Assembly: GCA_001768565.1 (NCBI GenBank)
Contig: MEOE01000018.1
Location: 1-64,000, forward strand
Source: Bacteroidetes bacterium GWF2_33_16
Lineage (GTDB): Bacteria > Bacteroidota > Bacteroidia > Bacteroidales > UBA12077
DNA length: 64,000 nt
Direction: 5' to 3'
The notes beneath the pieces are model-generated. The model was not told the DNA's origin. It ran no database searches and saw only the letters and a list, made by a program, of their open reading frames with translations. Positions 1-64,000 of this stretch are shown piece after piece. Both the position numbers and the translations under genes were made by a program. Within the stretch, counting starts at the first letter, position 1; each line of letters begins with the position of its first letter.

Positions 1-53
1 CTAAGATACTGAATATCTTAATTATAACAAAATAAATCTATCCTAAATTATTA

Positions 54-90
54 ACAAAAAAAAAGAAGCTGTCCTTTTGAGACAGCCTCG
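54..90 (-). terminator. Intrinsic terminator of dnaK
   Basis: Read on the minus strand, a 6-bp stem GCTGTC/GACAGC with a 7-nt loop is followed by a long T run (the A run at 54-64 on the plus strand). It lies about 25 bp past the dnaK stop codon. Confidence 0.8.
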
Positions 91-111
91 ATTAAGATAT
101 ACTTTGGTTTG

Positions 112-2016
112 TTATTTTACTTCTTCAAAATCTACATCAGTTACTTCGCCATCTTTTTTCTCAGATGTTTGTTGCTGAGGTTCCTGATCTGGATTTTGCT
201 GTGCACCTGCCTGTTGGCTTGCCTTGTACATCTCTTCAGATGCGGTTTGCCATGCTTGGTTAAGTTCTTGCGTTTTTGCATCAATTGCAGCTAAATCCAT
301 TGATTTGTGAGCTTCTTTCAAATCAGCAAGAGCCTTTTCAATGGCGGCCTTTTTATCAGAAGTTATTTTATCACCGAATTCTTTTAATTGTTTTTCAGTT
401 GAAAATATCAAGCTATCCGCAGTGTTAAGCTTATCGACTTTTTCACGCTCTCTCTTATCGCTTTCTTCATTGGCTTTCGCCTCTTCTCTCATTTTCTTTA
501 TCTCTTCATCAGTTAATCCCGATGATGATTCAATACGGATACTTTGTTCTTTGCTTGTTGCTTTATCTTTTGCTGCAACATGAATAATACCATTCGCGTC
601 AATATCAAAAGATACTTCAATCTGCGGGATTCCTCTTGGAGCAGGTGGAATACCATCAAGATGGAATCTGCCTATTGTTTTATTTCCATTCGCCATTGGT
701 CTTTCGCCTTGCAAAACATGAATCTCAACAGATGGTTGATTATCGGCTGCAGTTGTAAATGTTTCAGATTTTTTGGTTGGGATTGTTGTATTTGACTCTA
801 TTAATTTGGTAAATACACCACCCATTGTTTCGATACCTAATGAAAGTGGAGTAACATCAAGCAATAAAACATCTTTAACATCACCGGTTAAAACACCACC
901 TTGAATGGCAGCACCAACCGCAACAACCTCATCAGGATTTACTCCTTTTGATGGTTTTCTACCAAAGAATTTTTCCACTACATCCTGTATGGCAGGAATA
1001 CGGGTTGAACCACCTACTAATATTACTTCATCAATTTCTTTTGTTTGATAACCTGAATCTTTTAATGCTTTTCGGCAAGGTTCAAGTGTTGCCTGAATTA
1101 AATGATCGGCAAGTTGTTCGAATTTGGCTCTTGTAAGTGTTTTTACAAGGTGTTTTGGAATACCATCAACTGGCATTATATATGGTAGATTTATTTCTGT
1201 TGAAGTAGCACTTGATAACTCGATTTTTGCTTTTTCAGCAGCTTCCTTCAAACGTTGAAGTGCCATTGGATCTTTTCTTAGATCAATACGCTCCTCATTT
1301 TTAAACTCTTCAGCTAACCAGTTAATAATAACTTCATCAAAGTCGTCTCCACCAAGGTGTGTGTCACCGTTTGTCGATTTTACTTCAAAAACACCATCAC
1401 CTAGTTCAAGAATAGAAATATCGAAAGTACCGCCACCAAGATCGAATACAGCAACTTTAATCTCTCTGTTTTTTTTATCTAAACCATAAGCCAGAGCAGC
1501 TGCAGTTGGCTCATTAATAATACGTTTAACTTTCAATCCAGCAATCTCTCCAGCTTCTTTTGTAGCTTGTCGTTGTGAATCACTAAAGTATGCAGGAACA
1601 GTTATAACTGCTTCAGTAACTTCATGTCCTAAATAATCCTCGGCAGTTTTTTTCATTTTTTGAAGTACCATTGCCGATATTTCTTGTGGTGAATATTGTC
1701 TGTCGTCAATCTGAACACGAGGAGTATTATTATCACCTTTTACCACCTTAAATGATATACGATTAACCTCTTTTTGAACCTTGTCAAAGGTTTCTCCCAT
1801 AAATCGTTTAATTGATGATACGGTTTTTGTTGAATTTGTTATTGCTTGTCTCTTAGCAGGATCTCCTACTTTACGTTCTCCGTTTTCGATAAATGCAACA
1901 ACCGAAGGAGTTGTTCTTCTTCCCTCATTATTAGGTATTACAACAGGTTCGCTGCCTTCCATTACTGCAACACAAGAGTTTGTCGTCCCTAAGTCTATTC
2001 CAATTATTTTTGCCAT
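112..2016 (-). CDS. dnaK: Molecular chaperone DnaK (Hsp70)
   Basis: Cytoplasmic ATP-dependent chaperone working with DnaJ and GrpE. The N-terminal actin-like ATPase opens with [11 protein letters not shown], followed by [14 protein letters not shown] (phosphate loop 2) and [10 protein letters not shown] (adenosine motif). The linker region [14 protein letters not shown] leads into the substrate-binding domain, and the C-terminal lid is rich in Lys/Glu and Gln and ends DVDFEEVK. At 634 aa it is full length for the family. It stands alone here: no dnaJ or grpE is adjacent and no CIRCE element was seen upstream. It is divergent from panB, with about 280 bp between the two starts. Identification is secure. 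Confidence 0.98.
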
Positions 2017-2150
2017 TTTAATATGTTTTTATATATAAATTAGTTAATTATTTTCTTTATCGATATTTGAATATTCAATGATTATGCCAGTTATTTTTCT
2101 TTCTGACATTATGCTATATTGACACAATTGTAAAACTGAATAATTATAAT

Positions 2151-2170
2151 TTGTCAAATCCGGGTGACAA
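2151..2170. promoter_or_regulatory. Dyad TTGTCA-N8-TGACAA between dnaK and panB
   Basis: A perfect 6-bp inverted repeat with an 8-bp spacer lies in the divergent intergenic region, about 135 bp upstream of dnaK and 124 bp upstream of the chosen panB start. Symmetry of this size suits a dimeric regulator, but no regulator is identified and the site may be chance in AT-rich DNA. Confidence 0.25.
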
Positions 2171-2259
2171 AAAGGCAGATTTGGTTGATGTTTTTCTTTT
2201 AATCGAATTGTAAAATCAAAGAATATTATGAATTTTAAATATTTAATAGTTAATATTCG

Positions 2260-2267
2260 TAGTTTTG
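2260..2267 (+). promoter_or_regulatory. Bacteroidota-type -7 box (TAGTTTTG) for panB
   Basis: TAgtTTTG fits the TAnnTTTG -7 consensus and would start transcription near 2275, about 20 nt before the ATG at 2294. It lies inside the reading frame upstream of that ATG, which argues against the earlier in-frame ATG at 2228. No clear -33 TTG was seen. Confidence 0.4.
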
Positions 2268-2293
2268 TTACCTATAATTTAAAAACCAATGCT

Positions 2294-3109
2294 ATGTCAG
2301 TTCATCAGGTTATAAAAAGGGTTACTACTCATGTGCTATATGAGATGAAGCTTCGTGGTGAAAAAATTGCCATGTTAACAGCCTATGATTATTCTATGGC
2401 TAGAATACTTGACCAATCAGAAATTGATATTATACTTGTAGGTGATTCGGCATCAAATGTAATGGCAGGTAATGAAACAACATTGCCAATAACTATGGAC
2501 GAAATGATATATCATGCAAAGTCTGTAGTGAGAGGAGTTAGCAGAGCTTTAGTTGTAGTCGATTTACCTTTTGGATCATATCAGGGTAACTCCAAAGAAG
2601 CGTTAACAAGCGCCATAAGAATAATGAAAGAAACAGGTGGGCATGCGGTTAAAATTGAAGGAGGAAAAGAAATTCTCGAATCAGTTAATCGTATTTTATC
2701 TGCAGGAATACCCGTTATGGGGCACTTGGGATTAACGCCACAATCAATACATAAATTCGGAACCTATGTTGTTAGAGCAAGAGAGGAAGCTGAAGCAAAG
2801 AAATTGATTGAAGATGCTCATATTCTAGAAGAAGCTGGTTGTTTTGCATTAGTTTTAGAAAAGATACCTGCAAAACTGGCTGCTAAAGTGGCTAAAGAGT
2901 TAAAAATTCCAGTAATTGGTATTGGCGCCGGACATGAGGTTGATGGTCAAGTTTTAGTGCTACATGATATGTTGGGAATAACACAGGAATTTTCACCTAG
3001 GTTTTTACGTAGATACCATAATTTGTTTGAAGAAATAAAAGGTTCGGTAAAAGCATATATAAAAGATGTAAAGACCATAGATTTTCCAAACGAAAAAGAG
3101 CAGTATTAA
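2294..3109 (+). CDS. panB: 3-methyl-2-oxobutanoate hydroxymethyltransferase (ketopantoate hydroxymethyltransferase)
   Basis: First committed step of pantothenate/CoA synthesis: transfers a hydroxymethyl group from 5,10-methylene-THF to 2-oxoisovalerate. From the chosen start ([10 protein letters not shown]) it is 271 aa, normal for PanB. Visible family motifs are [25 protein letters not shown] (metal-binding Asp), [15 protein letters not shown] and the catalytic-Glu region LVLEKIP, then [21 protein letters not shown]. An upstream in-frame ATG at 2228 would add 22 unrelated residues and would place a -7 box inside the gene, so 2294 is preferred. No panC lies next to it. Confidence 0.96.
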
Positions 3110-3212
3110 GCTTAATTTAAAATGATTGGGATTTGTTTAGTTTTTAATACCTAATTAACTGTTAAAGAATCAACGTAATTTAATTAATAAGTTTTCTATA
3201 TTTTTAATATAC

Positions 3213-3890
3213 ATGGAAATTCTATTCGAAGACAATCATATAATTGCAGTTAATAAAACTACTTCTGACATTGTTCAGGTTGATAAAACCGGAGATCAAT
3301 CCCTTGAAGAAAAAGTTAAGGCATACATTAAGCTTAAATATAATAAACCAGGTGATGTTTTTTTAGGTGTAGCTCATCGTATCGACCGACCTGTAAGCGG
3401 TGCTGTATTGTTTGCGCGTACATCAAAATCTCTTGTTAGGTTAAATGAGATGTTTCAGCGAAAAGAAGTTAAAAAACTATATTGGGCAATTGTAAAAGAA
3501 AAACCACAATCAATTTCGGATACTCTGAACCATTTTATTGTTCGTGATCAGCAAAAAAACAAATCATATGCATTCGAAAAAGAAGGAAAAGATTCTAAAC
3601 CTGCAAGCCTAACATATACTTTAATTGCAAGTGCCCAGAATTATCATTTATTAGAAATAGATTTGCATACAGGACGGCATCATCAGATTCGCTGTCAGCT
3701 TGCAAAGATTGGTTGTCCGATTAAAGGTGATTTGAAATATGGTTTTCCGCGTTCAAATCCTGATGGAGGAATTAGCCTGCATTCAAGAAAAATAGAATTT
3801 ATTCATCCGGTATCAAAACAACCTATAACAATTATCGCGAATCCACCCAAGGATTCTTTGTGGGACTATTTTATCAGTATCACCAAATAG
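3213..3890 (+). CDS. RluA-family RNA pseudouridine synthase
   Basis: Converts uridine to pseudouridine in rRNA or tRNA. The catalytic motif is HRIDRPVSG (the Asp after HRI, the RluA-family HRLDxxTSG motif), followed by ALFARTSKS-like and TGRHHQIRCQLA segments typical of RluA-type enzymes. At 225 aa it is the short form without an N-terminal S4 domain; the ORF begins directly with the catalytic-domain strand ILFEDNHIIAVNK. Substrate site (RluA, RluC, RluD or TruC type) cannot be told from the sequence. It stands alone, about 100 bp after panB. Confidence 0.92.
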   Translation: MEILFEDNHIIAVNKTTSDIVQVDKTGDQSLEEKVKAYIKLKYNKPGDVFLGVAHRIDRPVSGAVLFARTSKSLVRLNEMFQRKEVKKLYWAIVKEKPQSISDTLNHFIVRDQQKNKSYAFEKEGKDSKPASLTYTLIASAQNYHLLEIDLHTGRHHQIRCQLAKIGCPIKGDLKYGFPRSNPDGGISLHSRKIEFIHPVSKQPITIIANPPKDSLWDYFISITK

Positions 3891-3977
3891 AGAACCTATC
3901 TAAAGAAAAAAGCAAAAAGTAATATATTGAAAAAAAAGTCTACTTTTGGATTTTTATTTTATAATAAATAATCTGTT

Positions 3978-4814
3978 ATGTTCCAATTCTTAAACCGACC
4001 ATATCCCTTTAATGATGATTTGAAGCATAATAGCAAGATTATCTTTTTTATAAGTATTGGAGTATTAGTCTTCTTATATTTATTTCAACCTCTTGATGTT
4101 AGTGTTCTAGAAAATCGACAAAAAATATTTGTAGTTATTGGATTAGGAGTTATTACATTCTTATCCTTAAGTCTTAATTTATTGATGCTTCCAAGTTTAT
4201 TACCTCAAATTTTTCTTAAGCGAGTTTGGAGTATTAAAAAAGAAATTATTTGGAATGTATGGATTCTTACTACAATCTCTGTAGGTTATTACTTGTATTA
4301 TAAGGCGATAGGTATTTTCGAAATAGACTTTTACATGATTGTTAAATTAATCCTTATTGCAGTTGTTCCAATTACCGGATTAATTACAATTAATCAGAAC
4401 CGTATGCTACGTTCTTATCTAAAACTTGCTAACGGAATTAATAAAAAGTTAAAAGAGAATAAGTCAAAAGACGAACAACTCGTTCATTTTAAATCGGATT
4501 ACACCAAGGATAGTCTTTCAATTAAAGTTAACCTATTATTATTTATTAGAGCTGCAAACAATTATATTGAGATTTTCTGGAAGGAGAGTGATAATGTAAA
4601 AAGTCAAATGGTACGAACAAGTTTAAAGAAAGCAGAAGAGGTATTGAATGAATATAAATTCGTTTTCAAGTGCCATCGGTCATTTATGATTAATATTAAC
4701 TTTATTGATAAAATAGAAGGAAGTATTCAAGGTTATAAAGTGTTTTTCGATAAAGTTGATTTTGCTGTTCCTGTTTCGAAAAATTTTGCGTATAAATTGA
4801 AAGAAATTATTTAA
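3978..4814 (+). CDS. Membrane-anchored LytTR-domain transcriptional regulator
   Basis: The N-terminal half has four hydrophobic segments (about residues 20-38, 50-75, 93-110 and 118-140), then a Lys-rich stretch and a C-terminal LytTR DNA-binding domain (about 170-275: ILLFIRAANNYIEIFW..., VFKCHRSFMININFIDKIEG). There is no receiver domain, so it would act as a one-component membrane-bound regulator. A weak -7 box (TACTTTTG, 3941-3948) precedes it. Immediately after its stop is a tandem array with 20-21 bp period, the spacing expected of LytTR binding sites. The signal it senses is unknown. Confidence 0.85.
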   Translation: MFQFLNRPYPFNDDLKHNSKIIFFISIGVLVFLYLFQPLDVSVLENRQKIFVVIGLGVITFLSLSLNLLMLPSLLPQIFLKRVWSIKKEIIWNVWILTTISVGYYLYYKAIGIFEIDFYMIVKLILIAVVPITGLITINQNRMLRSYLKLANGINKKLKENKSKDEQLVHFKSDYTKDSLSIKVNLLLFIRAANNYIEIFWKESDNVKSQMVRTSLKKAEEVLNEYKFVFKCHRSFMININFIDKIEGSIQGYKVFFDKVDFAVPVSKNFAYKLKEII

Positions 4815-4818
4815 TTCG

Positions 4819-4912
4819 CGTCAAAACGATCTAATTTCGTCCCTGAATAGCCAATTTTAGCCCCTAATTCATATTTTTTATCCCTAATTGCTTTCAGTTA
4901 ACCCTATTTTTT
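4819..4912. promoter_or_regulatory. Tandem direct repeats of about 20-21 bp period, candidate LytTR operator
   Basis: Successive units CGTCAAAAC (4819), CGTCCCTGA (4838), CCCTAATTC (4862), CCCTAATTG (4882) and CCCTATTTT (4902) recur every 20-21 bp in the gap between the LytTR gene and the next gene. LytTR proteins are known to bind imperfect direct repeats about two helical turns apart, so this could be the regulator's target controlling the flavoprotein gene downstream, itself, or both. The link is inferred from spacing and proximity only. Confidence 0.45.
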
Positions 4913-4968
4913 CTTTTAAATAGTCAATGGCTATAGCTTTGCCCTCAGCAAATTTAAAATATAGAATA

Positions 4969-6147
4969 ATGAATCCATTAAGAATTGGTAATATTGAAGT
5001 AAAACTGCCTATAATACAGGGTGGTATGGGTGTGGCAATATCACTTTCAGGATTAGCATCGGCGGTTGCAAATGCTGGTGGAATAGGTGTAATATCGGCT
5101 GTAGCAATTGGAATGACTGAGCCGGATTATATGAAGAACTATCGTGAAGCAAACAAAAGAGGGCTTCGAAAAGAAATTCAAAAAGCAAGAAAACTTACAG
5201 ATGGAGTTTTGGGTGTAAATATTATGGTTGCAGTTACTGATTATGAAGAACTTTTAACTGTTGCTCTTGAAGAAGAAATTGATGTTGTAATTATGGGTGC
5301 GGGCCTCCCGTTAAAAATGCCTCAATATGTTACTGATAGAGGTTTCGATAAAGTACATACAAAATTTATCCCTAAAGTATCATCAGCAAAAGCTGCAAAA
5401 GTAATCTTTTCATATTGGGCAAAAACCTTTAATCATGTTCCAGATGCTGTTGTGGTTGAAGGACCAATGGCTGGTGGTCATTTAGGTTTTAAAAAAGAAG
5501 ATTTAGGATCAGAGATGGTTCCGCTTTCTCAACTAGTTGAAGAAACAGTAAGAGAGATTAGTTATTTTGAAAAGGAATTTAAGAAGGAAATTCCTGTTAT
5601 TGCTGGTGGTGGAATTTATACAGGTGAAGATATGTATAAAATTATGCAGCATGGAGCCAAAGGAGTTAAGATGGGAAGTCGTTTTGTAACAACTAAAGAA
5701 TGTGATGCTTCGATTAAATTTAAAGAAATGTATATCAAGGCTAGCGAAGAAGATATTGTTATTATTGATAGTCCGGTGGGATTGCCAGGTAGAGCAATTA
5801 GAAATAATTTTGTAGATCAAATTAATCTTGGAAATACCAAACCATTTAAATGTCCATGGAAATGTTTAAAATCTTGCGATTTTAGAAAAGTTCCATACTG
5901 TATTGCACAGGCTTTATTTAATGCCGCAAGTGGAAACTTAGAAGAAGGTTTTGCCTTTGCAGGTTCTAAAGCATTTATGGCAAGAAAGATCCAACCTGTA
6001 AAAGAGGTAGTATTTGAAATTAAGATTGATTATTACAAAACTAAATATGCTGAGTATTTAAAGAATTTCATTGGAAGCAGATTTGATATTGAAACACTAG
6101 ACTTAAGTCAGGTTATACCAGTTTTTCCCCAGATTAAACTAGCCTAA
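4969..6147 (+). CDS. Nitronate monooxygenase / FabK-like flavoprotein
   Basis: TIM-barrel FMN protein of the 2-nitropropane dioxygenase/FabK family. It shows LPIIQGGMGVAIS at the N-terminus, VVVEGPMAGGHLG (His 171 at the FabK/NMO catalytic position), IAGGGIYTG and GAKGVKMGSRFV (FMN phosphate site). An unusual tail segment holds four cysteines at 295, 299, 303 and 311 (C-x3-C-x3-C-x7-C), which could bind a metal. At 393 aa it is longer than simple FabK (about 320). Enoyl-ACP reductase, nitronate oxidase or PfaD-like roles cannot be separated. Start chosen at MNPLRIGN; an upstream ATG at 4927 adds 14 residues. It may be controlled by the repeat just upstream. Confidence 0.82.
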   Translation: MNPLRIGNIEVKLPIIQGGMGVAISLSGLASAVANAGGIGVISAVAIGMTEPDYMKNYREANKRGLRKEIQKARKLTDGVLGVNIMVAVTDYEELLTVALEEEIDVVIMGAGLPLKMPQYVTDRGFDKVHTKFIPKVSSAKAAKVIFSYWAKTFNHVPDAVVVEGPMAGGHLGFKKEDLGSEMVPLSQLVEETVREISYFEKEFKKEIPVIAGGGIYTGEDMYKIMQHGAKGVKMGSRFVTTKECDASIKFKEMYIKASEEDIVIIDSPVGLPGRAIRNNFVDQINLGNTKPFKCPWKCLKSCDFRKVPYCIAQALFNAASGNLEEGFAFAGSKAFMARKIQPVKEVVFEIKIDYYKTKYAEYLKNFIGSRFDIETLDLSQVIPVFPQIKLA

Positions 6148-6165
6148 AAATTCTATTATTACCTT

Positions 6166-6200
6166 TTAAGCTCTTTTTTTTATAAAAAAAAAGAGCTTAA
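6166..6200. terminator. Long A/T hairpin, terminator-like
   Basis: TTAAGCTC and GAGCTTAA pair around a T7/A9 stretch, giving a long stem with U and A runs on opposite arms. It ends the flavoprotein gene and lies 41 bp before the next start. Confidence 0.6.
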
Positions 6201-6241
6201 TTGTGTATATATTTTTAACCACAAAAACCCAAAAATTGAGT

Positions 6242-8032
6242 ATGGAACAGCATGTTGTTCAGATGGTCAGAAACCGAATTGCTAAATTTGGAGATCAAGA
6301 AGTTTTTAGATATAAAGATAAATCATCATTAGAATACAAACCCATAAGATGGAATCAACTTGGGAGCGAAATGGATATCCTTTCAAAAGTTCTGTTATCG
6401 CTTGGATATGGCTATAATCATAAAATTGGCATTTTTAGTAGCAATAGATATGAATGGGTAGTAACCGATTTAGCAATAATGGCAATAAGAGGTATTGTTG
6501 TTCCTCTTTATGCAACTGCTTCTGCTCAGCAGGTTAAATATATTGTTGATGAAACTCAGATGAAATTATTATTTATAGGCAATAATGAGCAATTAGACAA
6601 GGCTATTTGGTTGCTGGAAAATTGCAAAACACTTGAGAAAATTATTGTTTATGAACCAGGGATTTCTTTTAATGATCAACGAATTATTGGTTATAAGGAA
6701 TTAAAAGACACAGTTGTTAATTATACAGATGATGTTAATCTTAATGATATCTTAAAGGAGTCAAATTCGGATGACATATCTACAATAATTTACACCTCGG
6801 GCACAACAGGTGAACCAAAAGGAGCAATGCTGAGTCATGAAAATTTTTTGCAGGCATTTAAAATTAATAGTGAACGACTACAATTGCTCCCTACAGATGT
6901 TTCATTATGTTTCTTGCCATTAAGTCATGTTTTCGAACGTACATGGACCCTGTTTCTTTTATATAACGGACTGGTAAATGTTTTTCTTGAGAATCCTCGC
7001 GATGTAATTCAGGAACTTCCTAAGGTTAATCCATCTGTTATGTGCACAGTTCCTAGGTTCTATGAGAAAACTTATGAAGGTATCGTTGCTGAAGTTTCTA
7101 AGTGGCCATCTTTTAAAAAGAAAATATTTAATTGGGCTTTTAAAGTAGGCCACAAGTATATCGAATTTAAAAAAGATGCTAGAAAAGCGCCTGCTAACCT
7201 AATGATAAAACATACAATTGCAGAGAAACTGGTATTTAAAAAACTCCGACTTATTTTTGGAAAAAACATTAGAGCTTTACCTTGTGCTGGTGCCGCAATG
7301 AGCCCAACACTTCTTCGCTTTTTTCATGCTGCTGGTTTTTTTGTAAACTATGGATATGGTGCAACCGAAACAACAGCTACAGTATCATGTTTCAGAAATA
7401 ATATTTACAATTTTGATTATACCGGGAGTATAATGCCTGAAGTTGAAATTAAAATTGGAGAGAACAAAGAAATAATGGTTAAAGGGAAAACAGTTTTTAA
7501 AGGATATTATAATAAACCTGAGGAAACAGAACAGGTGCTTGTAGATGGATGGTACAAGACAGGTGACGAGGGTTATGTTGTTGATGGAGAATATCTTGTT
7601 ATGACTGATAGAATTAAAGATCTTATTAAAACATCAGTAGGTAAGTATGTGTCGCCTCAAAAACTGGAGCTATTAATTGGACAAAGTAAATATATTGAAC
7701 AATTAGTTGTTTTTGGAGATAATCGAAAATTTATGACAGCCTTAATAGTTCCCTCATTTAAAAATCTTGAAGAAGTTATAACAGAATTGAACCTGGATTT
7801 GACTACTCCTCAAGAAGTAATTGCAAACGAGAAAATTCTTCAGTTTTTTAAAGGAGAGATTGATAAATATCAGGAGGAGCTTACCTCGTATGAGAAAATA
7901 GTGAACTTTACTTTATTACCAGATAATTTCAGCATTGAGAATAATGCATTAACTAATACATTAAAGATTAAAAGGAAGGTAATTGAAGAAAAGTATCGTG
8001 ATATTATCGAGAAAATGTATTTATCGCTTTAG
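6242..8032 (+). CDS. AMP-dependent long-chain acyl-CoA synthetase
   Basis: Activates fatty acids to acyl-CoA through an acyl-adenylate. The P-loop motif TIIYTSGTTGEPKGAML (about residue 180), the YGATETTATVS segment and the DGWYKTGDEGYV / MTDRIKDLIKTSVGKYVSP C-terminal hinge are all present. At 596 aa it matches FadD15-type bacterial ligases of about 600 aa. Start chosen at MEQHVVQMVRN; the longer reading frame opens with a low-complexity peptide encoded by the terminator-like stem. Its end overlaps by 12 bp the end of the convergent acyltransferase gene. The fatty acid specificity is unknown. Confidence 0.93.
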   Translation: MEQHVVQMVRNRIAKFGDQEVFRYKDKSSLEYKPIRWNQLGSEMDILSKVLLSLGYGYNHKIGIFSSNRYEWVVTDLAIMAIRGIVVPLYATASAQQVKYIVDETQMKLLFIGNNEQLDKAIWLLENCKTLEKIIVYEPGISFNDQRIIGYKELKDTVVNYTDDVNLNDILKESNSDDISTIIYTSGTTGEPKGAMLSHENFLQAFKINSERLQLLPTDVSLCFLPLSHVFERTWTLFLLYNGLVNVFLENPRDVIQELPKVNPSVMCTVPRFYEKTYEGIVAEVSKWPSFKKKIFNWAFKVGHKYIEFKKDARKAPANLMIKHTIAEKLVFKKLRLIFGKNIRALPCAGAAMSPTLLRFFHAAGFFVNYGYGATETTATVSCFRNNIYNFDYTGSIMPEVEIKIGENKEIMVKGKTVFKGYYNKPEETEQVLVDGWYKTGDEGYVVDGEYLVMTDRIKDLIKTSVGKYVSPQKLELLIGQSKYIEQLVVFGDNRKFMTALIVPSFKNLEEVITELNLDLTTPQEVIANEKILQFFKGEIDKYQEELTSYEKIVNFTLLPDNFSIENNALTNTLKIKRKVIEEKYRDIIEKMYLSL

Positions 8033-8887
8033 CTTCCAACGACGGTGCGACCATAACCAATTGCTAGGTTCGGCCAGAATTACGGATTCTAATTTCTTAG
8101 CATATCGCCTTGTTAATTCTCCTTCGGGTAGTTCTAAAGGATTTGAGGTTATTAGTGAAAGCTCTATCGTGTAATTGCCTCTCCTTTTGCGCTGTACGTC
8201 CATATATACAACTGGGTAATTGTATTTTCGTGCATATCGCTCAGGCCCGTCAAGGAATGCTGTATCCTGTCCTAAAAAATCAACCCAGATAGTTTTCTTT
8301 CTTTTTGATGGATTTTGATCTGCTGCCATTAAATAAATACTTTTTACCTCAATTTGTTTTTCAAATGTTATTGATGTTTCATATATAGAAGTAAGCTTTG
8401 TGCCAAAACGTGTTCGGTTCCAAAGCATAAAACGATCAATCCATTTGTTACTTAGGGGTTTGTAAAATGCTACCACCTTATAATTGGTTTGTAAACTTGC
8501 TGACAAACTCCCCCATTCCCAGTTACAATAATGCCCCGTTACTCCAATTATACTTGTGCCATTTTCGTAGATTGAATTTAAAATTTCAGGATTAATAATT
8601 TTATGTCTTTTTGTAACCTGAGAAGGAAACATGGTGAATGCTTTTATTCCTTCAATAATAACATCTGTAAGATTTTTGTAAATTTTTGATAATAGTTTAT
8701 TCCGTTCAATACTAGTTTGGGATGGAAAAATCTTTGTTAAGTTTTGGATAATGACTTTTTTACGATATCCAGTTAAACGATACAAAATAAAATAAACTAA
8801 ATCAGACACAATATACAGGGCCCAGAATGGTATTAAGCCAAAGATTAGAACAAATACTATAAACCAAAAAGCGACAAATAACTTCAT
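8021..8887 (-). CDS. Lysophospholipid (lipid A type, LpxL/HtrB family) acyltransferase
   Basis: Inner-membrane acyltransferase that would add a secondary acyl chain to lipid A or a related lipid. One N-terminal membrane helix (about residues 3-30) is followed by the catalytic HX4(D/E) motif as GHYCNWEWGS (about residue 117), and by AADQNPSKRK and FLDGPERYARKYN, characteristic of the family. It is 288 aa, slightly under E. coli LpxL (306). The gene ends with EPSNWLWSHRRWKLKR, matching the conserved WxHRRWK end of LpxL-like proteins. It converges on and slightly overlaps the acyl-CoA ligase gene. Confidence 0.9.
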   Translation of the reverse strand: MKLFVAFWFIVFVLIFGLIPFWALYIVSDLVYFILYRLTGYRKKVIIQNLTKIFPSQTSIERNKLLSKIYKNLTDVIIEGIKAFTMFPSQVTKRHKIINPEILNSIYENGTSIIGVTGHYCNWEWGSLSASLQTNYKVVAFYKPLSNKWIDRFMLWNRTRFGTKLTSIYETSITFEKQIEVKSIYLMAADQNPSKRKKTIWVDFLGQDTAFLDGPERYARKYNYPVVYMDVQRKRRGNYTIELSLITSNPLELPEGELTRRYAKKLESVILAEPSNWLWSHRRWKLKR

Positions 8888-9033
8888 TTGAATGTAATGT
8901 CAATTTAAAGAAACTCTTGTTAAATAAAGGGTGAAATAAACTATTTTTTATGTGTTAACCAAAAAAGTGAGAATAAATGAACTTTTATTTGACTAATATG
9001 TATTATTTAATAATGATAAATAAATTTACGATT

Positions 9034-9360
9034 ATGAACGATAAGATTAGTACATCAGAAATTTTCGATTTCTGTCAAAAAGCTGAATATTCTGCCGATG
9101 GTATAGTTAGCAAAAGAATAATTCAAAAACCTACAGGTAATATAACACTTTTTGCATTCGATAAAGGGCAGGAGCTAAGCGAACATACAGCTCCTTTTGA
9201 TGCTTTGGTTCAGGTTTTGGAAGGTAGCTCTCAAATTATTATTAATAAACAAGTTTTTGAATTAAAGCAGGGTCAATCGATAATTATGCCTGCAAATAAT
9301 CCGCATGCAGTTAAAGCAACCGAGAAATTTAAAATGTTGCTTACTATGATTAAAGAATAA
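9034..9360 (+). CDS. Small cupin-domain protein
   Basis: A single small beta-barrel cupin of 108 aa. The first cupin motif is recognisable as ELSEHTAPFDALVQVLEG and the second as LKQGQSIIMPANNPHAVKA, with His residues that could hold a metal. Start taken at MNDKISTSEI; two upstream in-frame ATGs (8977, 9016) would add an unrelated hydrophobic leader. A good terminator follows. No catalytic function can be assigned; such proteins are common next to redox or sugar enzymes but no partner is adjacent here. Confidence 0.8.
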   Translation: MNDKISTSEIFDFCQKAEYSADGIVSKRIIQKPTGNITLFAFDKGQELSEHTAPFDALVQVLEGSSQIIINKQVFELKQGQSIIMPANNPHAVKATEKFKMLLTMIKE

Positions 9361-9381
9361 TTAAACGTCAAGAAATAATTA

Positions 9382-9411
9382 AAGTCTTACTGTTTAGTAA
9401 GGCTTTTTTTT
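9382..9411 (+). terminator. Intrinsic terminator after the cupin gene
   Basis: Stem GTCTTACT/AGTAAGGC (8 bp with GU pairs), loop GTTT, then eight T residues. Confidence 0.8.
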
Positions 9412-9521
9412 ATGAAATTTTTTAATATAACTGTAAGATGTTTTATTAATCAATTGGGTTTATATTCTGAATTATTTTTTAACTTTCGTGTATTCAGTTT
9501 TTTAATTTAATTTATAATGCT

Positions 9522-10616
9522 ATGCCATTAACAAAAAAGAAAAATAAATACCTTCTGATTTTTGGTATATGGATGGGATTTGGATTAATATATGGATTCC
9601 AAACGTATCTGTTTAATGAGTTTGAAGGATATAATTGCAATGTTTTTGCTACTGTGGCTGATCAAATGCCAACATTTATACTTTGGGGATTCTATACATT
9701 ATTAATATTCTGGATTATTAAAAAATTTCCACCTGATCAGACAAATAAACTGCTTTTGTTTTTTGGCATCCATCTAGTTACTGTTATTATTATTTCATTT
9801 TTTCATGTAACAGTACTAGCCTATTTTCGTTGGTTATATTATTCTTACACAGGAAGATTAAATGAATCATTTACATCATATTTATTGAGGTATTCGATTG
9901 CATGGTTGTTTTTACAATACCTATTATATATTGCTGTGGTAATAACTGGCTACGCAATTGATTTTTATCGTAAATACAGGGATAAGGAATCACAAAACCT
10001 CGAGCTTGAAAAGCTATTATCAGAGGCAAAACTAAATGCACTGAAAATGCAATTACATCCTCATTTCCTTTTTAATACGCTTAATACCATTAGCATGCTA
10101 ATCCGAAAAAACGATGATCAGCAGGCAATAAAAACCATTGCAGGCCTTAGCGATTTGCTTCGTTATGTTTTAGAAACACGTGATACACAATGGACATATC
10201 TTAAAAAAGAATTGGAATTAATCGAAAAATATTTATCCATAATATCATTACGTTTTCCTAAGAAGATTAATTACGAAATAGAAATTTCATCTGAAGCAGA
10301 AAATATTTATATTCCTGATTTGATTCTACAACCTATTGTCGAGAATTCTGTCAAACATGGATTGAGTGAAAAAAAAGAAAATGGAAAAATAAGTATCTAT
10401 GCTAATAAAAAAGGAGAGAAATTAGAAATAATTGTAAAAGATAATGGCATTGGTTTCGATAGCTCAAACTATGGAGTATCTTCGTTTGGTATTGGAATAA
10501 AAAATACAGGTGAAAGACTTAAAAAAATATATGACAATAAAGCTGTTTTCGAAATCGATAGTAAAAAAGACGAAGGGACAGTAGTTCGTTTTGTGCTACC
10601 CGTAAAAGTTGCTTAA
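9522..10616 (+). CDS. LytS/YehU-type sensor histidine kinase
   Basis: Four membrane helices in the first 160 residues, a short coiled region, then the His_kinase domain: KMQLHPHFLFNTLNTISML carries the phospho-acceptor His (about residue 186), and the ATPase part shows LILQPIVENSVKHGL (N box) and VKDNGIGFD (G1). It is 364 aa, typical of 5TM-lacking LytS-like kinases of Bacteroidota. The stop overlaps the ribosome-binding region of the next gene, whose ATG follows 1 nt after it, so the two are cotranscribed and form a two-component pair. The input signal is unknown. Confidence 0.93.
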   Translation: MPLTKKKNKYLLIFGIWMGFGLIYGFQTYLFNEFEGYNCNVFATVADQMPTFILWGFYTLLIFWIIKKFPPDQTNKLLLFFGIHLVTVIIISFFHVTVLAYFRWLYYSYTGRLNESFTSYLLRYSIAWLFLQYLLYIAVVITGYAIDFYRKYRDKESQNLELEKLLSEAKLNALKMQLHPHFLFNTLNTISMLIRKNDDQQAIKTIAGLSDLLRYVLETRDTQWTYLKKELELIEKYLSIISLRFPKKINYEIEISSEAENIYIPDLILQPIVENSVKHGLSEKKENGKISIYANKKGEKLEIIVKDNGIGFDSSNYGVSSFGIGIKNTGERLKKIYDNKAVFEIDSKKDEGTVVRFVLPVKVA

Positions 10617-10617
10617 A

Positions 10618-11415
10618 ATGGAAAATTCATTCTGTAGAATAAAAACATTAATTGTTGATGATGAGCAATATGCACGTGAAGGAATAAGTATTTTATTGCA
10701 ACATGATTTAGACATTGAGTTAATTGGTGAATCAGATAATGGTATTGATGCTGTTGAACTCATTAAAACCAAAAAGCCAGACTTACTTTTTCTCGATATT
10801 CAGATGCCTAAGTTAAATGGTTTTCAGGTGTTAGAGTCATTAAAACCAAATGAAATTCCCCTAACAGTTTTTGTAACATCGTTTGATAAATTTGCACTCA
10901 AAGCTTTCGAGGTAAATGCAATTGATTACCTGCTAAAACCTTTTGATGATGATCAGTTTTATAGGTCACTGCAAAAGGCTAAGCAGTTTATTTGTCAACA
11001 ACGAAGTGTCGAATTTCAGGTAAAAATGACTGAATTACTTTCAAATATTGGAGTTATTAATAACGAAACAAGTGGAAATGTAAAATATATTGATAGGTTA
11101 GTAGTTAAAGATGCAAAAGGCATGATTATTATAAAAACTTCTGATATTGATTGGATACTGGCTGATGACTATTATGCAAAAATTGTCGTAAAAAATAAAA
11201 TACATTTGCTGCGCGAAAGCCTGAATGAATTAGAAAAAAGGCTAAATCCAAACCAATTTATAAGAATTCATCGAAGCACCATAATTAATATCGATCGAAT
11301 ACAATCTATTCAACATTATTCAAAAAACGACTATATTATAATTACACAACCGGGAGACAAATTTATGATGAGCAGATTGAAACGAGATGAGATTTTTAAG
11401 CATTTCGGAATATAG
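10618..11415 (+). CDS. LytTR-family response regulator
   Basis: Receiver domain (about 8-125) with the acidic pair in IVDDEQYAREG, phospho-acceptor Asp in LLFLDIQMPKLNGF, the Ser/Thr position in FVTSFD and Lys in YLLKPFDDD. A C-terminal LytTR DNA-binding domain (about 160-262) contains LRESLNELEKRL and FIRIHRSTIINIDRIQ. Forms an operon with the kinase just upstream. The gap behind it contains two CCC-rich units 42 bp apart (11419 and 11461), perhaps a weaker version of the LytTR-type repeat seen at 4819-4912. The next gene (DUF5916) may be its target, by position only. Confidence 0.94.
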   Translation: MENSFCRIKTLIVDDEQYAREGISILLQHDLDIELIGESDNGIDAVELIKTKKPDLLFLDIQMPKLNGFQVLESLKPNEIPLTVFVTSFDKFALKAFEVNAIDYLLKPFDDDQFYRSLQKAKQFICQQRSVEFQVKMTELLSNIGVINNETSGNVKYIDRLVVKDAKGMIIIKTSDIDWILADDYYAKIVVKNKIHLLRESLNELEKRLNPNQFIRIHRSTIINIDRIQSIQHYSKNDYIIITQPGDKFMMSRLKRDEIFKHFGI

Positions 11416-11524
11416 CATCCCTAAAAATAATTCAATTTCATCTGTTCCCTGCAGTTAATACCCAGCTCACTGAAAATTGATTTTTTATGATTTAAGTTCA
11501 TAATAGTTTTACAACAAAAACATT

Positions 11525-13729
11525 ATGAAAAGGAATTTAGTTTTTTTCGGGTTTCTATATGTTTTTATAACTGGAAATATATATGCTAATACTACTTTCG
11601 ATCCTCCAGAAGCTCGTTTAAATATCTTCGCTTCCCGAACAACCTCGAAAATTAGTATCGATGGCCAATTGAGCGATGCTGCATGGAAAAATATTGTCCC
11701 AATAAATGGTTTTGTCCAGCAAGAACCCAATCCTGGCGAAAAAGCCACATTTGATACTGATGTATATGTGCTGTATGACGATAATAGCATCTACTTTGGT
11801 TTTTTTTGCTATGATTCACTAAAAGCAAATCGTGTTGTTGTAAATAGCATGAAACGCGACTTCGGAGATAATAATGATTATATCAATATTAGTATCGATG
11901 CATTTTATGATAAACGCACAGCTTTTGTCTTTTACGCTAATCCTTATGGTGCACAAGGCGATTTAATTTGTATTGACGATCAGCTTTTTGATATGGACTG
12001 GAATTCGGTTTGGAAAGTACAGACTTCTATTACAGATTCTGGTTGGATAGCCGAATTCGAGATACCATGGAAAACATTAAGATATGAAAACCGAACTACA
12101 GATCAAACTTTTGGAATAAATTTTGGACGCTGTACGCGACGTATCAACGAAACATCATCATGGTCGCCTATTCCAAGAGTTTTTGGGCCTAATAACATGC
12201 GTTATGCTGGCGAAATTAAATTATATAATTTACCTAAACCTTCTACAAATATACGTTTGCAGCCTTATGCTCTAGGAAACATTAATCAAAATACAACTAA
12301 TTCTTCGAGTGCAAAAGACAATACCTCAACCCAAAACCTTAATTATGGAGGTGAGATAAAATGGGCTATAACTTCCAAAACAGTTTTAGATCTTACCTAT
12401 AACACGGATTTTGCACAAGCAGAAGTAGATGAACAGATAAATAATTATGACAGATTTTCAGTATATTTTCCTGAAAAAAGGCAATTTTTTCTCGAAAACG
12501 CAAGTGCATTTACTCCAACATTTTATACCCATTATCAAAATCAACCATTTTATAGCCGCAGAATTGGATTAGATGATGTTGGAAATCCGATTCCAATTGT
12601 TGCAGGTGGGCGAATTGTATCAAAAACAGATAATAACATGATTGGAGCATTATTGATCCGTCAAAAGGCGAGTGATTATTTCCCGGCAACAAATTTTGGT
12701 GTTTTTAGATACACGAACAATCTTAACGAAAACCATCAGCTTGGAGGCCTAGTATCTGTACGTGCCGATGAGGCATTTGATTCAATAGCTTCAGTTCAGA
12801 ATTATACTGCTACTATTGATGGAGTCAGCCAACTTTCAAGTTCATTACGCTGGACATATATGGTAAGTGGAACAAAAACTGTTGGTAAAAATAATGGCGA
12901 TGGACTTTCAGCAAGCTCATGGTTTCTTAAAAATACGAATAATTCAGTTTCATGGCTTACACAAACCTATATTATGGATTCATATAATCCTGAGGCTGGT
13001 TTTGTAAATCGTAAAAATATTATTTACCATGCCGCAGGAACACGATTGCGCTGGAGACCAGAATGGAGACCAAAAAATGTAAGAACAATTAGTCCAGCGA
13101 TTTATTTCGAGAACTATTTGAATGCAAAAAATCAAAGGTATATAGAGGGCATATATACTCTTAGGCCATTTATGATTGAATTTCAAAATGGCGCAATTAT
13201 TGGATGGGCAATTGATTATCAGTACCAAAACCTAGAAGAAGATTTTTACCCTCTGGGTATTCAAATCGAAATGGGTGAATATCATTATTTACAGTATTAT
13301 GCTTCTTTTCTTTCGGATCCATCAAGGAGGTTTGCCTATACTATAGCTTGGCGTAAAGGTGCGTTTTATGATGGATTAATAGACCGATATCGATTTACAC
13401 TTAGATATAATATTATTCCGAATATATCTATTGCTGGTGATTATTTTCTTACAAGTTTTAAAAATGTTGGAGTTAATAAAATAGATTTGGATGTAACTCT
13501 TTTATCTTCAGAATTAGTGCTTGCATTAAATCCTAAATTACAATTAACCACACGCTATCAGTGGAACACGGCCAACGATATGCAGAATTGGAATATACGT
13601 TTTTCCTGGGAGTTTAGACCGCTTTCTTATGTCTACCTTATTTTTAACTCAAACGAATGGATTAACTCTGAAGCAACTTATGCCAATCAAAATATGATTG
13701 GAAAAATTTCTTATATGATGCAGTTTTAG
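11525..13729 (+). CDS. DUF5916 outer-membrane protein with CBM9-like N-terminal domain
   Basis: Signal peptide of about 20 residues (hydrophobic run ending NIYANTTF), then a carbohydrate-binding family 9-like beta domain (about 35-225: SKISIDGQLSDAAWKNI, TDVYVLYDDNSIYFGFFCYDS), then a long DUF5916 region rich in alternating aromatic/polar residues (about 245-734) ending in a strand with terminal Phe (MIGKISYMMQF), as in outer-membrane beta-barrels. At 734 aa it is normal for this Bacteroidota family. It follows a LytS/LytTR pair. The role is unknown; binding of a glycan at the surface is an inference from the CBM9-like fold. Confidence 0.85.
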   Translation: MKRNLVFFGFLYVFITGNIYANTTFDPPEARLNIFASRTTSKISIDGQLSDAAWKNIVPINGFVQQEPNPGEKATFDTDVYVLYDDNSIYFGFFCYDSLKANRVVVNSMKRDFGDNNDYINISIDAFYDKRTAFVFYANPYGAQGDLICIDDQLFDMDWNSVWKVQTSITDSGWIAEFEIPWKTLRYENRTTDQTFGINFGRCTRRINETSSWSPIPRVFGPNNMRYAGEIKLYNLPKPSTNIRLQPYALGNINQNTTNSSSAKDNTSTQNLNYGGEIKWAITSKTVLDLTYNTDFAQAEVDEQINNYDRFSVYFPEKRQFFLENASAFTPTFYTHYQNQPFYSRRIGLDDVGNPIPIVAGGRIVSKTDNNMIGALLIRQKASDYFPATNFGVFRYTNNLNENHQLGGLVSVRADEAFDSIASVQNYTATIDGVSQLSSSLRWTYMVSGTKTVGKNNGDGLSASSWFLKNTNNSVSWLTQTYIMDSYNPEAGFVNRKNIIYHAAGTRLRWRPEWRPKNVRTISPAIYFENYLNAKNQRYIEGIYTLRPFMIEFQNGAIIGWAIDYQYQNLEEDFYPLGIQIEMGEYHYLQYYASFLSDPSRRFAYTIAWRKGAFYDGLIDRYRFTLRYNIIPNISIAGDYFLTSFKNVGVNKIDLDVTLLSSELVLALNPKLQLTTRYQWNTANDMQNWNIRFSWEFRPLSYVYLIFNSNEWINSEATYANQNMIGKISYMMQF

Positions 13730-13778
13730 AATATTTAATATTAAGAAGAAATAATTGAATTATTTAATTCCATTAATC

Positions 13779-14210
13779 ATGAAAAATAAAATCGTTTACA
13801 AAGAAATTCTTCCATTAAAAAATGATTTGTATCATCTGTTTATATCAACAGGTTGGAATGAAGAATATAGACTTTCTGGAGAAAGGATATATAAGGCATT
13901 AGGAAATAATTGGTTTTGTATTTCAGCTTTTTATAATAATGAACTTGTCGGCTTTGGCAGAGTTGTATCTGATGGAGTTTTACATGCCATGATATATGAC
14001 CTTATTACTTTACCTGAATTCCAGAAAAGTGGAATTGGATCTACCATATTAAAAACTCTTGTTCAAAAATGTGTCCAATGCAATATTCCAGATATCCAGC
14101 TTTTTTGCGCCAGTGGTAAACGTATGTTTTACGAAAAAAGAGGTTTTGTTGCAAGATCTGAAGATGGTCCGGGAATGCAATATCAAATTAAAACAAATCA
14201 AAATAAATGA
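13779..14210 (+). CDS. GNAT-family N-acetyltransferase
   Basis: A 143-aa acetyl-CoA-dependent acyltransferase. The fold is shown by LVGFGRVVSDG (strand 4), IYDLITLPEFQKSGIGSTIL (acetyl-CoA loop Q-K-S-G-I-G) and FCASGKRMFYEKRGF. Start taken at the ATG giving MKNKIVYKEI; an upstream TTG at 13755 is in frame but less likely. The stop codon overlaps the next ATG (ATGA), so it is coupled to the PAS gene. The acceptor substrate cannot be inferred. Confidence 0.85.
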   Translation: MKNKIVYKEILPLKNDLYHLFISTGWNEEYRLSGERIYKALGNNWFCISAFYNNELVGFGRVVSDGVLHAMIYDLITLPEFQKSGIGSTILKTLVQKCVQCNIPDIQLFCASGKRMFYEKRGFVARSEDGPGMQYQIKTNQNK

Positions 14211-14548
14211 AAGAACACGAATGGATTAAGGAAATTAATATAGCAATTAATGTTTGCAACAAAGAAGGCAATTTGTTATTCCTTAATGATAAAGCAATTG
14301 AATTATTTAAAAATGATGGTGGTGAAAAACTCATTGGCCAAAATATTATTAATTGCCATCCCGAGAAAGAAAGGCAAAAATTAATTAAAATGCTCAATAA
14401 TCCTAATGTTAATTGTTACACAATAGAAAGAACATCTGGTAAAAAACTAATTTATCAAGCCCCTTGGTATGTGAATGGTACATATATGGGATATACCGAG
14501 TTTATTATTGAATTACCTATCAGTTTGTCAAATAAGAAAATTGAATAA
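14207..14548 (+). CDS. Stand-alone PAS-domain protein
   Basis: One small PAS domain and nothing else: INVCNKEGNLLFLNDKAIELF is the PAS core, LIGQNIINCHPEKERQKL the helix segment resembling the CHPxxS/R motif of DUF438-type PAS modules, and YVNGTYMGYTEFIIEL the last strands. 113 aa, no output domain. It overlaps the upstream GNAT stop by 4 bp and is 12 bp before the SDR gene, so the three are probably one operon. It might act as a small-molecule or redox sensor for a neighbour, but nothing in the sequence shows this. Confidence 0.75.
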   Translation: MKEHEWIKEINIAINVCNKEGNLLFLNDKAIELFKNDGGEKLIGQNIINCHPEKERQKLIKMLNNPNVNCYTIERTSGKKLIYQAPWYVNGTYMGYTEFIIELPISLSNKKIE

Positions 14549-14560
14549 TTAAAACACAAA

Positions 14561-15304
14561 ATGAATAAAACTGTATTAATAACTGGAGCCACAGGAGGAA
14601 TAGGTTCATGTTTAGTTAAAGAACTAGCAAGTAAAGGTTATAATATTGTAATAAATTACAATAATTCTAATCAGAAAGCTAATAAATTAGCATATGAGAT
14701 TAACATGAGGAAGGTAAGTCAAGCCATTGCTATAAAAGCAAATGTAAAAGATAGAAAAGAAGTAAATAATTTATTTGATATTGCCCTTGGCAGTTTTAAC
14801 AACATAGATGTACTTGTTAATTGTGCTGGTAAAAATTTAGACAAACCATTTTTAGAAATGAGCGACCATGAATGGAATGAAGTACAATCAATAATATTAA
14901 AAGGAACCTTTAATTGTTCACAAGAATTTGCATTAAGATATAAAGGAAATAACGGACATATTATAAACATTGGAGCCTTAACTGCAATCAAAGGCAGAAA
15001 AAATGGAGCTAATTACTGTAGTGCGAGAGCAGGAGTATTAAATTTATCCAAATGCATGGCTCAGGAATTAGCTCCATCAATAAGAGTAAATAGTATAACT
15101 CCTGGTTGGATCAATACAAGTGAAGTTATGGAAAGATACAAACTTTTTAATCAGGAAATATATGAACAAATACTAAAAACAATCCCAATGAAAAGATTAG
15201 GTACACCAGAAGATGTCTCAAAAATGATATCATTTATGATTTGTGATTCTACTTATATAACAGGACAAAATTTCTTGGTAGATGGAGGAATGTTGATGTA
15301 TTAA
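14561..15304 (+). CDS. Short-chain dehydrogenase/reductase-like protein with altered catalytic residues
   Basis: 247 aa, FabG-like Rossmann protein. The dinucleotide motif LITGATGGIG is intact (residues 7-15), as is VNCAGKN. In the active site the alignment with FabG (IGSVVG-x-YxxxK spacing of 13 between Ser and Tyr) places Ala 139 (NIGALTA) at the catalytic Ser and Arg 156 (YCSAR) at the catalytic Lys; only Tyr 152 is kept. It is thus probably inactive as a classical reductase or does different chemistry. It sits in a compact cluster of GNAT, PAS and GNAT genes. Confidence 0.88.
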   Translation: MNKTVLITGATGGIGSCLVKELASKGYNIVINYNNSNQKANKLAYEINMRKVSQAIAIKANVKDRKEVNNLFDIALGSFNNIDVLVNCAGKNLDKPFLEMSDHEWNEVQSIILKGTFNCSQEFALRYKGNNGHIINIGALTAIKGRKNGANYCSARAGVLNLSKCMAQELAPSIRVNSITPGWINTSEVMERYKLFNQEIYEQILKTIPMKRLGTPEDVSKMISFMICDSTYITGQNFLVDGGMLMY

Positions 15305-15321
15305 ATTAAATAATTTATTGT

Positions 15322-15834
15322 ATGATACGGTTTGCGCAAGAAGAAGATTTGAATCAAATTGTTAATATTTACAATCAGGCAATTATAAATGGCACTACAG
15401 CTGATACTATACCATATAAAGTTTCAGATAAATTAAATTGGTTTAAAGAGCATTCAACTGAGTTTTATCCTATTTATATTAAGGAAGAATATGGTAAAAT
15501 AAGGGGTTGGTGCTCAATTAGTCATTACCGAACAGGAAGATTAGCTGTGGCCAGAACAGCCGAAATAAGTTACTATGTTGATTATTCATATCATAGACAA
15601 GGAATTGGTTCGGATCTTATTTCATATGCATTACAAGATTGTATAAGGATTGAAAAAAAAACGTTAATAGCTATAATTCTAGAAAACAATATACCAAGCA
15701 TAAATCTATTAAGTAAATTTGGATTTGGACAATGGGGATTTATGCCTGATGTGGCTGAATTTGGTAAAAAAACATTGGGACACCTGTTTTTGGGTAAAAA
15801 AATCGATTACGAAAGGATCATTCAGGTGCAATGA
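15322..15834 (+). CDS. GNAT acetyltransferase, phosphinothricin/amino acid acetyltransferase type
   Basis: 170 aa. Opens MIRFAQEEDLNQIVNIYNQAI and has the WCSISHYRTGR, ISYYVDYSYHRQGIGSDLI (acetyl-CoA loop R-Q-G-I-G) and IPSINLLSKFGF segments of the PAT/YncA subfamily, which acetylate methionine sulfone, sulfoximine or phosphinothricin-like amino acids. The real substrate here is unknown. It is 17 bp after the SDR gene and overlaps the next reading frame by 4 bp. Confidence 0.87.
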   Translation: MIRFAQEEDLNQIVNIYNQAIINGTTADTIPYKVSDKLNWFKEHSTEFYPIYIKEEYGKIRGWCSISHYRTGRLAVARTAEISYYVDYSYHRQGIGSDLISYALQDCIRIEKKTLIAIILENNIPSINLLSKFGFGQWGFMPDVAEFGKKTLGHLFLGKKIDYERIIQVQ

Positions 15835-15881
15835 ATAGCTTTTGTTTACGTCTTTTGTACAAGTTGAAAAAATATGCTACA

Positions 15882-17564
15882 ATGAACAAAAGAATTTTAT
15901 TTGTATTGTTTTTAATAGAACTGATTTTTCCTGGTACTTTGAAATCGAATCATAGACAACAAAATACTGTTGATTCAATTATCAGTTTCTGGAATGATTC
16001 AATTCCAAAGCTATTAAATTCGCAAAATGTTCCGGGTATGGCCCTTGCTGTTGTTTCTGATAGTGAAGTGATTTGGGAGCAGGGGTATGGGTTTACTGAT
16101 ACTTTATCAAAAATTCCGGTTACATCAGCAACTTTGTTCAGTTTGCAATCCATTTCAAAAAATTTTACTGCTATGGCAGTCTTAGTTGCAGTGCAGGAGG
16201 GTTTGCTCAACTTAGATACTCCAATTAGTCTATATTTAAACGATTTTACAGTTAATAGCCGATACGAATCAAATCCCGAGAATATAATTACACTTCGTCA
16301 TTTATTGAGTCATCGTGCAGGATTTACACACGAAGCTCCAATAGGAAATAATTATTACCCTGAAGGCAGTTTTGATGAACATATTAAGAGCATTTCAGAC
16401 ACATGGCTGCGTTTTCCAATTTATCAACGTTTTAGTTATTCAAATCTAGGAGTTGACCTTGCCGGGTATATTATCGAAAAAGTTTTTGGTATTCCTTTTC
16501 ATAAGTATGTCGAAGAAAAAGTATTAAAATCTATTGGTATGAATGCAAGCACTTTCAATATAGAAAGGATAAAAGGAAATAAAGAAAAGGCATTGGGGCA
16601 TAGAAAAAAAATTGCTGTTCCAATTGAGATACCTATGATACCATCCGGTGGATTATATTCAAACGCAAACGAGCTGGCTAAATGGGTTCAATTTCATCTG
16701 AACAATGGAAGAATAAACAATAAACAACTAATTAATAAGATGTTATTAGACGAAATGTACAAAATACCTGACAGAGACCCAAAACAAATTCAAGGATATG
16801 GATTAGGAACTGCAGTAAAGTATGAAAATGGGGAAATTGTTCTTAGCCATGGAGGAAATGGTTTTGGGTTTAATGCTTATATGATGTGGCACCCCAAGTA
16901 TAAGCTTGGAGTGGTAATGCTTACTAATTCTGTAGATCATAATTTTCAACAGTCCCTACCTGAAGATATCTTAAATAGTTTTATTAAACTTAAAACAGGA
17001 GAAGCCAAAAAGGATAATAGTCTTTTAAAAAATGGTGATGAACAAGTCATTTATAAAGATACTTTATCCTTAAAAAAATTAGCAGGAACTTATTTATATA
17101 ATAGTGGTGGTAGGATGATTCTTGTTTATAAAAATGAACAGTTAGGAGTTGAATCGGGAGAAAAATTTATACCTTTTTATTTTGTTTCTAATAAAGAAGC
17201 ATTTAACCAGCTAGGGAGGTATTGTTTTTATTACTATTTTGTAACAGATAAAGATGGAATTCCAATAAATATTATTCGCCTTTATGATGGGGAACATCTT
17301 GATTTCGTTGAAGGATTATCTGAAAAATCAGGTCCAGATAAAAAAGAATGGGATAAATACATTGGGAAATATAGCTATTCTATTATGGGCAAACCTATTT
17401 CGATGCCAATTGAAATTATCAAAAAGAATGGATATTTATACTTTGGTGATTACATAAAACTTACTGAATATAAGACCGGGTTGTTTTTTTCTTCAAACGG
17501 TGAGCTTTTTGATTTTACTGGAGAATTTCTAATATGGCGAAATATAAAATTAATAAAAGAGTAA
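15882..17564 (+). CDS. Serine hydrolase, class C beta-lactamase/D-aminopeptidase-like family
   Basis: Secreted or periplasmic serine hydrolase. Signal peptide ILFVLFLIELIFPGTL follows the chosen start MNKRI; an upstream in-frame ATG at 15831 would put 17 extra residues before it. Catalytic motifs are SISK (Ser 90, Lys 93), YSN in FSYSNLGVDLAG, and HGG in LSHGGNGFGFN. A C-terminal extension (about 385-560) forms the lipocalin-like domain often attached to such enzymes. At 560 aa it fits the group of penicillin-binding-protein-like peptidases and esterases; a beta-lactamase role is not implied. Confidence 0.88.
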   Translation: MNKRILFVLFLIELIFPGTLKSNHRQQNTVDSIISFWNDSIPKLLNSQNVPGMALAVVSDSEVIWEQGYGFTDTLSKIPVTSATLFSLQSISKNFTAMAVLVAVQEGLLNLDTPISLYLNDFTVNSRYESNPENIITLRHLLSHRAGFTHEAPIGNNYYPEGSFDEHIKSISDTWLRFPIYQRFSYSNLGVDLAGYIIEKVFGIPFHKYVEEKVLKSIGMNASTFNIERIKGNKEKALGHRKKIAVPIEIPMIPSGGLYSNANELAKWVQFHLNNGRINNKQLINKMLLDEMYKIPDRDPKQIQGYGLGTAVKYENGEIVLSHGGNGFGFNAYMMWHPKYKLGVVMLTNSVDHNFQQSLPEDILNSFIKLKTGEAKKDNSLLKNGDEQVIYKDTLSLKKLAGTYLYNSGGRMILVYKNEQLGVESGEKFIPFYFVSNKEAFNQLGRYCFYYYFVTDKDGIPINIIRLYDGEHLDFVEGLSEKSGPDKKEWDKYIGKYSYSIMGKPISMPIEIIKKNGYLYFGDYIKLTEYKTGLFFSSNGELFDFTGEFLIWRNIKLIKE

Positions 17565-17572
17565 AAGTAATT

Positions 17573-18670
17573 ATGAATACTTTATTATTAAAATACATTG
17601 CTAAATGGTACAAAGTCCTTTTTATATTTTTATTCATTCAGGGTAATATTTCTGCCCAAACTATTAAAGATTCAATAAAGATTAATCGCTTTTGTGATAA
17701 TGTTATTGTTCTTAATGTTGAGCCTGTTCAACAAAACAATACAATAGCTATTGCAACAAACAAAGGAATTGTTGTAATAGATAATAATATATCACAATCT
17801 TATGCATTGCTAATAAGAAATGCAATAATCAAAGAGTTTAATAGGGATGATTTTGCATATGTAATAAATACACACTGTGATTGGGATCATGTTGGCGGAA
17901 ATCAGGTTTTTAAAGATATTCCTATTGTTGCACATAAAAACTGCCTCGACACGTTAAAAAAATATAAAGAAGAGGGCAAAGAGAAGTTGCAAGCCGATTC
18001 AGCCTGGGCTGCATCTTCTATATCATATTATAAAGATATACTTAAGGAAATGCCCGAAAATAGCAGGAACTACCATAAGTACAAAAATGCTATTCAACGA
18101 TTTGAAATTTTTATAAATGATTTAAATAGTAATTTTGAATTTGTTCCTCCCACAATTGCTTTTACTGATTATTTATTTCTAGATATGGATAATATAAATA
18201 TTTTTCTTTATTACATGGGTAATGCACATCGCAACAGCGACATAATAATCTATATTCCTGAAGCGAACCTTTTGATTATTGGAGATTTACAATTCGATAT
18301 GAATATTTCTCATTTAAGAAGTACTGGTGCAGGATTTGATCAAAAATTAGATATAAAAAGGTGGATTGAAATATTAAGCATTATTTTGAATAGTAATAAT
18401 GATATAAAATATATAATCCCGGGTCATTATAATATTCATAATAAAGAATGGCTTGTTAGGCAGTTTGATTATTTGAAAACAATTTGGAATGATATTCAGC
18501 AAGCCAAACAAAACAATATACCTTTCAATGAATTTCTAGAAAAGATGTGTGACTGGAATAAATTCAGTTTTGATGAATCATGGAAACTGGATTTTGAATT
18601 TAAATTAGAAATCAGCGAGTTACAAAAACGTCATGTGGAACTAATTAAATTAATTTGGGAACAAAACTAA
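17573..18670 (+). CDS. Secreted metallo-beta-lactamase-fold hydrolase
   Basis: N-terminal signal sequence (hydrophobic YKVLFIFLFIQGNISAQ), then an MBL fold. The metal motif reads NTHCDWDHVGGN: His 101, Asp 105 and His 106 are conserved but the second His of HxHxDH is Asp 103. Downstream ligand regions are GNAHRNSDIIIYIPEANLLIIGDLQFD and YIIPGH. A start at 17534 would overlap the previous gene by 31 bp and place 13 charged residues before the signal peptide, so 17573 is preferred. Substrate unknown; the neighbouring serine hydrolase and DUF5694 genes follow in the same direction with short gaps and may be cotranscribed. Confidence 0.82.
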   Translation: MNTLLLKYIAKWYKVLFIFLFIQGNISAQTIKDSIKINRFCDNVIVLNVEPVQQNNTIAIATNKGIVVIDNNISQSYALLIRNAIIKEFNRDDFAYVINTHCDWDHVGGNQVFKDIPIVAHKNCLDTLKKYKEEGKEKLQADSAWAASSISYYKDILKEMPENSRNYHKYKNAIQRFEIFINDLNSNFEFVPPTIAFTDYLFLDMDNINIFLYYMGNAHRNSDIIIYIPEANLLIIGDLQFDMNISHLRSTGAGFDQKLDIKRWIEILSIILNSNNDIKYIIPGHYNIHNKEWLVRQFDYLKTIWNDIQQAKQNNIPFNEFLEKMCDWNKFSFDESWKLDFEFKLEISELQKRHVELIKLIWEQN

Positions 18671-18682
18671 ATATCAACTATT

Positions 18683-19531
18683 ATGAAAGGAATTATAACC
18701 CTTTTTCTATTAATAATCTTAACATTAAATCTATATGCACAACATTTACCTAAAGAGCAAATACAAATAATGACACTGGGAGTATTTCATTTTAATTATC
18801 CCGGGTTAGATGCATATAAAACAGAAGATAAAGATAAGATTGATGTGCTTTCCGATGCAAATCAGGTTGAAATACAAAAATTGGTCGATGATTTAGCTGA
18901 ATTTAACCCAACACATATTTTAGTTGAAAGGCAACCATCGTACCAAAAAGGAATTGACTCACTCTACAATGAATACATTAATGATAATTTGGTGCTTAAG
19001 CGCGGTGAGATTTACCAGATAGGTTTTCGGCTGGCTAAAAAACTAGATCACAAAAAACTTTGGTGTGTTGATGATATGGGAACCTTTTATCCGCATATAT
19101 TGGAAATTTTTAATGATTCAATAAAACTTTCTGCATTTGAGGGCTTTTACGAAACCAATCCTGATTCTTTGATAAATAATTTTTATACCAACTTATATAA
19201 GAAGCAAGATATCATATTTAAAGAAGAAGGATTAAATGCATGCATCCAATATCTAAATAATCCCGAGCTTATTTTGTTAAAACAGGGAGCATATTTAACA
19301 GGAGTTTTTAAATATTCAACAGACGAAAATAAATACGCAGGAGCCGATTTTGAGACTTGTCGCTGGTATAATCGTAATTTACACATATTTAGAAATGTTC
19401 AAGATATAACCAACAATCCGGAACACCGAATCCTTTTAATTATAGGGGCAGGCCATTTGGGAGTATTAAATCCACTATTCGAAGCATCACCTGAATATGA
19501 ATTTGTAAGTCCAATAAACTACATTAAATAA
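18683..19531 (+). CDS. DUF5694-like secreted protein
   Basis: 282 aa. A clear signal peptide (GIITLFLLIILTLNLYAQ) is followed by the segment QIMTLGVFHFNYPGLDAYK and by FNPTHILVERQPSYQ, which I recognise as the DUF5694 family, distantly like TraB/PrgY. The end has a conserved-looking HRILLIIGAGHLGVLNPLFE. No enzymatic function is established. It is 12 bp after the MBL-fold gene and is probably the last gene of that run. Confidence 0.75.
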   Translation: MKGIITLFLLIILTLNLYAQHLPKEQIQIMTLGVFHFNYPGLDAYKTEDKDKIDVLSDANQVEIQKLVDDLAEFNPTHILVERQPSYQKGIDSLYNEYINDNLVLKRGEIYQIGFRLAKKLDHKKLWCVDDMGTFYPHILEIFNDSIKLSAFEGFYETNPDSLINNFYTNLYKKQDIIFKEEGLNACIQYLNNPELILLKQGAYLTGVFKYSTDENKYAGADFETCRWYNRNLHIFRNVQDITNNPEHRILLIIGAGHLGVLNPLFEASPEYEFVSPINYIK

Positions 19532-19642
19532 TGATTATAGATTAGCTGTTATTAATTGTAAATGTTGAAAACTATATAGGGAAACTAGTCAATTACCAGT
19601 AACAGGATAACTTGTAGCTTAATATATTGTATTATTTATTTA

Positions 19643-20089
19643 CTAAACAGCCACTTTTACAACAACTTTTACTATTTCCTCAGGTTCCTCAATTTGGAGC
19701 CCAGGCATGTGTATATCGTTTGGAAAAAAAATAATAAACCGATTTTTTTCAACATCTACAAAATTTAATTTTCCTGTATGTTTTTGTAGGTCTTTTTCTG
19801 AATCGTACGTTTCATGGGAGAAATCATCTATCAATCCAAAACCCATACGTTCTTTGCCCGAAATTACAAACTGTATGTCAATATATTTTCTGTGACTTTC
19901 AGCAAAACTTTCGTCTATATCTTTAGAAAAATAATTATTTACAAGAGCAAATAATGAGTCCTGTTCTATTTGATATTTGCCTGGTTTAAATGTTGAAAAA
20001 TCGTTCTTTGTTAAATACTGAAATGCTTTTTCGAATAATGGATGCAGATTATAATATTTTTCTGCATTTAAAATATGATCATAAATCAT
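19643..20089 (-). CDS. YhcH/YjgK/YiaL family protein (DUF386)
   Basis: 148-aa cupin-like protein of the family tied to sialic acid and other sugar catabolism (possible anomerase or isomerase). The motifs ESHRKYIDIQFVISGKERMGF and NRFIIFFPNDIHMPGLQ, with His residues and a Glu, match the family's metal-binding cupin core. It stands alone between two genes of opposite orientation, so the sugar it serves is not indicated. Confidence 0.9.
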   Translation of the reverse strand: MIYDHILNAEKYYNLHPLFEKAFQYLTKNDFSTFKPGKYQIEQDSLFALVNNYFSKDIDESFAESHRKYIDIQFVISGKERMGFGLIDDFSHETYDSEKDLQKHTGKLNFVDVEKNRFIIFFPNDIHMPGLQIEEPEEIVKVVVKVAV

Positions 20090-20376
20090 AGAAATGAAGT
20101 ATTATGGTTGTTGTAAAGTTATAACAAAATACATTATGGCTCGAAAAACCATATAATTATTAACAGAAATGACCTAATGCGCAGGTAATTAATTACTTAA
20201 CCTGACGAAATCGGTTAATAATTAAATGGTTATTTTAACTTGAATTGGTGTATTGAATTAATAAAATGCATAAAATTGCATTAATAAATATTTAATAAGA
20301 GATTGTTTGAAATCTCAGTTGATATTAGAAAAAATGGTTCTAAAAATTAACATAAAAAGACAAATTATAAACTTAA
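20090..20376. other. Non-coding leader region before the aminomutase cluster
   Basis: A 287-bp AT-rich gap between divergent genes. It contains two small dyads, AATGCA-N6-TGCATT near 20265-20282 and GAGATT-N5-AATCTC near 20301-20316, and no convincing TAnnTTTG box or RNA motif. It probably holds the promoters of both neighbours. Confidence 0.4.
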
Positions 20377-21639
20377 ATGAATTCAGGAAAAATGAATACA
20401 GAATCCTCTACATCAATTGAGGATGCAAATGTAGAACCTCCGAGTGGGTTAAACTATTTGCAAAATATTAATTTAAAACTCACTTCTGAAAAACAGAACA
20501 AACCGGATTTCCCGATTAATGAAAGAACTCTCCAATTTATAGCCCAATATTTTCCCGGCACATCCCTTAACGAATGGAATAACTGGCGTTGGCAAATACA
20601 AAATAGCTATACAAGTTATACCCAGTTAAAATCTATATTACATTTATCGGATGATGAAATAAAACCTACCGATAATGGTTTTAATTTGCCAATTCGAATT
20701 ACTCCATATTATGCAAGTTTACTCGATCCAGGTGATTCAAGTCAAGCCATAAGAAAATCAGTTGTTCCGGTTTTTGATGAGCTAATTACTACGCATGAAG
20801 AAAAAGCCGATCCACTTGGCGAAGAGAATTATAGCCCGGTAAATCATATAGTACATAGATATCCTGATAGGGTATTGTTTCTTGTAACAGGTTTTTGTTC
20901 TACCTATTGTCGATATTGTACCCGTTCGCATATGGTATCGAAAAAAGACAAATGTCATTCAAGTATTAGCGAGTGGGATATCGCAATTGATTATATCCGC
21001 AATCATAAAGAAGTTCGGGACGTACTTATTTCGGGCGGTGATCCATTAACATTATCGGATGCTCGCCTTGAATATCTACTGTCGAAATTACGAGCAATTG
21101 AACATGTTGAAATTATTCGCATTGGAACAAAAGTTCCAGTTGTTTTACCGCAACGTATAACCCCAATGCTTGTAAAATTGCTTCGCAAATATCACCCATT
21201 ATTTTTAAGTATTCACTTTACGCATCCCGATGAGCTAACACCTGAAACTCAGTTTGCTTGCGTACGTTTGGCAGATGCAGGAATACCATTAGGTAGCCAG
21301 ACTGTTTTACTTAAAGGAGTTAATGATGAGGTTTCTATATTTAAAGAGCTAACTCATAAATTGCTCAAAGCTCGTGTAAGACCATATTACTTATATCAGT
21401 GCGACCCTATACCAGGATCTGGTCATTTTAGAACACCTGTGTCAAAAGGATTAGAGATTATTAAAGGATTACGTGGGTTTACTTCAGGTTATGCAATTCC
21501 TCATTATGTTATCGATGCTCCGGGCGGTGGAGGAAAAATCCCGTTATTGCCAGATTATTTGCAAAGTATTGATGATGAAAAAGTGGTTTTGCAAAACTAT
21601 GAGGGAAAAACCTTCTGTTATCCAAATCAAAAAGATTAA
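20377..21639 (+). CDS. Lysine 2,3-aminomutase-like radical SAM enzyme (KamA family)
   Basis: Radical SAM and PLP enzyme expected to convert L-lysine to beta-lysine. The cluster Cys are C174, C178 and C181 in CSTYCRYCTR, and Arg 183 matches the carboxylate-binding Arg. The PLP lysine is Lys 387 in IDAPGGGGK. The two aspartates that hold the lysine side-chain amine in Clostridium KamA (D293, D330) are kept as Asp 343 (YQCD) and Asp 380, 37 residues apart as in that enzyme, which favours lysine over glutamate. 420 aa is full KamA length, longer than EpmB. An AGGA before the second ATG (20392) makes that a rival start. A terminator-like hairpin separates it from the ATP-grasp genes. Confidence 0.93.
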   Translation: MNSGKMNTESSTSIEDANVEPPSGLNYLQNINLKLTSEKQNKPDFPINERTLQFIAQYFPGTSLNEWNNWRWQIQNSYTSYTQLKSILHLSDDEIKPTDNGFNLPIRITPYYASLLDPGDSSQAIRKSVVPVFDELITTHEEKADPLGEENYSPVNHIVHRYPDRVLFLVTGFCSTYCRYCTRSHMVSKKDKCHSSISEWDIAIDYIRNHKEVRDVLISGGDPLTLSDARLEYLLSKLRAIEHVEIIRIGTKVPVVLPQRITPMLVKLLRKYHPLFLSIHFTHPDELTPETQFACVRLADAGIPLGSQTVLLKGVNDEVSIFKELTHKLLKARVRPYYLYQCDPIPGSGHFRTPVSKGLEIIKGLRGFTSGYAIPHYVIDAPGGGGKIPLLPDYLQSIDDEKVVLQNYEGKTFCYPNQKD

Positions 21640-21663
21640 AAACTAAAATATAAATTATAAATT

Positions 21664-21701
21664 ACTTCCCGAAAATATTTAAACTTTCGGGGAGTTTTTT
21701 A
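21664..21701 (+). terminator. Terminator or attenuator between kamA and the ATP-grasp genes
   Basis: An 11-bp stem ACTTCCCGAAA/TTTCGGGGAGT followed by a run of six T. It ends only 14 nt before the next ATG, so partial read-through would set the ratio of the aminomutase to the ligases; alternatively the downstream genes have their own start. Confidence 0.7.
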
Positions 21702-21715
21702 ATACTAAAATCATA

Positions 21716-22708
21716 ATGAAAATAGGAATAACCTACGATCTGCAAAGCGATTATTTAAAGGAGGGTTTTACAAAAGAGGAAGCGGCCGAATTCGACAAGG
21801 AAGATACTATTGATGCTATCGATAATGCTCTAAAGGAAATAGGCTATCAAACCGAACGTATTGGTAATGTTAAAGAACTTACTCGTTGTTTAGCTAAAGG
21901 AGATCGTTGGGATTTGGTTTTTAATATTTGCGAAGGAATGTATGGTATTGGTCGCGAAGCTCAGGTGCCTGCACTGCTTGATGCATGGAATATTCCTTAT
22001 GTATTTTCAGGCCCATTAACATTGGCTCTAACATTAGATAAAGCTACCACAAAACGAGTTATTCGCGATGCAGGAATTCCTACTGCTGAGTTTTTTGTTG
22101 TCGAGAAACCTGAAGATATTGAAAAGGTGAAAATAAAATTCCCTTTGTTTGCAAAACCTTTAGCAGAAGGTACTGGCAAGGGAATATATGCAGGGTCAGT
22201 AATTAATACTTTCGATCAGCTTAAGGAAAGATGCCTTTTACTTTTAAGCAAGTTTAAGCAACCCGTTTTGGTTGAAAAATACTTATCGGGCCGTGAATTT
22301 ACTGTTGGTGTAATAGGATCTGGTTTAAATGCCAAATCTGCCGGAGTTATGGAAATTGTTCTCAATAATAAGGCAGAGCAAGGCGTATATTCATTTCATA
22401 ACAAAGATAATTATCTTGAATTAGTTGATTATCATTTAGCTGAACCAAAATTTGCAGCCGAATGTGAAAAAGTTGCACTTGACTCATGGCGAATATTAAA
22501 TTGTTTAGATGGTGGCAGGGTAGATGTTCGTTATGATGATAATGGAATTTGTAGTTTTATTGAGGTAAATCCTTTAGCAGGTTTGCATCCAATACATTCC
22601 GATTTACCCATTTTATCTCGTTTGCAGGGTGTAACATATTATGAGTTAATGCGAAAGATTATGAATTCGGCAATTGAACGATTAAAATCAGAAGAAAAAT
22701 TAAAATAA
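21716..22708 (+). CDS. ATP-grasp ligase, D-Ala-D-Ala ligase-like (first of two)
   Basis: 330 aa. The N-terminal domain has MKIGITYDLQSDY and LVFNICEGMYGIGREAQVP, and the ATP-grasp core has LTLDKATTKRVIRDAGIPTA, FPLFAKPLAEGTGKGI, PVLVEKYLSGREFTVGVIG and the metal-binding FIEVNPLAGLHP. It resembles Ddl in length and order but its substrate-site segments differ from the cell-wall enzyme. It and the next gene are paralogous partners downstream of a lysine aminomutase. Expected to join a carboxylate to an amine through an acyl phosphate; the substrates are unknown, beta-lysine being a natural guess. Confidence 0.85.
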   Translation: MKIGITYDLQSDYLKEGFTKEEAAEFDKEDTIDAIDNALKEIGYQTERIGNVKELTRCLAKGDRWDLVFNICEGMYGIGREAQVPALLDAWNIPYVFSGPLTLALTLDKATTKRVIRDAGIPTAEFFVVEKPEDIEKVKIKFPLFAKPLAEGTGKGIYAGSVINTFDQLKERCLLLLSKFKQPVLVEKYLSGREFTVGVIGSGLNAKSAGVMEIVLNNKAEQGVYSFHNKDNYLELVDYHLAEPKFAAECEKVALDSWRILNCLDGGRVDVRYDDNGICSFIEVNPLAGLHPIHSDLPILSRLQGVTYYELMRKIMNSAIERLKSEEKLK

Positions 22709-22725
22709 AAAACAAAGAATTTAAA

Positions 22726-23694
22726 ATGAAAAAAGCACTTGTCATTCATAATAGAATATCTGAAAATGCTTTACAGGATGAACTCGACGTATTGGAAGAA
22801 GCCGAAGTAGTTGAAAATGAGTTTAAAAAGCAAGGCTATGAAGTGTATCGAGAAGATTTTGATTTAAACATGCAACGGGTTAAAGTATCTATTCAGAAGT
22901 TAAAACCAGATTTCATTTTTAATCTTGTTGAAACAGTTGATGGAAAAGGATTCTTGAGTTTTATGGCTCCTGCGTTATTCGAGAGTCTTGAGATACCTTT
23001 CTCAGGATCTGGGTCGTTTGCATTGTACTTAACATCGCATAAAATGCATGCCAAAGAAGCTTTTGTTGCTGCTGGTATTCCTACATGCGAATGGTTTTCT
23101 GTAAACGAAACGGAGAAACTAAATCCAAAGAAAAGATATATTGTAAAACCATATGGAGAAGATGCTTCGGTTGGTATTTCAGAAGATGCAGTATTTTATG
23201 GCAATGATCCCAAACTGAAGGAGTATATAGATTTTAATAAGTCTGCCGGATTCTTTATTGAAGAGTATATTCACGGTCGCGAATTTAATATTTCTGTTTT
23301 GGGTGGTAAAAATGGCCCTCGAGTAATGCCTCCTGCCGAAATGAAATACTATGAATATCCCGATGATAAACCATTCGTGCTTGGATACAAATCAAAATGG
23401 GATGAGGATTCCTTCGAATACCAGAATACACGACGAACATTTGATTTTCCGGAAAGTGATCAACCTTTGCTCGAAAAAGTAAAGCAGATTAGTCTTGATT
23501 GCTGGAATAAATTCAATCTGAGAGGATATGTGAGGGTTGATATTCGTGTTGACAAAGATAATAATCCATATGTTCTTGAAATAAATGCTAATCCTTGTAT
23601 CTCACCAGATGCGGGATTCTATGTGGCATGTAACCAAGGTGGAGTAGAGTTTAACGAAGTTATTTCAGAAATAATTTACGACGGACAGCGATGA
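22726..23694 (+). CDS. ATP-grasp ligase, D-Ala-D-Ala ligase-like (second of two)
   Basis: 322 aa, begins MKKALVIHNRISENALQDEL. ATP-grasp core: FNLVETVDGKGFLSFMAPAL, LTSHKMHAKEAFVAAGIPT, RYIVKPYGEDASVGIS, FFIEEYIHGREFNISVLGG, YVRVDIRVDKDNNPYVLEINANPC (metal ligands E, N). It follows the first ligase by 17 bp and its stop overlaps the acetyltransferase start (ATGA), so it is translationally coupled. Having two ligases suggests two successive bond-forming steps or a heteromeric enzyme. Which substrates they join is not shown by the sequence. Confidence 0.85.
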   Translation: MKKALVIHNRISENALQDELDVLEEAEVVENEFKKQGYEVYREDFDLNMQRVKVSIQKLKPDFIFNLVETVDGKGFLSFMAPALFESLEIPFSGSGSFALYLTSHKMHAKEAFVAAGIPTCEWFSVNETEKLNPKKRYIVKPYGEDASVGISEDAVFYGNDPKLKEYIDFNKSAGFFIEEYIHGREFNISVLGGKNGPRVMPPAEMKYYEYPDDKPFVLGYKSKWDEDSFEYQNTRRTFDFPESDQPLLEKVKQISLDCWNKFNLRGYVRVDIRVDKDNNPYVLEINANPCISPDAGFYVACNQGGVEFNEVISEIIYDGQR

Positions 23695-24179
23695 AAAATA
23701 ATAATGTAACATATAGAACCAATGTTAAAGCTTCGGATATTGAAGCGGTTGGCGAAATAGTAAAATCTACCAATTTCTTTAATACTGAAGAGGTTGAAGT
23801 TGCTATGGGTCTGGTTGAGGAAGCCGTCGAAACAGGTAAAGATAGTGGTTATGAATTTATCTTTGCAGAAGTGAATGGTAAGGTTGTTGGGTATACCTGT
23901 TATGGACGTATTCCATGTACGAAACATAGTTTCGATTTATACTGGATAGCTACACATCAGGATTACCAAGGTTCGGGTGTAGGCAAAGAGCTTATGGATA
24001 GAACAGAAAAAGCGATTAAAGAGATTGGTGGATATGGTATTTATGTCGAAACATCTTCAAAAGAGCAATATCATCCAACACGGTCGTTTTATACTAAAAT
24101 GAATTATATACAAAAAGCACTGTTCGAAGATTTTTATGATAAGAATGACGGAAAAGTAGTTTACGTTAAATTCTTATAA
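23691..24179 (+). CDS. GNAT-family acetyltransferase of the aminomutase/ATP-grasp cluster
   Basis: 162 aa. The acetyl-CoA loop is DYQGSGVGKELMDR, with FIFAEVNGKVVGYTCYG before it and EQYHPTRSFYTKMNY in the terminal strands. Coupled to the upstream ligase by a 4-bp overlap and closed by a terminator. In methanogens and some bacteria a lysine aminomutase (AblA) pairs with an acetyltransferase (AblB) to make N-epsilon-acetyl-beta-lysine, an osmolyte; this protein is much shorter than AblB/YodP and is not recognisably the same subfamily, so the analogy is only functional. Confidence 0.86.
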   Translation: MKNNNVTYRTNVKASDIEAVGEIVKSTNFFNTEEVEVAMGLVEEAVETGKDSGYEFIFAEVNGKVVGYTCYGRIPCTKHSFDLYWIATHQDYQGSGVGKELMDRTEKAIKEIGGYGIYVETSSKEQYHPTRSFYTKMNYIQKALFEDFYDKNDGKVVYVKFL

Positions 24180-24202
24180 CAAATAAACCCTAATATTTTG
24201 AG

Positions 24203-24240
24203 CCCTTTCTTTTGAATTTTCAGAAGAAAGGGATTTTAAT
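24203..24240 (+). terminator. Intrinsic terminator of the aminomutase cluster
   Basis: Perfect 9-bp stem CCCTTTCTT/AAGAAAGGG with a 12-nt loop, then ATTTTAATTTT. It closes the four-gene cluster. Confidence 0.75.
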
Positions 24241-24391
24241 TTTATTTATTTTATATTTTACCTGTTTTTTTTAACAAAAAATATAGCCATAAAATATAGA
24301 AAGTTTATTTTTACGATCTTTATTAAACTATTGAAATTCAAATTTGTCGAATAAGTTAAAGTATTTAATATTAATTAAAAATTGAAATAAA

Positions 24392-26485
24392 GTGAAAAGA
24401 TTATTATTTGTGATGTTGGCAGGTAGTTTTATCATTACATCCTGTGCAAAAAAGGCCGAGGTTAATCCCTTATTGGCAAAGTATGATACTCCATTTGAAG
24501 TACCACCTTTCGAAAAGGTAGAATTAAAACATTTTGCTCCTGCATTCGATGAGGCAATGGTTCAACACAAAGCTGAGATAGAAGCAATTCTTACAAATCC
24601 AGAAGAGCCTACATTTGAAAATACAATAGAGGCTTCATTTTATGCTGGTGATTTATTAGGTAAAGTAGGAGCAGTATTCGGCACTTTTAACAGTGTTAAT
24701 ATTTCTGATTCAATTCAGATTCTTGCTCAGGAGATTTATCCAAAACTTTCAGCTCATGGCGATGAGATTGGTTTAGATCCAAGATTTTGGGAGCGTGTAA
24801 AAGTTGTTTATGCAAATAAAGAGAAATTCAATCTTAATGCAGAGCAATCGTTTCTTTTAGAAAGTGTTTATAAGGGATTTATTCGCAGTGGTGCTAATTT
24901 GCCTGCTGATAAAAAAGAGGAATTAAAAAAGATAAATCAGGAATTATCAACCCTGACTTTAAAAGCTGGGCAAAATATTCTTGGTGAAGTAAATCAATAT
25001 AAACTCATTATTGAAAATGAAAAAGATTTGGCTGGTTTACCAGAATCTTCAATTCAGGCTGCCGCTGAGGTAGCCATGAAAGATAGCTTAACTGGTAAAT
25101 GGGTATTTACTTTAAATAAACCAAGTCTTATCCCTTTTTTACAATTTGCTGATAACAGAGAGTTGAGGAAAGAAATCTATAATGCCTATATAAATCAGGG
25201 TAATAATAATGATGATAAAGATAATAAAGAGTTAATGGCTCAAATTATCAATGTGCGTGTTAAACGTGCACAGCTATTAGGTTACGAATCACATGCTGCC
25301 TTGAGAACTGAGAACAGAATGGCTCAAAATCCTGAACGCGTTTTTGAGCTTCTTCTGAAACTTTGGGATGGGATTACTCCAAAAGTAAAACAGGAAAGAG
25401 ATGCATTACAGGCAATGATCACAAAAGAAGGTGGTAAATTTAAACTTGAGCCTTCAGACTGGTTTTATTATACCGAAAAATTACGTAAAGAAAAATACGA
25501 TTTGGACGAAAACCAAATCAGACCATATTTTAAGTTAGAAAATGTTCGTGAAGGTGCTTTTGCTGTTGCAAATAAGCTTTATGGTATTACATTCACACAA
25601 ATCAATAATGTTCCACTTCCACATCCCGAAGCTACAGCATTCGAAGTAAAAGAAGCTGATGGAACACATATAGGACTATTATTTACAGATTTCCATCCAC
25701 GACCAAGCAAAAGAGGTGGTGCATGGTGTGGTGGATTCAGAGATCATAGTATTTCAAAAGAAGGTGTTGAAATTAAACCTTTGGTTACATTGGTATGTAA
25801 TTTTACACGTCCAAGTGGCGAAACTCCTGCTCTTTTAAGTGCTGATGAGGTTGAAACACTATTTCACGAGTTTGGTCACGCTCTGGATGGATTGTTCTCA
25901 AAAACATCCTATTCTGCAGGTGATGTAGCATGGGATTTCGTTGAGTTACCATCACAGATTATGGAACATTGGGCTTTTGAACCCGAAGTTCTTAAAATGT
26001 ATGCTACTCATTATTCTACAGGCGAGGTTATTCCTGAGGAATTAATCGAAAAATTGCAGAAAAGTGCAAAATTCAACCAGGGCTTTGCCTTAACAGAAGT
26101 ACTTGCAGCTTCATTACTTGATATGAAATTTCATGTTTTAACTGCACCACAAGAAAACCTAAATGTAATGGATTTTGAAAAGGATTATATGAATAGTATT
26201 GGCTTGATTCCTGAGATTTATCCACGTTACAGAAGTACATATTTCGGACATATTATGGGTGGTTATGATGCTGGTTACTATGCATATACCTGGGCTAGCG
26301 TTCTTGATAACGATGCTTTTGATGCTTTCGTTGAAACTAGTTTGTTTGATCAGGCTACAGCTAAATCATTCCGTGAAAATGTGTTGGCTATGAATGGTAT
26401 TAAGGATGCTATGGAAATGTATGTTGCTTTTAGAGGTAGAGAGCCAAAAATCGATGCTCTCCTAAAAAGCTTAGGAATAAATTAA
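24392..26485 (+). CDS. M3-family zinc metallopeptidase (oligopeptidase/dipeptidyl carboxypeptidase type), lipoprotein
   Basis: Zinc peptidase that trims oligopeptides in the periplasm. The signal sequence LLFVMLAGSFIITSC ends in a lipobox with Cys at about residue 18. The zinc motif is HEFGH (His 492-His 496) in VETLFHEFGHALDGLF, with the third ligand Glu in the WDFVELPSQIMEHWAFE segment. The C-terminus has YAYTWASVLDNDAFDAF, typical of Dcp. 697 aa is normal. The start codon is GTG, chosen because it sits directly before the signal peptide and no ATG does. Dcp versus oligopeptidase A specificity is not resolved, though the lipoprotein form favours Dcp. Confidence 0.92.
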   Translation: MKRLLFVMLAGSFIITSCAKKAEVNPLLAKYDTPFEVPPFEKVELKHFAPAFDEAMVQHKAEIEAILTNPEEPTFENTIEASFYAGDLLGKVGAVFGTFNSVNISDSIQILAQEIYPKLSAHGDEIGLDPRFWERVKVVYANKEKFNLNAEQSFLLESVYKGFIRSGANLPADKKEELKKINQELSTLTLKAGQNILGEVNQYKLIIENEKDLAGLPESSIQAAAEVAMKDSLTGKWVFTLNKPSLIPFLQFADNRELRKEIYNAYINQGNNNDDKDNKELMAQIINVRVKRAQLLGYESHAALRTENRMAQNPERVFELLLKLWDGITPKVKQERDALQAMITKEGGKFKLEPSDWFYYTEKLRKEKYDLDENQIRPYFKLENVREGAFAVANKLYGITFTQINNVPLPHPEATAFEVKEADGTHIGLLFTDFHPRPSKRGGAWCGGFRDHSISKEGVEIKPLVTLVCNFTRPSGETPALLSADEVETLFHEFGHALDGLFSKTSYSAGDVAWDFVELPSQIMEHWAFEPEVLKMYATHYSTGEVIPEELIEKLQKSAKFNQGFALTEVLAASLLDMKFHVLTAPQENLNVMDFEKDYMNSIGLIPEIYPRYRSTYFGHIMGGYDAGYYAYTWASVLDNDAFDAFVETSLFDQATAKSFRENVLAMNGIKDAMEMYVAFRGREPKIDALLKSLGIN

Positions 26486-26491
26486 TAAATT

Positions 26492-26518
26492 AAAGCTGGC
26501 CACGAGCCAGCTTTTTTT
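26492..26518 (+). terminator. Intrinsic terminator after the M3 peptidase
   Basis: Stem AAGCTGGC/GCCAGCTT with loop CACGA and a T7 tract, 7 bp past the stop. Confidence 0.9.
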
Positions 26519-26587
26519 ATGTTTTAAATTATAAGAAAACCTGCTGCGTAATAGTATTTTTTTTACCAGCTCAAAAAATGAATTTGG

Positions 26588-26595
26588 TATCTTTG
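26588..26595 (+). promoter_or_regulatory. Bacteroidota-type -7 box (TATCTTTG) for ilvE
   Basis: TAtcTTTG matches the TAnnTTTG consensus and predicts a start near 26602, giving a leader of about 28 nt before ilvE. The -33 element is poor. Confidence 0.5.
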
Positions 26596-26629
26596 TAACG
26601 CAATTTTTACAAACTAAACTACAACTGCT

Positions 26630-27649
26630 ATGCAAAATTTAGAATGGAGTAAACTCCCTTTTGGTTACCTAAAAACAGACTACAACGTTCGATGTTATAA
26701 TCGTGATGGAAAATGGGGTGAACTTGAAATCTCATCATCTGAATATATCAATTTACATATTGCTTCAACTGCAATCCATTATGGTCAACAGGCTTTCGAA
26801 GGAATGAAAGCATATATGGGCAAAGATGGAAATATACGGATTTTTAGATGGGAAGAGAATTTTAAACGATTAGAGCGATCAGCAAATGGTATTTTAATGC
26901 AACCTGTTACAAAGGAATTGTTTAAAAAAGCAATTACTACAGCCGTTTTAATGAATAAACGATTTATGCCACCTTATGGAACAGGAGCAACTTTGTATAT
27001 ACGACCTTTATTAATTGGTTCAGGAGCTGAGGTTGGGGTTAAACCTGCTGGTGAATATCTATTTGCAGTATTTGTATCTCCTGTTGGACCTTATTTTAAA
27101 GAAGGATTTAATCCGGTTAAAATTGCTGTTGTACGCGATTCTGATCGTGCAGCACCACTTGGTACAGGTAGTATAAAAGTTGGTGGTAATTATGCATCTA
27201 GTTTAAAGGGTGTGATTAAAGCAAGAGATGCTGGTTATTCATCTCCAATGTATCTCGATTCAGTTGAAAAGAAATACATAGACGAAATTGGTGCTGCAAA
27301 CTTTTTCGGAATAAAAGACAATACCTACATTACTCCAAAATCAACATCAATACTTCCTTCAATAACCAATATGAGTCTTATGCAGTTAGCCGAGGAAATG
27401 GGTTTGAAAGTTGAACGTAGACCTGTTGCTGTTGAGGAGCTGGAAAGTTTTGAAGAAGTAGGTGCTTGTGGAACCGCAGCTATTATATCACCAATTGGAG
27501 AGATATTTGATATAGATGTTGATAAAAAGTATACTTTCTGTAAAGATGGAAAAGCAGGTCCAATTTCTACAAAACTCTACAATAAGCTTGTTGGAATTCA
27601 ATTTGGAGATGAGCCCGACACACATGGATGGGTTGAGATTCTGAAATAA
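26630..27649 (+). CDS. ilvE: Branched-chain amino acid aminotransferase
   Basis: PLP enzyme of fold type IV that interconverts leucine, isoleucine and valine with their 2-oxo acids. Visible landmarks: HYGQQAFEGMKAY near the N-terminus, YIRPLLIGSG, GGNYASSLKG containing the segment before the PLP lysine region, YLDSVEKKYIDEIGAANFF and ACGTAAIISPIGEI near the end. 339 aa matches the eukaryote-like/IlvE type II group common in Bacteroidota. Monocistronic, with its own promoter and terminator. Confidence 0.95.
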   Translation: MQNLEWSKLPFGYLKTDYNVRCYNRDGKWGELEISSSEYINLHIASTAIHYGQQAFEGMKAYMGKDGNIRIFRWEENFKRLERSANGILMQPVTKELFKKAITTAVLMNKRFMPPYGTGATLYIRPLLIGSGAEVGVKPAGEYLFAVFVSPVGPYFKEGFNPVKIAVVRDSDRAAPLGTGSIKVGGNYASSLKGVIKARDAGYSSPMYLDSVEKKYIDEIGAANFFGIKDNTYITPKSTSILPSITNMSLMQLAEEMGLKVERRPVAVEELESFEEVGACGTAAIISPIGEIFDIDVDKKYTFCKDGKAGPISTKLYNKLVGIQFGDEPDTHGWVEILK

Positions 27650-27673
27650 TTCTAAGTATAATTGAGAAATAAT

Positions 27674-27703
27674 AAAGGCTACCAAAATAAGGTAGCCTTT
27701 GTT
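27674..27703 (+). terminator. Terminator between ilvE and the Sia genes
   Basis: Perfect 10-bp stem AAAGGCTACC/GGTAGCCTTT, loop AAAATAA, followed by a mixed T-rich tail. It may also serve the convergent SiaC-like gene on the other strand. Confidence 0.7.
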
Positions 27704-27726
27704 ATATAAAATAAATGAGATAGTTT

Positions 27727-28113
27727 TTATACAAGTTCGTGTAATTCAATTTTAATACCCGATTCGGCTTCGAAGTCTTCAACTTCATCAATCATATCAG
27801 GATCTTCTTTATCGTAATACCAAACTACCCTGACCTGACCACCATCATCTTCATAGTCTTTTAAGGTTTCTAAAATATCAAGAATACATTTTGTTGAGCT
27901 GGTATTTAAATAAATAAGCTTAATATTTAGTTCAATACTTTTCTTTATAGTACTTATGTATTCTTTTATCCATGTGGTTAACGGAAGATAAAACTTATAA
28001 GTTTCCTCCATATAAGATTCGCCTGCAATTTCACATATTCCAGTGCTGGAATCGAAATTAACCTCAGGAAAATAAGGCGTTTCAGGTGAACTTTTTATAG
28101 AAATATTTTCCAT
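27727..28113 (-). CDS. SiaC-family regulatory phosphoprotein (DUF1987)
   Basis: A 128-aa partner-switch protein, analogous to SpoIIAA-type anti-anti-sigma factors. It begins MENISIKSSPETPYFPEV and has the SiaC core FYLPLTTWIKEYI and LIYLNTSSTKCILDILETL; the TSS stretch (Thr 71 to Ser 73) holds the likely phospho-acceptor, which in Pseudomonas SiaC is Thr 68. The acidic tail (EDPDMIDEVEDFEAESG) is typical. The upstream reading frame only extends through a TTG, so the ATG at 28113 is taken; it lies 13 bp after the SiaB-like stop. In Pseudomonas, unphosphorylated SiaC activates a diguanylate cyclase; here the nearby cyclase is of class III. Confidence 0.9.
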   Translation of the reverse strand: MENISIKSSPETPYFPEVNFDSSTGICEIAGESYMEETYKFYLPLTTWIKEYISTIKKSIELNIKLIYLNTSSTKCILDILETLKDYEDDGGQVRVVWYYDKEDPDMIDEVEDFEAESGIKIELHELV

Positions 28114-28126
28114 ATTAAAAGGTAGT

Positions 28127-28630
28127 TTAATTTTTGTCAATTCTTACTGTTAGTGATAAATAGGCAAATTCATTGTTTATTTCTTCGCAATTGTATTGTA
28201 GTTTGTTTTGTGAAAGCATAACTGCTTGAATTAGACCTATTCTTGCTCCAAATTTTTCACCAGGCGAATTAAGCCTTTGTTCTCGCTTCAATTGTCGTAG
28301 TTCCATTTGATCTGATTGGTTTATTAAATTGCAGCGGTCAATTAATATTTTGCTATCGCTTTTCTTTACAAGGTTTTTTGTAGTAAATGTAAAATGCGAT
28401 TCGTGTTCAACTAAATCTAATTCACCAACTCCAATTCTACTTTCGTTGTTAACCAAATGAAAGTCTTCTGAATAATACGAAACGTTTTGTGCCAGTTCAA
28501 TAAAAATCCTAAATAGCTTTTTATTGGCATTACTGTACTCGCTTGTATAGCTTCTGACATTACTGCCAAAAACAGAAATAAGCTCAATATAAAAAGGTCC
28601 TCGGTATGAAAGCAACGTTTTAATGTTCAA
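28127..28630 (-). CDS. SiaB-family protein kinase (DUF6272)
   Basis: 167 aa. GHKL-like kinase expected to phosphorylate the SiaC-like protein. Features: FIELAQNVSYYSEDF (N-box-like Asn near the ATP site), RIGVGELDLVEH and LNSPGEKFGARIGLIQAVML. There is no ATG near the start: it begins at TTG (reading MNIKTLLSYRG...), 28 bp after the phosphatase stop, so a rare start codon or an unseen alternative must be assumed. Order phosphatase-kinase-substrate matches the Pseudomonas siaABC layout. Confidence 0.88.
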   Translation of the reverse strand: MNIKTLLSYRGPFYIELISVFGSNVRSYTSEYSNANKKLFRIFIELAQNVSYYSEDFHLVNNESRIGVGELDLVEHESHFTFTTKNLVKKSDSKILIDRCNLINQSDQMELRQLKREQRLNSPGEKFGARIGLIQAVMLSQNKLQYNCEEINNEFAYLSLTVRIDKN

Positions 28631-28658
28631 GTTTATATTAAATTTCTCTATAAATTTA

Positions 28659-30404
28659 CTATTTTATTTTTAATCCAATAAATGTTATATCATCTCTTTG
28701 TTCTTCATTTTGTTGATAATTGCTTAACTCCTTCTCTAAAACCTCCATTATTCTTGGCATTGATTCATTTGCATTATCTATAATTAAATCATTTAAACGC
28801 TGTGAACCAAATCGTTTTCTTTCCGGATTATTCTGATCACTAAACCCATCTGAAGATAAAAATATAATATCTTCTTTGCTTAAACTAATTTGTTGATTAG
28901 TAAATTCTTTGTCTCTATTTTCATTTTTAGATCCGCCAATAGCCATTCGATCTCCTTTTATTTCTTCAATAGTTGATGTCCCTTTTCTATAAACTAATAG
29001 AGGTCTCTTTGCTCCAGCAAAAATTACCGAATTCATATTTTTAATATTTTCGAAGCAAATCAAGCATACATCCATTCCATCGGCATTTTCTGTTTCGTTT
29101 TGTCGTAATGCTTTAATAATATTTGAATTAAGAGTTGATAAAATAGAAGCAGGATCAAGTATATTTTTCTCGATAACAATTTCATTAAGTAAACGGCTTC
29201 CTATCATCGACATGAATGCTCCGGGAACACCATGTCCGGTGCAATCTACAGATGCAATATAAACTCTCTCTTGCACTTCAACATACCAGTAAAAATCGCC
29301 AGAAACAATATCTTTCGGTTTGTAAATTATAAAATAGTCGAAAAATTTGGCTATTTGTTTATTTGTTGGCAAAATAGCTTGTTGAATATTTTGTGCATAC
29401 TGAATACTTGAATTGATTTTTTTATTCTGCAAATCAAGTTTATCTCTTTGATCTTCAATCTGTATTTTTTGAGATTTTATTTTTCTATAAAGTATTAGTA
29501 ATAAGGTAGCAATAATTAAAATAGCAATAATTCCATAAATTAATATACTACGAAGCAATCTTTCAAACTTTAATTGTGCTTCTTGTGCTTTTATCTGAGA
29601 TTCTTTTAACTCAAGCTGCATTCTTTGTTCTTTGGTCAGTTCTTCCGCGGCATTTAGAGAATCTTTCGTGATTTTTAATACATCTGTTTGTTTAATGAGC
29701 TCTTGTTCGGTTTTTACTTTCTCCTGTTGCGCCTTATTAACTTCGGTGGCAGACTGATCTTTGATTTCTTTTATCTCCTTGTTTTTTATAAATTTATCAA
29801 GCGAAGCAAATAAATCAAAGTACTCTATACTTTTCTCTGAGTTATTTAATTTTTGATAATTTTCGGCTACTATTCCATATAAAGTTCTAAGAGATTTAAT
29901 GTCGTTTAACTCTTTTGAAAGCGAGATCCCTTCTTGAGCCGATTTATTTGATTCTTCGTAATTCTTATCTAGTTGATATGTTTGGGCAATATTTATCAAC
30001 CCGGAAACAATATTTGCTTTATTATTTGTTGATTTACTAATTCCAATGCCACTTTTAAAATAATCAATTGCCTTTTGATATTTTTCAGTTTCGCTATGTA
30101 TCATTCCCAGATAATTGCTCGCTAGTAAAATACCATTTGTGTTATTAAGCGATTTACTTATATTAAGAACATTTTCAAAATGACTTATTGCTTGTGCAAA
30201 AAGCTGGTTATTCCAGCATAGGAATGCAGCCTTATTTGAATATTCGAGTTCAAGTTGTTTGTTCCCTTCACTTTTATATTTTGAAATTTGTTGCTCATAT
30301 CCCGAAAGTTCTGATTTTATCCCTTCAGAAATTTGCTGACTAAACCCCGTTATTGAATTAAAATATAGGGTTAATATAAGTAGAAATGAAAACTTTTTTC
30401 TCAC
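28659..30404 (-). CDS. SpoIIE-type PP2C phosphatase with TPR sensor region and membrane helix (SiaA-like)
   Basis: Signal peptide (SFLLILTLYFNSITGFSQ), an extracytoplasmic part with tetratricopeptide repeats (about 50-210), a charged coiled coil, one transmembrane helix (LLRSILIYGIIAILIIATLLLILY, about 283-306), a second coiled coil, and a SpoIIE PP2C domain (about 335-580) with QQAILP, DIVSGDFYWYV and DCTGHGVPGAFMSM holding the metal-binding Asp residues. Start is GTG directly before the signal peptide. It should dephosphorylate the SiaC-like protein on an outside signal. Second phosphatase of the locus; upstream neighbour is 24 bp away. Confidence 0.9.
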   Translation of the reverse strand: MRKKFSFLLILTLYFNSITGFSQQISEGIKSELSGYEQQISKYKSEGNKQLELEYSNKAAFLCWNNQLFAQAISHFENVLNISKSLNNTNGILLASNYLGMIHSETEKYQKAIDYFKSGIGISKSTNNKANIVSGLINIAQTYQLDKNYEESNKSAQEGISLSKELNDIKSLRTLYGIVAENYQKLNNSEKSIEYFDLFASLDKFIKNKEIKEIKDQSATEVNKAQQEKVKTEQELIKQTDVLKITKDSLNAAEELTKEQRMQLELKESQIKAQEAQLKFERLLRSILIYGIIAILIIATLLLILYRKIKSQKIQIEDQRDKLDLQNKKINSSIQYAQNIQQAILPTNKQIAKFFDYFIIYKPKDIVSGDFYWYVEVQERVYIASVDCTGHGVPGAFMSMIGSRLLNEIVIEKNILDPASILSTLNSNIIKALRQNETENADGMDVCLICFENIKNMNSVIFAGAKRPLLVYRKGTSTIEEIKGDRMAIGGSKNENRDKEFTNQQISLSKEDIIFLSSDGFSDQNNPERKRFGSQRLNDLIIDNANESMPRIMEVLEKELSNYQQNEEQRDDITFIGLKIK

Positions 30405-30428
30405 GGATTTTAGTTTAATGTGTTAAAG

Positions 30429-31658
30429 TTATTTTATTTTATAACCAAAAACAAGTACATCGTCAATTTGATCTAAAGACCCACGCCAATCTATATATGC
30501 GTTTTCTAACATCTCTTTTTGCTGATACAAGGGAAACTCATTTATCTCTGTCAACAATTCCTGGAATTTTTTATACCTAAATTTCTTACCAGATTCACCC
30601 CCGAATTGATCAGCATATCCATCAGAGAATAAATAGATATGATCATTATTTTTAATTTCAATTTCGTGATTTGTGAACGGTTTATTAAAGTTTATATGAA
30701 TACCAACTGGCATTCTATCTCCTTTGTATTCGGTTAATTCGTTATTTCTTACTAAGTATAATGGATTATTTGCTCCAGCAAATTCCATCTTATTTGCCTT
30801 CGAATCAATAATACACAAGGCAATATCCATTCCGTCCTGGGTTTCGCCTAAAGTCCCTTTTTGATTAAGAAGAGTCATAATTTTCCCACGTAATTGTTCA
30901 AGAATATCGCTGGCATGAACAAATTTATTTTCTGTAATAATACTATTTAAATACACCGTTCCGAGCATATGCATTAATGCGCCAGAAACGCCATGCCCTG
31001 TGCAATCACCTATTGCAATAATTAGATTTTCATTGTATTTTGTTATCCAATAGAAATCTCCACTTATATGACTTTTTGGAAGATGAAATATAAAATACTG
31101 ATTTGTTAATTCCTCGAATTTTGTTAGATCAGGAAATATAGCTTGCTGAATACGACTTGCATATCTTATATCAGCCATTATTTCATTATTTTTTTGAGTA
31201 ATAATGTCACGTTGCTTTAGCACATTCTCGTGCTGCAATTCTATAAATTTGTTTTTTACTTCAATTTCTTCTTGTTTCTGTTCCAATGATTTAAAACTGT
31301 CCATAAATCGTATGGCTGTTTTTATCGAGGATATAAAACTAACTTCTGAAAATGGTTTTTGAAGAAACAAAATGGCTCCATTTTTATATATTTCATCAAT
31401 ATCATTTGTGCTAGAAATAGCAACTATTGGAATATTAAACCACTGAAAAAGATCCGATAAAATTGAGAGATTATTGATTTTTGGACAATCGAGATCTAAA
31501 ATAATTAAATCTGGTACACAACTACTTACTTGATGCTTTAGGTTAGTATAATCCTGAATTAAAAAAAATGAGTAATCTGGAAATATTCTTGACAGAATCT
31601 TGTTATGGTGAATCAACTCATCATTTGAATGATTAATAAGCAATAAATTATAATTCAT
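30429..31658 (-). CDS. Receiver-like domain fused to SpoIIE-type PP2C phosphatase
   Basis: 409 aa, cytoplasmic. The N-terminal domain (1-115) is a receiver: the phospho-acceptor Asp 55 (LIILDLDCP) and Lys (LQKPF) are present but the usual acidic pair is Asn 9-His 10, so phosphorylation is doubtful. A coiled coil (about 120-160) leads to the SpoIIE domain (about 165-409) with QQAIFP, HISGDFYWITKY, GDCTGHGVSGALMHM and FSDGYADQFGG. It is the first gene of the four-gene run and is likely to feed a second, intracellular signal into the same SiaC-like target. Divergent from the cyclase gene, 216 bp apart. Confidence 0.9.
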   Translation of the reverse strand: MNYNLLLINHSNDELIHHNKILSRIFPDYSFFLIQDYTNLKHQVSSCVPDLIILDLDCPKINNLSILSDLFQWFNIPIVAISSTNDIDEIYKNGAILFLQKPFSEVSFISSIKTAIRFMDSFKSLEQKQEEIEVKNKFIELQHENVLKQRDIITQKNNEIMADIRYASRIQQAIFPDLTKFEELTNQYFIFHLPKSHISGDFYWITKYNENLIIAIGDCTGHGVSGALMHMLGTVYLNSIITENKFVHASDILEQLRGKIMTLLNQKGTLGETQDGMDIALCIIDSKANKMEFAGANNPLYLVRNNELTEYKGDRMPVGIHINFNKPFTNHEIEIKNNDHIYLFSDGYADQFGGESGKKFRYKKFQELLTEINEFPLYQQKEMLENAYIDWRGSLDQIDDVLVFGYKIK

Positions 31659-31874
31659 TTTTAATTATACAATTAATAAGCTAAGGTAAAAAAAACTTTA
31701 TTCTTTTAAAGATTTAATAAATAATTAGCGGTAATACTCATAAAAATTTATTTTCGAACGAATTCTTCTTGGTTTTTTTGTTGGGAAAATCAAAAAAATG
31801 CAGGTATGAATGATCTATTTATTTAAAAAAATTATACATTTAACGTTTAAACATTACTCTTCAATATCTCATCT

Positions 31875-33434
31875 ATGGGTTATAAAATATTAGTATCTGA
31901 TGATAATGGCGAAACTATTTCGCAATTACATGATTTGCTTATAGATGAAATTGATGGGCTTGAAATTATTCCGATAAAAAAGGAAGAAATTTACACCAAG
32001 GCAACAGAACTAAATCCCAATATTATTCTGGTATTTCCTAAAACTCTTGTCCGAAGCGGTATTGAAAGTATTATCTCTTTAAAACAAAACAAATTAACAC
32101 ATAGTATCCCGGTTCTTATCGTGGCTGACTATTCGCCTGTTATTAATATCGACCGAATTTTCGAATATGGCATTGTTGATATAATCCGTAAGCCATTTTG
32201 TAAAGATGAGTTACTTCTTCGATTTGATGCTGCATTAAATCGAAGCGAATTTCAGCACGAAATTTATATTGAACATGAGTTATTACGCGAATTATCTATT
32301 GTAGCCAAGAGATCGGCTAACAGTGTTATTGTTATTAGCTTTGATGGTGTTATTGAGTGGGTAAATGAGGGATTTGAGAAGATGTATGGATATACGTATA
32401 GCGAGTTTAAAGAGAAGTTTGAAGAAAATATATTTAATCCTCAATCCAATCCAAAATTATTTGAGGCAATACAAAAATGCAAAGAAGGATATGAAAGTGT
32501 GGTATATGAAAACAAATGGACAACAAATTATGGAACTCCAATTTGGATTCAGACAACCTTAACACCAATTTATAACGAGCAAAATGAAATTATAAAGTTT
32601 GTTGCCATTGAATCGGATGTTTCTGCATTAAAAGAAGTAGAAGAGAGACTCGAAGCTAAGAATGAAAGCTTATTAACATTAACCGAGAGTCTTGAAAAAG
32701 CGAATCAATTGCTGGAAGAACAAAGACTTAAATCCGACGAGCTGCTGCTTAATATTCTTCCTGCTGAGATTGCAAATCAGTTAAAGAAAAAAGGATCTGC
32801 CAAATCAAAACAATACAAAATGGTTAGTATTCTTTTTACCGATTTTAAAAATTTCTCAAAACTCGCTGGTGTAATACCAAGTCAGGATTTAATTACCGAG
32901 CTTAACATTTACTTCCAAAAGTTCGACGAAATTATTGAAGGTCATTATATCGAGAAAATAAAAACTATCGGAGATGCATACATGTGTGCAGGAGGATTGC
33001 CATTAACAAACCGAAGTAATCCAATTGATGTTACAATCGCGGGTCTTAAAATCCAGAAATTCATGAAAGAGTATGCTGAAACAAAACGCGGCAGTAATCA
33101 GGAGGGATGGGAGTTGCGTGTAGGTATTCATACGGGTGAAGTAATTGCGGGTGTTATTGGTCGTAAAAAGTTTGCATACGATATTTGGGGAGATGCTGTA
33201 AATAAAGCTGCCCGAATGGAACAATCCGGTGAGGAAGGAAAAGTCAATATATCTGGTGATACATATGAATATATTAAAGATTACTTTGATTGCACATACC
33301 GTGGAAAAATTGAAGTAAAAAATAATGTCGACCTTGATATGTACTTCGTTAATCGATTAAAAGCCGAATTTTCTGATGATGAAGCTGGTACTGAACCAAA
33401 TGCCGAATTTCTTAAAATTCTCGCTAAATACTAG
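31875..33434 (+). CDS. Receiver-like/PAS/class III adenylate cyclase
   Basis: 519 aa: a receiver-fold domain (1-122), a PAS domain (about 146-250), a coiled coil (about 250-290, signalling-helix type) and a class III cyclase (about 315-480). Cyclase residues: metal Asp 323 (FTDF) and Asp 367 (KTIGDAYM); adenine-selecting Lys 363 and Asp 436 (YDIWGD); Asn 443 and Arg 447 for the transition state. All match adenylate, not guanylate, cyclases, so cAMP is predicted. The receiver domain has Asp residues at the N-terminus (SDDN) but no Asp at the phospho-acceptor site (IILVFPKTL), so it probably works as a protein-binding domain. Divergent from a Sia-type switch. Confidence 0.92.
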   Translation: MGYKILVSDDNGETISQLHDLLIDEIDGLEIIPIKKEEIYTKATELNPNIILVFPKTLVRSGIESIISLKQNKLTHSIPVLIVADYSPVINIDRIFEYGIVDIIRKPFCKDELLLRFDAALNRSEFQHEIYIEHELLRELSIVAKRSANSVIVISFDGVIEWVNEGFEKMYGYTYSEFKEKFEENIFNPQSNPKLFEAIQKCKEGYESVVYENKWTTNYGTPIWIQTTLTPIYNEQNEIIKFVAIESDVSALKEVEERLEAKNESLLTLTESLEKANQLLEEQRLKSDELLLNILPAEIANQLKKKGSAKSKQYKMVSILFTDFKNFSKLAGVIPSQDLITELNIYFQKFDEIIEGHYIEKIKTIGDAYMCAGGLPLTNRSNPIDVTIAGLKIQKFMKEYAETKRGSNQEGWELRVGIHTGEVIAGVIGRKKFAYDIWGDAVNKAARMEQSGEEGKVNISGDTYEYIKDYFDCTYRGKIEVKNNVDLDMYFVNRLKAEFSDDEAGTEPNAEFLKILAKY

Positions 33435-33441
33435 TATTCAA

Positions 33442-33889
33442 TTAGTTATTACTAAGGTTCTGTGTATAACTAACCTGATCTGTTAGTTGTTTTATAAGAC
33501 AAAGAAATCCAAGCAACATTAACAGGCAATAGTAACCCAGTTTAGTGAGACTGTTTAAATACAATTCATTTGCGTTAGAATATGTTATTCTTAATGAAAT
33601 GAACAGTATGCTAATCATTATGAGAATTTAAACTCCCACGAACATAACTATAAATTGTACTTTACTATTTCTGGGATTTGACAAATCTTTAATTTGCTTT
33701 TTGGGCATTTTGGTAACATCGCTTAAGCTTATAAGTCCCATCATTATGCCCGAAATGAATATTACCTGTCCTAAAAGATGAATTGGATTGTCTGGCTTAG
33801 AGATTAGAAAATATAATTAAAACAATCATTCATAGTAGGAATAGCCAACGTAAGTGGCTAAGCAGATGTAATATTTTTAAAGCTTTCAT
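33442..33889 (-). pseudogene. Decayed small membrane protein gene
   Basis: Reading the minus strand from the ATG at 33889 (MKALKILHLLSHLRWLFLL) gives a hydrophobic protein interrupted by an in-frame TGA, a frameshift near 33800-33815, and an in-frame TAA after FIVMFVGV, before a second half (ILIMISILFISLRI..., LGYYCLLMLLGFLCLIK) ending at TAA 33442-33444. Joining the pieces gives about 145 residues with four membrane segments and a Lys-rich loop (TKMPKKQIKDL). No function is recognised. Three lesions in one short gene suggest a real pseudogene rather than a single sequencing error. It occupies nearly all of the gap before cdd. Confidence 0.7.
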
Positions 33890-33924
33890 GCTTTTTTTTG
33901 TGCGGGATTAATTAATAATTACTA

Positions 33925-34407
33925 TTACATAAGCATATCATTAGTAAAGTTTATCGGTAAAAACTGTTTAATACTATCGGCAGAAGTTATTTTATTTTGT
34001 CCATAAAGCAAAACCTGAATGGATGAGTTTGATTTCTTTTCACTTTCGAGCATAACTTGTAAACATGATCCGCATGGAGGAATTGGTTCCTCAGTAAATC
34101 CGCTGGATGTTAATGCTGCTATGGCTATTGCTCTAATAGTTCTTTCGGGATATTGAGCATTTGCATAAAATATGGCAACTCTTTCTGCGCACAATCCGGA
34201 TGGATACGCTGCATTTTCCTGATTATTACCTTTAATAATTGCTCCATTATCTAACAAAACAGCTGCTCCTACTTTAAATTTAGAATAAGGTGCATAGGCT
34301 TTTTTAGCTGCTTCTTTTGCATTGTTAATTAATTCCTCATAAATATTTTCAAGTTCGGCAGAAGAATTGTAATCAATAAGTACAGAGGTTATTTCTCGTT
34401 TATTCAT
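33925..34407 (-). CDS. cdd: Cytidine deaminase
   Basis: Hydrolytic deamination of cytidine and deoxycytidine in pyrimidine salvage. The zinc and catalytic motifs are SGLCAERVAIF (Cys and the proton-shuttle Glu) and PIPPCGSCLQVMLE (two Cys ligands); AYAPYSKFKVGAAVL and the N-terminal helix are typical. 160 aa, the homotetrameric short form with a somewhat long N-terminus. Monocistronic, divergent from the glucosaminidase gene. Confidence 0.95.
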   Translation of the reverse strand: MNKREITSVLIDYNSSAELENIYEELINNAKEAAKKAYAPYSKFKVGAAVLLDNGAIIKGNNQENAAYPSGLCAERVAIFYANAQYPERTIRAIAIAALTSSGFTEEPIPPCGSCLQVMLESEKKSNSSIQVLLYGQNKITSADSIKQFLPINFTNDMLM

Positions 34408-34463
34408 GTGTGTTTTTTTAAGAAATGCTTAAGAATGATTTGATCTGGTAAAACGATTATTTT

Positions 34464-34471
34464 TATATTTG
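34464..34471 (+). promoter_or_regulatory. Bacteroidota-type promoter (TTTG-N21-TATATTTG) for the glucosaminidase gene
   Basis: TATATTTG with a TTTG at 34439-34442 in about the right -33 place. It predicts a leader near 77 nt for the glucosaminidase gene at 34556. Confidence 0.5.
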
Positions 34472-34555
34472 TTCAAAATAACAAAAAAAAACTGAAATCA
34501 TAATAAGATAAATACTTATAAGCTTAAATTACAAAACAAAACTAATCATCATATA

Positions 34556-35587
34556 ATGAAAAAAATATATTTATTAATAATTCCACTATTAATATCCTCT
34601 TGCAAATCAATGCAAAACTCATTAAATCAAAACGATGTAGCTTATATCTCGCAGGATAGAAAAACATATATTTCGAACTATAAAGATTTGGCTATAAAGG
34701 AAATGAATAGGTGTGGAATTCCAGCAAGTATTACTTTAGCTCAAGCTTTGCTCGAATCCGACAATGGAAATAGTACATTAGCGCGAAAGGCAAACAATCA
34801 TTTCGGAATAAAATGCCATAATGGATGGAAAGGGGGCAAGATTTACCACGATGATGATAAACGAGGAGAATGTTTTAGAAAATATAGCAATGTTTATGAT
34901 TCGTACTACGATCATTCTGATTTTATTGTTAATGGAAGCCGCTACAAGTTCTTATTTGATTACAGTTCTTCCGATTACAAATCGTGGGCAAAAGGTTTGC
35001 AGAAAGCAGGTTATGCAACAAATAGGAATTATGCCAATTTACTGATAAAAATTATCGACGATAATCAATTACATATTTATGATACTGGGTTTATAGCTAT
35101 CAATGAATTAGATCAAGAGACAGATAGTCAGCATGTTAGGTTAGGTAATGTTGATAATTTTAAAATACAGGTAAATAAACATACTATATCTGAAAAGAAT
35201 CGAATAGATTACATAATTGTTAAAAAAGGAGATACTTTCGAATCACTTACCGAAGAGTTTCAAAAACTTTCATGGGAACTATACAGCTATAATGAGTTAG
35301 GAAAGGATGCAATACTTACTGAAGGTCAGGTTATTTATCTTCAGCCTAAAAGAAATAGCGCTGAACCTGGTAAGAATTTTCATGAAGTAAAGGAAGGAGA
35401 AACAATGCATTCCATTTCGCAATTGTATGGTGTAAAGGTTAAGAAATTGTACGAAAAAAACAGGATGAAAGAGGGAGAGGAACCCGAATTAGGTCAAAAA
35501 CTCTGGTTGCGAAAAATAAAACCCGAAGATAAGATTGAGCCCCAAAAGAGCGAAACAGAAATAATTGAATTCGATACTGAAGAATAA
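34556..35587 (+). CDS. Lipoprotein glucosaminidase (GH73-type) with two LysM domains
   Basis: Peptidoglycan hydrolase. The signal sequence IYLLIIPLLISSC ends in a lipobox (Cys 16). The catalytic domain (about 35-180) shows IPASITLAQALLESDNGNSTLA with the likely catalytic Glu, NNHFGIKCH and GLQKAGYATNRNYANLLI, the FlgJ/AcmA pattern. Two LysM repeats follow: DYIIVKKGDTFESLTEEF... (about 220-264) and HEVKEGETMHSISQLYGV (about 281-324), which bind glycan strands. 343 aa. Its stop abuts the end of the convergent fmt gene. Confidence 0.92.
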   Translation: MKKIYLLIIPLLISSCKSMQNSLNQNDVAYISQDRKTYISNYKDLAIKEMNRCGIPASITLAQALLESDNGNSTLARKANNHFGIKCHNGWKGGKIYHDDDKRGECFRKYSNVYDSYYDHSDFIVNGSRYKFLFDYSSSDYKSWAKGLQKAGYATNRNYANLLIKIIDDNQLHIYDTGFIAINELDQETDSQHVRLGNVDNFKIQVNKHTISEKNRIDYIIVKKGDTFESLTEEFQKLSWELYSYNELGKDAILTEGQVIYLQPKRNSAEPGKNFHEVKEGETMHSISQLYGVKVKKLYEKNRMKEGEEPELGQKLWLRKIKPEDKIEPQKSETEIIEFDTEE

Positions 35588-36559
35588 CTATTGAATATGC
35601 CAGGAGCTAATATTTTGAAATCCACGAAGAAATTCATCAATTTGCAATGTTTTTTTTCCTGCTAGCTGTAATTTCAAAATGTCGATAAAACCATCTATTG
35701 CTGCAACTTTAAGAAATGCTTTATTGTCAGTAATGATTTCTCCTACTGAAAAAGAATGATTCAATAGTTCTTTTCTAGTTTCGAAAATCTTTACTTGTAC
35801 CGATTCACCCTTGCTATTGCTAAGTTCAGTCCAGGCAGCAGGGTAGGGGCTTAATCCACGAATGTGATTGTAAATTGAATATATATCTCTATTCCAATTA
35901 ATTCTACAGTCATTTTTGAAAATTTTGGGTGCAGGCCGAATCTGTTCATTAGGCTTAGTAAATTGATTCTGATTAATTTGGGGGTAGTTTTCTTTTAATA
36001 TAGACTCAATAGTTTTAACTACAAGATTAGCTCCTTTTTCCATTAATTTATCGTGTAATAATCCCGCGTTGTCGTTTTCGCAAATTGGAACTTCTTCTCT
36101 GAAAATAATATTGCCTGTATCAATTTCGTGTTTTAAAAAGAACGTTGTTAAACCGGTAACTTTTTCGCCATTAATTATTGCCCAATTTATTGGTGCAGCT
36201 CCTCTGTACTGAGGCAAAAGTGATGCATGCAAATTAAATGTTCCCAATCGGGGCATTGACCAAACCACTTCGGGAAGCATTTTAAATGCTACAATAATTT
36301 GTATATCGGCTTTTAGGCCATATAGTTGTTTGATAAATTCTGGATCTTTAAATTTCTCGGGTTGAAGAATGGTTAGATTTTTGCTTATCGCATATTGTTT
36401 TACTGCCGATTCTTGCATTTTTTGGCCTCTACCAGCAGGTTTATCAGGATTTGTAATTACCCCAACGATATTGTAATTTTGTTCAACAAGTTTTTTTAGT
36501 GGGGCAACTGCAAATTCAGGTGTTCCTAAATAAACAATTCGCAAATCTTTTTTATCCAT
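35588..36559 (-). CDS. fmt: Methionyl-tRNA formyltransferase
   Basis: Formylates Met-tRNAfMet with 10-formyl-THF for translation initiation. Landmarks: IVYLGTPEFAVAPLKKLV, TNPDKPAGRGQKM, FNLHASLLPQYRGAAPINWAIINGE (catalytic Asn-His region), TGLTTFFLKHEIDTGNII, then the C-terminal OB-like domain with GLSPYPAAWTEL. 323 aa, normal length. It is convergent with the glucosaminidase and not paired with def here. Confidence 0.97.
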   Translation of the reverse strand: MDKKDLRIVYLGTPEFAVAPLKKLVEQNYNIVGVITNPDKPAGRGQKMQESAVKQYAISKNLTILQPEKFKDPEFIKQLYGLKADIQIIVAFKMLPEVVWSMPRLGTFNLHASLLPQYRGAAPINWAIINGEKVTGLTTFFLKHEIDTGNIIFREEVPICENDNAGLLHDKLMEKGANLVVKTIESILKENYPQINQNQFTKPNEQIRPAPKIFKNDCRINWNRDIYSIYNHIRGLSPYPAAWTELSNSKGESVQVKIFETRKELLNHSFSVGEIITDNKAFLKVAAIDGFIDILKLQLAGKKTLQIDEFLRGFQNISSWHIQ

Positions 36560-36640
36560 TTATAATCCGATTATTTTCAGAACAAATGTATAAAATTTTA
36601 TATTTATAAATATTTTGAATTACTATCAACCTTTAAATTT

Positions 36641-37249
36641 ATGAAAACCAGATTTAATTTAATGAGTTTTATTAGCCTAGGCTTGTTATTTTCTTTTATT
36701 ATTATGTTTTTTTCTGGAATAGTTTTGTATATAGCACCCGAAGGAAGTATATCGCGCTGGATGGAGTGGGAAGTACTTGGTTTGTCGAAAAAACAATGGG
36801 AACATCAACACACGATTTTCTCATATGTTTTTATTGTTTTTTCTCTATTTCATATTTTTAAAATTAACTGGCAGTTAATGTATTCTTATTTTAAAGCCGA
36901 GAAATTTGGATTAGTTTATATAAAAGAGTTGCTTTTTATAGTTTTGCTTACAATTTTAGTATTTGCCGGGACACTAAATACATATCAACCTTTTAAATGG
37001 GTGTTAAACGCAGGAACTACTATCTCAGAAAACATTGGGAAAGATATTCAGATGCCAACTATTGCTAATCCCGAGAAATTAAATATGGAAGAATTTGCTA
37101 TGCAGATATTTCAAATACCATTCGACTCATTAAAAGTTATTCTTAAATCCAAGGGATTTAGTACTATTGAAAAAGATATAAGTTTTGAATCTTTTAGCAA
37201 AAAGAATAAAATTACTCCGGAAGAGTTATATAAATTTTTAAAAAACTAA
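36641..37249 (+). CDS. DUF4405 membrane protein, cytochrome b-like
   Basis: 202 aa. Three membrane segments (about 9-29, 60-78, 88-108) with His residues in [19 protein letters not shown] that could bind heme. DUF4405 proteins are described as cytochrome-like partners of flavinylated electron-transfer systems; no flavinylated partner is visible here. The C-terminal 80 residues are soluble and hydrophilic ([19 protein letters not shown], then [12 protein letters not shown]), looking like a small helical domain. The end overlaps the convergent ribBA gene by 4 bp. Confidence 0.75.
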
Positions 37250-38505
37250 CTATTTTTCTCTGGATGATGAAATCTGGACAGTTCTAAAGTATGTCCCATT
37301 TTCACCCTTTTTGTTTCGAGATAAAATTTATTGTGTTTATTGGGTTCAATTTCGAGAGGAATGTTTTCGGTAATAATTAAGCCATAGGCTTCAAGTCCTT
37401 TGCGTTTAACAGGATTGTTAGTTAATAATCGGATTTTGCCTAATTCAAGATCGCGTAAAATACTGGCACCAACTCCATAGTCGCGTTCATCTTCCTGAAA
37501 ACCGAGTTCAATATTAGCTTCAACAGTATCCATACCTTGTTCCTGCAATTTGTATGCTTTTATTTTGTTGAATAATCCTATTCCACGACCTTCCTGGTTC
37601 ATATATAAAAGAACACCTTTTCCGGCTTTCTCTATTTTTTGCATTGCCAAATGCAATTGTTGACCACAATCACAACGTTTTGATGCAAAAATATCTCCGG
37701 TTATGCATGATGAGTGAACTCTTACACAAACTTCTTCATCTTTTGTCCATTCGCCTTTAATAAGTGCCACATGTTCTAGTCCATTGGATTTTTGCAAATA
37801 AGGAATTAGATCAAAGATGCCATATTCGGTTGGCAGTTTAACTCTTACACCTCGTTCAATAAGACTTTCTTCTTTTAAACGATATTTTATAAGATCAGCT
37901 ATAGATATTATTTTAAGATCAAACTTTTTAGCTATTTCAAAAAGTTGAGGCAATCTGGCCATAGTGCCATCTTCGTTCATAATCTCAACAAGAGCTCCAC
38001 CGGGCTTTAAACCAGCAAGTCGGGTAAGGTCAACAACAGCTTCCGTATGTCCGGCTCTTCGAATTACACCTCTTTGGCGGGCTTTGAGTGGAAAAATATG
38101 TCCTGGTCGAGCAAGATCTTCAGGTTTTGTCTCGGGATCAACTAATGCCTTAATAGTTTTTGCACGATCAGATACAGATATTCCGGTTGAACATCCTTGT
38201 CCAAGTAAATCTACAGAAACAGTAAATGGGGTGGCGTGCAAAGCGGTATTATTGCCTACCATAAGCTCTAGCTCAAGTTCTTTACAGCGATCTTCAGGTA
38301 GAGGCGTGCAAATTAATCCACGGCCATGTGTGGCCATAAAATTAACTATTTCAGGAGTAATAAGTTCTGCCGCTACAACAAAATCGCCTTCGTTCTCACG
38401 GTCTTCATCATCAACAACAATAAGTACTTTCCCTGCTTTAATCTCTTCAATAGCCTCTTCAATTGTATTAAGCTTTTGTTGATGTGTATCCTTATTTGTA
38501 GACAT
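37246..38505 (-). CDS. ribBA: Bifunctional 3,4-dihydroxy-2-butanone 4-phosphate synthase / GTP cyclohydrolase II
   Basis: Two early steps of riboflavin synthesis. The N-terminal RibB domain (about 12-210) has [29 protein letters not shown] and [15 protein letters not shown]; the C-terminal RibA domain (about 215-410) has [24 protein letters not shown] with the zinc Cys residues, [11 protein letters not shown] and [13 protein letters not shown]. 419 aa, complete. No FMN riboswitch was seen in the short upstream gap (about 85 bp). Lies beside LptF/G and glycosyltransferase genes on the same strand. Confidence 0.97.
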
Positions 38506-38589
38506 GTTGCAACTATTAATTAAAAATCTTTTGCAAAAGTATAATAAGAGTTGTTAAATAACTAAAATATTGAGTATAAATTAAAGTTT

Positions 38590-39759
38590 TTAACCTCTTT
38601 TTGCTCGTTCCCAGTTAATAGGTTGCGATTGCTTTAAAAATCTGAGAAATCCTATTATCAATGAATAATTCATTACAAAAAAATAATATGGAGCAAAAAT
38701 CAATTTAATTCTTATTTTTTTCGATTGAAACAAAAACCCTGCAAGTACCATCAAATAAAAAAATACTTGAATAAAAAGTAGCATAGAATAGATTTCTGAT
38801 TGGGATTGATAGTAAGTTAACATTATATTTAAAATAAAAAGGAGAGGAAGTGATAATGGTATAATAGTCCAACGAATTACTTTATGAGAGATATATTGAA
38901 AAGTTAAAAATTTATATTTAAATGGATTAAGCAATTCTCTCAATCTGAAAAGTGTTTGAAATGCACCAAAAGCAATTCTTGTTTTTCGTTTTAATTCTTC
39001 TTTTATGTTCACCGATGCTCTCTCCTCGGCATAAGCCTCGGAGGTATATTTTATTTTAAATCCTTTTTGAGCAATTCGTAGCGAAATAACAAAATCATCG
39101 AGAATAGTATTGTTCTCAATTTCGGAGAATAATTCGGTGCGAATGGCAAAAAGTTCACCTACTGCCCCAATGGCTGAATTTACTTTAGATTCAGATTTTT
39201 TAACTAATGATTCATATTTCCAATATATATTTTCACCAGTATTTACTGCATTATCTTTAACAAGTGGGATTATCCTCTTTTCGCCTGCCACACAGCCGGT
39301 TTTTTCATTTTTAAATTCCGTAACTATGGCTTTTATGCAATTTTTATTCAAAAGTGTGTTTGCATCGGAAAATATAACCAATGGAGTATTAACAAATCTC
39401 ATTCCGCGGTTCATAGCATGAATCTTTCCTTTGCGATCATCCTGATGAAAAATTGTTATTTCTGGATATTTCTTCAACTCATTGTTTGTACCATCTGTTG
39501 ATCCATCGGTTACCCAAACAAAATGTAATTTATCTTTTGGATAGTCAAGATCAAATGAGTTTTTAACTTTTTGATGAACAACATCGATTTCGTTAAATGC
39601 AGTTACAAAAAGAGTTACATGAGGTTCGAATAATAAATCACCACTCTCCTTTTTACTGGTAAAAGCATTAATAATAATTGAAATACAGAACATTAATAAT
39701 GGATATCCAAGATATGAATAGATTAGAAAAGCGAATAATATCCAAAATAATATTTCCAT
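38590..39759 (-). CDS. Family 2 glycosyltransferase, membrane-bound
   Basis: 389 aa. One N-terminal membrane helix (about 3-28), a GT-A catalytic domain (about 45-265) with HVTLFVTAFNEIDVVHQKV, VWVTDGSTDGT, VIFSDANTLLN (the DxD-like motif) and ILDDFVISLRIAQKGF (ED-like acid and QxxRW-like region: KRKTRIAFGAFQTLFR), then three to four C-terminal membrane helices. This matches processive or cellulose-synthase-like GT2 enzymes. It is 1 bp before the GT4 gene's end in the same direction, so they probably build one glycan together. Donor and acceptor unknown. Confidence 0.9.
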   Translation of the reverse strand: MEILFWILFAFLIYSYLGYPLLMFCISIIINAFTSKKESGDLLFEPHVTLFVTAFNEIDVVHQKVKNSFDLDYPKDKLHFVWVTDGSTDGTNNELKKYPEITIFHQDDRKGKIHAMNRGMRFVNTPLVIFSDANTLLNKNCIKAIVTEFKNEKTGCVAGEKRIIPLVKDNAVNTGENIYWKYESLVKKSESKVNSAIGAVGELFAIRTELFSEIENNTILDDFVISLRIAQKGFKIKYTSEAYAEERASVNIKEELKRKTRIAFGAFQTLFRLRELLNPFKYKFLTFQYISHKVIRWTIIPLSLPLLFILNIMLTYYQSQSEIYSMLLFIQVFFYLMVLAGFLFQSKKIRIKLIFAPYYFFVMNYSLIIGFLRFLKQSQPINWERAKRG

Positions 39760-39760
39760 A

Positions 39761-40966
39761 CTAATTATGGATTATAAAGTTTAAAACAGAAATGGCGATT
39801 GTATCTATATCATAATCTGTTTTTATTCTGTTTTGGGCTAATTTACCAAAATTGTTTTGTAATTCTTTATCCTTTAATAATTGTAGCACTGAGGCTGCAA
39901 ATTTCTCAGGAGTGTTGGCTATTAAAATCTCATTTTCGTTATATTGTATTCCTTCAATTCCTTTAGATGTTGATACAATTGCTTTTTTCATAGCCATCGC
40001 CTCAATTATTTTTACTCTCATTCCACTGCCAGCAAATAAGGGAACAATAAATATTCCATCTTGCCTAATAAACTCTAAAGCATTTTCGACATTCCCTAAA
40101 AACTGAATTTTATTGTTCGTGAGTTTTTTTACCAGCCATTTTGGTGCGTTTCTACCTGCAACAAGCAATCTTGCATCTTCAATTTCATTAATAATAATTG
40201 GAAGGCAATTACGAATAAACCATAATAATCCATCTTGGTTTGGAATCCAGTCGAGTGATCCAATGAAAAGGATTGTTGAGCCGCTTTCCTGGTTTGGTTT
40301 GTTTGTTATTTTTGGGTTGTAATTATCGGGTTTAATTCCAAAAGGAGCAACAAAGCAAGGCTTGTTATTATTTAACTGATGGTAGTAATTTGCATCTATA
40401 TTGCTTATAGGCAGTAAAATATCATATGTGTTTATGTTTTGTATTTCAAACCTTTTTAATCTTCTTGCCAAAATATTATAATACAGTTTCTTACTAATTG
40501 ATTTCGAAGATTGTGCATTCTCCTGCCAAATATTATGCTCAATATTATGTGATCGATAAACTATTTTTCCATGATGGTATTTTCTGATAAGCTCTAAATA
40601 GGGCAGGGTATAAAGCCCCTCGAGTTGAATAAAATCAAAAGTATTCGTAGTAAGTAGTTGAATAATTTGTTTCGAGAATTTTTCTGAGATAAAACGTACA
40701 AGATTATAAGGTTTGTTTGAAAGGAGTAAGTTCAGGAGCAATTTAACCAACGAGATCCTCGTATTTATTCTAATCCCAATAATTTCGAGATTATTTTTTC
40801 TGTAATTTTCAATTTCTTCGGGTCTGTTATAATGCTTATGAGTAATCATGCTAAGCAGGGTTACCTTGTGTCCCTGATTTAAATATCCTTCAGCCAGATT
40901 AAGGATTGCCAGGTTTCCTCCATCGCGCGGGTAAGTTCCCTTATTAGATATTTGTAGAATATTCAT
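39761..40966 (-). CDS. Family 4 glycosyltransferase
   Basis: 401 aa GT-B enzyme. N-terminal domain: MNILQISNKGTYPRDGGNLAILNLA and GHKVTLLSMITHKH; C-terminal domain: ILFIGSLDWIPNQDGLLWFI, LLVAGRNAPKW, IFIVPLFAGSGMRVKIIEAMAMKKAIVST, which is the donor-binding signature (Glu of EAMA). Between LptF/G and the GT2 gene, 2 bp from each, so all three are one transcription unit. Probably adds a sugar to lipopolysaccharide or a surface glycan, inferred from the LptF/G partner. Confidence 0.9.
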   Translation of the reverse strand: MNILQISNKGTYPRDGGNLAILNLAEGYLNQGHKVTLLSMITHKHYNRPEEIENYRKNNLEIIGIRINTRISLVKLLLNLLLSNKPYNLVRFISEKFSKQIIQLLTTNTFDFIQLEGLYTLPYLELIRKYHHGKIVYRSHNIEHNIWQENAQSSKSISKKLYYNILARRLKRFEIQNINTYDILLPISNIDANYYHQLNNNKPCFVAPFGIKPDNYNPKITNKPNQESGSTILFIGSLDWIPNQDGLLWFIRNCLPIIINEIEDARLLVAGRNAPKWLVKKLTNNKIQFLGNVENALEFIRQDGIFIVPLFAGSGMRVKIIEAMAMKKAIVSTSKGIEGIQYNENEILIANTPEKFAASVLQLLKDKELQNNFGKLAQNRIKTDYDIDTIAISVLNFIIHN

Positions 40967-40968
40967 CC

Positions 40969-42645
40969 CTAATTTGTAATCTCTGAATCCTTTTTCGAAA
41001 AACGGGCAATTAATTTTTTAATCATGGTAAAATAAGTATCGGAATTAAGAATAACAGAGTCTGTGGTAGCTTTGTATGTAAGGAAAATACCTAATGGCAT
41101 TAATATGAAGGATGAAATCCACATTCCTATATATGCTGGCATTACTCCTTCGCGTACAAATTTCTCTCCTGATATCGACAGGATATAATAGAAAATAAAC
41201 AGTAGTATTGACATTACAACTGGAGTGCCGAAACCCCCTTTTCGAACAATTGCACCAAGCGGAGCGCCAATAAAAAAGAAAACAAAACAAGCAAATGACA
41301 AGGAGAATTTCCGGTGTCTTTCAATTTCATGTCGTCGTATTCTATCTTGTTTATAGTTAAATGTTTTTTTCGAATTATCTACTGAGTTTTGCGCAGCACG
41401 GGCATATGTAAGTGCAAATTTTATTGCTTCGTTTTTATTTTGTATTGTTAGATTATGAAATGCCGTATCAACATAAAACTTATTTTCATTCGTTTGATTA
41501 CTCTCTGCTATTAAGAGAGAATCATTTATAGGTTTTTCGATAAAAGCTGTGTCGTAGCGTTTTTGTATCAAATCCTTTTTCAGATCTGTTTTGATTTTAG
41601 TTATTCTGTGTTTATTTCTTTTCTTATGTTCTAAAAGAGAGTCTCTTTCAGAAATTTCCGGTTTTCTTTCAGTTTCTATAATTGTAGTTGCTTCACCCTT
41701 TTTATTATAATCTATATCATTTAGTAACTGATTTTCTCTTTTAAAGTAGTTGTTCTGCTTTATTGTTATAGCAAAGTTCTTAATCAAATCGTTGTATTCA
41801 TTATTTAGCGAATCTTCGAAATAAATCAGTTGTTTTAAATTTAACATTTGAAAGTTATTTTTAAATAACTCTTCATCGGTTCGGCTAAAATCAAGTCCTG
41901 TAAGTTCGAAAATTACTACCTGTTTATCGAATATATTTCGTTGGAGAGGATGTTTCTTTTCTGTTTTTCGTCGATCTTTTCTAGGTTCGTCCACCTCTTC
42001 GTAAGAATAACCATTATATAATGTAAGAATAATGTTTGATTCATCTGCTGTCATTCTCATATAGCCAGAATCAGCAACAGTAACATATAAATTTTCTTTA
42101 TTATTCTTATGGTCATAAACCATTATATTTTGGAGTAGGTTTGTTTTATGGTTTTTCTTTGCAATTTTTATACTGTAACCTTCAATTCCATTGTAAAATA
42201 TACCTTCTTTAATTTGCAGTTCCGGTCGTTGATGTTTAACATCATAAATTAGAGCACCCGTTTTTAAATTTGTATATGGAATAACATGATTAGAATAAAA
42301 GAAAGCCGATATGCTTAAAATAATTATTAGATAAATAAGAGGTGCCATAAAACGTTGTAAAGAGATACCCGCAGATTTTATAGCTGTTAGCTCAAAATTC
42401 TCACCTAGGTTACCAAATGTCATAATAGACGAAAGTAATACTGCTAATGGAAGAGCCATTGGAACAAGCCTTGCAGAAGCATAAACTATAAGTTCTGCAA
42501 TAACCGTCCATTCCAATCCTTTTCCTGCTAAATCATCAATGTATTTCCATAGAAACTGCATTAACAGAATAAACAGCGAGACAAAAAAAGTCATGACCAA
42601 TGGTCCGAGATATGATTCTAGTATAAACTTATGTAAGCGCTTCAA
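40969..42645 (-). CDS. LptF/LptG family permease (YjgP/YjgQ)
   Basis: Inner-membrane part of a lipopolysaccharide export ABC system. Three N-terminal helices (about 14-120), a periplasmic beta-jellyroll region, and three C-terminal helices (about 450-545: FFIGAPLGAIVRKGGFGTPVVMS is diagnostic). At 558 aa it is far longer than E. coli LptF/G (about 360) because of a charged insertion of roughly 150 residues (ENQLLNDIDYNKKGE..., ERDSLLEHKKRNKHRI). The start is TTG, since the nearest upstream ATG is out of frame. Cotranscribed with two glycosyltransferase genes; the partner permease is not in the window. Confidence 0.88.
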   Translation of the reverse strand: MKRLHKFILESYLGPLVMTFFVSLFILLMQFLWKYIDDLAGKGLEWTVIAELIVYASARLVPMALPLAVLLSSIMTFGNLGENFELTAIKSAGISLQRFMAPLIYLIIILSISAFFYSNHVIPYTNLKTGALIYDVKHQRPELQIKEGIFYNGIEGYSIKIAKKNHKTNLLQNIMVYDHKNNKENLYVTVADSGYMRMTADESNIILTLYNGYSYEEVDEPRKDRRKTEKKHPLQRNIFDKQVVIFELTGLDFSRTDEELFKNNFQMLNLKQLIYFEDSLNNEYNDLIKNFAITIKQNNYFKRENQLLNDIDYNKKGEATTIIETERKPEISERDSLLEHKKRNKHRITKIKTDLKKDLIQKRYDTAFIEKPINDSLLIAESNQTNENKFYVDTAFHNLTIQNKNEAIKFALTYARAAQNSVDNSKKTFNYKQDRIRRHEIERHRKFSLSFACFVFFFIGAPLGAIVRKGGFGTPVVMSILLFIFYYILSISGEKFVREGVMPAYIGMWISSFILMPLGIFLTYKATTDSVILNSDTYFTMIKKLIARFSKKDSEITN

Positions 42646-42723
42646 TCGATTTCATATTTATTGTAAAACGAATACAAAAATAAGTTATTTTGTGAAAAGG
42701 ATTTTATGAAAAACAAAATTAGA

Positions 42724-43101
42724 TTAAAGACCTAAGGTTCTTTTTAGGTCGGCGATTTGAGAATTCCATAATTCAATGGTACTTTCTTTCTCGTCATCAT
42801 CTGCAAAATCAGTAATTACAAGAGCAACATCCCCGGTAAGTTCATCCTGATTAATTTTAAATTCGAAATAAGTATTTTCAATTTCATCATCAACCCATTT
42901 AAAACGAATACATTGGTTTTCTTTTTTAGAAACCATTTCGGCTTGCTCTTCGGTTCCTTCCCATCTAAAAGTAAAAATGTTACCTTGAATATTTATATCA
43001 TCTGCAAACCACTCTGATAATCCTCCTGGAGTTGATAATCTGGGAAATAATATTTTGGGAGAAGAATTAAGAGTATATTCTAGTTCGAATTTATTTTTCA
43101 T
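42724..43101 (-). CDS. START-like (SRPBCC) domain protein
   Basis: 125 aa helix-grip protein of the Bacteroidota START-like group: MKNKFELEYTLNSSPKILFPRLSTPGGLSEWFADD, FTFRWEGTEEQAEMVSK and CIRFKWVDD are the Aha1/START core, ending KESTIELWNSQIADLKRTL. It probably binds a hydrophobic ligand or protein partner; no specific role known. About 79 bp upstream of the LptF/G gene in the same direction. Its C-terminal helix pattern and length match the family. Confidence 0.85.
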   Translation of the reverse strand: MKNKFELEYTLNSSPKILFPRLSTPGGLSEWFADDINIQGNIFTFRWEGTEEQAEMVSKKENQCIRFKWVDDEIENTYFEFKINQDELTGDVALVITDFADDDEKESTIELWNSQIADLKRTLGL

Positions 43102-43194
43102 TTACAAGGTCTTTAATTTTCATCATATTATTGCAATATATAAAAAAAAAATAGATTTTTTCGCAATGTGTTTACAAGATAAACCAAAATAATT

Positions 43195-43202
43195 TATATT
43201 TG
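43195..43202 (+). promoter_or_regulatory. Bacteroidota-type -7 box (TATATTTG) for the tRNA-Met region
   Basis: TATATTTG followed by CAGCCCG; the AT-rich stretch 20-25 bp upstream has TTTACA as a possible -33. It would drive the 5'-half tRNA relic and the intact tRNA downstream. Confidence 0.55.
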
Positions 43203-43245
43203 CAGCCCGAAAGGACAATATGTAGTTCTTAAAAATAAATATTTT

Positions 43246-43298
43246 GGCGAGGTAGCTCAGATGCCTGCCTGCCGCAGGCAGGGTTAGAGCGCATGATT
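43246..43298 (+). pseudogene. tRNA-Met 5' half, interrupted in the D-loop and ended at the anticodon
   Basis: GGCGAGGTAGCTCAGATG and GTTAGAGCGCATGATT match the intact tRNA at 43340, but a 19-bp palindrome (43264-43282) is inserted in the D-loop. Similarity stops after ATT, exactly before the CAT anticodon; what follows (TGTATATATTT) is unrelated. It cannot fold into a normal tRNA on its own. Confidence 0.85.
43264..43282. repeat. GC-rich palindrome inserted in the D-loop of a tRNA copy
   Basis: CCTGCCTGC-C-GCAGGCAGG, perfect 9-bp arms around one base, in a DNA otherwise AT-rich. Removing it restores the tRNA D-loop exactly (CAGATG|GTTAGAGC), so it is a clean insertion. Confidence 0.85.
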
Positions 43299-43339
43299 TG
43301 TATATATTTTTAAAAAAGTTCTTTATTAATAGAAAGTAT

Positions 43340-43413
43340 GGCGAGGTAGCTCAGATGGTTAGAGCGCATGATTCATAATCATGAGGTCGCGAGTTCAATT
43401 CTCGCTCTCGCTA
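43340..43413 (+). tRNA. tRNA-Met (CAT anticodon)
   Basis: A 74-nt cloverleaf: acceptor stem 43340-43346 with 43406-43412 (GGCGAGG/TCTCGCT with terminal G-U pairs), D-stem GCTC/GAGC, anticodon stem CATGA/TCATG with loop TTCATAA and CAT at 43374-43376, T-stem GCGAG/CTCGC with TTCAATT loop, discriminator A. No CCA is encoded (a C follows). Most likely elongator tRNA-Met; a tRNA-Ile2 that needs lysidine has the same CAT anticodon and is not excluded, but the body resembles the Met type. Confidence 0.93.
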
Positions 43414-43427
43414 CATCAAAACAAACG

Positions 43428-43453
43428 ATCCCGGTGAACACCGGGATTTTTTA
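43428..43453 (+). terminator. Intrinsic terminator of tRNA-Met
   Basis: Perfect 8-bp stem ATCCCGGT/ACCGGGAT with loop GAAC and a T-rich tail, 15 bp after the tRNA. Confidence 0.9.
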
Positions 43454-43507
43454 TTTACCCAAATGTGAATTAAACCGAAAGGTTTAAATGAGCAGGTGGG
43501 TAAATAA
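43451..43507. repeat. Nested hairpins between tRNA relics, with a GAAA tetraloop
   Basis: Outer arms TTATTTACCC (43451-43460) and GGGTAAATAA (43498-43507) pair perfectly over 10 bp. Inside, TTAAACC-GAAA-GGTTTAA (43470-43487) forms a 7-bp stem closed by a GNRA tetraloop. A stable RNA-like structure with no coding content. Confidence 0.65.
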
Positions 43508-43554
43508 AAATTAATTGACAAGAATGTTTGTTTTGATGATAGGAATCCCCATGA

Positions 43555-43633
43555 GAATCACAATAACAAGCTGTTGTAATTCTCGCTCTCGCTACAAAGC
43601 AAAGCTCTTGTGCTGAAAGCACAGGTTTTTTTT
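43555..43633 (+). pseudogene. tRNA-Met 3'-end relic with terminator, first copy
   Basis: ATTCTCGCTCTCGCTAC (43579-43595) is identical to the 3' end of the intact tRNA. The T-arm before it is replaced by a hairpin (AGAATCACAA...TTGTAATTCT), and a terminator (CTTGTGCT/AGCACAGG plus T tract, 43607-43633) follows. From 43579 to about 43640 it is nearly the same sequence as at 44130-44190, so the two are direct repeats that flank the GIY-YIG gene. Confidence 0.75.
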
Positions 43634-43735
43634 GTTTTAAATATCCCAAGCTTGCTTGAGGATATAAAAAAATAGAAAGACCTATAAAAAGGCGAAGCCA
43701 GATGAGTTTTGCTTTGATAAGTGTTCTTTCATGCA

Positions 43736-43808
43736 AATCACAACAGCTTGCAGTTGTAATTATCGCTCTCTCTGCAAAAAGCGATCAGTTTTTATGACCG
43801 TTTTTTTG
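43736..43808 (+). pseudogene. tRNA-Met 3'-end relic, second more decayed copy
   Basis: AATTATCGCTCTCTCTGC (near 43758) is a mutated version of the tRNA 3' end, again behind a hairpin AATCACAAC...GTTGTAATT as in the first relic, and before a degenerate terminator-like CGATCAG...TGACCG plus T run. It lies just before the GIY-YIG start. Confidence 0.6.
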
Positions 43809-43823
43809 TTTTATATTTGATAT

Positions 43824-44111
43824 ATGTTTTACGTATATATTCTTTTTTCAGAAAAACTTTCGAAATTTTATATTGGTCAAACCAATAATTTAGAGGAAAG
43901 ACTTAAAAGGCATAATTCAGGTTACGAAATATTTACCTCAAAAGGTACGCCATGGAAACTACTATGGAAGGCAGATAAAGCTACAAGAACAGAAGCAATG
44001 GATTTAGAGAAAAAACTAAAAAACTTATCTCAGAAAAGACTACAGCAATTCATGCAAAAGTATAATCATGAGGTCGCGGGTCCTGACGAGGCAAGCCTGT
44101 CAGGATGCTGA
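43824..44111 (+). CDS. Solitary GIY-YIG endonuclease, C-terminus made of tRNA and palindrome sequence
   Basis: 95 aa. The GIY-YIG domain reads FYVYILFSEKLSKFYIGQTNNLEERLKRHNSG (conserved Tyr, Arg) and has the metal-binding Glu in EAMDLEKKLK. Up to about residue 79 it is a normal single-domain UPF0213-like nuclease. The last codons, from YNHEVAG on, are the anticodon arm and variable region of a tRNA-Met relic, then a 25-bp hairpin unit, ending in SLSGC at a TGA inside the second hairpin. A TATATTTG box sits 4 bp before the ATG. Nothing shows its target; its place inside tRNA copies suggests it cuts tRNA gene DNA. Confidence 0.88.
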   Translation: MFYVYILFSEKLSKFYIGQTNNLEERLKRHNSGYEIFTSKGTPWKLLWKADKATRTEAMDLEKKLKNLSQKRLQQFMQKYNHEVAGPDEASLSGC

Positions 44112-44145
44112 CCGAAGCGTCAGCATTCAATTCTCGCTCTCGCTA
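44062..44145 (+). pseudogene. tRNA-Met 3' half starting in the anticodon, interrupted in the T-arm
   Basis: ATAATCATGAGGTCGCG (from the second base of CAT onward) and TTCAATTCTCGCTCTCGCTA match the intact tRNA, with a 45-bp insertion (44081-44125) at the T-stem/T-loop border. It is the complement of the 5' half at 43246: that one stops before the anticodon and this one starts in it. The first 50 bases are also the end of the GIY-YIG gene. Confidence 0.85.
44081..44125. repeat. Double-hairpin insertion in the T-arm of a tRNA copy
   Basis: Two adjoining palindromes: TCCTGAC...GTCAGGA (44081-44105, with inner AGGC/GCCT) and TGCTGAC...GTCAGCA (44106-44125). GC-rich, with no similarity to tRNA. 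Like the D-loop palindrome it sits in a loop or loop border. Confidence 0.8.
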
Positions 44146-44151
44146 CAAAGT

Positions 44152-44185
44152 AAAACCCTTGTGTTAAAAGCACAAGGGTTTTTTG
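44152..44185 (+). terminator. Terminator after the 3' half tRNA relic
   Basis: Perfect 12-bp stem AAAACCCTTGTG/CACAAGGGTTTT followed by TTTG. Close relative of the terminator at 43607-43633. Confidence 0.85.
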
Positions 44186-44215
44186 TTTAGGGATTCTGCT
44201 TTTAGTGCAAAAACC

Positions 44216-44572
44216 TTATTCCGTTTTAAATTTTAGAAAATCGCCATCAATAATTACTAATTTAACTCCGTTTTCGGTGCTTGAGCGGTGAGAGCTTAAT
44301 TCATCTGAAACCACATAGGTCATTCCTTTGGTGAGAATAGATTTCGAACCATCTTTAAGCTCGCTCACGAACTCGCCTTCTAAACAATGCACAATATGGC
44401 CTTTTTCGCACCAATGATCTGCTAAATAGCCTTTTGAATATTCAACTATTCGAATTCGTAAACCGGGTAATTGAATGGTTTGCCAGAATGCAACACCTGT
44501 TACTCCTTTATGTTCTGTTTTTGGAACTATTGTCCAATCGATAGCTTGGAACGGAATATTTAAGTTATTCAT
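44216..44572 (-). CDS. DHCW-motif cupin-fold protein
   Basis: 118-aa cupin. The family is named for a DHCW motif; here the corresponding part reads YLADHWCEKGHIVHCLEGEF (DHWC order), with His and Glu that could bind a metal. The second half has LTKGMTYVVSDELSSHRSSTENG. Its function is unknown. It is 14 bp from the end of the NYN/LOTUS gene upstream on the same strand, so the two may be cotranscribed. Confidence 0.85.
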   Translation of the reverse strand: MNNLNIPFQAIDWTIVPKTEHKGVTGVAFWQTIQLPGLRIRIVEYSKGYLADHWCEKGHIVHCLEGEFVSELKDGSKSILTKGMTYVVSDELSSHRSSTENGVKLVIIDGDFLKFKTE

Positions 44573-44585
44573 AATTTGGGTATCG

Positions 44586-45362
44586 TTATTTTTTAATTTT
44601 TACATAAATATGTTTAATATGTGTTTTTTCTACTTCTCGTTCATCAATAATAAAATGCTTGTTTAATGATTTTATAAGTGGAGTTAATTTCGGGAAACCA
44701 TAATTTCGCGGATCGAAATCGGGTCTCTTTTTGATTATTAATGCTCCAAGTTCAGCAAGAAATGCCCATCCGGTTTCATCTGCGAGGTCTTCAACTGATG
44801 ATTTTAACAAATGTATAAATTTGCCATCGATCGAATCTATTTTTGATGTTAAGGTAGGTTTGGATGTTGTTTTTGTTGATTTCGTAACATCATCGGCAGC
44901 AATTATCTCAATATATATAAACTTATCGCATGCAACAATAAAAGGATTCGGTGTTTTCTTTTCGCCAATACCAATTACCAGCATTCCTGATTCGCGCAAT
45001 CGTACTGCTAAACGAGTAAAATCACTGTCGCTTGATACAAGGCAAAATCCATCAACTTTTTCGCTATGTAAAATATCCATTGCATCTATTATCATTGCCG
45101 AATCGGTAGCGTTTTTGCCTGTAGTATAGCTGTATTGTTGTATTGGAGTTATAGCATGCTCAAGTAAAGCTGGTTTCCACCCCGAAACAGTTGGCTTTGT
45201 CCAATCACCATATATTCTTTTAATAGTTGGAAGTCCTAGTTTTGCTATTTCATCTAACATTCCTTTAATATTTGAATAGGGAATATTATCGGCGTCGATC
45301 AGAACTGCCAGTTTTAAATCATTTCTTTCTCTCATAATTGAATTTTTTATAATAACTGACAT
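44586..45362 (-). CDS. NYN-domain protein with C-terminal LOTUS/OST-HTH domain (LabA/MARF1-like)
   Basis: 258 aa. The NYN domain (about 15-155) is a PIN-like nuclease fold with acidic residues in AVLIDADNIP, GKNATDSAMIIDAMDIL and CLVSSDSDFTRLAVRLRESG, suited to binding metal and cutting RNA. The C-terminal domain (about 180-250: FIHLLKSSVEDLADETGWAFLAELGALI and YGFPKLTPLIKSL) is the OST-HTH/LOTUS fold thought to bind RNA. A second ATG at 45335 (MRERNDLKLA) is an equally good start. Target RNA unknown. The bacterial members are widespread and mostly uncharacterised. Confidence 0.9.
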   Translation of the reverse strand: MSVIIKNSIMRERNDLKLAVLIDADNIPYSNIKGMLDEIAKLGLPTIKRIYGDWTKPTVSGWKPALLEHAITPIQQYSYTTGKNATDSAMIIDAMDILHSEKVDGFCLVSSDSDFTRLAVRLRESGMLVIGIGEKKTPNPFIVACDKFIYIEIIAADDVTKSTKTTSKPTLTSKIDSIDGKFIHLLKSSVEDLADETGWAFLAELGALIIKKRPDFDPRNYGFPKLTPLIKSLNKHFIIDEREVEKTHIKHIYVKIKK

Positions 45363-45636
45363 AAATAAAACAGTTATTTTACCGATTTTAGGTGTGTTAA
45401 CTTTGAATCCTAAAATTATTTTTTCAAGTTAGCTAATTCTGGTCAATTTTCAAATTGTTTGCCTGTTAATCGGTTCGCTATAGAACATTAAAAAATATGT
45501 TTTTCAAATCATGATAGCTCCTGATTTAACTAATGTGATTGTTGAGGTTAATAAAATTGAACAATACACTTTTTCTATTGCTAATTTATTAACTACCATA
45601 TTAAAAACTTTGTTGCATTGGGGAACAAAATATTCA
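45363..45636. other. Intergenic stretch without convincing gene
   Basis: 274 bp, AT-rich. A 62-codon plus-strand frame (45511-45699) exists but runs antisense into the next gene and has no recognisable domain; I see no promoter, terminator or repeat that I could support. Confidence 0.4.
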
Positions 45637-45975
45637 CTATTTATTAGATTCGATGCCATCTTTTATTTTTTTATAGAACAAGCCTATCATGCTGCTTAAA
45701 ATGAGAGTCATAATTACAATAGGAATAATACTTAAAGGGTCTTTTACTCCAATAATAAATAAATTTGGCAGTAAAACCAGAATTGCAATTAGCATTGATT
45801 TTAGTACTTCATTAGTATTTATTTCGGTTACAGAAACAAGAAAACCAATAATTATCCACATGCTAAATGCTGAAAGATTTGCATTCCAAGATAAATCCTG
45901 AATAATCATAGGGATTAAATCGATAAGTCCGGCAATAATTCCCAAGCCAATTCCAAACATAATTTTCTTTTGCAT
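45637..45975 (-). CDS. Small integral membrane protein
   Basis: 112 aa from the ATG giving MQKKIMFGIGLGI. Four predicted membrane helices: MFGIGLGIIAGLIDLIPMII, WIIIGFLVSV, LIAILVLLPNLFIIGV and IVIMTLILSSMIGLFY, ending in Lys/Glu. No family is recognised. An extended frame to 46059 would run through a palindrome and into the preceding gene, so the inner start is chosen. The palindrome at 45991-46027 lies just upstream. Confidence 0.6.
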   Translation of the reverse strand: MQKKIMFGIGLGIIAGLIDLIPMIIQDLSWNANLSAFSMWIIIGFLVSVTEINTNEVLKSMLIAILVLLPNLFIIGVKDPLSIIPIVIMTLILSSMIGLFYKKIKDGIESNK

Positions 45976-45990
45976 ATAATAATTATTTAG

Positions 45991-46027
45991 TATACCCTGC
46001 GAGGATTTTAAGCCTCTGCAGGGTATA
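45991..46027. repeat. GC-rich palindrome between two minus-strand genes
   Basis: TATACCCTGC-GAGG and CCTC-T-GCAGGGTATA form a 14-bp interrupted stem around the loop ATTTTAAG. There is no T tract on either strand that would make it a clear terminator. It resembles, in composition and form, the palindromes at 43264, 44081 and 52609. Confidence 0.75.
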
Positions 46028-46033
46028 CTGGGT

Positions 46034-47008
46034 TTATTCAAAGTATTCAAATGCATCAATTATATCGAGATATACTCCATCGAAACCAGCATCGAGAATC
46101 TTTTTCAAATATGATTCGTTGTTTCCATAAATTATTGATTGCCAATTCGTATCCCAATACAAAACTTTGTAATTACCTTCCCAATCGGGATTTTCTTTTT
46201 TAATCCACGATGGACTGCCAACTTTCCATTCGCTTTGCCAGTAATACCTGTAATCTTCGGCTTCGCCAATACTCATGTACGATATTACAAGTCGCTGTCC
46301 ACCATTTTGTTTGGATTTAAGTTGGGTTATTTCTGCTGATGTAAAAAGTGCATCATCAAAAAAGCAATCCATTATTAAAACATCATAGTTTGTAGATGCA
46401 ATGGCTGTAATAAATTCCTGTTTCGATACAAAATTCTCAGGATTCAATAAATAAAGAAAGTTTTTGGCTTCTGCCAGTGTTGTAATTATACTGCTGTTTA
46501 CATTGTATGGGTTAGCGGGGTATGTAGGAATAATATTTAATTCGCGTTCTGGTGCAGCGAAGCTGATATACCCTTTTGCATTATTTTGCGTGTATGAATC
46601 GTCCATTTTCGATTGCGTCCAGCAATAATCAGTGGTTAATACTTCTACATCATTATTTTCGCACACATCAAGAAATGAAATCATATAACTCCGATCAGAT
46701 GAAGGGGTAGCAACATCATCGTTATCGTATCCAAAAAACAGATCTTCGCGACCAACTCCGTCAATAGCTGTAAGATAGGCTAAGCAAGCATCTCCGAATT
46801 CTTCTCCATCCATGGTTGCAAGTTCTTGCCCGTTTTGTGGAATAATTACAAAATCGGGATTAATGGTTTTAGCATATGTACTTATGCCAATTACGAAGTT
46901 TCGCATTTCCTGCTTAAAATCTTTGTCGTAGGAATTATCATCTTCATTATCATCTGTACAAGAAAACAGGAAAATGAATAAAACTGAAAATAGAAATATT
47001 TTTTTCAT
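46034..47008 (-). CDS. Endo alpha-1,4-polygalactosaminidase-like lipoprotein (TM1410/GH114 type)
   Basis: 324 aa. The signal sequence IFLFSVLFIFLFSC (lipobox Cys about residue 17) is followed by a Glu/Asp-rich linker and a TIM-barrel with FVIIPQNGQELA, LTAIDGVGREDLFFGYDND, YDVLIMDCFFDDALF, LVISYMSIGEAEDYRYYW and GFDGVYLDIIDAFEYF. These are marks of the TM1410 hypothetical-related/GH114 family. It stands alone, so the polysaccharide it cuts is unknown. The start at 47014 is TTG; the ATG at 47008 is used. Confidence 0.85.
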   Translation of the reverse strand: MKKIFLFSVLFIFLFSCTDDNEDDNSYDKDFKQEMRNFVIGISTYAKTINPDFVIIPQNGQELATMDGEEFGDACLAYLTAIDGVGREDLFFGYDNDDVATPSSDRSYMISFLDVCENNDVEVLTTDYCWTQSKMDDSYTQNNAKGYISFAAPERELNIIPTYPANPYNVNSSIITTLAEAKNFLYLLNPENFVSKQEFITAIASTNYDVLIMDCFFDDALFTSAEITQLKSKQNGGQRLVISYMSIGEAEDYRYYWQSEWKVGSPSWIKKENPDWEGNYKVLYWDTNWQSIIYGNNESYLKKILDAGFDGVYLDIIDAFEYFE

Positions 47009-47069
47009 AATCAATTCTTATTTGGTAAGAAAGCAAGTTATGAAATTACAGAACTAATTTCCAGATTAT

Positions 47070-48032
47070 TTAAGCAAATTTTTGTGCTGTAAAGTACAGA
47101 ATAACAACTAAAACTATTAAAATAACAAACATATAAATTAATGATGCACCCAGTGTTTTAAAGAATGCACCAACTAATTTTCTATTATAAAAGCGACTTA
47201 TTCCAAACATTAAATAAATAGGAATACCCCATAAAATATATAAAAAATAACCAGAGATTTTATCAGGCAGCAGTAATGAGATAATTATAGCCAGCGATGA
47301 TAGTCCAAAAATAAATGAATGAAAGTTGATAGAGAAGATAAGGTGTTTTACATATAATAACCGCGATTTCCAAAGTATCATAGCAAGGATAAGAGCAAAC
47401 ACGGGCATCAGGAAAAACAACACATATGATAAATTTTTTAAAAAAGACGAAATAAATGACTCTTTGTTGTTAAGAATGTTCATTCCTCCCAGTACAGCTT
47501 TTTTTGTTCCCTCGGACGATGTTGAGTCATTTTTAATCTCTTCAGTAAATTTTTCCTTGTCAAATATATTATTCCCCATAATTGAATCAACTTGCATATT
47601 ATTTACTTTAAGAGAAAAGTCCTGCATGCTGGAATCAGATTTTGCCGGATTAATATCAGCACTATTCATGCTTTTAATACCCGCGTACTGGGCCAGGAAG
47701 AAGAAAATTATACTAAAAAACATATATAACCTCATTGGAGGTACGTATTTTTGTCTTCGCCCTTTAAAATACTCCTGACTTAAAAATCCGGGTTTCAGAA
47801 AAAAAGGTTTAATCGTATTTACAAGCCTGGTATCAAAATTTATTGAGCTGGCAAGTTCGCCAATAATTTCTTTAATCGGTTTATTAAAATCTTTGTTCGA
47901 TTGCCCACAGCTAGGACAAAACTTGCCAACTTCTGTTTGACCGCAATTGGGGCATATAATAAAATCATATGGACTAACTTCTTTATCTTTTGTTTCGTTA
48001 TTGATTTTAACAATTTGTTCGTTTTCTTCCAT
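47070..48032 (-). CDS. DUF3667 membrane protein with N-terminal zinc ribbon
   Basis: 320 aa. The zinc ribbon is ICPNCGQTEVGKFCPSCGQ (four Cys); then the DUF3667 core (KPIKEIIGELASSINFDTRLV, FFLKPGFLSQEYFKGRRQKYVPPMRLYMF), followed by five or so membrane helices (about 120-140, 200-225, 230-250, 260-278, 294-315). Function unknown; common in Bacteroidota. The ATG at 48032 (MEENEQIVKIN) is preferred to an upstream TTG. Confidence 0.87.
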   Translation of the reverse strand: MEENEQIVKINNETKDKEVSPYDFIICPNCGQTEVGKFCPSCGQSNKDFNKPIKEIIGELASSINFDTRLVNTIKPFFLKPGFLSQEYFKGRRQKYVPPMRLYMFFSIIFFFLAQYAGIKSMNSADINPAKSDSSMQDFSLKVNNMQVDSIMGNNIFDKEKFTEEIKNDSTSSEGTKKAVLGGMNILNNKESFISSFLKNLSYVLFFLMPVFALILAMILWKSRLLYVKHLIFSINFHSFIFGLSSLAIIISLLLPDKISGYFLYILWGIPIYLMFGISRFYNRKLVGAFFKTLGASLIYMFVILIVLVVILYFTAQKFA

Positions 48033-48074
48033 TGTGTTCAATTTTTAACAAATATATATAAAACAAAATGCGGA

Positions 48075-48110
48075 ATAAAAAACCTAAAGATTTTTTTAAA
48101 GATCTTTAGG
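48075..48110 (-). terminator. Terminator after the hypothetical lipoprotein gene
   Basis: On the minus strand a 9-bp stem CCTAAAGAT/ATCTTTAGG is followed by a T-rich tail. About 30 bp past the stop. Confidence 0.75.
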
Positions 48111-48137
48111 CTCATTTATTTTTTCTGGAAGGAGAAA

Positions 48138-48788
48138 TCATTTTTTTACAAATTTTTCTCCTTTGGTTCTATACTTCAGTATTTTTCTAATTTCTCTGCG
48201 TGCAGGATTTAAATAATATTTGGTTGATTTGCCAGATTCAGTGCTATCAGTGTATGATTCGACCGGAGTAATACCCTTGATTTTTTCAATATCTTCTTTT
48301 GTAAGAATATTGCCAAACTCAAGCGTGTCTTTAGTTCTTTTAATAAGTTCAACTTTCCAAAGGTCATTTGTATCTTTAAAATTCAAAAAGTAATAACCTT
48401 TATATTTACGTAGTAATTGGTTTTCAGATATTTTAAAAAGCACTTCTTCTCTGCTCGAATTAATTAATACTGAATCACCCATTACGCTCATGTTTATTAA
48501 CCAATTATCGGTAAAAACGAAAGAGGTATCTTTAATAATAGTATCGCCGGTTTCTTCTTTATAAGATTCAACAGACATATACATATTCTCAAATCGCTTT
48601 TTTACTATAGTTTCCGAATCAATTATTAACAATGAACTATCGACAATAGACATGTAGGTGCCGAAAAGATTTTTGGGAATAGATTCAATGTTTTTCTTGT
48701 TTTTAGGTTGAGGGGATTTGAAATAAATGTAAGGACCACAACCGATTAGAAAAACTAAAACTAAAAATACAAATGTCTTTCGATTCAT
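48138..48788 (-). CDS. Hypothetical lipoprotein
   Basis: 216 aa. Signal sequence TFVFLVLVFLIGC (Cys about residue 17) then a hydrophilic region with SIVDSSLLIIDSETIVKKRFENMYMSVE, DTSFVFTDNWLINMSVMGDSV and a Lys-rich end. No domain is recognised. It may be an envelope component; nothing adjacent indicates the role. It has its own terminator. Confidence 0.6.
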   Translation of the reverse strand: MNRKTFVFLVLVFLIGCGPYIYFKSPQPKNKKNIESIPKNLFGTYMSIVDSSLLIIDSETIVKKRFENMYMSVESYKEETGDTIIKDTSFVFTDNWLINMSVMGDSVLINSSREEVLFKISENQLLRKYKGYYFLNFKDTNDLWKVELIKRTKDTLEFGNILTKEDIEKIKGITPVESYTDSTESGKSTKYYLNPARREIRKILKYRTKGEKFVKK

Positions 48789-48866
48789 GATCTTGTTTTG
48801 TTTTTTGTTGAAAGGTACAAATTATCGAATAGTTTGTAAAGTTTTTTAGCAATTAACAGCTATTTG

Positions 48867-48903
48867 TAAAAAAAAAATAACCCTGACAATAAGGCCAGGG
48901 TTA
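48867..48903 (-). terminator. Terminator of pepD
   Basis: On the minus strand TAACCCTG/CAGGGTTA is an 8-bp stem with a 10-nt loop, followed by a long T run. Confidence 0.85.
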
Positions 48904-48926
48904 TATTTACTTGAATAAATTGAAAT

Positions 48927-50384
48927 TTATTTTTTCGGAATATTCTTTAATGTTTCGAGTAAGAAATCATAGAATTTCTGAACTGTATCGATTTTTACTT
49001 TTTCATCTGGAGAGTGTGGGAATCGAATGGTTGGTCCGAATGAAATCATATCGAAATTTGGATAAATATCACCAATAATACCGCATTCTAAACCAGCATG
49101 TATGGCTTTTACTTCAGGTACTTTTCCAAATTTGTTGTTATATACTTCTTTCATTGTTTTTAAAATTGGCGAATCAACATTTGGTTTCCATCCTGGGTAT
49201 GCACCTTGATGAATTACTTCAGCACCAGCTAATTCGAAGATACAACGAATCATATTTGCCAAATCTTCTTTTGCAGAATCTACCGAACTTCTTTGTAAGG
49301 AGTCAATCTGAATATATCCTTCATATTTTTTAACTATTGCAAGGTTGGTAGATGTTTCAGTTAATCCTGCCATTGCATCACTATTTCTGATAACACCATT
49401 TGGACAACCATAAATACCTTTTATTAGATTGTTTTGGGTTTTCTCATCAATTACTGATTCGGGCATTGTAGTTTCAGTATAATCAATAACCAGACCAGGT
49501 TCTGTAACCGATAATTCGGCTTTAATAACAGGTATTAATTCATCAATGAAGTTTTTAAACTCGCCTATCGAACTATTTGGAACAACAACAATGGCAAAGC
49601 CTTCGCGTGGAATAGCATTGCGTAAACTGCCTGATTGAATATCAGCTAAACGTATAGCTAATGTTTTGTTTACAGTATAAAGAATACGATTAAGGGTTTT
49701 ATTAGCATTACCACGGCCAAGACTAATATCCAAACCTGAGTGACCGCCTCTCATTCCTTTCACATCAATTCTAAATGCCTTAACATCGGCAGGTGTTTTT
49801 TCTGTTTTGTAATAGTATTTTATCACAGTGTCGACTCCACCAGCACAGCCGATATATAGCTCGCCCTCGTCTTCTGAATCGAGGTTAATCATGATGTCGC
49901 CATTTAAAATACCTGGTTTTAGGTTTTCGGCACCTGTCATTCCGGTTTCTTCATCAATAGTGAAAAGGGCCTCAATTGGTCCATGAACCAATGATTTGTC
50001 TTGTAAAACAGCCATAGTAGCAGCAACGCCAATGCCATTGTCAGCACCAAGGGTTGTGCTTTTTGCTTTTACCCACTCACCATCAACAACAGGTTGGATA
50101 GGATCTTTTTCGAAATCATGTTGTACATCGTTATTTTTTTGAGGTACCATATCCAAATGACCTTGAAGCACAACAGTCATTCTGTCTTCCATTCCCTTTG
50201 ATGCTGGTTTTTTAATTATCACATTACCAATTTCATCAACAATTGTCTCAAGTCCTAGATTCTCACCAAACTTTTTAACATATTCGATAACCTTCTGCTC
50301 GCTCTTCGATGGTCTAGGGATATCACATAAGTTTTGAAATATTTCCCAAACAGCTGTTGGTTTTAAATTACGTATTTCGCTCAT
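48927..50384 (-). CDS. pepD: Aminoacyl-histidine dipeptidase (PepD, M20 family)
   Basis: Zinc dipeptidase that hydrolyses Xaa-His and other dipeptides in the cytoplasm. Motifs: VLQGHLDMVPQ (first metal ligands), TTLGADNGIGVAATMAV (bridging Asp), LFTIDEETGMTGAENL (catalytic Glu pair), IKAIHAGLECGI and ISFGPTIRFPHSPDE at the end. 485 aa, normal for PepD. The start is well supported by a strong ribosome-binding site just upstream. Confidence 0.96.
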   Translation of the reverse strand: MSEIRNLKPTAVWEIFQNLCDIPRPSKSEQKVIEYVKKFGENLGLETIVDEIGNVIIKKPASKGMEDRMTVVLQGHLDMVPQKNNDVQHDFEKDPIQPVVDGEWVKAKSTTLGADNGIGVAATMAVLQDKSLVHGPIEALFTIDEETGMTGAENLKPGILNGDIMINLDSEDEGELYIGCAGGVDTVIKYYYKTEKTPADVKAFRIDVKGMRGGHSGLDISLGRGNANKTLNRILYTVNKTLAIRLADIQSGSLRNAIPREGFAIVVVPNSSIGEFKNFIDELIPVIKAELSVTEPGLVIDYTETTMPESVIDEKTQNNLIKGIYGCPNGVIRNSDAMAGLTETSTNLAIVKKYEGYIQIDSLQRSSVDSAKEDLANMIRCIFELAGAEVIHQGAYPGWKPNVDSPILKTMKEVYNNKFGKVPEVKAIHAGLECGIIGDIYPNFDMISFGPTIRFPHSPDEKVKIDTVQKFYDFLLETLKNIPKK

Positions 50385-50390
50385 TTTTTG

Positions 50391-50397
50391 TCCTCCT
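50391..50397 (-). promoter_or_regulatory. Strong Shine-Dalgarno (AGGAGGA) of pepD
   Basis: Minus-strand AGGAGGA, spacer about 6 nt to the ATG. It fixes the pepD start. Confidence 0.6.
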
Positions 50398-50665
50398 GGA
50401 ATTTTTATTTTGTTTTTATTACTAATATAGACCCGAATAAATAGATTTTGTTTAATCTTTAAAATTTAGGAATGTCAAATTTAGCAAAAAATGACCAATT
50501 TGTAAATTATAATTTAGTTGATTAATTGAATTTGTTCTAATTCATTAAATTTCTATTACTTCAATTAAACAAAGACTCCTTTATATTGTCAAATTGTTGG
50601 CTTATATTTAAAGTTTAGTAAAAGTTTTAATAAAGATTTTAAATCGTTTTTTAGAACAAAAGCTA

Positions 50666-50673
50666 TACTTTTG
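50666..50673 (+). promoter_or_regulatory. Bacteroidota-type -7 box (TACTTTTG) for the thioredoxin-fold gene
   Basis: TActTTTG about 28 bp before the ATG, with a T-rich stretch (TCGTTTTTTAG) in the -33 area. Confidence 0.45.
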
Positions 50674-50701
50674 CGTTAAACTTAAATATCTAACTAGTTA
50701 T

Positions 50702-51256
50702 ATGAATTTATTTAATAAGATGATAAAAAGAACTTTAACTACACTTACAGTGTTATTTATACTTACCTATACCGGGTTTGGTCAAGATGTAAAAGTAAAA
50801 TGGTATACTATTGAGGAAGCCATTGAGCTTAATAAGAAAAGCCAGAGAAAGATTTTTATTGACGTATATACAGATTGGTGCGGTTGGTGTAAAAAAATGG
50901 ATTCGGGTACTTTTAACGATCCTACTATTGCAAAAATTCTCAATACAGAGTTTTATGCAGTAAAGTTTAATGCCGAAAGCCGCGACACTATATATTTTGG
51001 AGGGAAACCCTTTATAAACGAAGGGCCTAATGGAAGAAACCCACATCAATTAGCTATTGCACTTTTACAAGGAAGAATGTCGTATCCATCGGTTGCTTAT
51101 TTAAATGAACAAAGCCAATTACTTACTACAGTTCCTGGTTATATGACACCTGAAAGTATAGAACCAATCCTAATGTTTTTTGCTGCTGATGCTTATAAGA
51201 ATCAGACATTCGAAGATTTTACAAAACAGTTTGTTTCGAATGTTAAATCTCAATAA
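50702..51256 (+). CDS. Periplasmic thioredoxin-fold protein with CGWC motif
   Basis: 184 aa. Signal peptide TLTTLTVLFILTYTGFGQ, then a thioredoxin fold with KIFIDVYTDWCGWCKKMDSGTF (active-site CGWC), an inserted loop (GKPFINEGPNGRNPHQLAIALLQG) and a cis-Pro region SYPSVAYLNEQ. This is the thioredoxin_7/DUF255-like group with an inserted loop. A second ATG at 50720 is possible. Expected to reduce or rearrange disulfides in the periplasm; partner unknown. Confidence 0.85.
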   Translation: MNLFNKMIKRTLTTLTVLFILTYTGFGQDVKVKWYTIEEAIELNKKSQRKIFIDVYTDWCGWCKKMDSGTFNDPTIAKILNTEFYAVKFNAESRDTIYFGGKPFINEGPNGRNPHQLAIALLQGRMSYPSVAYLNEQSQLLTTVPGYMTPESIEPILMFFAADAYKNQTFEDFTKQFVSNVKSQ

Positions 51257-51274
51257 AAAAAGTATATAAATAAA

Positions 51275-51308
51275 AAAATCCCGCATTAATCTGTAGGATT
51301 TTTTATTT
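51275..51308. terminator. Possible bidirectional terminator
   Basis: AAAATCC and GGATTTT pair across a 14-nt loop, with A and T runs on the outside, between the convergent thioredoxin-fold and DUF4831 genes. The stem is short. Confidence 0.4.
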
Positions 51309-51327
51309 TATGCACTTATAACAAACA

Positions 51328-52476
51328 CTAAAACTTTTTCTTCTCAGGATTAAACTCTATAAAATTTTCTTCATCCATAAGAAAGACAAGAGGTATAGTA
51401 GTAATAATTCCAAATTGCTCAACATTCAGTTTTCGTGAAGCAATTTTTTTCTTTCCATCAATTAATTTTATAACTGCCTGATCAGGAAACCTATAGTAAA
51501 GTTTGTTCTTGTAAATTGATTCTGCTTTATTCAGGTCGTTAATTATGAATGAAAGATTTTTAGTTTTATTTAGTTTCTCCATTTCAACTATAATAGGTCT
51601 TCCGCGCAAATCATTAGGTTGCAAAATTCCTTTGTCTTCACTAAATCTAAAAAGGATATAAGGTTGATTTATATCTGACTCAGCAGGAGTAAACTCAAAT
51701 ACTGTATTATAGGTAGATGTAAATTTCTTTCCAATAAATAACGACATATATTCATCTTCAAGATTGTCAAGCTTTTTAATTGCTACCTCTAGCGATTTAC
51801 CTTCTGGATAAAAATCGGCCATACCTGAAATTAACTCAAATCTTTTGGCGCGAATCATAAAAATAAAGCTTGATGCTTCTTCTGCTTTGTCTTCGAATGA
51901 CTTTTGAACATATTGTTTTTTAACCACCGGAACACGCGCAAACACAGAATCGCGCTGAACTCTTTTGTAGTAGGTTACATCCTCGTTACCAACATATTGT
52001 TTAACGCTAAGGTCGGTAAAAACAATATCATCTCCTGGATCAGTTTCTCCATAAAAATCGTTAGCTAGATTCTCAAATGATCTTGAATTTACAGGAAAAA
52101 TAAGTCCGTTTTTAATTAGTTTTAAAAAATCAAAATTAAACTTGCCCGAAGGTTCGAGAACATAATAATTATCAGGGTCAACCTCGTTGTACGAATCTAT
52201 TATGATATTTGTAATCTGCCATTGAGTTGATTCTTCTTCTGGTGCATTTTCGATACCCAGATATTTTGATGCATATTCAGCATAAGGACCCGGAATAATT
52301 TCGGTTCGAATAGCTTCAACAGTAAAACGCAAGGTTGTTTTTGGTAATGCATAAATAATCCCATTTTCTGAAAGATTATTTACCTGCTTTAATGGAGTAA
52401 CTTTTGTTTCTGATGTTGTTTTGCACGAAACTAAAATCACAAATAAGAGAAAAATGCCTAGTCTAATTATCTTCAT
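51328..52476 (-). CDS. DUF4831 family lipoprotein
   Basis: 382 aa. The signal sequence LGIFLLFVILVSC has the lipobox Cys at about residue 18. Family features are GIIYALPKTTLRFTVEAI, IPGPYAEYASKYLGIENAP, DFKL-like segments and FIFMIRAKRFELISGMADFYPEG, which are typical of DUF4831 proteins of Bacteroidota. Function unknown. It is separated from nnr by a dispersed-repeat-like element. Confidence 0.82.
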   Translation of the reverse strand: MKIIRLGIFLLFVILVSCKTTSETKVTPLKQVNNLSENGIIYALPKTTLRFTVEAIRTEIIPGPYAEYASKYLGIENAPEEESTQWQITNIIIDSYNEVDPDNYYVLEPSGKFNFDFLKLIKNGLIFPVNSRSFENLANDFYGETDPGDDIVFTDLSVKQYVGNEDVTYYKRVQRDSVFARVPVVKKQYVQKSFEDKAEEASSFIFMIRAKRFELISGMADFYPEGKSLEVAIKKLDNLEDEYMSLFIGKKFTSTYNTVFEFTPAESDINQPYILFRFSEDKGILQPNDLRGRPIIVEMEKLNKTKNLSFIINDLNKAESIYKNKLYYRFPDQAVIKLIDGKKKIASRKLNVEQFGIITTIPLVFLMDEENFIEFNPEKKKF

Positions 52477-52575
52477 ATTTTTATTATTTAATTATCCATC
52501 TTATGTAAATTTAAAATGAGGGTGTCCGAAAAGTCTAAAAAGACAAGAAATTGCTAATTAATATTCTTTGTGAGC

Positions 52576-52681
52576 CTTTGTGATTCAGGTTTTATATTTT
52601 ACCACAAACCTGCAAACCGGCAGGCTGGGTTACACAAAGGTTTCAATAGCTCCCGAAAGTTTTCGGGACGGGATCACAAAG
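52576..52681. repeat. Intergenic repeat-like element with nested palindromes
   Basis: Bounded by inverted CTTTGTGAT (52576-52584) and ATCACAAAG (52673-52681). Inside are CCTGC/GCAGG (52609-52624) and a perfect TCCCGAAA-GT-TTTCGGGA hairpin (52651-52668), and further CACAAA words. The block is GC-richer than its surroundings and has no coding sense. The form is that of a short non-autonomous repeat; only a genome-wide search can show it is dispersed. Confidence 0.6.
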
Positions 52682-52716
52682 AAACACTAAGGCTTCTTGG
52701 ACAACCTTGAAATTTT

Positions 52717-54240
52717 TTATTCAACATTTTTATGCTTTATTTTTAAAAAAGCTTTACCCAAATTTTCAATAATATCAGATGCAATTAAAGCCTCTTCTCC
52801 TATTGTTTCAATTGCAATATCTGCTGCAAGTCCATGTAAATATACGCCAATAATTGCTGCAAATTTCGAATCATATCCCTGCCCCAATAACGAAAGTATA
52901 ATGCCAGTTAGTACATCGCCACTACCTGCAGTTGCCATTCCCGGGTTTCCTGTGGAATTGAAATAACAAGTACCATCGGGGCATGCAATAGAAGTGTTGG
53001 CCCCTTTTAACACTAAAAAAAGTTTGTTTTTTACCGCGAATTCAATTTGCATTTGCAGCCGTTCATAGTCATTTTTCCATTTGCCCACCAATCGTTCAAA
53101 CTCTTTTGGATGAGGAGTTAGAATGCTATGCTCAGGGATTTTATTAATAAGTTCTTTATGTTTAGACAAGATATTTAAACCATCAGCATCAATTACTAAA
53201 GGATTTAAATAGTCATTTAATAATGAAGTAAATCCTTTTATGGTATTTGGTTTTGTTCCAATTGCAGGACCTATACCAATTGCGGTGTAGTCGTTTGGAT
53301 TATTTATACCAGAAAAAATAAGCTCTGATTGATCAATACTAGTCATTGCTTCAGGCAAAGCTGTTTGAATAATTTGGTATCCTAGTTTTGGAATATGCAC
53401 AGTTGCCAAACCAATCCCCGTGCGCAGGCACGCTCTTGCACCAAGAATCGCTGCACCCATTTTTCCGTAACTACCCGATATTAATAAAACATGACCATAT
53501 GTTCCTTTATGCGAGAACTTTTGTCGAATCTTTAAATGGTCTTTTATGTAATCGTTTTGAATATAAAAAAAAGGAGTTTCAGTTGAGTTAATAATTGTAG
53601 GATGCAAGCCTATTGGTAGAATAATCCATTTTTTAACATACCCCTGATTTTCGGGAAAGAAAAAGGAAAGCTTTGGAAATTGTAATGTTAAAGTGTAATC
53701 AGCTTTAATTATTGATTCAGAGTTATTTTCCGAATTATCCTCTCCAAATAAACCAGACGGAATATCGATAGAAATTACTTCTACTTTTGAATTGTTAATA
53801 AAACGAATAGTTTCACTTGCTATTCCATCTGTCTTGCGCGTAAGCCCTGATCCGAATATTCCATCAATAATAATTGAATTTTCCTGGATTAGTGGAAAAT
53901 CCTTTTGTGAATAGATTTCTTTAATCTTTATCGTTGTATCTTTTTTAATTCGATTTAGGTTGATTTCACAATCTGGGGATAAATCTTCTGAGATTCTAAT
54001 TATATACACTTCAATAATATAATTCTGTATAAATAATTGTCTTGCTACAACCAAAGCATCGCCACCATTATTTCCGGGTCCAACAAAAACAAGATATTTT
54101 TTAGTTTTTTCTATGTTTTGAATTATCCATTGGGTAATAGTACTTGCAGCTCGCTCCATCAAATCAATAGATTTAATAGGCTCGTTTTGGATAGTAAAAT
54201 GATCAATTTCACGTATTTGGGATGATCGAAATATTTTCAT
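52717..54240 (-). CDS. nnr: Bifunctional NAD(P)H-hydrate repair enzyme (epimerase and dehydratase)
   Basis: Repairs hydrated NAD(P)H. The N-terminal YjeF_N epimerase domain (1-210) has FVGPGNNGGDALVVARQL and IIDGIFGSGLTRKTDG; the C-terminal ribokinase-like dehydratase (about 225-500) has HKGTYGHVLLISGSYGKMGAAILGA, IGIGPAIG, LVIDADGLNIL, SILTPHPKEFERLVG and PGMATAGSGDVLTGII. 507 aa, complete fusion as in E. coli YjeF. Monocistronic, and the start ATG is well placed before MKIFRSSQIREID. Confidence 0.96.
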   Translation of the reverse strand: MKIFRSSQIREIDHFTIQNEPIKSIDLMERAASTITQWIIQNIEKTKKYLVFVGPGNNGGDALVVARQLFIQNYIIEVYIIRISEDLSPDCEINLNRIKKDTTIKIKEIYSQKDFPLIQENSIIIDGIFGSGLTRKTDGIASETIRFINNSKVEVISIDIPSGLFGEDNSENNSESIIKADYTLTLQFPKLSFFFPENQGYVKKWIILPIGLHPTIINSTETPFFYIQNDYIKDHLKIRQKFSHKGTYGHVLLISGSYGKMGAAILGARACLRTGIGLATVHIPKLGYQIIQTALPEAMTSIDQSELIFSGINNPNDYTAIGIGPAIGTKPNTIKGFTSLLNDYLNPLVIDADGLNILSKHKELINKIPEHSILTPHPKEFERLVGKWKNDYERLQMQIEFAVKNKLFLVLKGANTSIACPDGTCYFNSTGNPGMATAGSGDVLTGIILSLLGQGYDSKFAAIIGVYLHGLAADIAIETIGEEALIASDIIENLGKAFLKIKHKNVE

Positions 54241-54315
54241 AACTTCGATATTTTTAAAAACAAATTTAATAGGTTAAACCTTTAAATAAAAACTTGGTCA
54301 CAGAAAAAAGATTTA

Positions 54316-54323
54316 TATATTTG
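54316..54323 (+). promoter_or_regulatory. Bacteroidota-type promoter (TTGG-N18-TATATTTG) for the POT transporter
   Basis: TATATTTG followed by a C-rich start region, with TTGG at 54294-54297 in the -33 position. It predicts a leader of about 45 nt. Confidence 0.6.
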
Positions 54324-54373
54324 TCACGCTTAGAAAAATTTGAAAATTAATATTAACTAAAAAATAATGAATT

Positions 54374-56020
54374 ATGTTTAAAGGACATCCGAAGGGTTTA
54401 TATGTTGCCTTTTTTGCAAACATGGGAGAACGATTTGGTTTCTATACCATGATGGGTATTCTTGTATTTTATCTAACGGCCAAATTTGGTCTTTCTGAAT
54501 CAAATGCAGGATTGATTTATAGTATTTTCTATGGATCTATTTATGGATTAGCCCTCGTAGGAGGTATCCTTGCTGATAGAACCCAAAACTATAAAGGAGT
54601 TATCTATATAGGTTTATTTACCATGCTAGGAGGTTATATTTTAATGTCTGTTCCTGGCTTTGGTTTGGCATTTACTGTTGCGGCTTTAATGATTATAGCT
54701 TTTGGTAATGGTTTATTTAAAGGGAACTTACAAGCTGTAGTTGGCCAGTTATACGATGATCCTAAATATTCTCATTTAAGAGATTCTGCTTTTAGTGTAT
54801 TTTATATGGGTATCAATGTTGGTGCTTTATTTGCTCCAAGTGCTGCTTCTGGAATAATTAACTGGTTTATTAAATCAAAAGGATTTTTACGCGATGATTC
54901 TTTACCTGCATTAATTCATAAATTTAATTCTGGACTAATAAATGCAGCAGAAAAAACTGATTTACAAGCTTTAGCTGATAAGGTTTCTGGAAGTGCAGTA
55001 ACCGATTTAGGAACTTTTACACATGATTATCTTTCTGCCTATGGTACGGGATTTAATTACGCTTTTGCTGTTGCTGGTATAACTATGGTGTTATCGATAA
55101 TAATATACACTATTTTCAAAAGGATGTTGCCTGATGTTAAGAAGGCCATTGCTGAAAAAGGAGCTCAGATTATTGAAATGTCAAAAGAGGAAACAAAACA
55201 GCGTTTAACTGCATTATTCCTTGTTTTTGGAGTAGTAATTTTCTTCTGGATGGCATTCCATCAAAATGGTTTAACTATGAGTCTGTTTGCAAGAGACTAT
55301 ACTGTTCAGCAAGTTGGACCTGCTACCTATCTTGTATTTAATATTTGGTCTTTACTATCAATTGTAGTTGGAATTCTGTCACTAACTTATATCTTGAAAA
55401 GGGATTCTTCAGGTAAAACTAAACTTGTAAGTATTGGGTTATTAGCTTTATCAGTTTTAGCTACATATTATTTTTACAGCAATAATCCTGAAGTAAATGC
55501 ATTCTCCCCTGAACTATTTCAACACTTTAATCCAACAATGATTGTTTTATTAACACCAATAGTTGTAGGTATTTTTGCATATTTAAATAAACGAGGAAAA
55601 GAACCTTCTGCACCAAGAAAGATTGGTATTGGGATGATTATTACATCTTTTGGATTTCTAATTTTATTAATTGGTTCTTTAGGTTTAGATCCATTTCAAA
55701 CAATACAAGCTGATCCAAATCACCTTCGTGTTGGAACAGGATGGCTAATAGGTACTTATTTTACATTAACCATTGCCGAATTATTTCTAAGTCCAATGGG
55801 TATATCATTTGTATCAAAAGTATCACCACCTAAATATCAAGGTTTAATGCAAGGTGGATGGTTAGGGGCAACAGCATTAGGCAACCTACTATTAGGTGTT
55901 GGTAGTTTCTTGTATGCAAGAGTTCAAATCTGGCAGGTATGGGCAATTTTTATTATTTTATGTTTTATTGCTGCTGGATTCATTTTCAAGGTTATGAAAA
56001 AATTAGAAAAAGTATCATAA
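54374..56020 (+). CDS. POT-family proton-dependent peptide transporter
   Basis: 548 aa with about 12 to 14 membrane helices. Family signature: ANMGERFGFYTMMGILVFYL at the N-terminus (the ERFxxY motif, without the first Glu of ExxER), FGNGLFKGNLQAVVGQLYDD, FSVFYMGINVGALFAPSAA (PTR2 motif) and YFTLTIAELFLSPMGISFV. Imports di- and tripeptides with protons. Monocistronic with its own promoter and terminator. It may work with the nearby PepD dipeptidase in peptide use, an inference from function only. Confidence 0.93.
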   Translation: MFKGHPKGLYVAFFANMGERFGFYTMMGILVFYLTAKFGLSESNAGLIYSIFYGSIYGLALVGGILADRTQNYKGVIYIGLFTMLGGYILMSVPGFGLAFTVAALMIIAFGNGLFKGNLQAVVGQLYDDPKYSHLRDSAFSVFYMGINVGALFAPSAASGIINWFIKSKGFLRDDSLPALIHKFNSGLINAAEKTDLQALADKVSGSAVTDLGTFTHDYLSAYGTGFNYAFAVAGITMVLSIIIYTIFKRMLPDVKKAIAEKGAQIIEMSKEETKQRLTALFLVFGVVIFFWMAFHQNGLTMSLFARDYTVQQVGPATYLVFNIWSLLSIVVGILSLTYILKRDSSGKTKLVSIGLLALSVLATYYFYSNNPEVNAFSPELFQHFNPTMIVLLTPIVVGIFAYLNKRGKEPSAPRKIGIGMIITSFGFLILLIGSLGLDPFQTIQADPNHLRVGTGWLIGTYFTLTIAELFLSPMGISFVSKVSPPKYQGLMQGGWLGATALGNLLLGVGSFLYARVQIWQVWAIFIILCFIAAGFIFKVMKKLEKVS

Positions 56021-56037
56021 AGATAAATTGCTTTTTT

Positions 56038-56076
56038 AAAATCCCACAATATAAAATATTGTGGGATTTTTTTTGA
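56038..56076 (+). terminator. Terminator of the POT transporter
   Basis: AAATCCCACAATA and TATTGTGGGATTT form a near-perfect 13-bp stem with a TAAAA loop, followed by a T tract. Confidence 0.9.
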
Positions 56077-56094
56077 AAAAAAATAAGCGTTTTG

Positions 56095-56104
56095 CAAACG
56101 TTTG
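56095..56104. promoter_or_regulatory. Perfect palindrome CAAACGTTTG, candidate LacI-type operator of the maltose operon
   Basis: A 10-bp CG-centred palindrome about 85 bp upstream of the -7 box of the sugar operon. LacI-family regulators bind CG-centred palindromes; no LacI gene is in the window. Confidence 0.45.
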
Positions 56105-56185
56105 AAATAAGCCTTTGACTTCGTTTTGATCCGCTGTAAATAATTGCCTACTAATAAATTACATGCTTTGTATAGCTTTTTTTAT

Positions 56186-56193
56186 TATCTTTG
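56186..56193 (+). promoter_or_regulatory. Bacteroidota-type promoter (TTTG-N15-TATCTTTG) of the maltose operon
   Basis: TAtcTTTG is followed by the ATG at 56233 after about 40 bp, with TTTG at 56167-56170 as a somewhat close -33. The ATG at 56233 (MKKEKRALSFWQ) is therefore the right start for the first gene. Confidence 0.5.
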
Positions 56194-56232
56194 ATTAAAG
56201 ATAAATTTCTGCATTTTTTAATCCTATTGTAT

Positions 56233-57735
56233 ATGAAAAAAGAAAAAAGAGCACTCAGTTTTTGGCAGATTTGGAATATGAGTTTTGGCTTTTTCGGAAT
56301 TCAATTCGGATTTGCTTTACAAAATGCTAATGTGAGTAGAATATTTCAGACACTCGATGCCGATGTTAGTAAGATTGCTCTCTATTGGCTTGCTGCTCCG
56401 GTTACTGGTTTAATAGTGCAGCCCATAATTGGACATTTAAGTGATAATACATGGACTCGTCTGGGCCGAAGAAGACCTTATTTTCTTGTAGGAGCATTGT
56501 TAGCATCAATAGCATTACTCGTTATGCCAAACTCTCCATCTTTATGGATTGCTGTAGGTATGCTTTGGATTATGGATGCATCAATAAATATTTCGATGGA
56601 ACCATTTAGGGCATTTGTAGGTGATATGCTTCCATCAAAGCAAAGAACACTTGGATTTAGTATGCAAAGCTTTTTTATTGGTACGGGTGCCATTATTGCA
56701 TCTTTTCTCCCATATGTATTTACAAACTGGCTAAATATTGCAAATACTGCCCCCGATGGAGAAATACCTTTGTCTGTTAAACTGTCGTTTTATATTGGTG
56801 GATTTGTATTTCTCGCGTCGGTGTTATGGACTATTTTTTCCACGAAAGAATATTCGCCTGAAGAATTGGCTGAATTTGAAGATAAGGAATTTGAACGTCA
56901 GTTAAAAGCCGAACAAGAAGTAAACATTAAAAATTCGAGAAATGATTTTAAAATTGGAACCATCTTCTTATCTATAGGAATAGCAGTAACCGTACTTCTT
57001 AAATTTATTCATGTTGATCAGGAGGTATTTATTTTCTCAATTGGTTTAGGTTTATTCGGATTACTTGAAATTATTAGTGGTTTGTTAAAGAAAGCAGGGA
57101 AATTAAAAAATGGCTTTGTTGCTGTAATTTCAGACTTTAATACTATGCCAACAACCATGAAACAGCTTGCTGTTGTTCAGTTTTTCTCCTGGTTTGCGTT
57201 GTTTGCCATGTGGATTTATACAACAGCAGGTGTTACAAGTCATGTATACGGAACATCTGATACAACATCTGCATTATATAATGAAGGAGCAAACTGGGTA
57301 GGCATATGCTTTGGTATTTATAATGGCTTTGCAGCAATTTTTGCTTTCTGGCTCATTTATTTTGCCAAAATTACAAATCGAAAAGTTGCTCATGCTGTAT
57401 CATTGGTGATTGGTGGTATAAGCTTAGCTTCGATTTACTTAATTACAAATCCGGTTTTATTATTACTGCCATTTGTGGGAATAGGTTTGGCCTGGGCAAG
57501 TATATTGGCAATGCCATATGCTATGTTAACAGGTTCATTGCCAGCGCAAAAGATGGGTGTGTACATGGGTATTTTTAATTTCTTTATAGTTATTCCACAG
57601 ATTTTGGCTGCCAGCATCCTTGGCTTTGTTGTTAAATCAGCTTTTAGTAATCATCCAATTTATGCACTTATTGTTGGAGGTATTTCGATGATTCTGGCGG
57701 GTATTTTAGTTGTTTTTGTTAAAGACAGAGATTAG
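56233..57735 (+). CDS. MFS sugar transporter (SLC45/maltose permease-like)
   Basis: 500 aa with about 12 helices. It has the SLC45-type start LSFWQIWNMSFGFFGIQFGFALQNANVSRIF, and LIVQPIIGHLSDNTWTRLGRRRPYFL with the RxGRRRP loop, and ISMEPFRAFVGDMLP. Gene order (transporter, beta-phosphoglucomutase, maltose phosphorylase, GH13 enzymes) points to maltose import. The next gene starts 2 bp after its stop, so it is the first gene of the operon. Confidence 0.9.
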   Translation: MKKEKRALSFWQIWNMSFGFFGIQFGFALQNANVSRIFQTLDADVSKIALYWLAAPVTGLIVQPIIGHLSDNTWTRLGRRRPYFLVGALLASIALLVMPNSPSLWIAVGMLWIMDASINISMEPFRAFVGDMLPSKQRTLGFSMQSFFIGTGAIIASFLPYVFTNWLNIANTAPDGEIPLSVKLSFYIGGFVFLASVLWTIFSTKEYSPEELAEFEDKEFERQLKAEQEVNIKNSRNDFKIGTIFLSIGIAVTVLLKFIHVDQEVFIFSIGLGLFGLLEIISGLLKKAGKLKNGFVAVISDFNTMPTTMKQLAVVQFFSWFALFAMWIYTTAGVTSHVYGTSDTTSALYNEGANWVGICFGIYNGFAAIFAFWLIYFAKITNRKVAHAVSLVIGGISLASIYLITNPVLLLLPFVGIGLAWASILAMPYAMLTGSLPAQKMGVYMGIFNFFIVIPQILAASILGFVVKSAFSNHPIYALIVGGISMILAGILVVFVKDRD

Positions 57736-57737
57736 TT

Positions 57738-58400
57738 ATGAATAACATTGAAGCTGTAATTTTTGATCTGGATGGGGTTATTGTCGATACTGCTATTTTT
57801 CATTATCAGGCATGGAAAAGGCTCGCTAATGAGATGGGTTTTGATCTTACTATTCACCAAAACGAGCACCTTAAGGGCATTAGTCGGTTCGAATCGCTCG
57901 ATATAGTGCTGGAGATTGGTAAAATAAATCATCTTACTAAAAAAGAAAAAGAAGTACTTGCTACAAGAAAAAATGAGTGGTACAAAGAAAACATATTAAA
58001 AATGACCCCAAACGATATCTTACCCGGGGTTAAAATGTTTTTGCAAAAATTGAAATCTGCAAACTACAAAATTGCAATAGGCTCATCGAGTAAAAATGCA
58101 GGAATTATTCTCGAACGAATCGGTTATCAGAATTATTTTGATGCTGTTGTTGATGGTAATAAAATTGCTTTTTCGAAACCCGATCCTGAGGTTTTTATGA
58201 AAGCAGCTAATGAGCTTAAGGTGAATCCAAGAAATTGTGTTGTCTTCGAAGATGCTGCAGCTGGTATTGAAGCAGCCCATAATGCTGGCATGAAAGCAAT
58301 AGGAGTGGGGGAGCATGATGTGCTTTGTAAGGCTGATGCTATTATTAGCGATTTTAAAAATGTTGATATCTCAGTCTTTAATAAACTTATTAAATACTAA
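57738..58400 (+). CDS. pgmB: Beta-phosphoglucomutase
   Basis: HAD-superfamily phosphomutase converting beta-D-glucose 1-phosphate to glucose 6-phosphate. Motifs: AVIFDLDGVIVDTAIFHYQAW (nucleophile Asp), the cap-domain HLKGISRFESLDIVLEIG, IAIGSSSKNAGIILE (motif 2), KPDPEVF (motif 3) and VVFEDAAAGIEAAHNAG (motif 4). 220 aa. Beta-G1P is made by the maltose phosphorylase encoded next, 18 bp downstream, which fixes its role. Confidence 0.95.
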   Translation: MNNIEAVIFDLDGVIVDTAIFHYQAWKRLANEMGFDLTIHQNEHLKGISRFESLDIVLEIGKINHLTKKEKEVLATRKNEWYKENILKMTPNDILPGVKMFLQKLKSANYKIAIGSSSKNAGIILERIGYQNYFDAVVDGNKIAFSKPDPEVFMKAANELKVNPRNCVVFEDAAAGIEAAHNAGMKAIGVGEHDVLCKADAIISDFKNVDISVFNKLIKY

Positions 58401-58418
58401 ACTATAAATTCTGTTCAG

Positions 58419-60746
58419 ATGAATACGTATTTAAAAAATGACGAATGGTGTATCATTGAAGAAGGTTTTAATCCAAAAAACCAGCGTTCATCAGAAAGTA
58501 TTTTTTCGCTTGGAAACGGAAGAATTGGACAACGTGCAAACTTCGAAGAAAAATATAGTGGGGATTCGTTACGAGGAAATTATATCGCTGGAATATATTA
58601 TCCCGATAAAACAAAGGTTGGTTGGTGGAAAAATGGATATCCTGAGTATTTCGCTAAAGTTCTGAATGCACCAAATTGGATTGGAATTGATGTTTTGATA
58701 AATGACCAGATTCTTGATCTGGACAAAGTTATAGTTGATCAATTTAAGCGTATTTTAAATATGTACGAAGGCGTTCTCGAACGTTCTTTTGTTGCAGAGT
58801 TTGAAAACGGGAATAAAATAGAAGTGAATGCAAAAAGATTTTTAAGTCTGACTGAACCCGAACTCGGATGTATAAAATATGAGGTTAAGAGCTTGAATGT
58901 TATTGGCAAAATAACAATAAGTCCATTTATTGATGCCGATGTTATTAACGAAGACTCAAACTATAACGAGAAATTTTGGGATGAGGTGGCCGTGAAAAGT
59001 AGCCCGGGAGAAGCTTATATCTCAACAAAAACCAAAAAGCTTAATTTCCATGTTTGCACTGCGATGAGATACAGAGTCGATAAAAATGGGACTTTAATCA
59101 GTAATTCATCTATTGAAGAACGCAGGAAGAAGTTTGTAAGTCAGAGTATTTCAGTTAGCTGTAAAAAGAATGATGTAATTACTGTATATAAATATGGAGC
59201 TGTTACAACTTCCGAGAACCACGATAAGACAGCAATTATTGATGCTGCAAGCGCTGTACTTAAAAAATCATTTAAAAAAGGATTTGAAAAACTTTACGAT
59301 GAACACAAAAAAGCCTGGGAGCAAAAATGGCTTGAAAGTGACATTATTATTGAAGGAGATGTAGCTGCTCAGCAGGCAATTCGCTTTAATATATTTCAAT
59401 TAAATCAGACATATACAGGTGATGATGACCGTTTAAATATTGGCCCCAAAGGATTTACTGGTGAGAAATATGGCGGAAGTACATACTGGGATACCGAAGC
59501 TTATTGTGTTCCTTTCTATTTGCGCACAGCCAGCGAAAATGTTGCCAGAAATCTTTTGATTTACAGATATAGACATTTGCCAAAAGCCATTGAGAATGCC
59601 GAAAAACTTGGCTTTAAAAATGGCGCTGCTCTGTATCCAATGGTAACAATGAATGGCGAGGAATGCCATAACGAATGGGAAATAACATTCGAAGAAATTC
59701 ATCGTAACGGAGCAATAGCTTATGCCATCTATAATTATACACGATATACTGGCGACGAATCATACTTAGTTGATTATGGAATTGAAGTGTTAATTGGTAT
59801 TTGTCGCTTTTGGGCACAACGGGTTAACTATTCGAACGAAAAGAAACAGTTTGTAATGCTTGGTGTTACCGGTCCAAACGAATATGAGAATAATGTTAAC
59901 AATAATTGGTATACAAGCACTATTGCTATTTGGTGCTTAGAATATACAATTCAGTGTATAGCAAAAATCGAAGAGAAATTTTCTGAACAGTTTATTGCAC
60001 TTAAGAAAAAAATAAACTTCGATGAACTTAAGGAGGTTGGGTACTGGACAAGAATAATTGAGAATATGTACTATCCTGTAAATGAAGAGCTTGGTATTTT
60101 TTTACAACAAGAAGGATATATGGATAAAGAGCAAATTCTGGTTAAGGATTTACCTAAAGAAGACCGCCCTATTAACCAGAAATGGTCGTGGGATCGTATT
60201 TTACGTTCGTGTTTTATTAAACAAGCCGATGTTTTGCAGGGTATTTACTTTTTCGAAGATAAATTTAATTTTGATACCATAAAACGCAATTTTGATTTTT
60301 ACGAACCACGAACAGTTCATGAATCATCATTATCGCCTTGTGTTCATTCTATACTTGCTTCGAAACTGGGATATCAGGAAAAAGCATACGAGTTATATCT
60401 GCGTACAGCACGTCTCGATTTGGATGACTACAATAATGAAGTATATCAGGGATTGCATATTACAAGTATGGCCGGAACATGGATGTCGGTTGTTGAAGGT
60501 TTTGGTGGTATGCGCATAAAGAATGGAGAGCTTCATTTTAATCCTTTTATTCCAGAGCAATGGAAACAATACTCATTCAATGTTAAGTATCGTGGTCATC
60601 ATGTTAGGGTTCAGGTTACTACCGAGGATGTTATGGTTCAGAATGATTCATCGAAAAAACTGAAATTATTTATTAATGATTCAGAGTATATAATTGAGCC
60701 AAAATCGAATATAAATGTGTTAACAAAAATTAATTATGAATTGTAG
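58419..60746 (+). CDS. Maltose phosphorylase (GH65)
   Basis: 775 aa, splits maltose with phosphate into glucose and beta-glucose 1-phosphate. N-terminal beta-sandwich (about 1-280: NQRSSESIFSLGNGRIGQRANFEE), then an (alpha/alpha)6 barrel with GGSTYWDTEAYCVPFYL, MVTMNGEECHNEWEITFEEIHRNGAIAYAIYNYTRYTGDE and VTGPNEYENNVNNNWY, in which Glu 488 is the likely catalytic acid, and a phosphate-site HESSLSPCVHSI. GH65 also holds trehalose and kojibiose phosphorylases; gene context favours maltose. Its stop overlaps the GH13 start by 11 bp. Confidence 0.93.
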   Translation: MNTYLKNDEWCIIEEGFNPKNQRSSESIFSLGNGRIGQRANFEEKYSGDSLRGNYIAGIYYPDKTKVGWWKNGYPEYFAKVLNAPNWIGIDVLINDQILDLDKVIVDQFKRILNMYEGVLERSFVAEFENGNKIEVNAKRFLSLTEPELGCIKYEVKSLNVIGKITISPFIDADVINEDSNYNEKFWDEVAVKSSPGEAYISTKTKKLNFHVCTAMRYRVDKNGTLISNSSIEERRKKFVSQSISVSCKKNDVITVYKYGAVTTSENHDKTAIIDAASAVLKKSFKKGFEKLYDEHKKAWEQKWLESDIIIEGDVAAQQAIRFNIFQLNQTYTGDDDRLNIGPKGFTGEKYGGSTYWDTEAYCVPFYLRTASENVARNLLIYRYRHLPKAIENAEKLGFKNGAALYPMVTMNGEECHNEWEITFEEIHRNGAIAYAIYNYTRYTGDESYLVDYGIEVLIGICRFWAQRVNYSNEKKQFVMLGVTGPNEYENNVNNNWYTSTIAIWCLEYTIQCIAKIEEKFSEQFIALKKKINFDELKEVGYWTRIIENMYYPVNEELGIFLQQEGYMDKEQILVKDLPKEDRPINQKWSWDRILRSCFIKQADVLQGIYFFEDKFNFDTIKRNFDFYEPRTVHESSLSPCVHSILASKLGYQEKAYELYLRTARLDLDDYNNEVYQGLHITSMAGTWMSVVEGFGGMRIKNGELHFNPFIPEQWKQYSFNVKYRGHHVRVQVTTEDVMVQNDSSKKLKLFINDSEYIIEPKSNINVLTKINYEL

Positions 60747-62595
60747 TAGAGGTTTAAAATATTCGATTCTTCTTTTTTTCGTTGTTCTAATTTCAGGCGA
60801 GCTTTTTTCGCAAGTTGTAAAAAGAATTGAGCCACCGTTCTGGTTTACTGGGATGTCGGAAAAAACATTGCAGTTAATGGTTTATGGAGAACAGATTTCG
60901 ACCTACGATGTTACATGCAATGTGCCAGGTTTAATTTCAGGTATTATTAAAACAGAAAATCCAAACTATCTCTTTATCGATTTGGTTATTCCTGATGATA
61001 TTAAGACCAATATAGTGAAATTCGATTTTTTTAAGAATAAAAAAATTATAGAATCAATAAACTACGAGTTTAGGTTAAAAAGTGCCGACAAAAATCGAAA
61101 TAAAGGATTTAACAATTCGGATGTAATTTATCTTCTTATGCCCGACAGGTTTTCAAATGGAGATAGTAAAAATGATAATTCTTTACAGGTGCTTGAAAAG
61201 ACAAATCGAAGCAATCCTGATGGCAGACATGGAGGTGATATAAAAGGGATTAAAAATCACCTGGATTATATAAAAGATTTTGGTGCAACAACTATCTGGA
61301 TAACTCCTTTGCTCGAAAATAATCAACCCAAATATACCTATCATGGTTATGCTATTAGTAATTATTACAAGGTTGATCCGCGGTTTGGAACAAACGAAAA
61401 TTATGTGGAGTTGGTTAACGAAGCTCATCAAAAAGACTTAAAAATTATTATTGATGTAGTTTTAAATCACTGTGGTAGTGGTCATTGGTGGATGAGTGAT
61501 TTGCCAGCAACTGATTGGGTTCATCAATATGATGGATTTACAAGATCTAATTATCGTTCTGAAGTAGTTCAGGATCCTTATGCATCAAAAATTGATAAAA
61601 GCCTGCAAAATGATGGCTGGTTTGATGTAAATATGCCTGATCTTAACCAGGAAAATAAATTACTGGCTACCTATTTAACTCAGAATACAATATGGTGGAT
61701 TGAATATGCCGGAATTGATGGAGTAAGGCTTGATACACAGCCATACTCAGACAAGGATATGGTAGCTGCATGGGCTAAAAGAATTCAGGATGAATATCCT
61801 AATTTAACTATAATAGGAGAAGCCTGGTTGCAAGAAATAGCTCATACAGCATATTGGCAAAAGAATACAATAAATTTCGATGGTTATTCATCAAATATTC
61901 CAGTAGTAACCGATTTTCCATTGCATTATGCAATCGAAAAGGCATTCAGCGAAGAACAGAGCTGGACAGATGGAGTTTCGAGGCTCTATTATATTTTGTC
62001 GCAGGATTTTTTATATGATAATCCAATGAATACTATTGTTTTTCTCGATAATCATGACCTTACACGAATATTTTCATCTTTTAATAAAGATATTAATAAA
62101 CTTAAGCTGGCTATTGCTTTTCAATTGACAACACGTGGAATACCTTCTGTATTTTACGGAACTGAACTGTTAATGGAAGGATTCTCACATGAAGCTCATG
62201 GATTAATGCGTAAGGATTTTCCAGGAGGATGGCCAGATGATATAATCAATGGATTTGCACCTCAAGGTAGATCAGATGAACAAAATGAAATTTACACGTA
62301 TTATAAAAATATTCTCGAATGGCGAAAAACCAAACAGGTAATTCATTCGGGAAGATTAGTGCATTTTATTCCTGAAAATAATATCTATGTTTATTTCAGA
62401 TATAATGATAATGAGTGTGTTATGGTTGTTTTGAATAACAATATAACTCCACAAATACTGAAAACAAATCATTTTTCTGAAATGCTAAATAAGTATAAAT
62501 CAGGTTTTGATATTATCTCAAAATCAGAAATACAGAATTTGCAAGAACTTAAGTTGCCTGCCAAAGCGGCGATGATTATTGAATTGAAACAATAA
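60736..62595 (+). CDS. GH13 alpha-amylase family enzyme, secreted (neopullulanase/cyclomaltodextrinase-like)
   Basis: 619 aa. Signal peptide (YSILLFFVVLISGELFS), an N-terminal E-set domain (about 28-115: FWFTGMSEKTLQLMVYGEQI) and a GH13 barrel: VIYLLMPDRFSNGD, DVVLNHCGSGHWW, GVRLDTQPYSD (nucleophile Asp 333), TIIGEAWLQE (acid/base Glu 362) and FLDNHDLTR (Asp 441). All three catalytic acids are intact. It overlaps the GH65 stop by 11 bp, so it is translationally coupled. Likely cuts maltodextrins or pullulan in the periplasm, like SusA. Confidence 0.93.
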   Translation: MNCSRGLKYSILLFFVVLISGELFSQVVKRIEPPFWFTGMSEKTLQLMVYGEQISTYDVTCNVPGLISGIIKTENPNYLFIDLVIPDDIKTNIVKFDFFKNKKIIESINYEFRLKSADKNRNKGFNNSDVIYLLMPDRFSNGDSKNDNSLQVLEKTNRSNPDGRHGGDIKGIKNHLDYIKDFGATTIWITPLLENNQPKYTYHGYAISNYYKVDPRFGTNENYVELVNEAHQKDLKIIIDVVLNHCGSGHWWMSDLPATDWVHQYDGFTRSNYRSEVVQDPYASKIDKSLQNDGWFDVNMPDLNQENKLLATYLTQNTIWWIEYAGIDGVRLDTQPYSDKDMVAAWAKRIQDEYPNLTIIGEAWLQEIAHTAYWQKNTINFDGYSSNIPVVTDFPLHYAIEKAFSEEQSWTDGVSRLYYILSQDFLYDNPMNTIVFLDNHDLTRIFSSFNKDINKLKLAIAFQLTTRGIPSVFYGTELLMEGFSHEAHGLMRKDFPGGWPDDIINGFAPQGRSDEQNEIYTYYKNILEWRKTKQVIHSGRLVHFIPENNIYVYFRYNDNECVMVVLNNNITPQILKTNHFSEMLNKYKSGFDIISKSEIQNLQELKLPAKAAMIIELKQ

Positions 62596-62605
62596 AAATA
62601 TTATT

Positions 62606-64000
62606 ATGAACAGAATTAACTTATTAATCACGATTATTCTGATTTCAATTTTTGGATGCAGCAAATCAGTTGAGCTGAATATTCCTGAAAAATCAGAAAT
62701 GTACGAAGTGTCAGGGCCTGTTTATATAAATGATGAGGGTACTGAAATATATCTGAATGGTTACTTCAGTCATGCGGAGTTAATCGATTCAGTAACTCTT
62801 CTAAACTATGAGTATGAACTATCGGGAGATAGAAAATGGTTAAACGTAACACCTTCCATAAATTCACCTGCACTTGAAGAACTGAAAGTATGGATTGATG
62901 GATATTCTTATTCAATTATTTTGCTTTACGAGAAGAAAGTGCATTATGATTTCGTTTTTGATTCAAAAGGAGTTACTTACAAACAGGTTCAGTTATCAGG
63001 CAGCTTTACCTCATGGACTCCCTCAGAACCGCTTACAAACGAGGGAGGAATATGGAAAACCACGCTCATGTTATCTCCGGGCAGATATCAATATCAGGTA
63101 GTAGTAGATGGAAAATGGATACTTGATCCTGGCAACAGTATACAAGAAAGTAATAATATTGGCGGATTTAATTCGGTACTCACAATTCCTGACCCATCGG
63201 ATAATGCGCCTAAATTAGTTACCTACACATATTCCACAACCAATATAACGATTGGTGTTAATGGCAGTACAAATAAAATAATTTGTTTATGGGATAATTA
63301 CCCGGTTTCTTTTATTGCAGATAAAAATGCCATTTCAGTTAACATTCCTAAAAATGCTAAAAAACTGAAACGTTCGTATGTTAGAGTATGGTCGTGCAAT
63401 GAGTTTGGATATTCGAACGATATTATGGTTCCGCTTGAGTATGGGGAAGTTATTTCAGATGCAAATCAACTAAATCGTACCGACAAACATGCTCAAGTAC
63501 TTTATTTTATGTTAGTTGACCGATTTAATAATGGCGATAAATCAATTGATAAACCCTTGATCGATCCTGAAATTCATGAAAGAGCAAATTACTGGGGTGG
63601 TGATTTGGCCGGTATAACTCAAAAAGTTAATGATGGTTATTTCACTGAGTTGGGTGTAAGTATGATTTGGTTGTCGCCGATTACACAGAATCCACACGAG
63701 GGATTTATTGAGTATCCCGCGCCACATCGTAAGTATTCGGGCTATCACGGATATTGGCCAATAACATTAACTACTGTCGATAATCGTTTTGGTGATTCCA
63801 ATGCATTAAAGGATTTAGTTTCATCTACTCATAATAAAAACATGAACCTTATACTTGATTATGTTTCGAATCATGTTCATGAGCAAAATAAGATTTATAT
63901 TGATAATCCAAATTGGGCTACAACTCTTGATCTACCTGATGGAACTAAGAACATACGTATTTGGGAAGAACATAGGTTAACAACCTGGTTCGATACATTT
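62606..64000 (+). CDS. GH13 alpha-amylase family lipoprotein, cut at the window end
   Basis: Open to the window end at 465 codons, so the gene is partial. The signal sequence INLLITIILISIFGC has a lipobox Cys at 18. A CBM48/E-set-like module (about 128-190: VQLSGSFTSWTPSEPLTNEGGIWKT, YQYQVVVDGKWILDPGN) precedes a GH13 barrel: VLYFMLVDRFNNGDKS, WGGDLAGITQKV, LGVSMIWLSPITQNP and LILDYVSNHVHE (region I). The nucleophile and later regions are past the edge. Starts 11 bp after the previous gene, in the same operon; probably a surface alpha-amylase (SusG-like). Confidence 0.92.
   Translation, partial: MNRINLLITIILISIFGCSKSVELNIPEKSEMYEVSGPVYINDEGTEIYLNGYFSHAELIDSVTLLNYEYELSGDRKWLNVTPSINSPALEELKVWIDGYSYSIILLYEKKVHYDFVFDSKGVTYKQVQLSGSFTSWTPSEPLTNEGGIWKTTLMLSPGRYQYQVVVDGKWILDPGNSIQESNNIGGFNSVLTIPDPSDNAPKLVTYTYSTTNITIGVNGSTNKIICLWDNYPVSFIADKNAISVNIPKNAKKLKRSYVRVWSCNEFGYSNDIMVPLEYGEVISDANQLNRTDKHAQVLYFMLVDRFNNGDKSIDKPLIDPEIHERANYWGGDLAGITQKVNDGYFTELGVSMIWLSPITQNPHEGFIEYPAPHRKYSGYHGYWPITLTTVDNRFGDSNALKDLVSSTHNKNMNLILDYVSNHVHEQNKIYIDNPNWATTLDLPDGTKNIRIWEEHRLTTWFDTF

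Follow-up and report, generated by a model that had tools for sequence, protein, structure and literature searches.

Small GIY-YIG nuclease genes beside tRNA fragments in Bacteroidota: a probable minimal mobile cassette resembling intron-less homing endonucleases

The tRNA-Met locus and its nuclease

The window, the whole 64,000-nucleotide stretch analysed from Bacteroidetes bacterium GWF2_33_16 (contig MEOE01000018.1), contains a tRNA-Met locus in which a small nuclease gene lies among complete and partial copies of the tRNA, arranged as follows.

43246-44146: the tRNA-Met locus as a whole (5' half, intact tRNA, two decayed 3' ends, GIY-YIG gene, 3' half)
43246..43298, + strand: tRNA-Met 5' half, positions 1-34, stopping just before the CAT anticodon, with an interrupted D-loop (sequence and repeat search, letter-by-letter check)
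43264..43282, no strand: hairpin of 19 nt, CCTGCCTGCCGCAGGCAGG, interrupting the 5' half within its D-loop
43340..43414, + strand: intact tRNA-Met(CAT) (ARAGORN; Rfam RF00005, 70.4 bits)
43428..43452, + strand: terminator-like hairpin and T run, 3' of the intact tRNA-Met
43578..43595, + strand: decayed tRNA-Met 3' end 1, positions 58-75, with a terminator-like hairpin coming next (repeat search)
43758..43773, + strand: decayed tRNA-Met 3' end 2, positions 58-73, 87.5% identity (repeat search)
43824..44111, + strand: GIY-YIG nuclease ORF, 95 aa (PF01541, E 5e-17)
44062..44146, + strand: tRNA-Met 3' half, positions 36-75, opening on the second base of CAT and interrupted past position 55, beside the T-loop
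44082..44125, no strand: 44-nt double hairpin within the 3' half
44152..44186, + strand: terminator-like hairpin after the 3' half, resembling the one after decayed 3' end 1

The first-pass annotation had described a tRNA split at its anticodon, with a 5' half ending before CAT and a 3' half resuming at its second base, and a letter-by-letter check agreed on both boundaries; sequence search and ARAGORN likewise placed one intact tRNA, two decayed 3' ends and the GIY-YIG gene between the halves. Hairpin inserts interrupt both halves; in the 3' half, positions 36-55 run from 44062, the double hairpin occupies 44082-44125 and the remainder follows at 44126-44146. The direct repeats of tRNA 3' end and terminator said to flank the nuclease were recovered by repeat search at 43578-43637 and 44129-44188 (87% identical). 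A genome search with the intact tRNA-Met found a 22-nt piece of the 3' half as its sole other match. The Met label is the ARAGORN call, with which a tRNA-Ile having the same DNA anticodon is also compatible. Since the same arrangement recurs at many other loci, its occurrence in the window is not a matter of chance.

The window protein belongs to the GIY-YIG superfamily (above the PF01541 cut-off), and ten columns are invariant in all 18 aligned nucleases, including Y5, Y16, G18, R26, H30 and E62; the conserved Tyr, Tyr, Arg, His and Glu residues are presumably the active site. The ORF extends into the tRNA 3' half, so that its C-terminus (...KYNHEVAGPDEASLSGC) is read from tRNA sequence, the last residues being encoded by the 3' half and its hairpin insert. 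The structural model is confident (pLDDT 92.2), its closest folds being UPF0213 (1zg2) and SLX1, then I-TevI, and the closest solved relatives by sequence are also UPF0213 and SLX1. An 80-residue model contains little besides the catalytic fold. NG86 dN/dS was about 0.05-0.33 in 13 of 15 pairs, those with a computable dS, which indicates purifying selection on the nuclease genes.

Three of the ten PF01541 matches in the source genome lie at tRNAs, the window locus included. Behind tRNA-Val(TAC), the second locus (L003) has an intact tRNA, a terminator, a nuclease, a hairpin-filled tRNA fragment, a copy of the terminator and a truncated copy of the nuclease; the third (L004), before tRNA-Arg(TCG), consists of a 5' fragment with a D-loop hairpin, a nuclease and the intact tRNA.

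Linkage to tRNA genes, layouts and arrays

Three sets of loci, all within the Bacteroidota, were used to survey the association with tRNA genes. Set A was drawn from 15 relatives and the source genome, whose small GIY-YIG genes gave 51 regions, leaving aside 28 of the relatives' 77 matches (ORFs of at least 293 aa) and three large ones of the source genome; the A1 model matched 50 of the 51 regions, and these 50 are the loci counted. Set B came from a search of 296 genomes of the phylum, all at least 90% complete, of which 197 gave a match, and held 102 loci after eight that had been fetched twice were dropped. Set C was the product of a search with a Val-type alignment and held 79 loci of named records, from the best 80 of 478, the phylum being taken from the record titles. 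Six set C loci have nuclease DNA identical to that of a set A or B locus, so the sets overlap slightly.

GIY-YIG genes of this type are not placed at random relative to tRNA genes, the distribution that the first-pass annotation had named as telling against its reading. A tRNA or tmRNA lay within 1 kb of 25 of the 50 set A loci, always on the same strand (25/25), compared with 165 of 5309 background positions (3.1%) in the same regions and none of 14 large GIY-YIG loci (a subset of the 31 large matches), scored over 1.5-kb flanks. The 25 unlinked set A loci mostly belong to other clades. Linkage in set B reached 94 of 102 loci (same strand, 94/94; median gap, 47 bp), a figure that describes one lineage and not all GIY-YIG genes, since its loci rank highest against a model whose 18 source sequences were all tRNA- or tmRNA-linked. 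Its linked loci carry 27 labels (26 anticodons and tmRNA), and of the eight loci with no tRNA, three (L135, L145 and L146) lie near a sequence end. Same-strand placement held for all 119 linked loci of sets A and B. A standard tRNA was found upstream, within 1 kb and on the same strand, in 61 of the 79 set C loci; in another eight the sole tRNA-like call was downstream, usually carried an odd anticodon and was probably the fragment, for which reason the set C counts used here are 61/79 and, for the fragment test below, 58/58. The remaining ten had no tRNA, and in nine of them, L352 being the other, the gene was about 400 bp or less from a sequence end.

The linked loci of sets A and B follow two layouts: type 1 (96 loci), with an intact tRNA upstream, the nuclease and then a 3' fragment, and type 2 (23 loci), with a 5' fragment, the nuclease and then an intact tRNA. 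A tRNA above the Rfam gathering score was found in all 23 type-2 loci, among which L199 is ambiguous owing to an Rfam tRNA match upstream of its main nuclease. A terminator-like hairpin with a T run separates tRNA and nuclease in 56 of 90 type-1 loci. Using as criterion a score above all 200 shuffles and a z over 4, a partial copy of the same tRNA was detected on the far side of the nuclease in 109 of the 118 set A and B loci with enough flank and in all 58 testable set C loci. Four of the nine linked loci with no partial copy (L090, L108, L109 and L111) form one separate clade, and the other five (L117, L128, L183, L202 and L205) fall outside it. The same test was positive in 8 of 81 control flanks, taken from tRNAs with no GIY-YIG gene within 1.5 kb, and three of these eight are the orthologous tRNA-Met site in the genus of the window and look like footprints.

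The anticodon split proposed from the window holds there and at some other loci, the anticodon loop being the end point of 10 of the 23 type-2 fragments, but it fails as a general rule: 64 of 85 type-1 fragments start earlier, in the acceptor or D arm. Fragment boundaries vary, which rules out the anticodon as a general split point and indicates that there is no single insertion site. The best match of a fragment was its own intact tRNA in 79 of 99 cases, with 12 ties and eight matches to another tRNA, a pattern that fits local duplication or gene conversion over the arrival of a foreign gene end.

Tandem arrays of identical or near-identical units occur in single-contig genomes, with five units of 315 bp each behind tRNA-Asp (L157), five 450-bp units and a truncated sixth behind tRNA-Leu (L159), and three 323-bp units before tRNA-Ser (L162). 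Read by eye, the 315-bp unit of L157 contains the nuclease ORF, a tRNA fragment and a terminator, and no integrase or recombinase gene. As arrays and cassettes recur in single-contig genomes and across many assemblies, an assembly artefact is unlikely.

Hairpin inserts, filled and empty sites, and nuclease clades

Clean inserts of at least 10 nt numbered 83 and were spread over 62 of 108 fragments, the other 46 having none. By a position rule, 58 of the 83 fall in tRNA loops, compared with 40.2 expected (binomial, 6e-5), and 25 in stems. In a folding test, 50 of the 83 folded better than 95% of their shuffles (37 at P<=0.01), and for the 33 that failed at this level hairpin status is unsupported; a simple stem test gave a weak result, with 38 of 83 reaching P<=0.05. 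Elsewhere in the genus, at the six filled tRNA-Met loci besides that of the window, the palindrome TCCCGAT..ATCGGGA takes the place of the anticodon arm in the 3' fragment (6/6, by eye). This palindrome type occurs at 19 places in the source genome (reversed-pattern control, 0), one of them in the tRNA-Val fragment. In the window, the CCTGCCTGCCGCAGGCAGG insert is one of seven forward sites of its palindrome type in the 4.33-Mb genome, and a genome scan with a pattern for the second hairpin of the 44-nt insert matched the window locus only. The CCTGCCTGCC palindrome type has seven forward matches in the genome (control, 0), two of them within tRNA fragments of cassettes. A separate small GIY-YIG clade is located among dispersed hairpin repeats.

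It was possible to compare filled and empty alleles, as the tRNA-Met gene adjoins START2 and LptF/G in 15 of 16 relatives, and also a glycosyltransferase gene where the contig extends; the exception, G038, is a member of another family. The first-pass annotation had set beforehand, as an outcome counting against mobility, a locus identical in all relatives. With G002, G004, G007 and G009 not part of the tally, the site is instead filled in seven genus genomes, the window counted (G000, G008, G010, G011, G015, G017 and G018, with two nuclease copies in G011), and empty in nine (G001, G003, G005, G006, G012, G013, G014, G016 and G019), of which G003 and G014 are weak evidence for emptiness, their contigs stopping less than 400 bp from the tRNA. 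The proposed alignment of empty and filled loci gave a concordant picture: a downstream gene common to all three genomes starts 159 bp after the tRNA-Met in G013 (empty), and 609 and 700 bp after it in G017 and G008 (filled), the extra stretch consisting of nuclease, fragment and terminator. The intact tRNA persists in the filled allele. Presence/absence polymorphism at an orthologous site, a criterion for homing elements, is observed here at tRNA-Met. At a tRNA-Val site with a common upstream gene, the nuclease is present in G000, G005 and G009 and truncated in G010, with none within the flank of G003, G006 or G007 (the contigs of G003 and G006 ending in less than 180 bp).

A tree of 145 nucleases (78 columns, with 70 of 141 inner branches unresolved) required 56 changes of tRNA-type label, compared with 107.9 for shuffled labels (0 of 200 as low), a clustering to which near-copies add; taken singly, Ser(TGA), Pro(CGG) and Leu(CAA) were not or only weakly clustered. 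Supported groups spanned four host families for Val (with some Arg(TCT) inside), five for Leu and four for Ser(GGA), and two each for Arg and for an Asp pair. Among linked rows there were 48 changes of tRNA type and 62 of host family. On this tree, a nuclease clade is thus mostly found at a single tRNA type even when it spans host families; nuclease lineage following the site is a criterion for homing elements.

The window nuclease itself clusters with two tRNA-Gly(TCC) nucleases and one tRNA-Ser(TGA) nuclease (99% SH-aLRT), being 63-65% identical to the tRNA-Gly(TCC) pair and 31% to L086. It stands apart (98%) from three other tRNA-Met nucleases of the genus, three further ones lying outside the tree, so that two lineages seem to have reached tRNA-Met. 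Given that its closest relatives are at tRNA-Gly(TCC) and tRNA-Ser(TGA), the window nuclease may have changed target and may derive from the tRNA-Gly(TCC) lineage.

A candidate mobile cassette and its rivals

Taken together, these loci probably represent a minimal mobile cassette in tRNA and tmRNA genes of the Bacteroidota, about 300-450 bp long, whose parts are a GIY-YIG gene of ~80-120 codons, a partial tRNA and in many cases a terminator, and whose behaviour resembles that of an intron-less homing endonuclease. What can be read from the sequences is site association, a tendency to one tRNA type, presence or absence at orthologous sites, retention of an intact copy, amplification and constraint on the protein. 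The first-pass reading of a mobile unit with tRNA genes as landing sites gains support from the linkage and the presence/absence data, with cleavage and movement as its conjectural part.

Under the cassette reading, the nuclease would cut a cassette-free tRNA gene, within or beside the tRNA, and repair from a cassette-bearing copy would add the nuclease gene together with a duplicated part of the tRNA, leaving one complete tRNA, the outcome observed at nearly all linked loci. The surplus part (3' in type 1, 5' in type 2) would then be broken, often by loop hairpins, and the broken fragment might in this way escape processing, renewed cutting or loss by recombination. Arrays and remnants are present in the sequences; units may have amplified in tandem, decayed and been re-invaded, in that order, to give layered fragments like those in the window. 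Spread would be horizontal; clades mostly hold one tRNA type, with occasional switches of target.

Among known systems, the nearest in action are SegB of phages T4 and T6 (excerpts of PMC13096335) and T4 intron-less homing by free-standing GIY-YIG endonucleases (excerpts of PMC2988022). As these excerpts present them, they share with the cassettes a free-standing GIY-YIG gene co-localised within 1 kb of tRNA genes and the multiplication in tandem of a segment that contains both, and some T4 endonuclease genes have terminators or regulatory hairpins. Unlike phage SegB, the cassettes are bacterial and chromosomal and encode a nearly bare catalytic domain; they also differ from SegB, as far as those excerpts describe it, in that part of the adjoining tRNA recurs beyond the nuclease, in the hairpin inserts, and in that a clade usually stays with a single tRNA type. 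The nearest in architecture are mitochondrial mobile ORFs that carry a gene end, described in excerpts of PMC3630166 for atp6, atp9, cox2 and nad3 of Glomus (the atp9 ORF being a GIY-YIG enzyme) and atp6 of Allomyces, which have in common with the cassettes an endonuclease ORF inside a gene, a complete 3' part that is kept and a surplus 3' part behind the ORF. The same excerpts concern organelle protein genes, in which the carried end is thought to be foreign and the remnant native, whereas the cassettes target tRNA and tmRNA genes, have fragments that resemble their own tRNA and also occur in the mirror-image 5' layout. No foreign 3' end like that of the mitochondrial ORFs was seen here, the fragments matching their own tRNA best. 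Neither SegB nor the mitochondrial ORFs, as these excerpts describe them, unite a location on bacterial chromosomes with tRNA fragments to either side and with hairpins filling those fragments. Hairpin elements of fungal and sponge mtDNA (excerpts of PMC2800124) are, by description, also alike in being short single or double hairpins, dispersed and inserted in genes, but unlike them the inserts described here lie inside tRNA fragments beside nucleases and exceed expectation in loops.

Four results count against plain homing: fragments match their own tRNA best, their boundaries vary, the intact tRNA of a filled allele would be expected to retain any target that falls entirely inside the tRNA, and the predicted fold of the window protein is as close to the structure-specific SLX1 as to homing enzymes. 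Also weighing against the cassette reading are the 25 unlinked loci of set A, the nine linked loci lacking a partial copy and the 46 fragments with no clean insert. The four results are why the main rival kept is one in which an SLX1-like nuclease nicks tRNA or palindrome hairpins or cruciforms, and repair duplicates a tRNA segment and the gene, as for SegB, leaving loop hairpins, with spread mostly local and rarely between tRNA loci. UPF0213 and SLX1 as nearest relatives by sequence, and by fold ahead of I-TevI, would suit such amplification, as would the loop excess of the inserts (58/83), the folding of 50 of them, the tandem arrays, the fragments closest to their own tRNA and the separate clade among hairpin repeats. 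It is nevertheless unlikely, as clades tending to follow tRNA type across families ask for sequence specificity and clean presence and absence at orthologous sites fits insertion.

That the nuclease is instead a stable housekeeping gene of the host that happens to adjoin tRNAs, the fragments being ordinary debris of tRNA duplication, is very unlikely: the purifying selection on the protein would agree with it, and a same-strand position close behind a tRNA could make use of the tRNA promoter, but the reading is weakened by the polymorphism of seven genus members with and nine without the gene at the same site, by a fragment test positive in only 8 of 81 flanks of GIY-YIG-free tRNAs and by the 27 different labels in set B. 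GIY-YIG enzymes include intron endonucleases, and a group I intron in the tRNA together with an endonuclease of its own, or the remnant of a prophage or integrative element at a tRNA attachment site, would also place a nuclease beside tRNA pieces. I-TevI is such an enzyme in excerpts of PMC2988022, and integrating elements leave tRNA fragments, a partial and a complete tRNA flanking the insert as they do here (excerpts of PMC9897764), but the archaeal elements in those excerpts measure about 9-23 kb and a cassette insert about 0.3 kb, with no integrase in the units read. Integrase-type attachment is rejected on the content by eye of the 315-bp units (nuclease ORF, tRNA fragment and terminator only). 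A group I intron is rejected as well, as no intron family was found in window positions 42600-45000 at E up to 1, and 32 cassette loci likewise had none that reached the gathering score. Fragments of both the 3' and the 5' kind exist and the window array contains an intact tRNA, further points against either origin, which is very unlikely. Carriage by phage was rejected in that the window protein had no tblastn match in a phage collection at E 1e-3; four loci are on viral contigs, and for two of these a sequence end is no more than about 100 bp away.

Returning to the preferred reading of a mobile cassette, a further and rather doubtful suggestion is that the hairpin-filled fragment is a working part of a two-part unit, in which loop hairpins would mark the unit's own copy as resistant and the bare cloverleaf would be the target, the dispersed hairpins being either made by the same GIY-YIG enzymes, of which a separate clade is located among such repeats, or related to them as non-autonomous elements. 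If so, bacteria would harbour a class of hairpin-targeting selfish DNA that spans many tRNA types.

Titles and abstract openings from the open-access literature yielded no account of this arrangement in bacteria, and the cassettes look like a little-noticed class of minimal selfish DNA. They would be very small, autonomous-looking mobile elements with one short gene, distributed across a phylum and settled in essential genes without killing the host. They would also explain several odd annotations, including small GIY-YIG proteins with C-termini read from tRNA sequence, spurious tRNAs with odd anticodons, and tRNA fragments. As systems available in culture, they would make it possible to study how a GIY-YIG catalytic domain with almost nothing added locates a particular gene, by what means the gene that hosts an element stays whole, and the origin of the hairpins in tRNA loops.

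Nuclease genes at tmRNA genes and without a partial copy

The partner of two small GIY-YIG genes is a tmRNA rather than a tRNA:

L108:1028-1710, tmRNA-linked GIY-YIG gene, genome G012 (same genus as the window)
L200, tmRNA-linked GIY-YIG gene, genome G305

A CCTGCCGGCAGGCAGG palindrome lies inside the tmRNA stretch of L108 itself. In the nuclease tree, L108 groups with L090, L109 and L111 in one GIY-YIG clade (98% support), whose upstream partner is tRNA-Ala, tRNA-Ser(GCT) or tmRNA, and at these four loci no partial copy was detected on the far side of the nuclease.

A tRNA-Val-like array and unexpected records

Two nuclease genes are interleaved with eight tRNA-Val-like calls made by ARAGORN in one genome:

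L098:4331-6072, tRNA-Val-like array, genome G024

The anticodon is odd or undetermined in six of these calls because a hairpin replaces the anticodon arm. Contigs whose records assign them to bins of Bifidobacterium breve and Streptomyces griseus (L320, L321) also contain Bacteroidota cassettes of the Val type (the nuclease lineage at tRNA-Val); these bins are probably misnamed or mixed. On a viral contig (L358), a distant relative of the nuclease lies next to a tRNA-Ala(GGC) predicted on the other strand.

Small GIY-YIG genes away from tRNAs

One further group of small GIY-YIG genes forms a clade of its own (12 rows, 99% SH-aLRT in the nuclease tree), and its members had no tRNA within 1 kb:

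L122, own genome, C2:8202-8429
L077, L087, L088, L093, L095, L104 and others

Dispersed hairpin repeats, e.g., GTCATTCCGGCGAATGCCGGAATC, surround several of these loci, and the nuclease and the hairpins may possibly constitute a nuclease-repeat pair, a pairing with a likeness in REP sequences.
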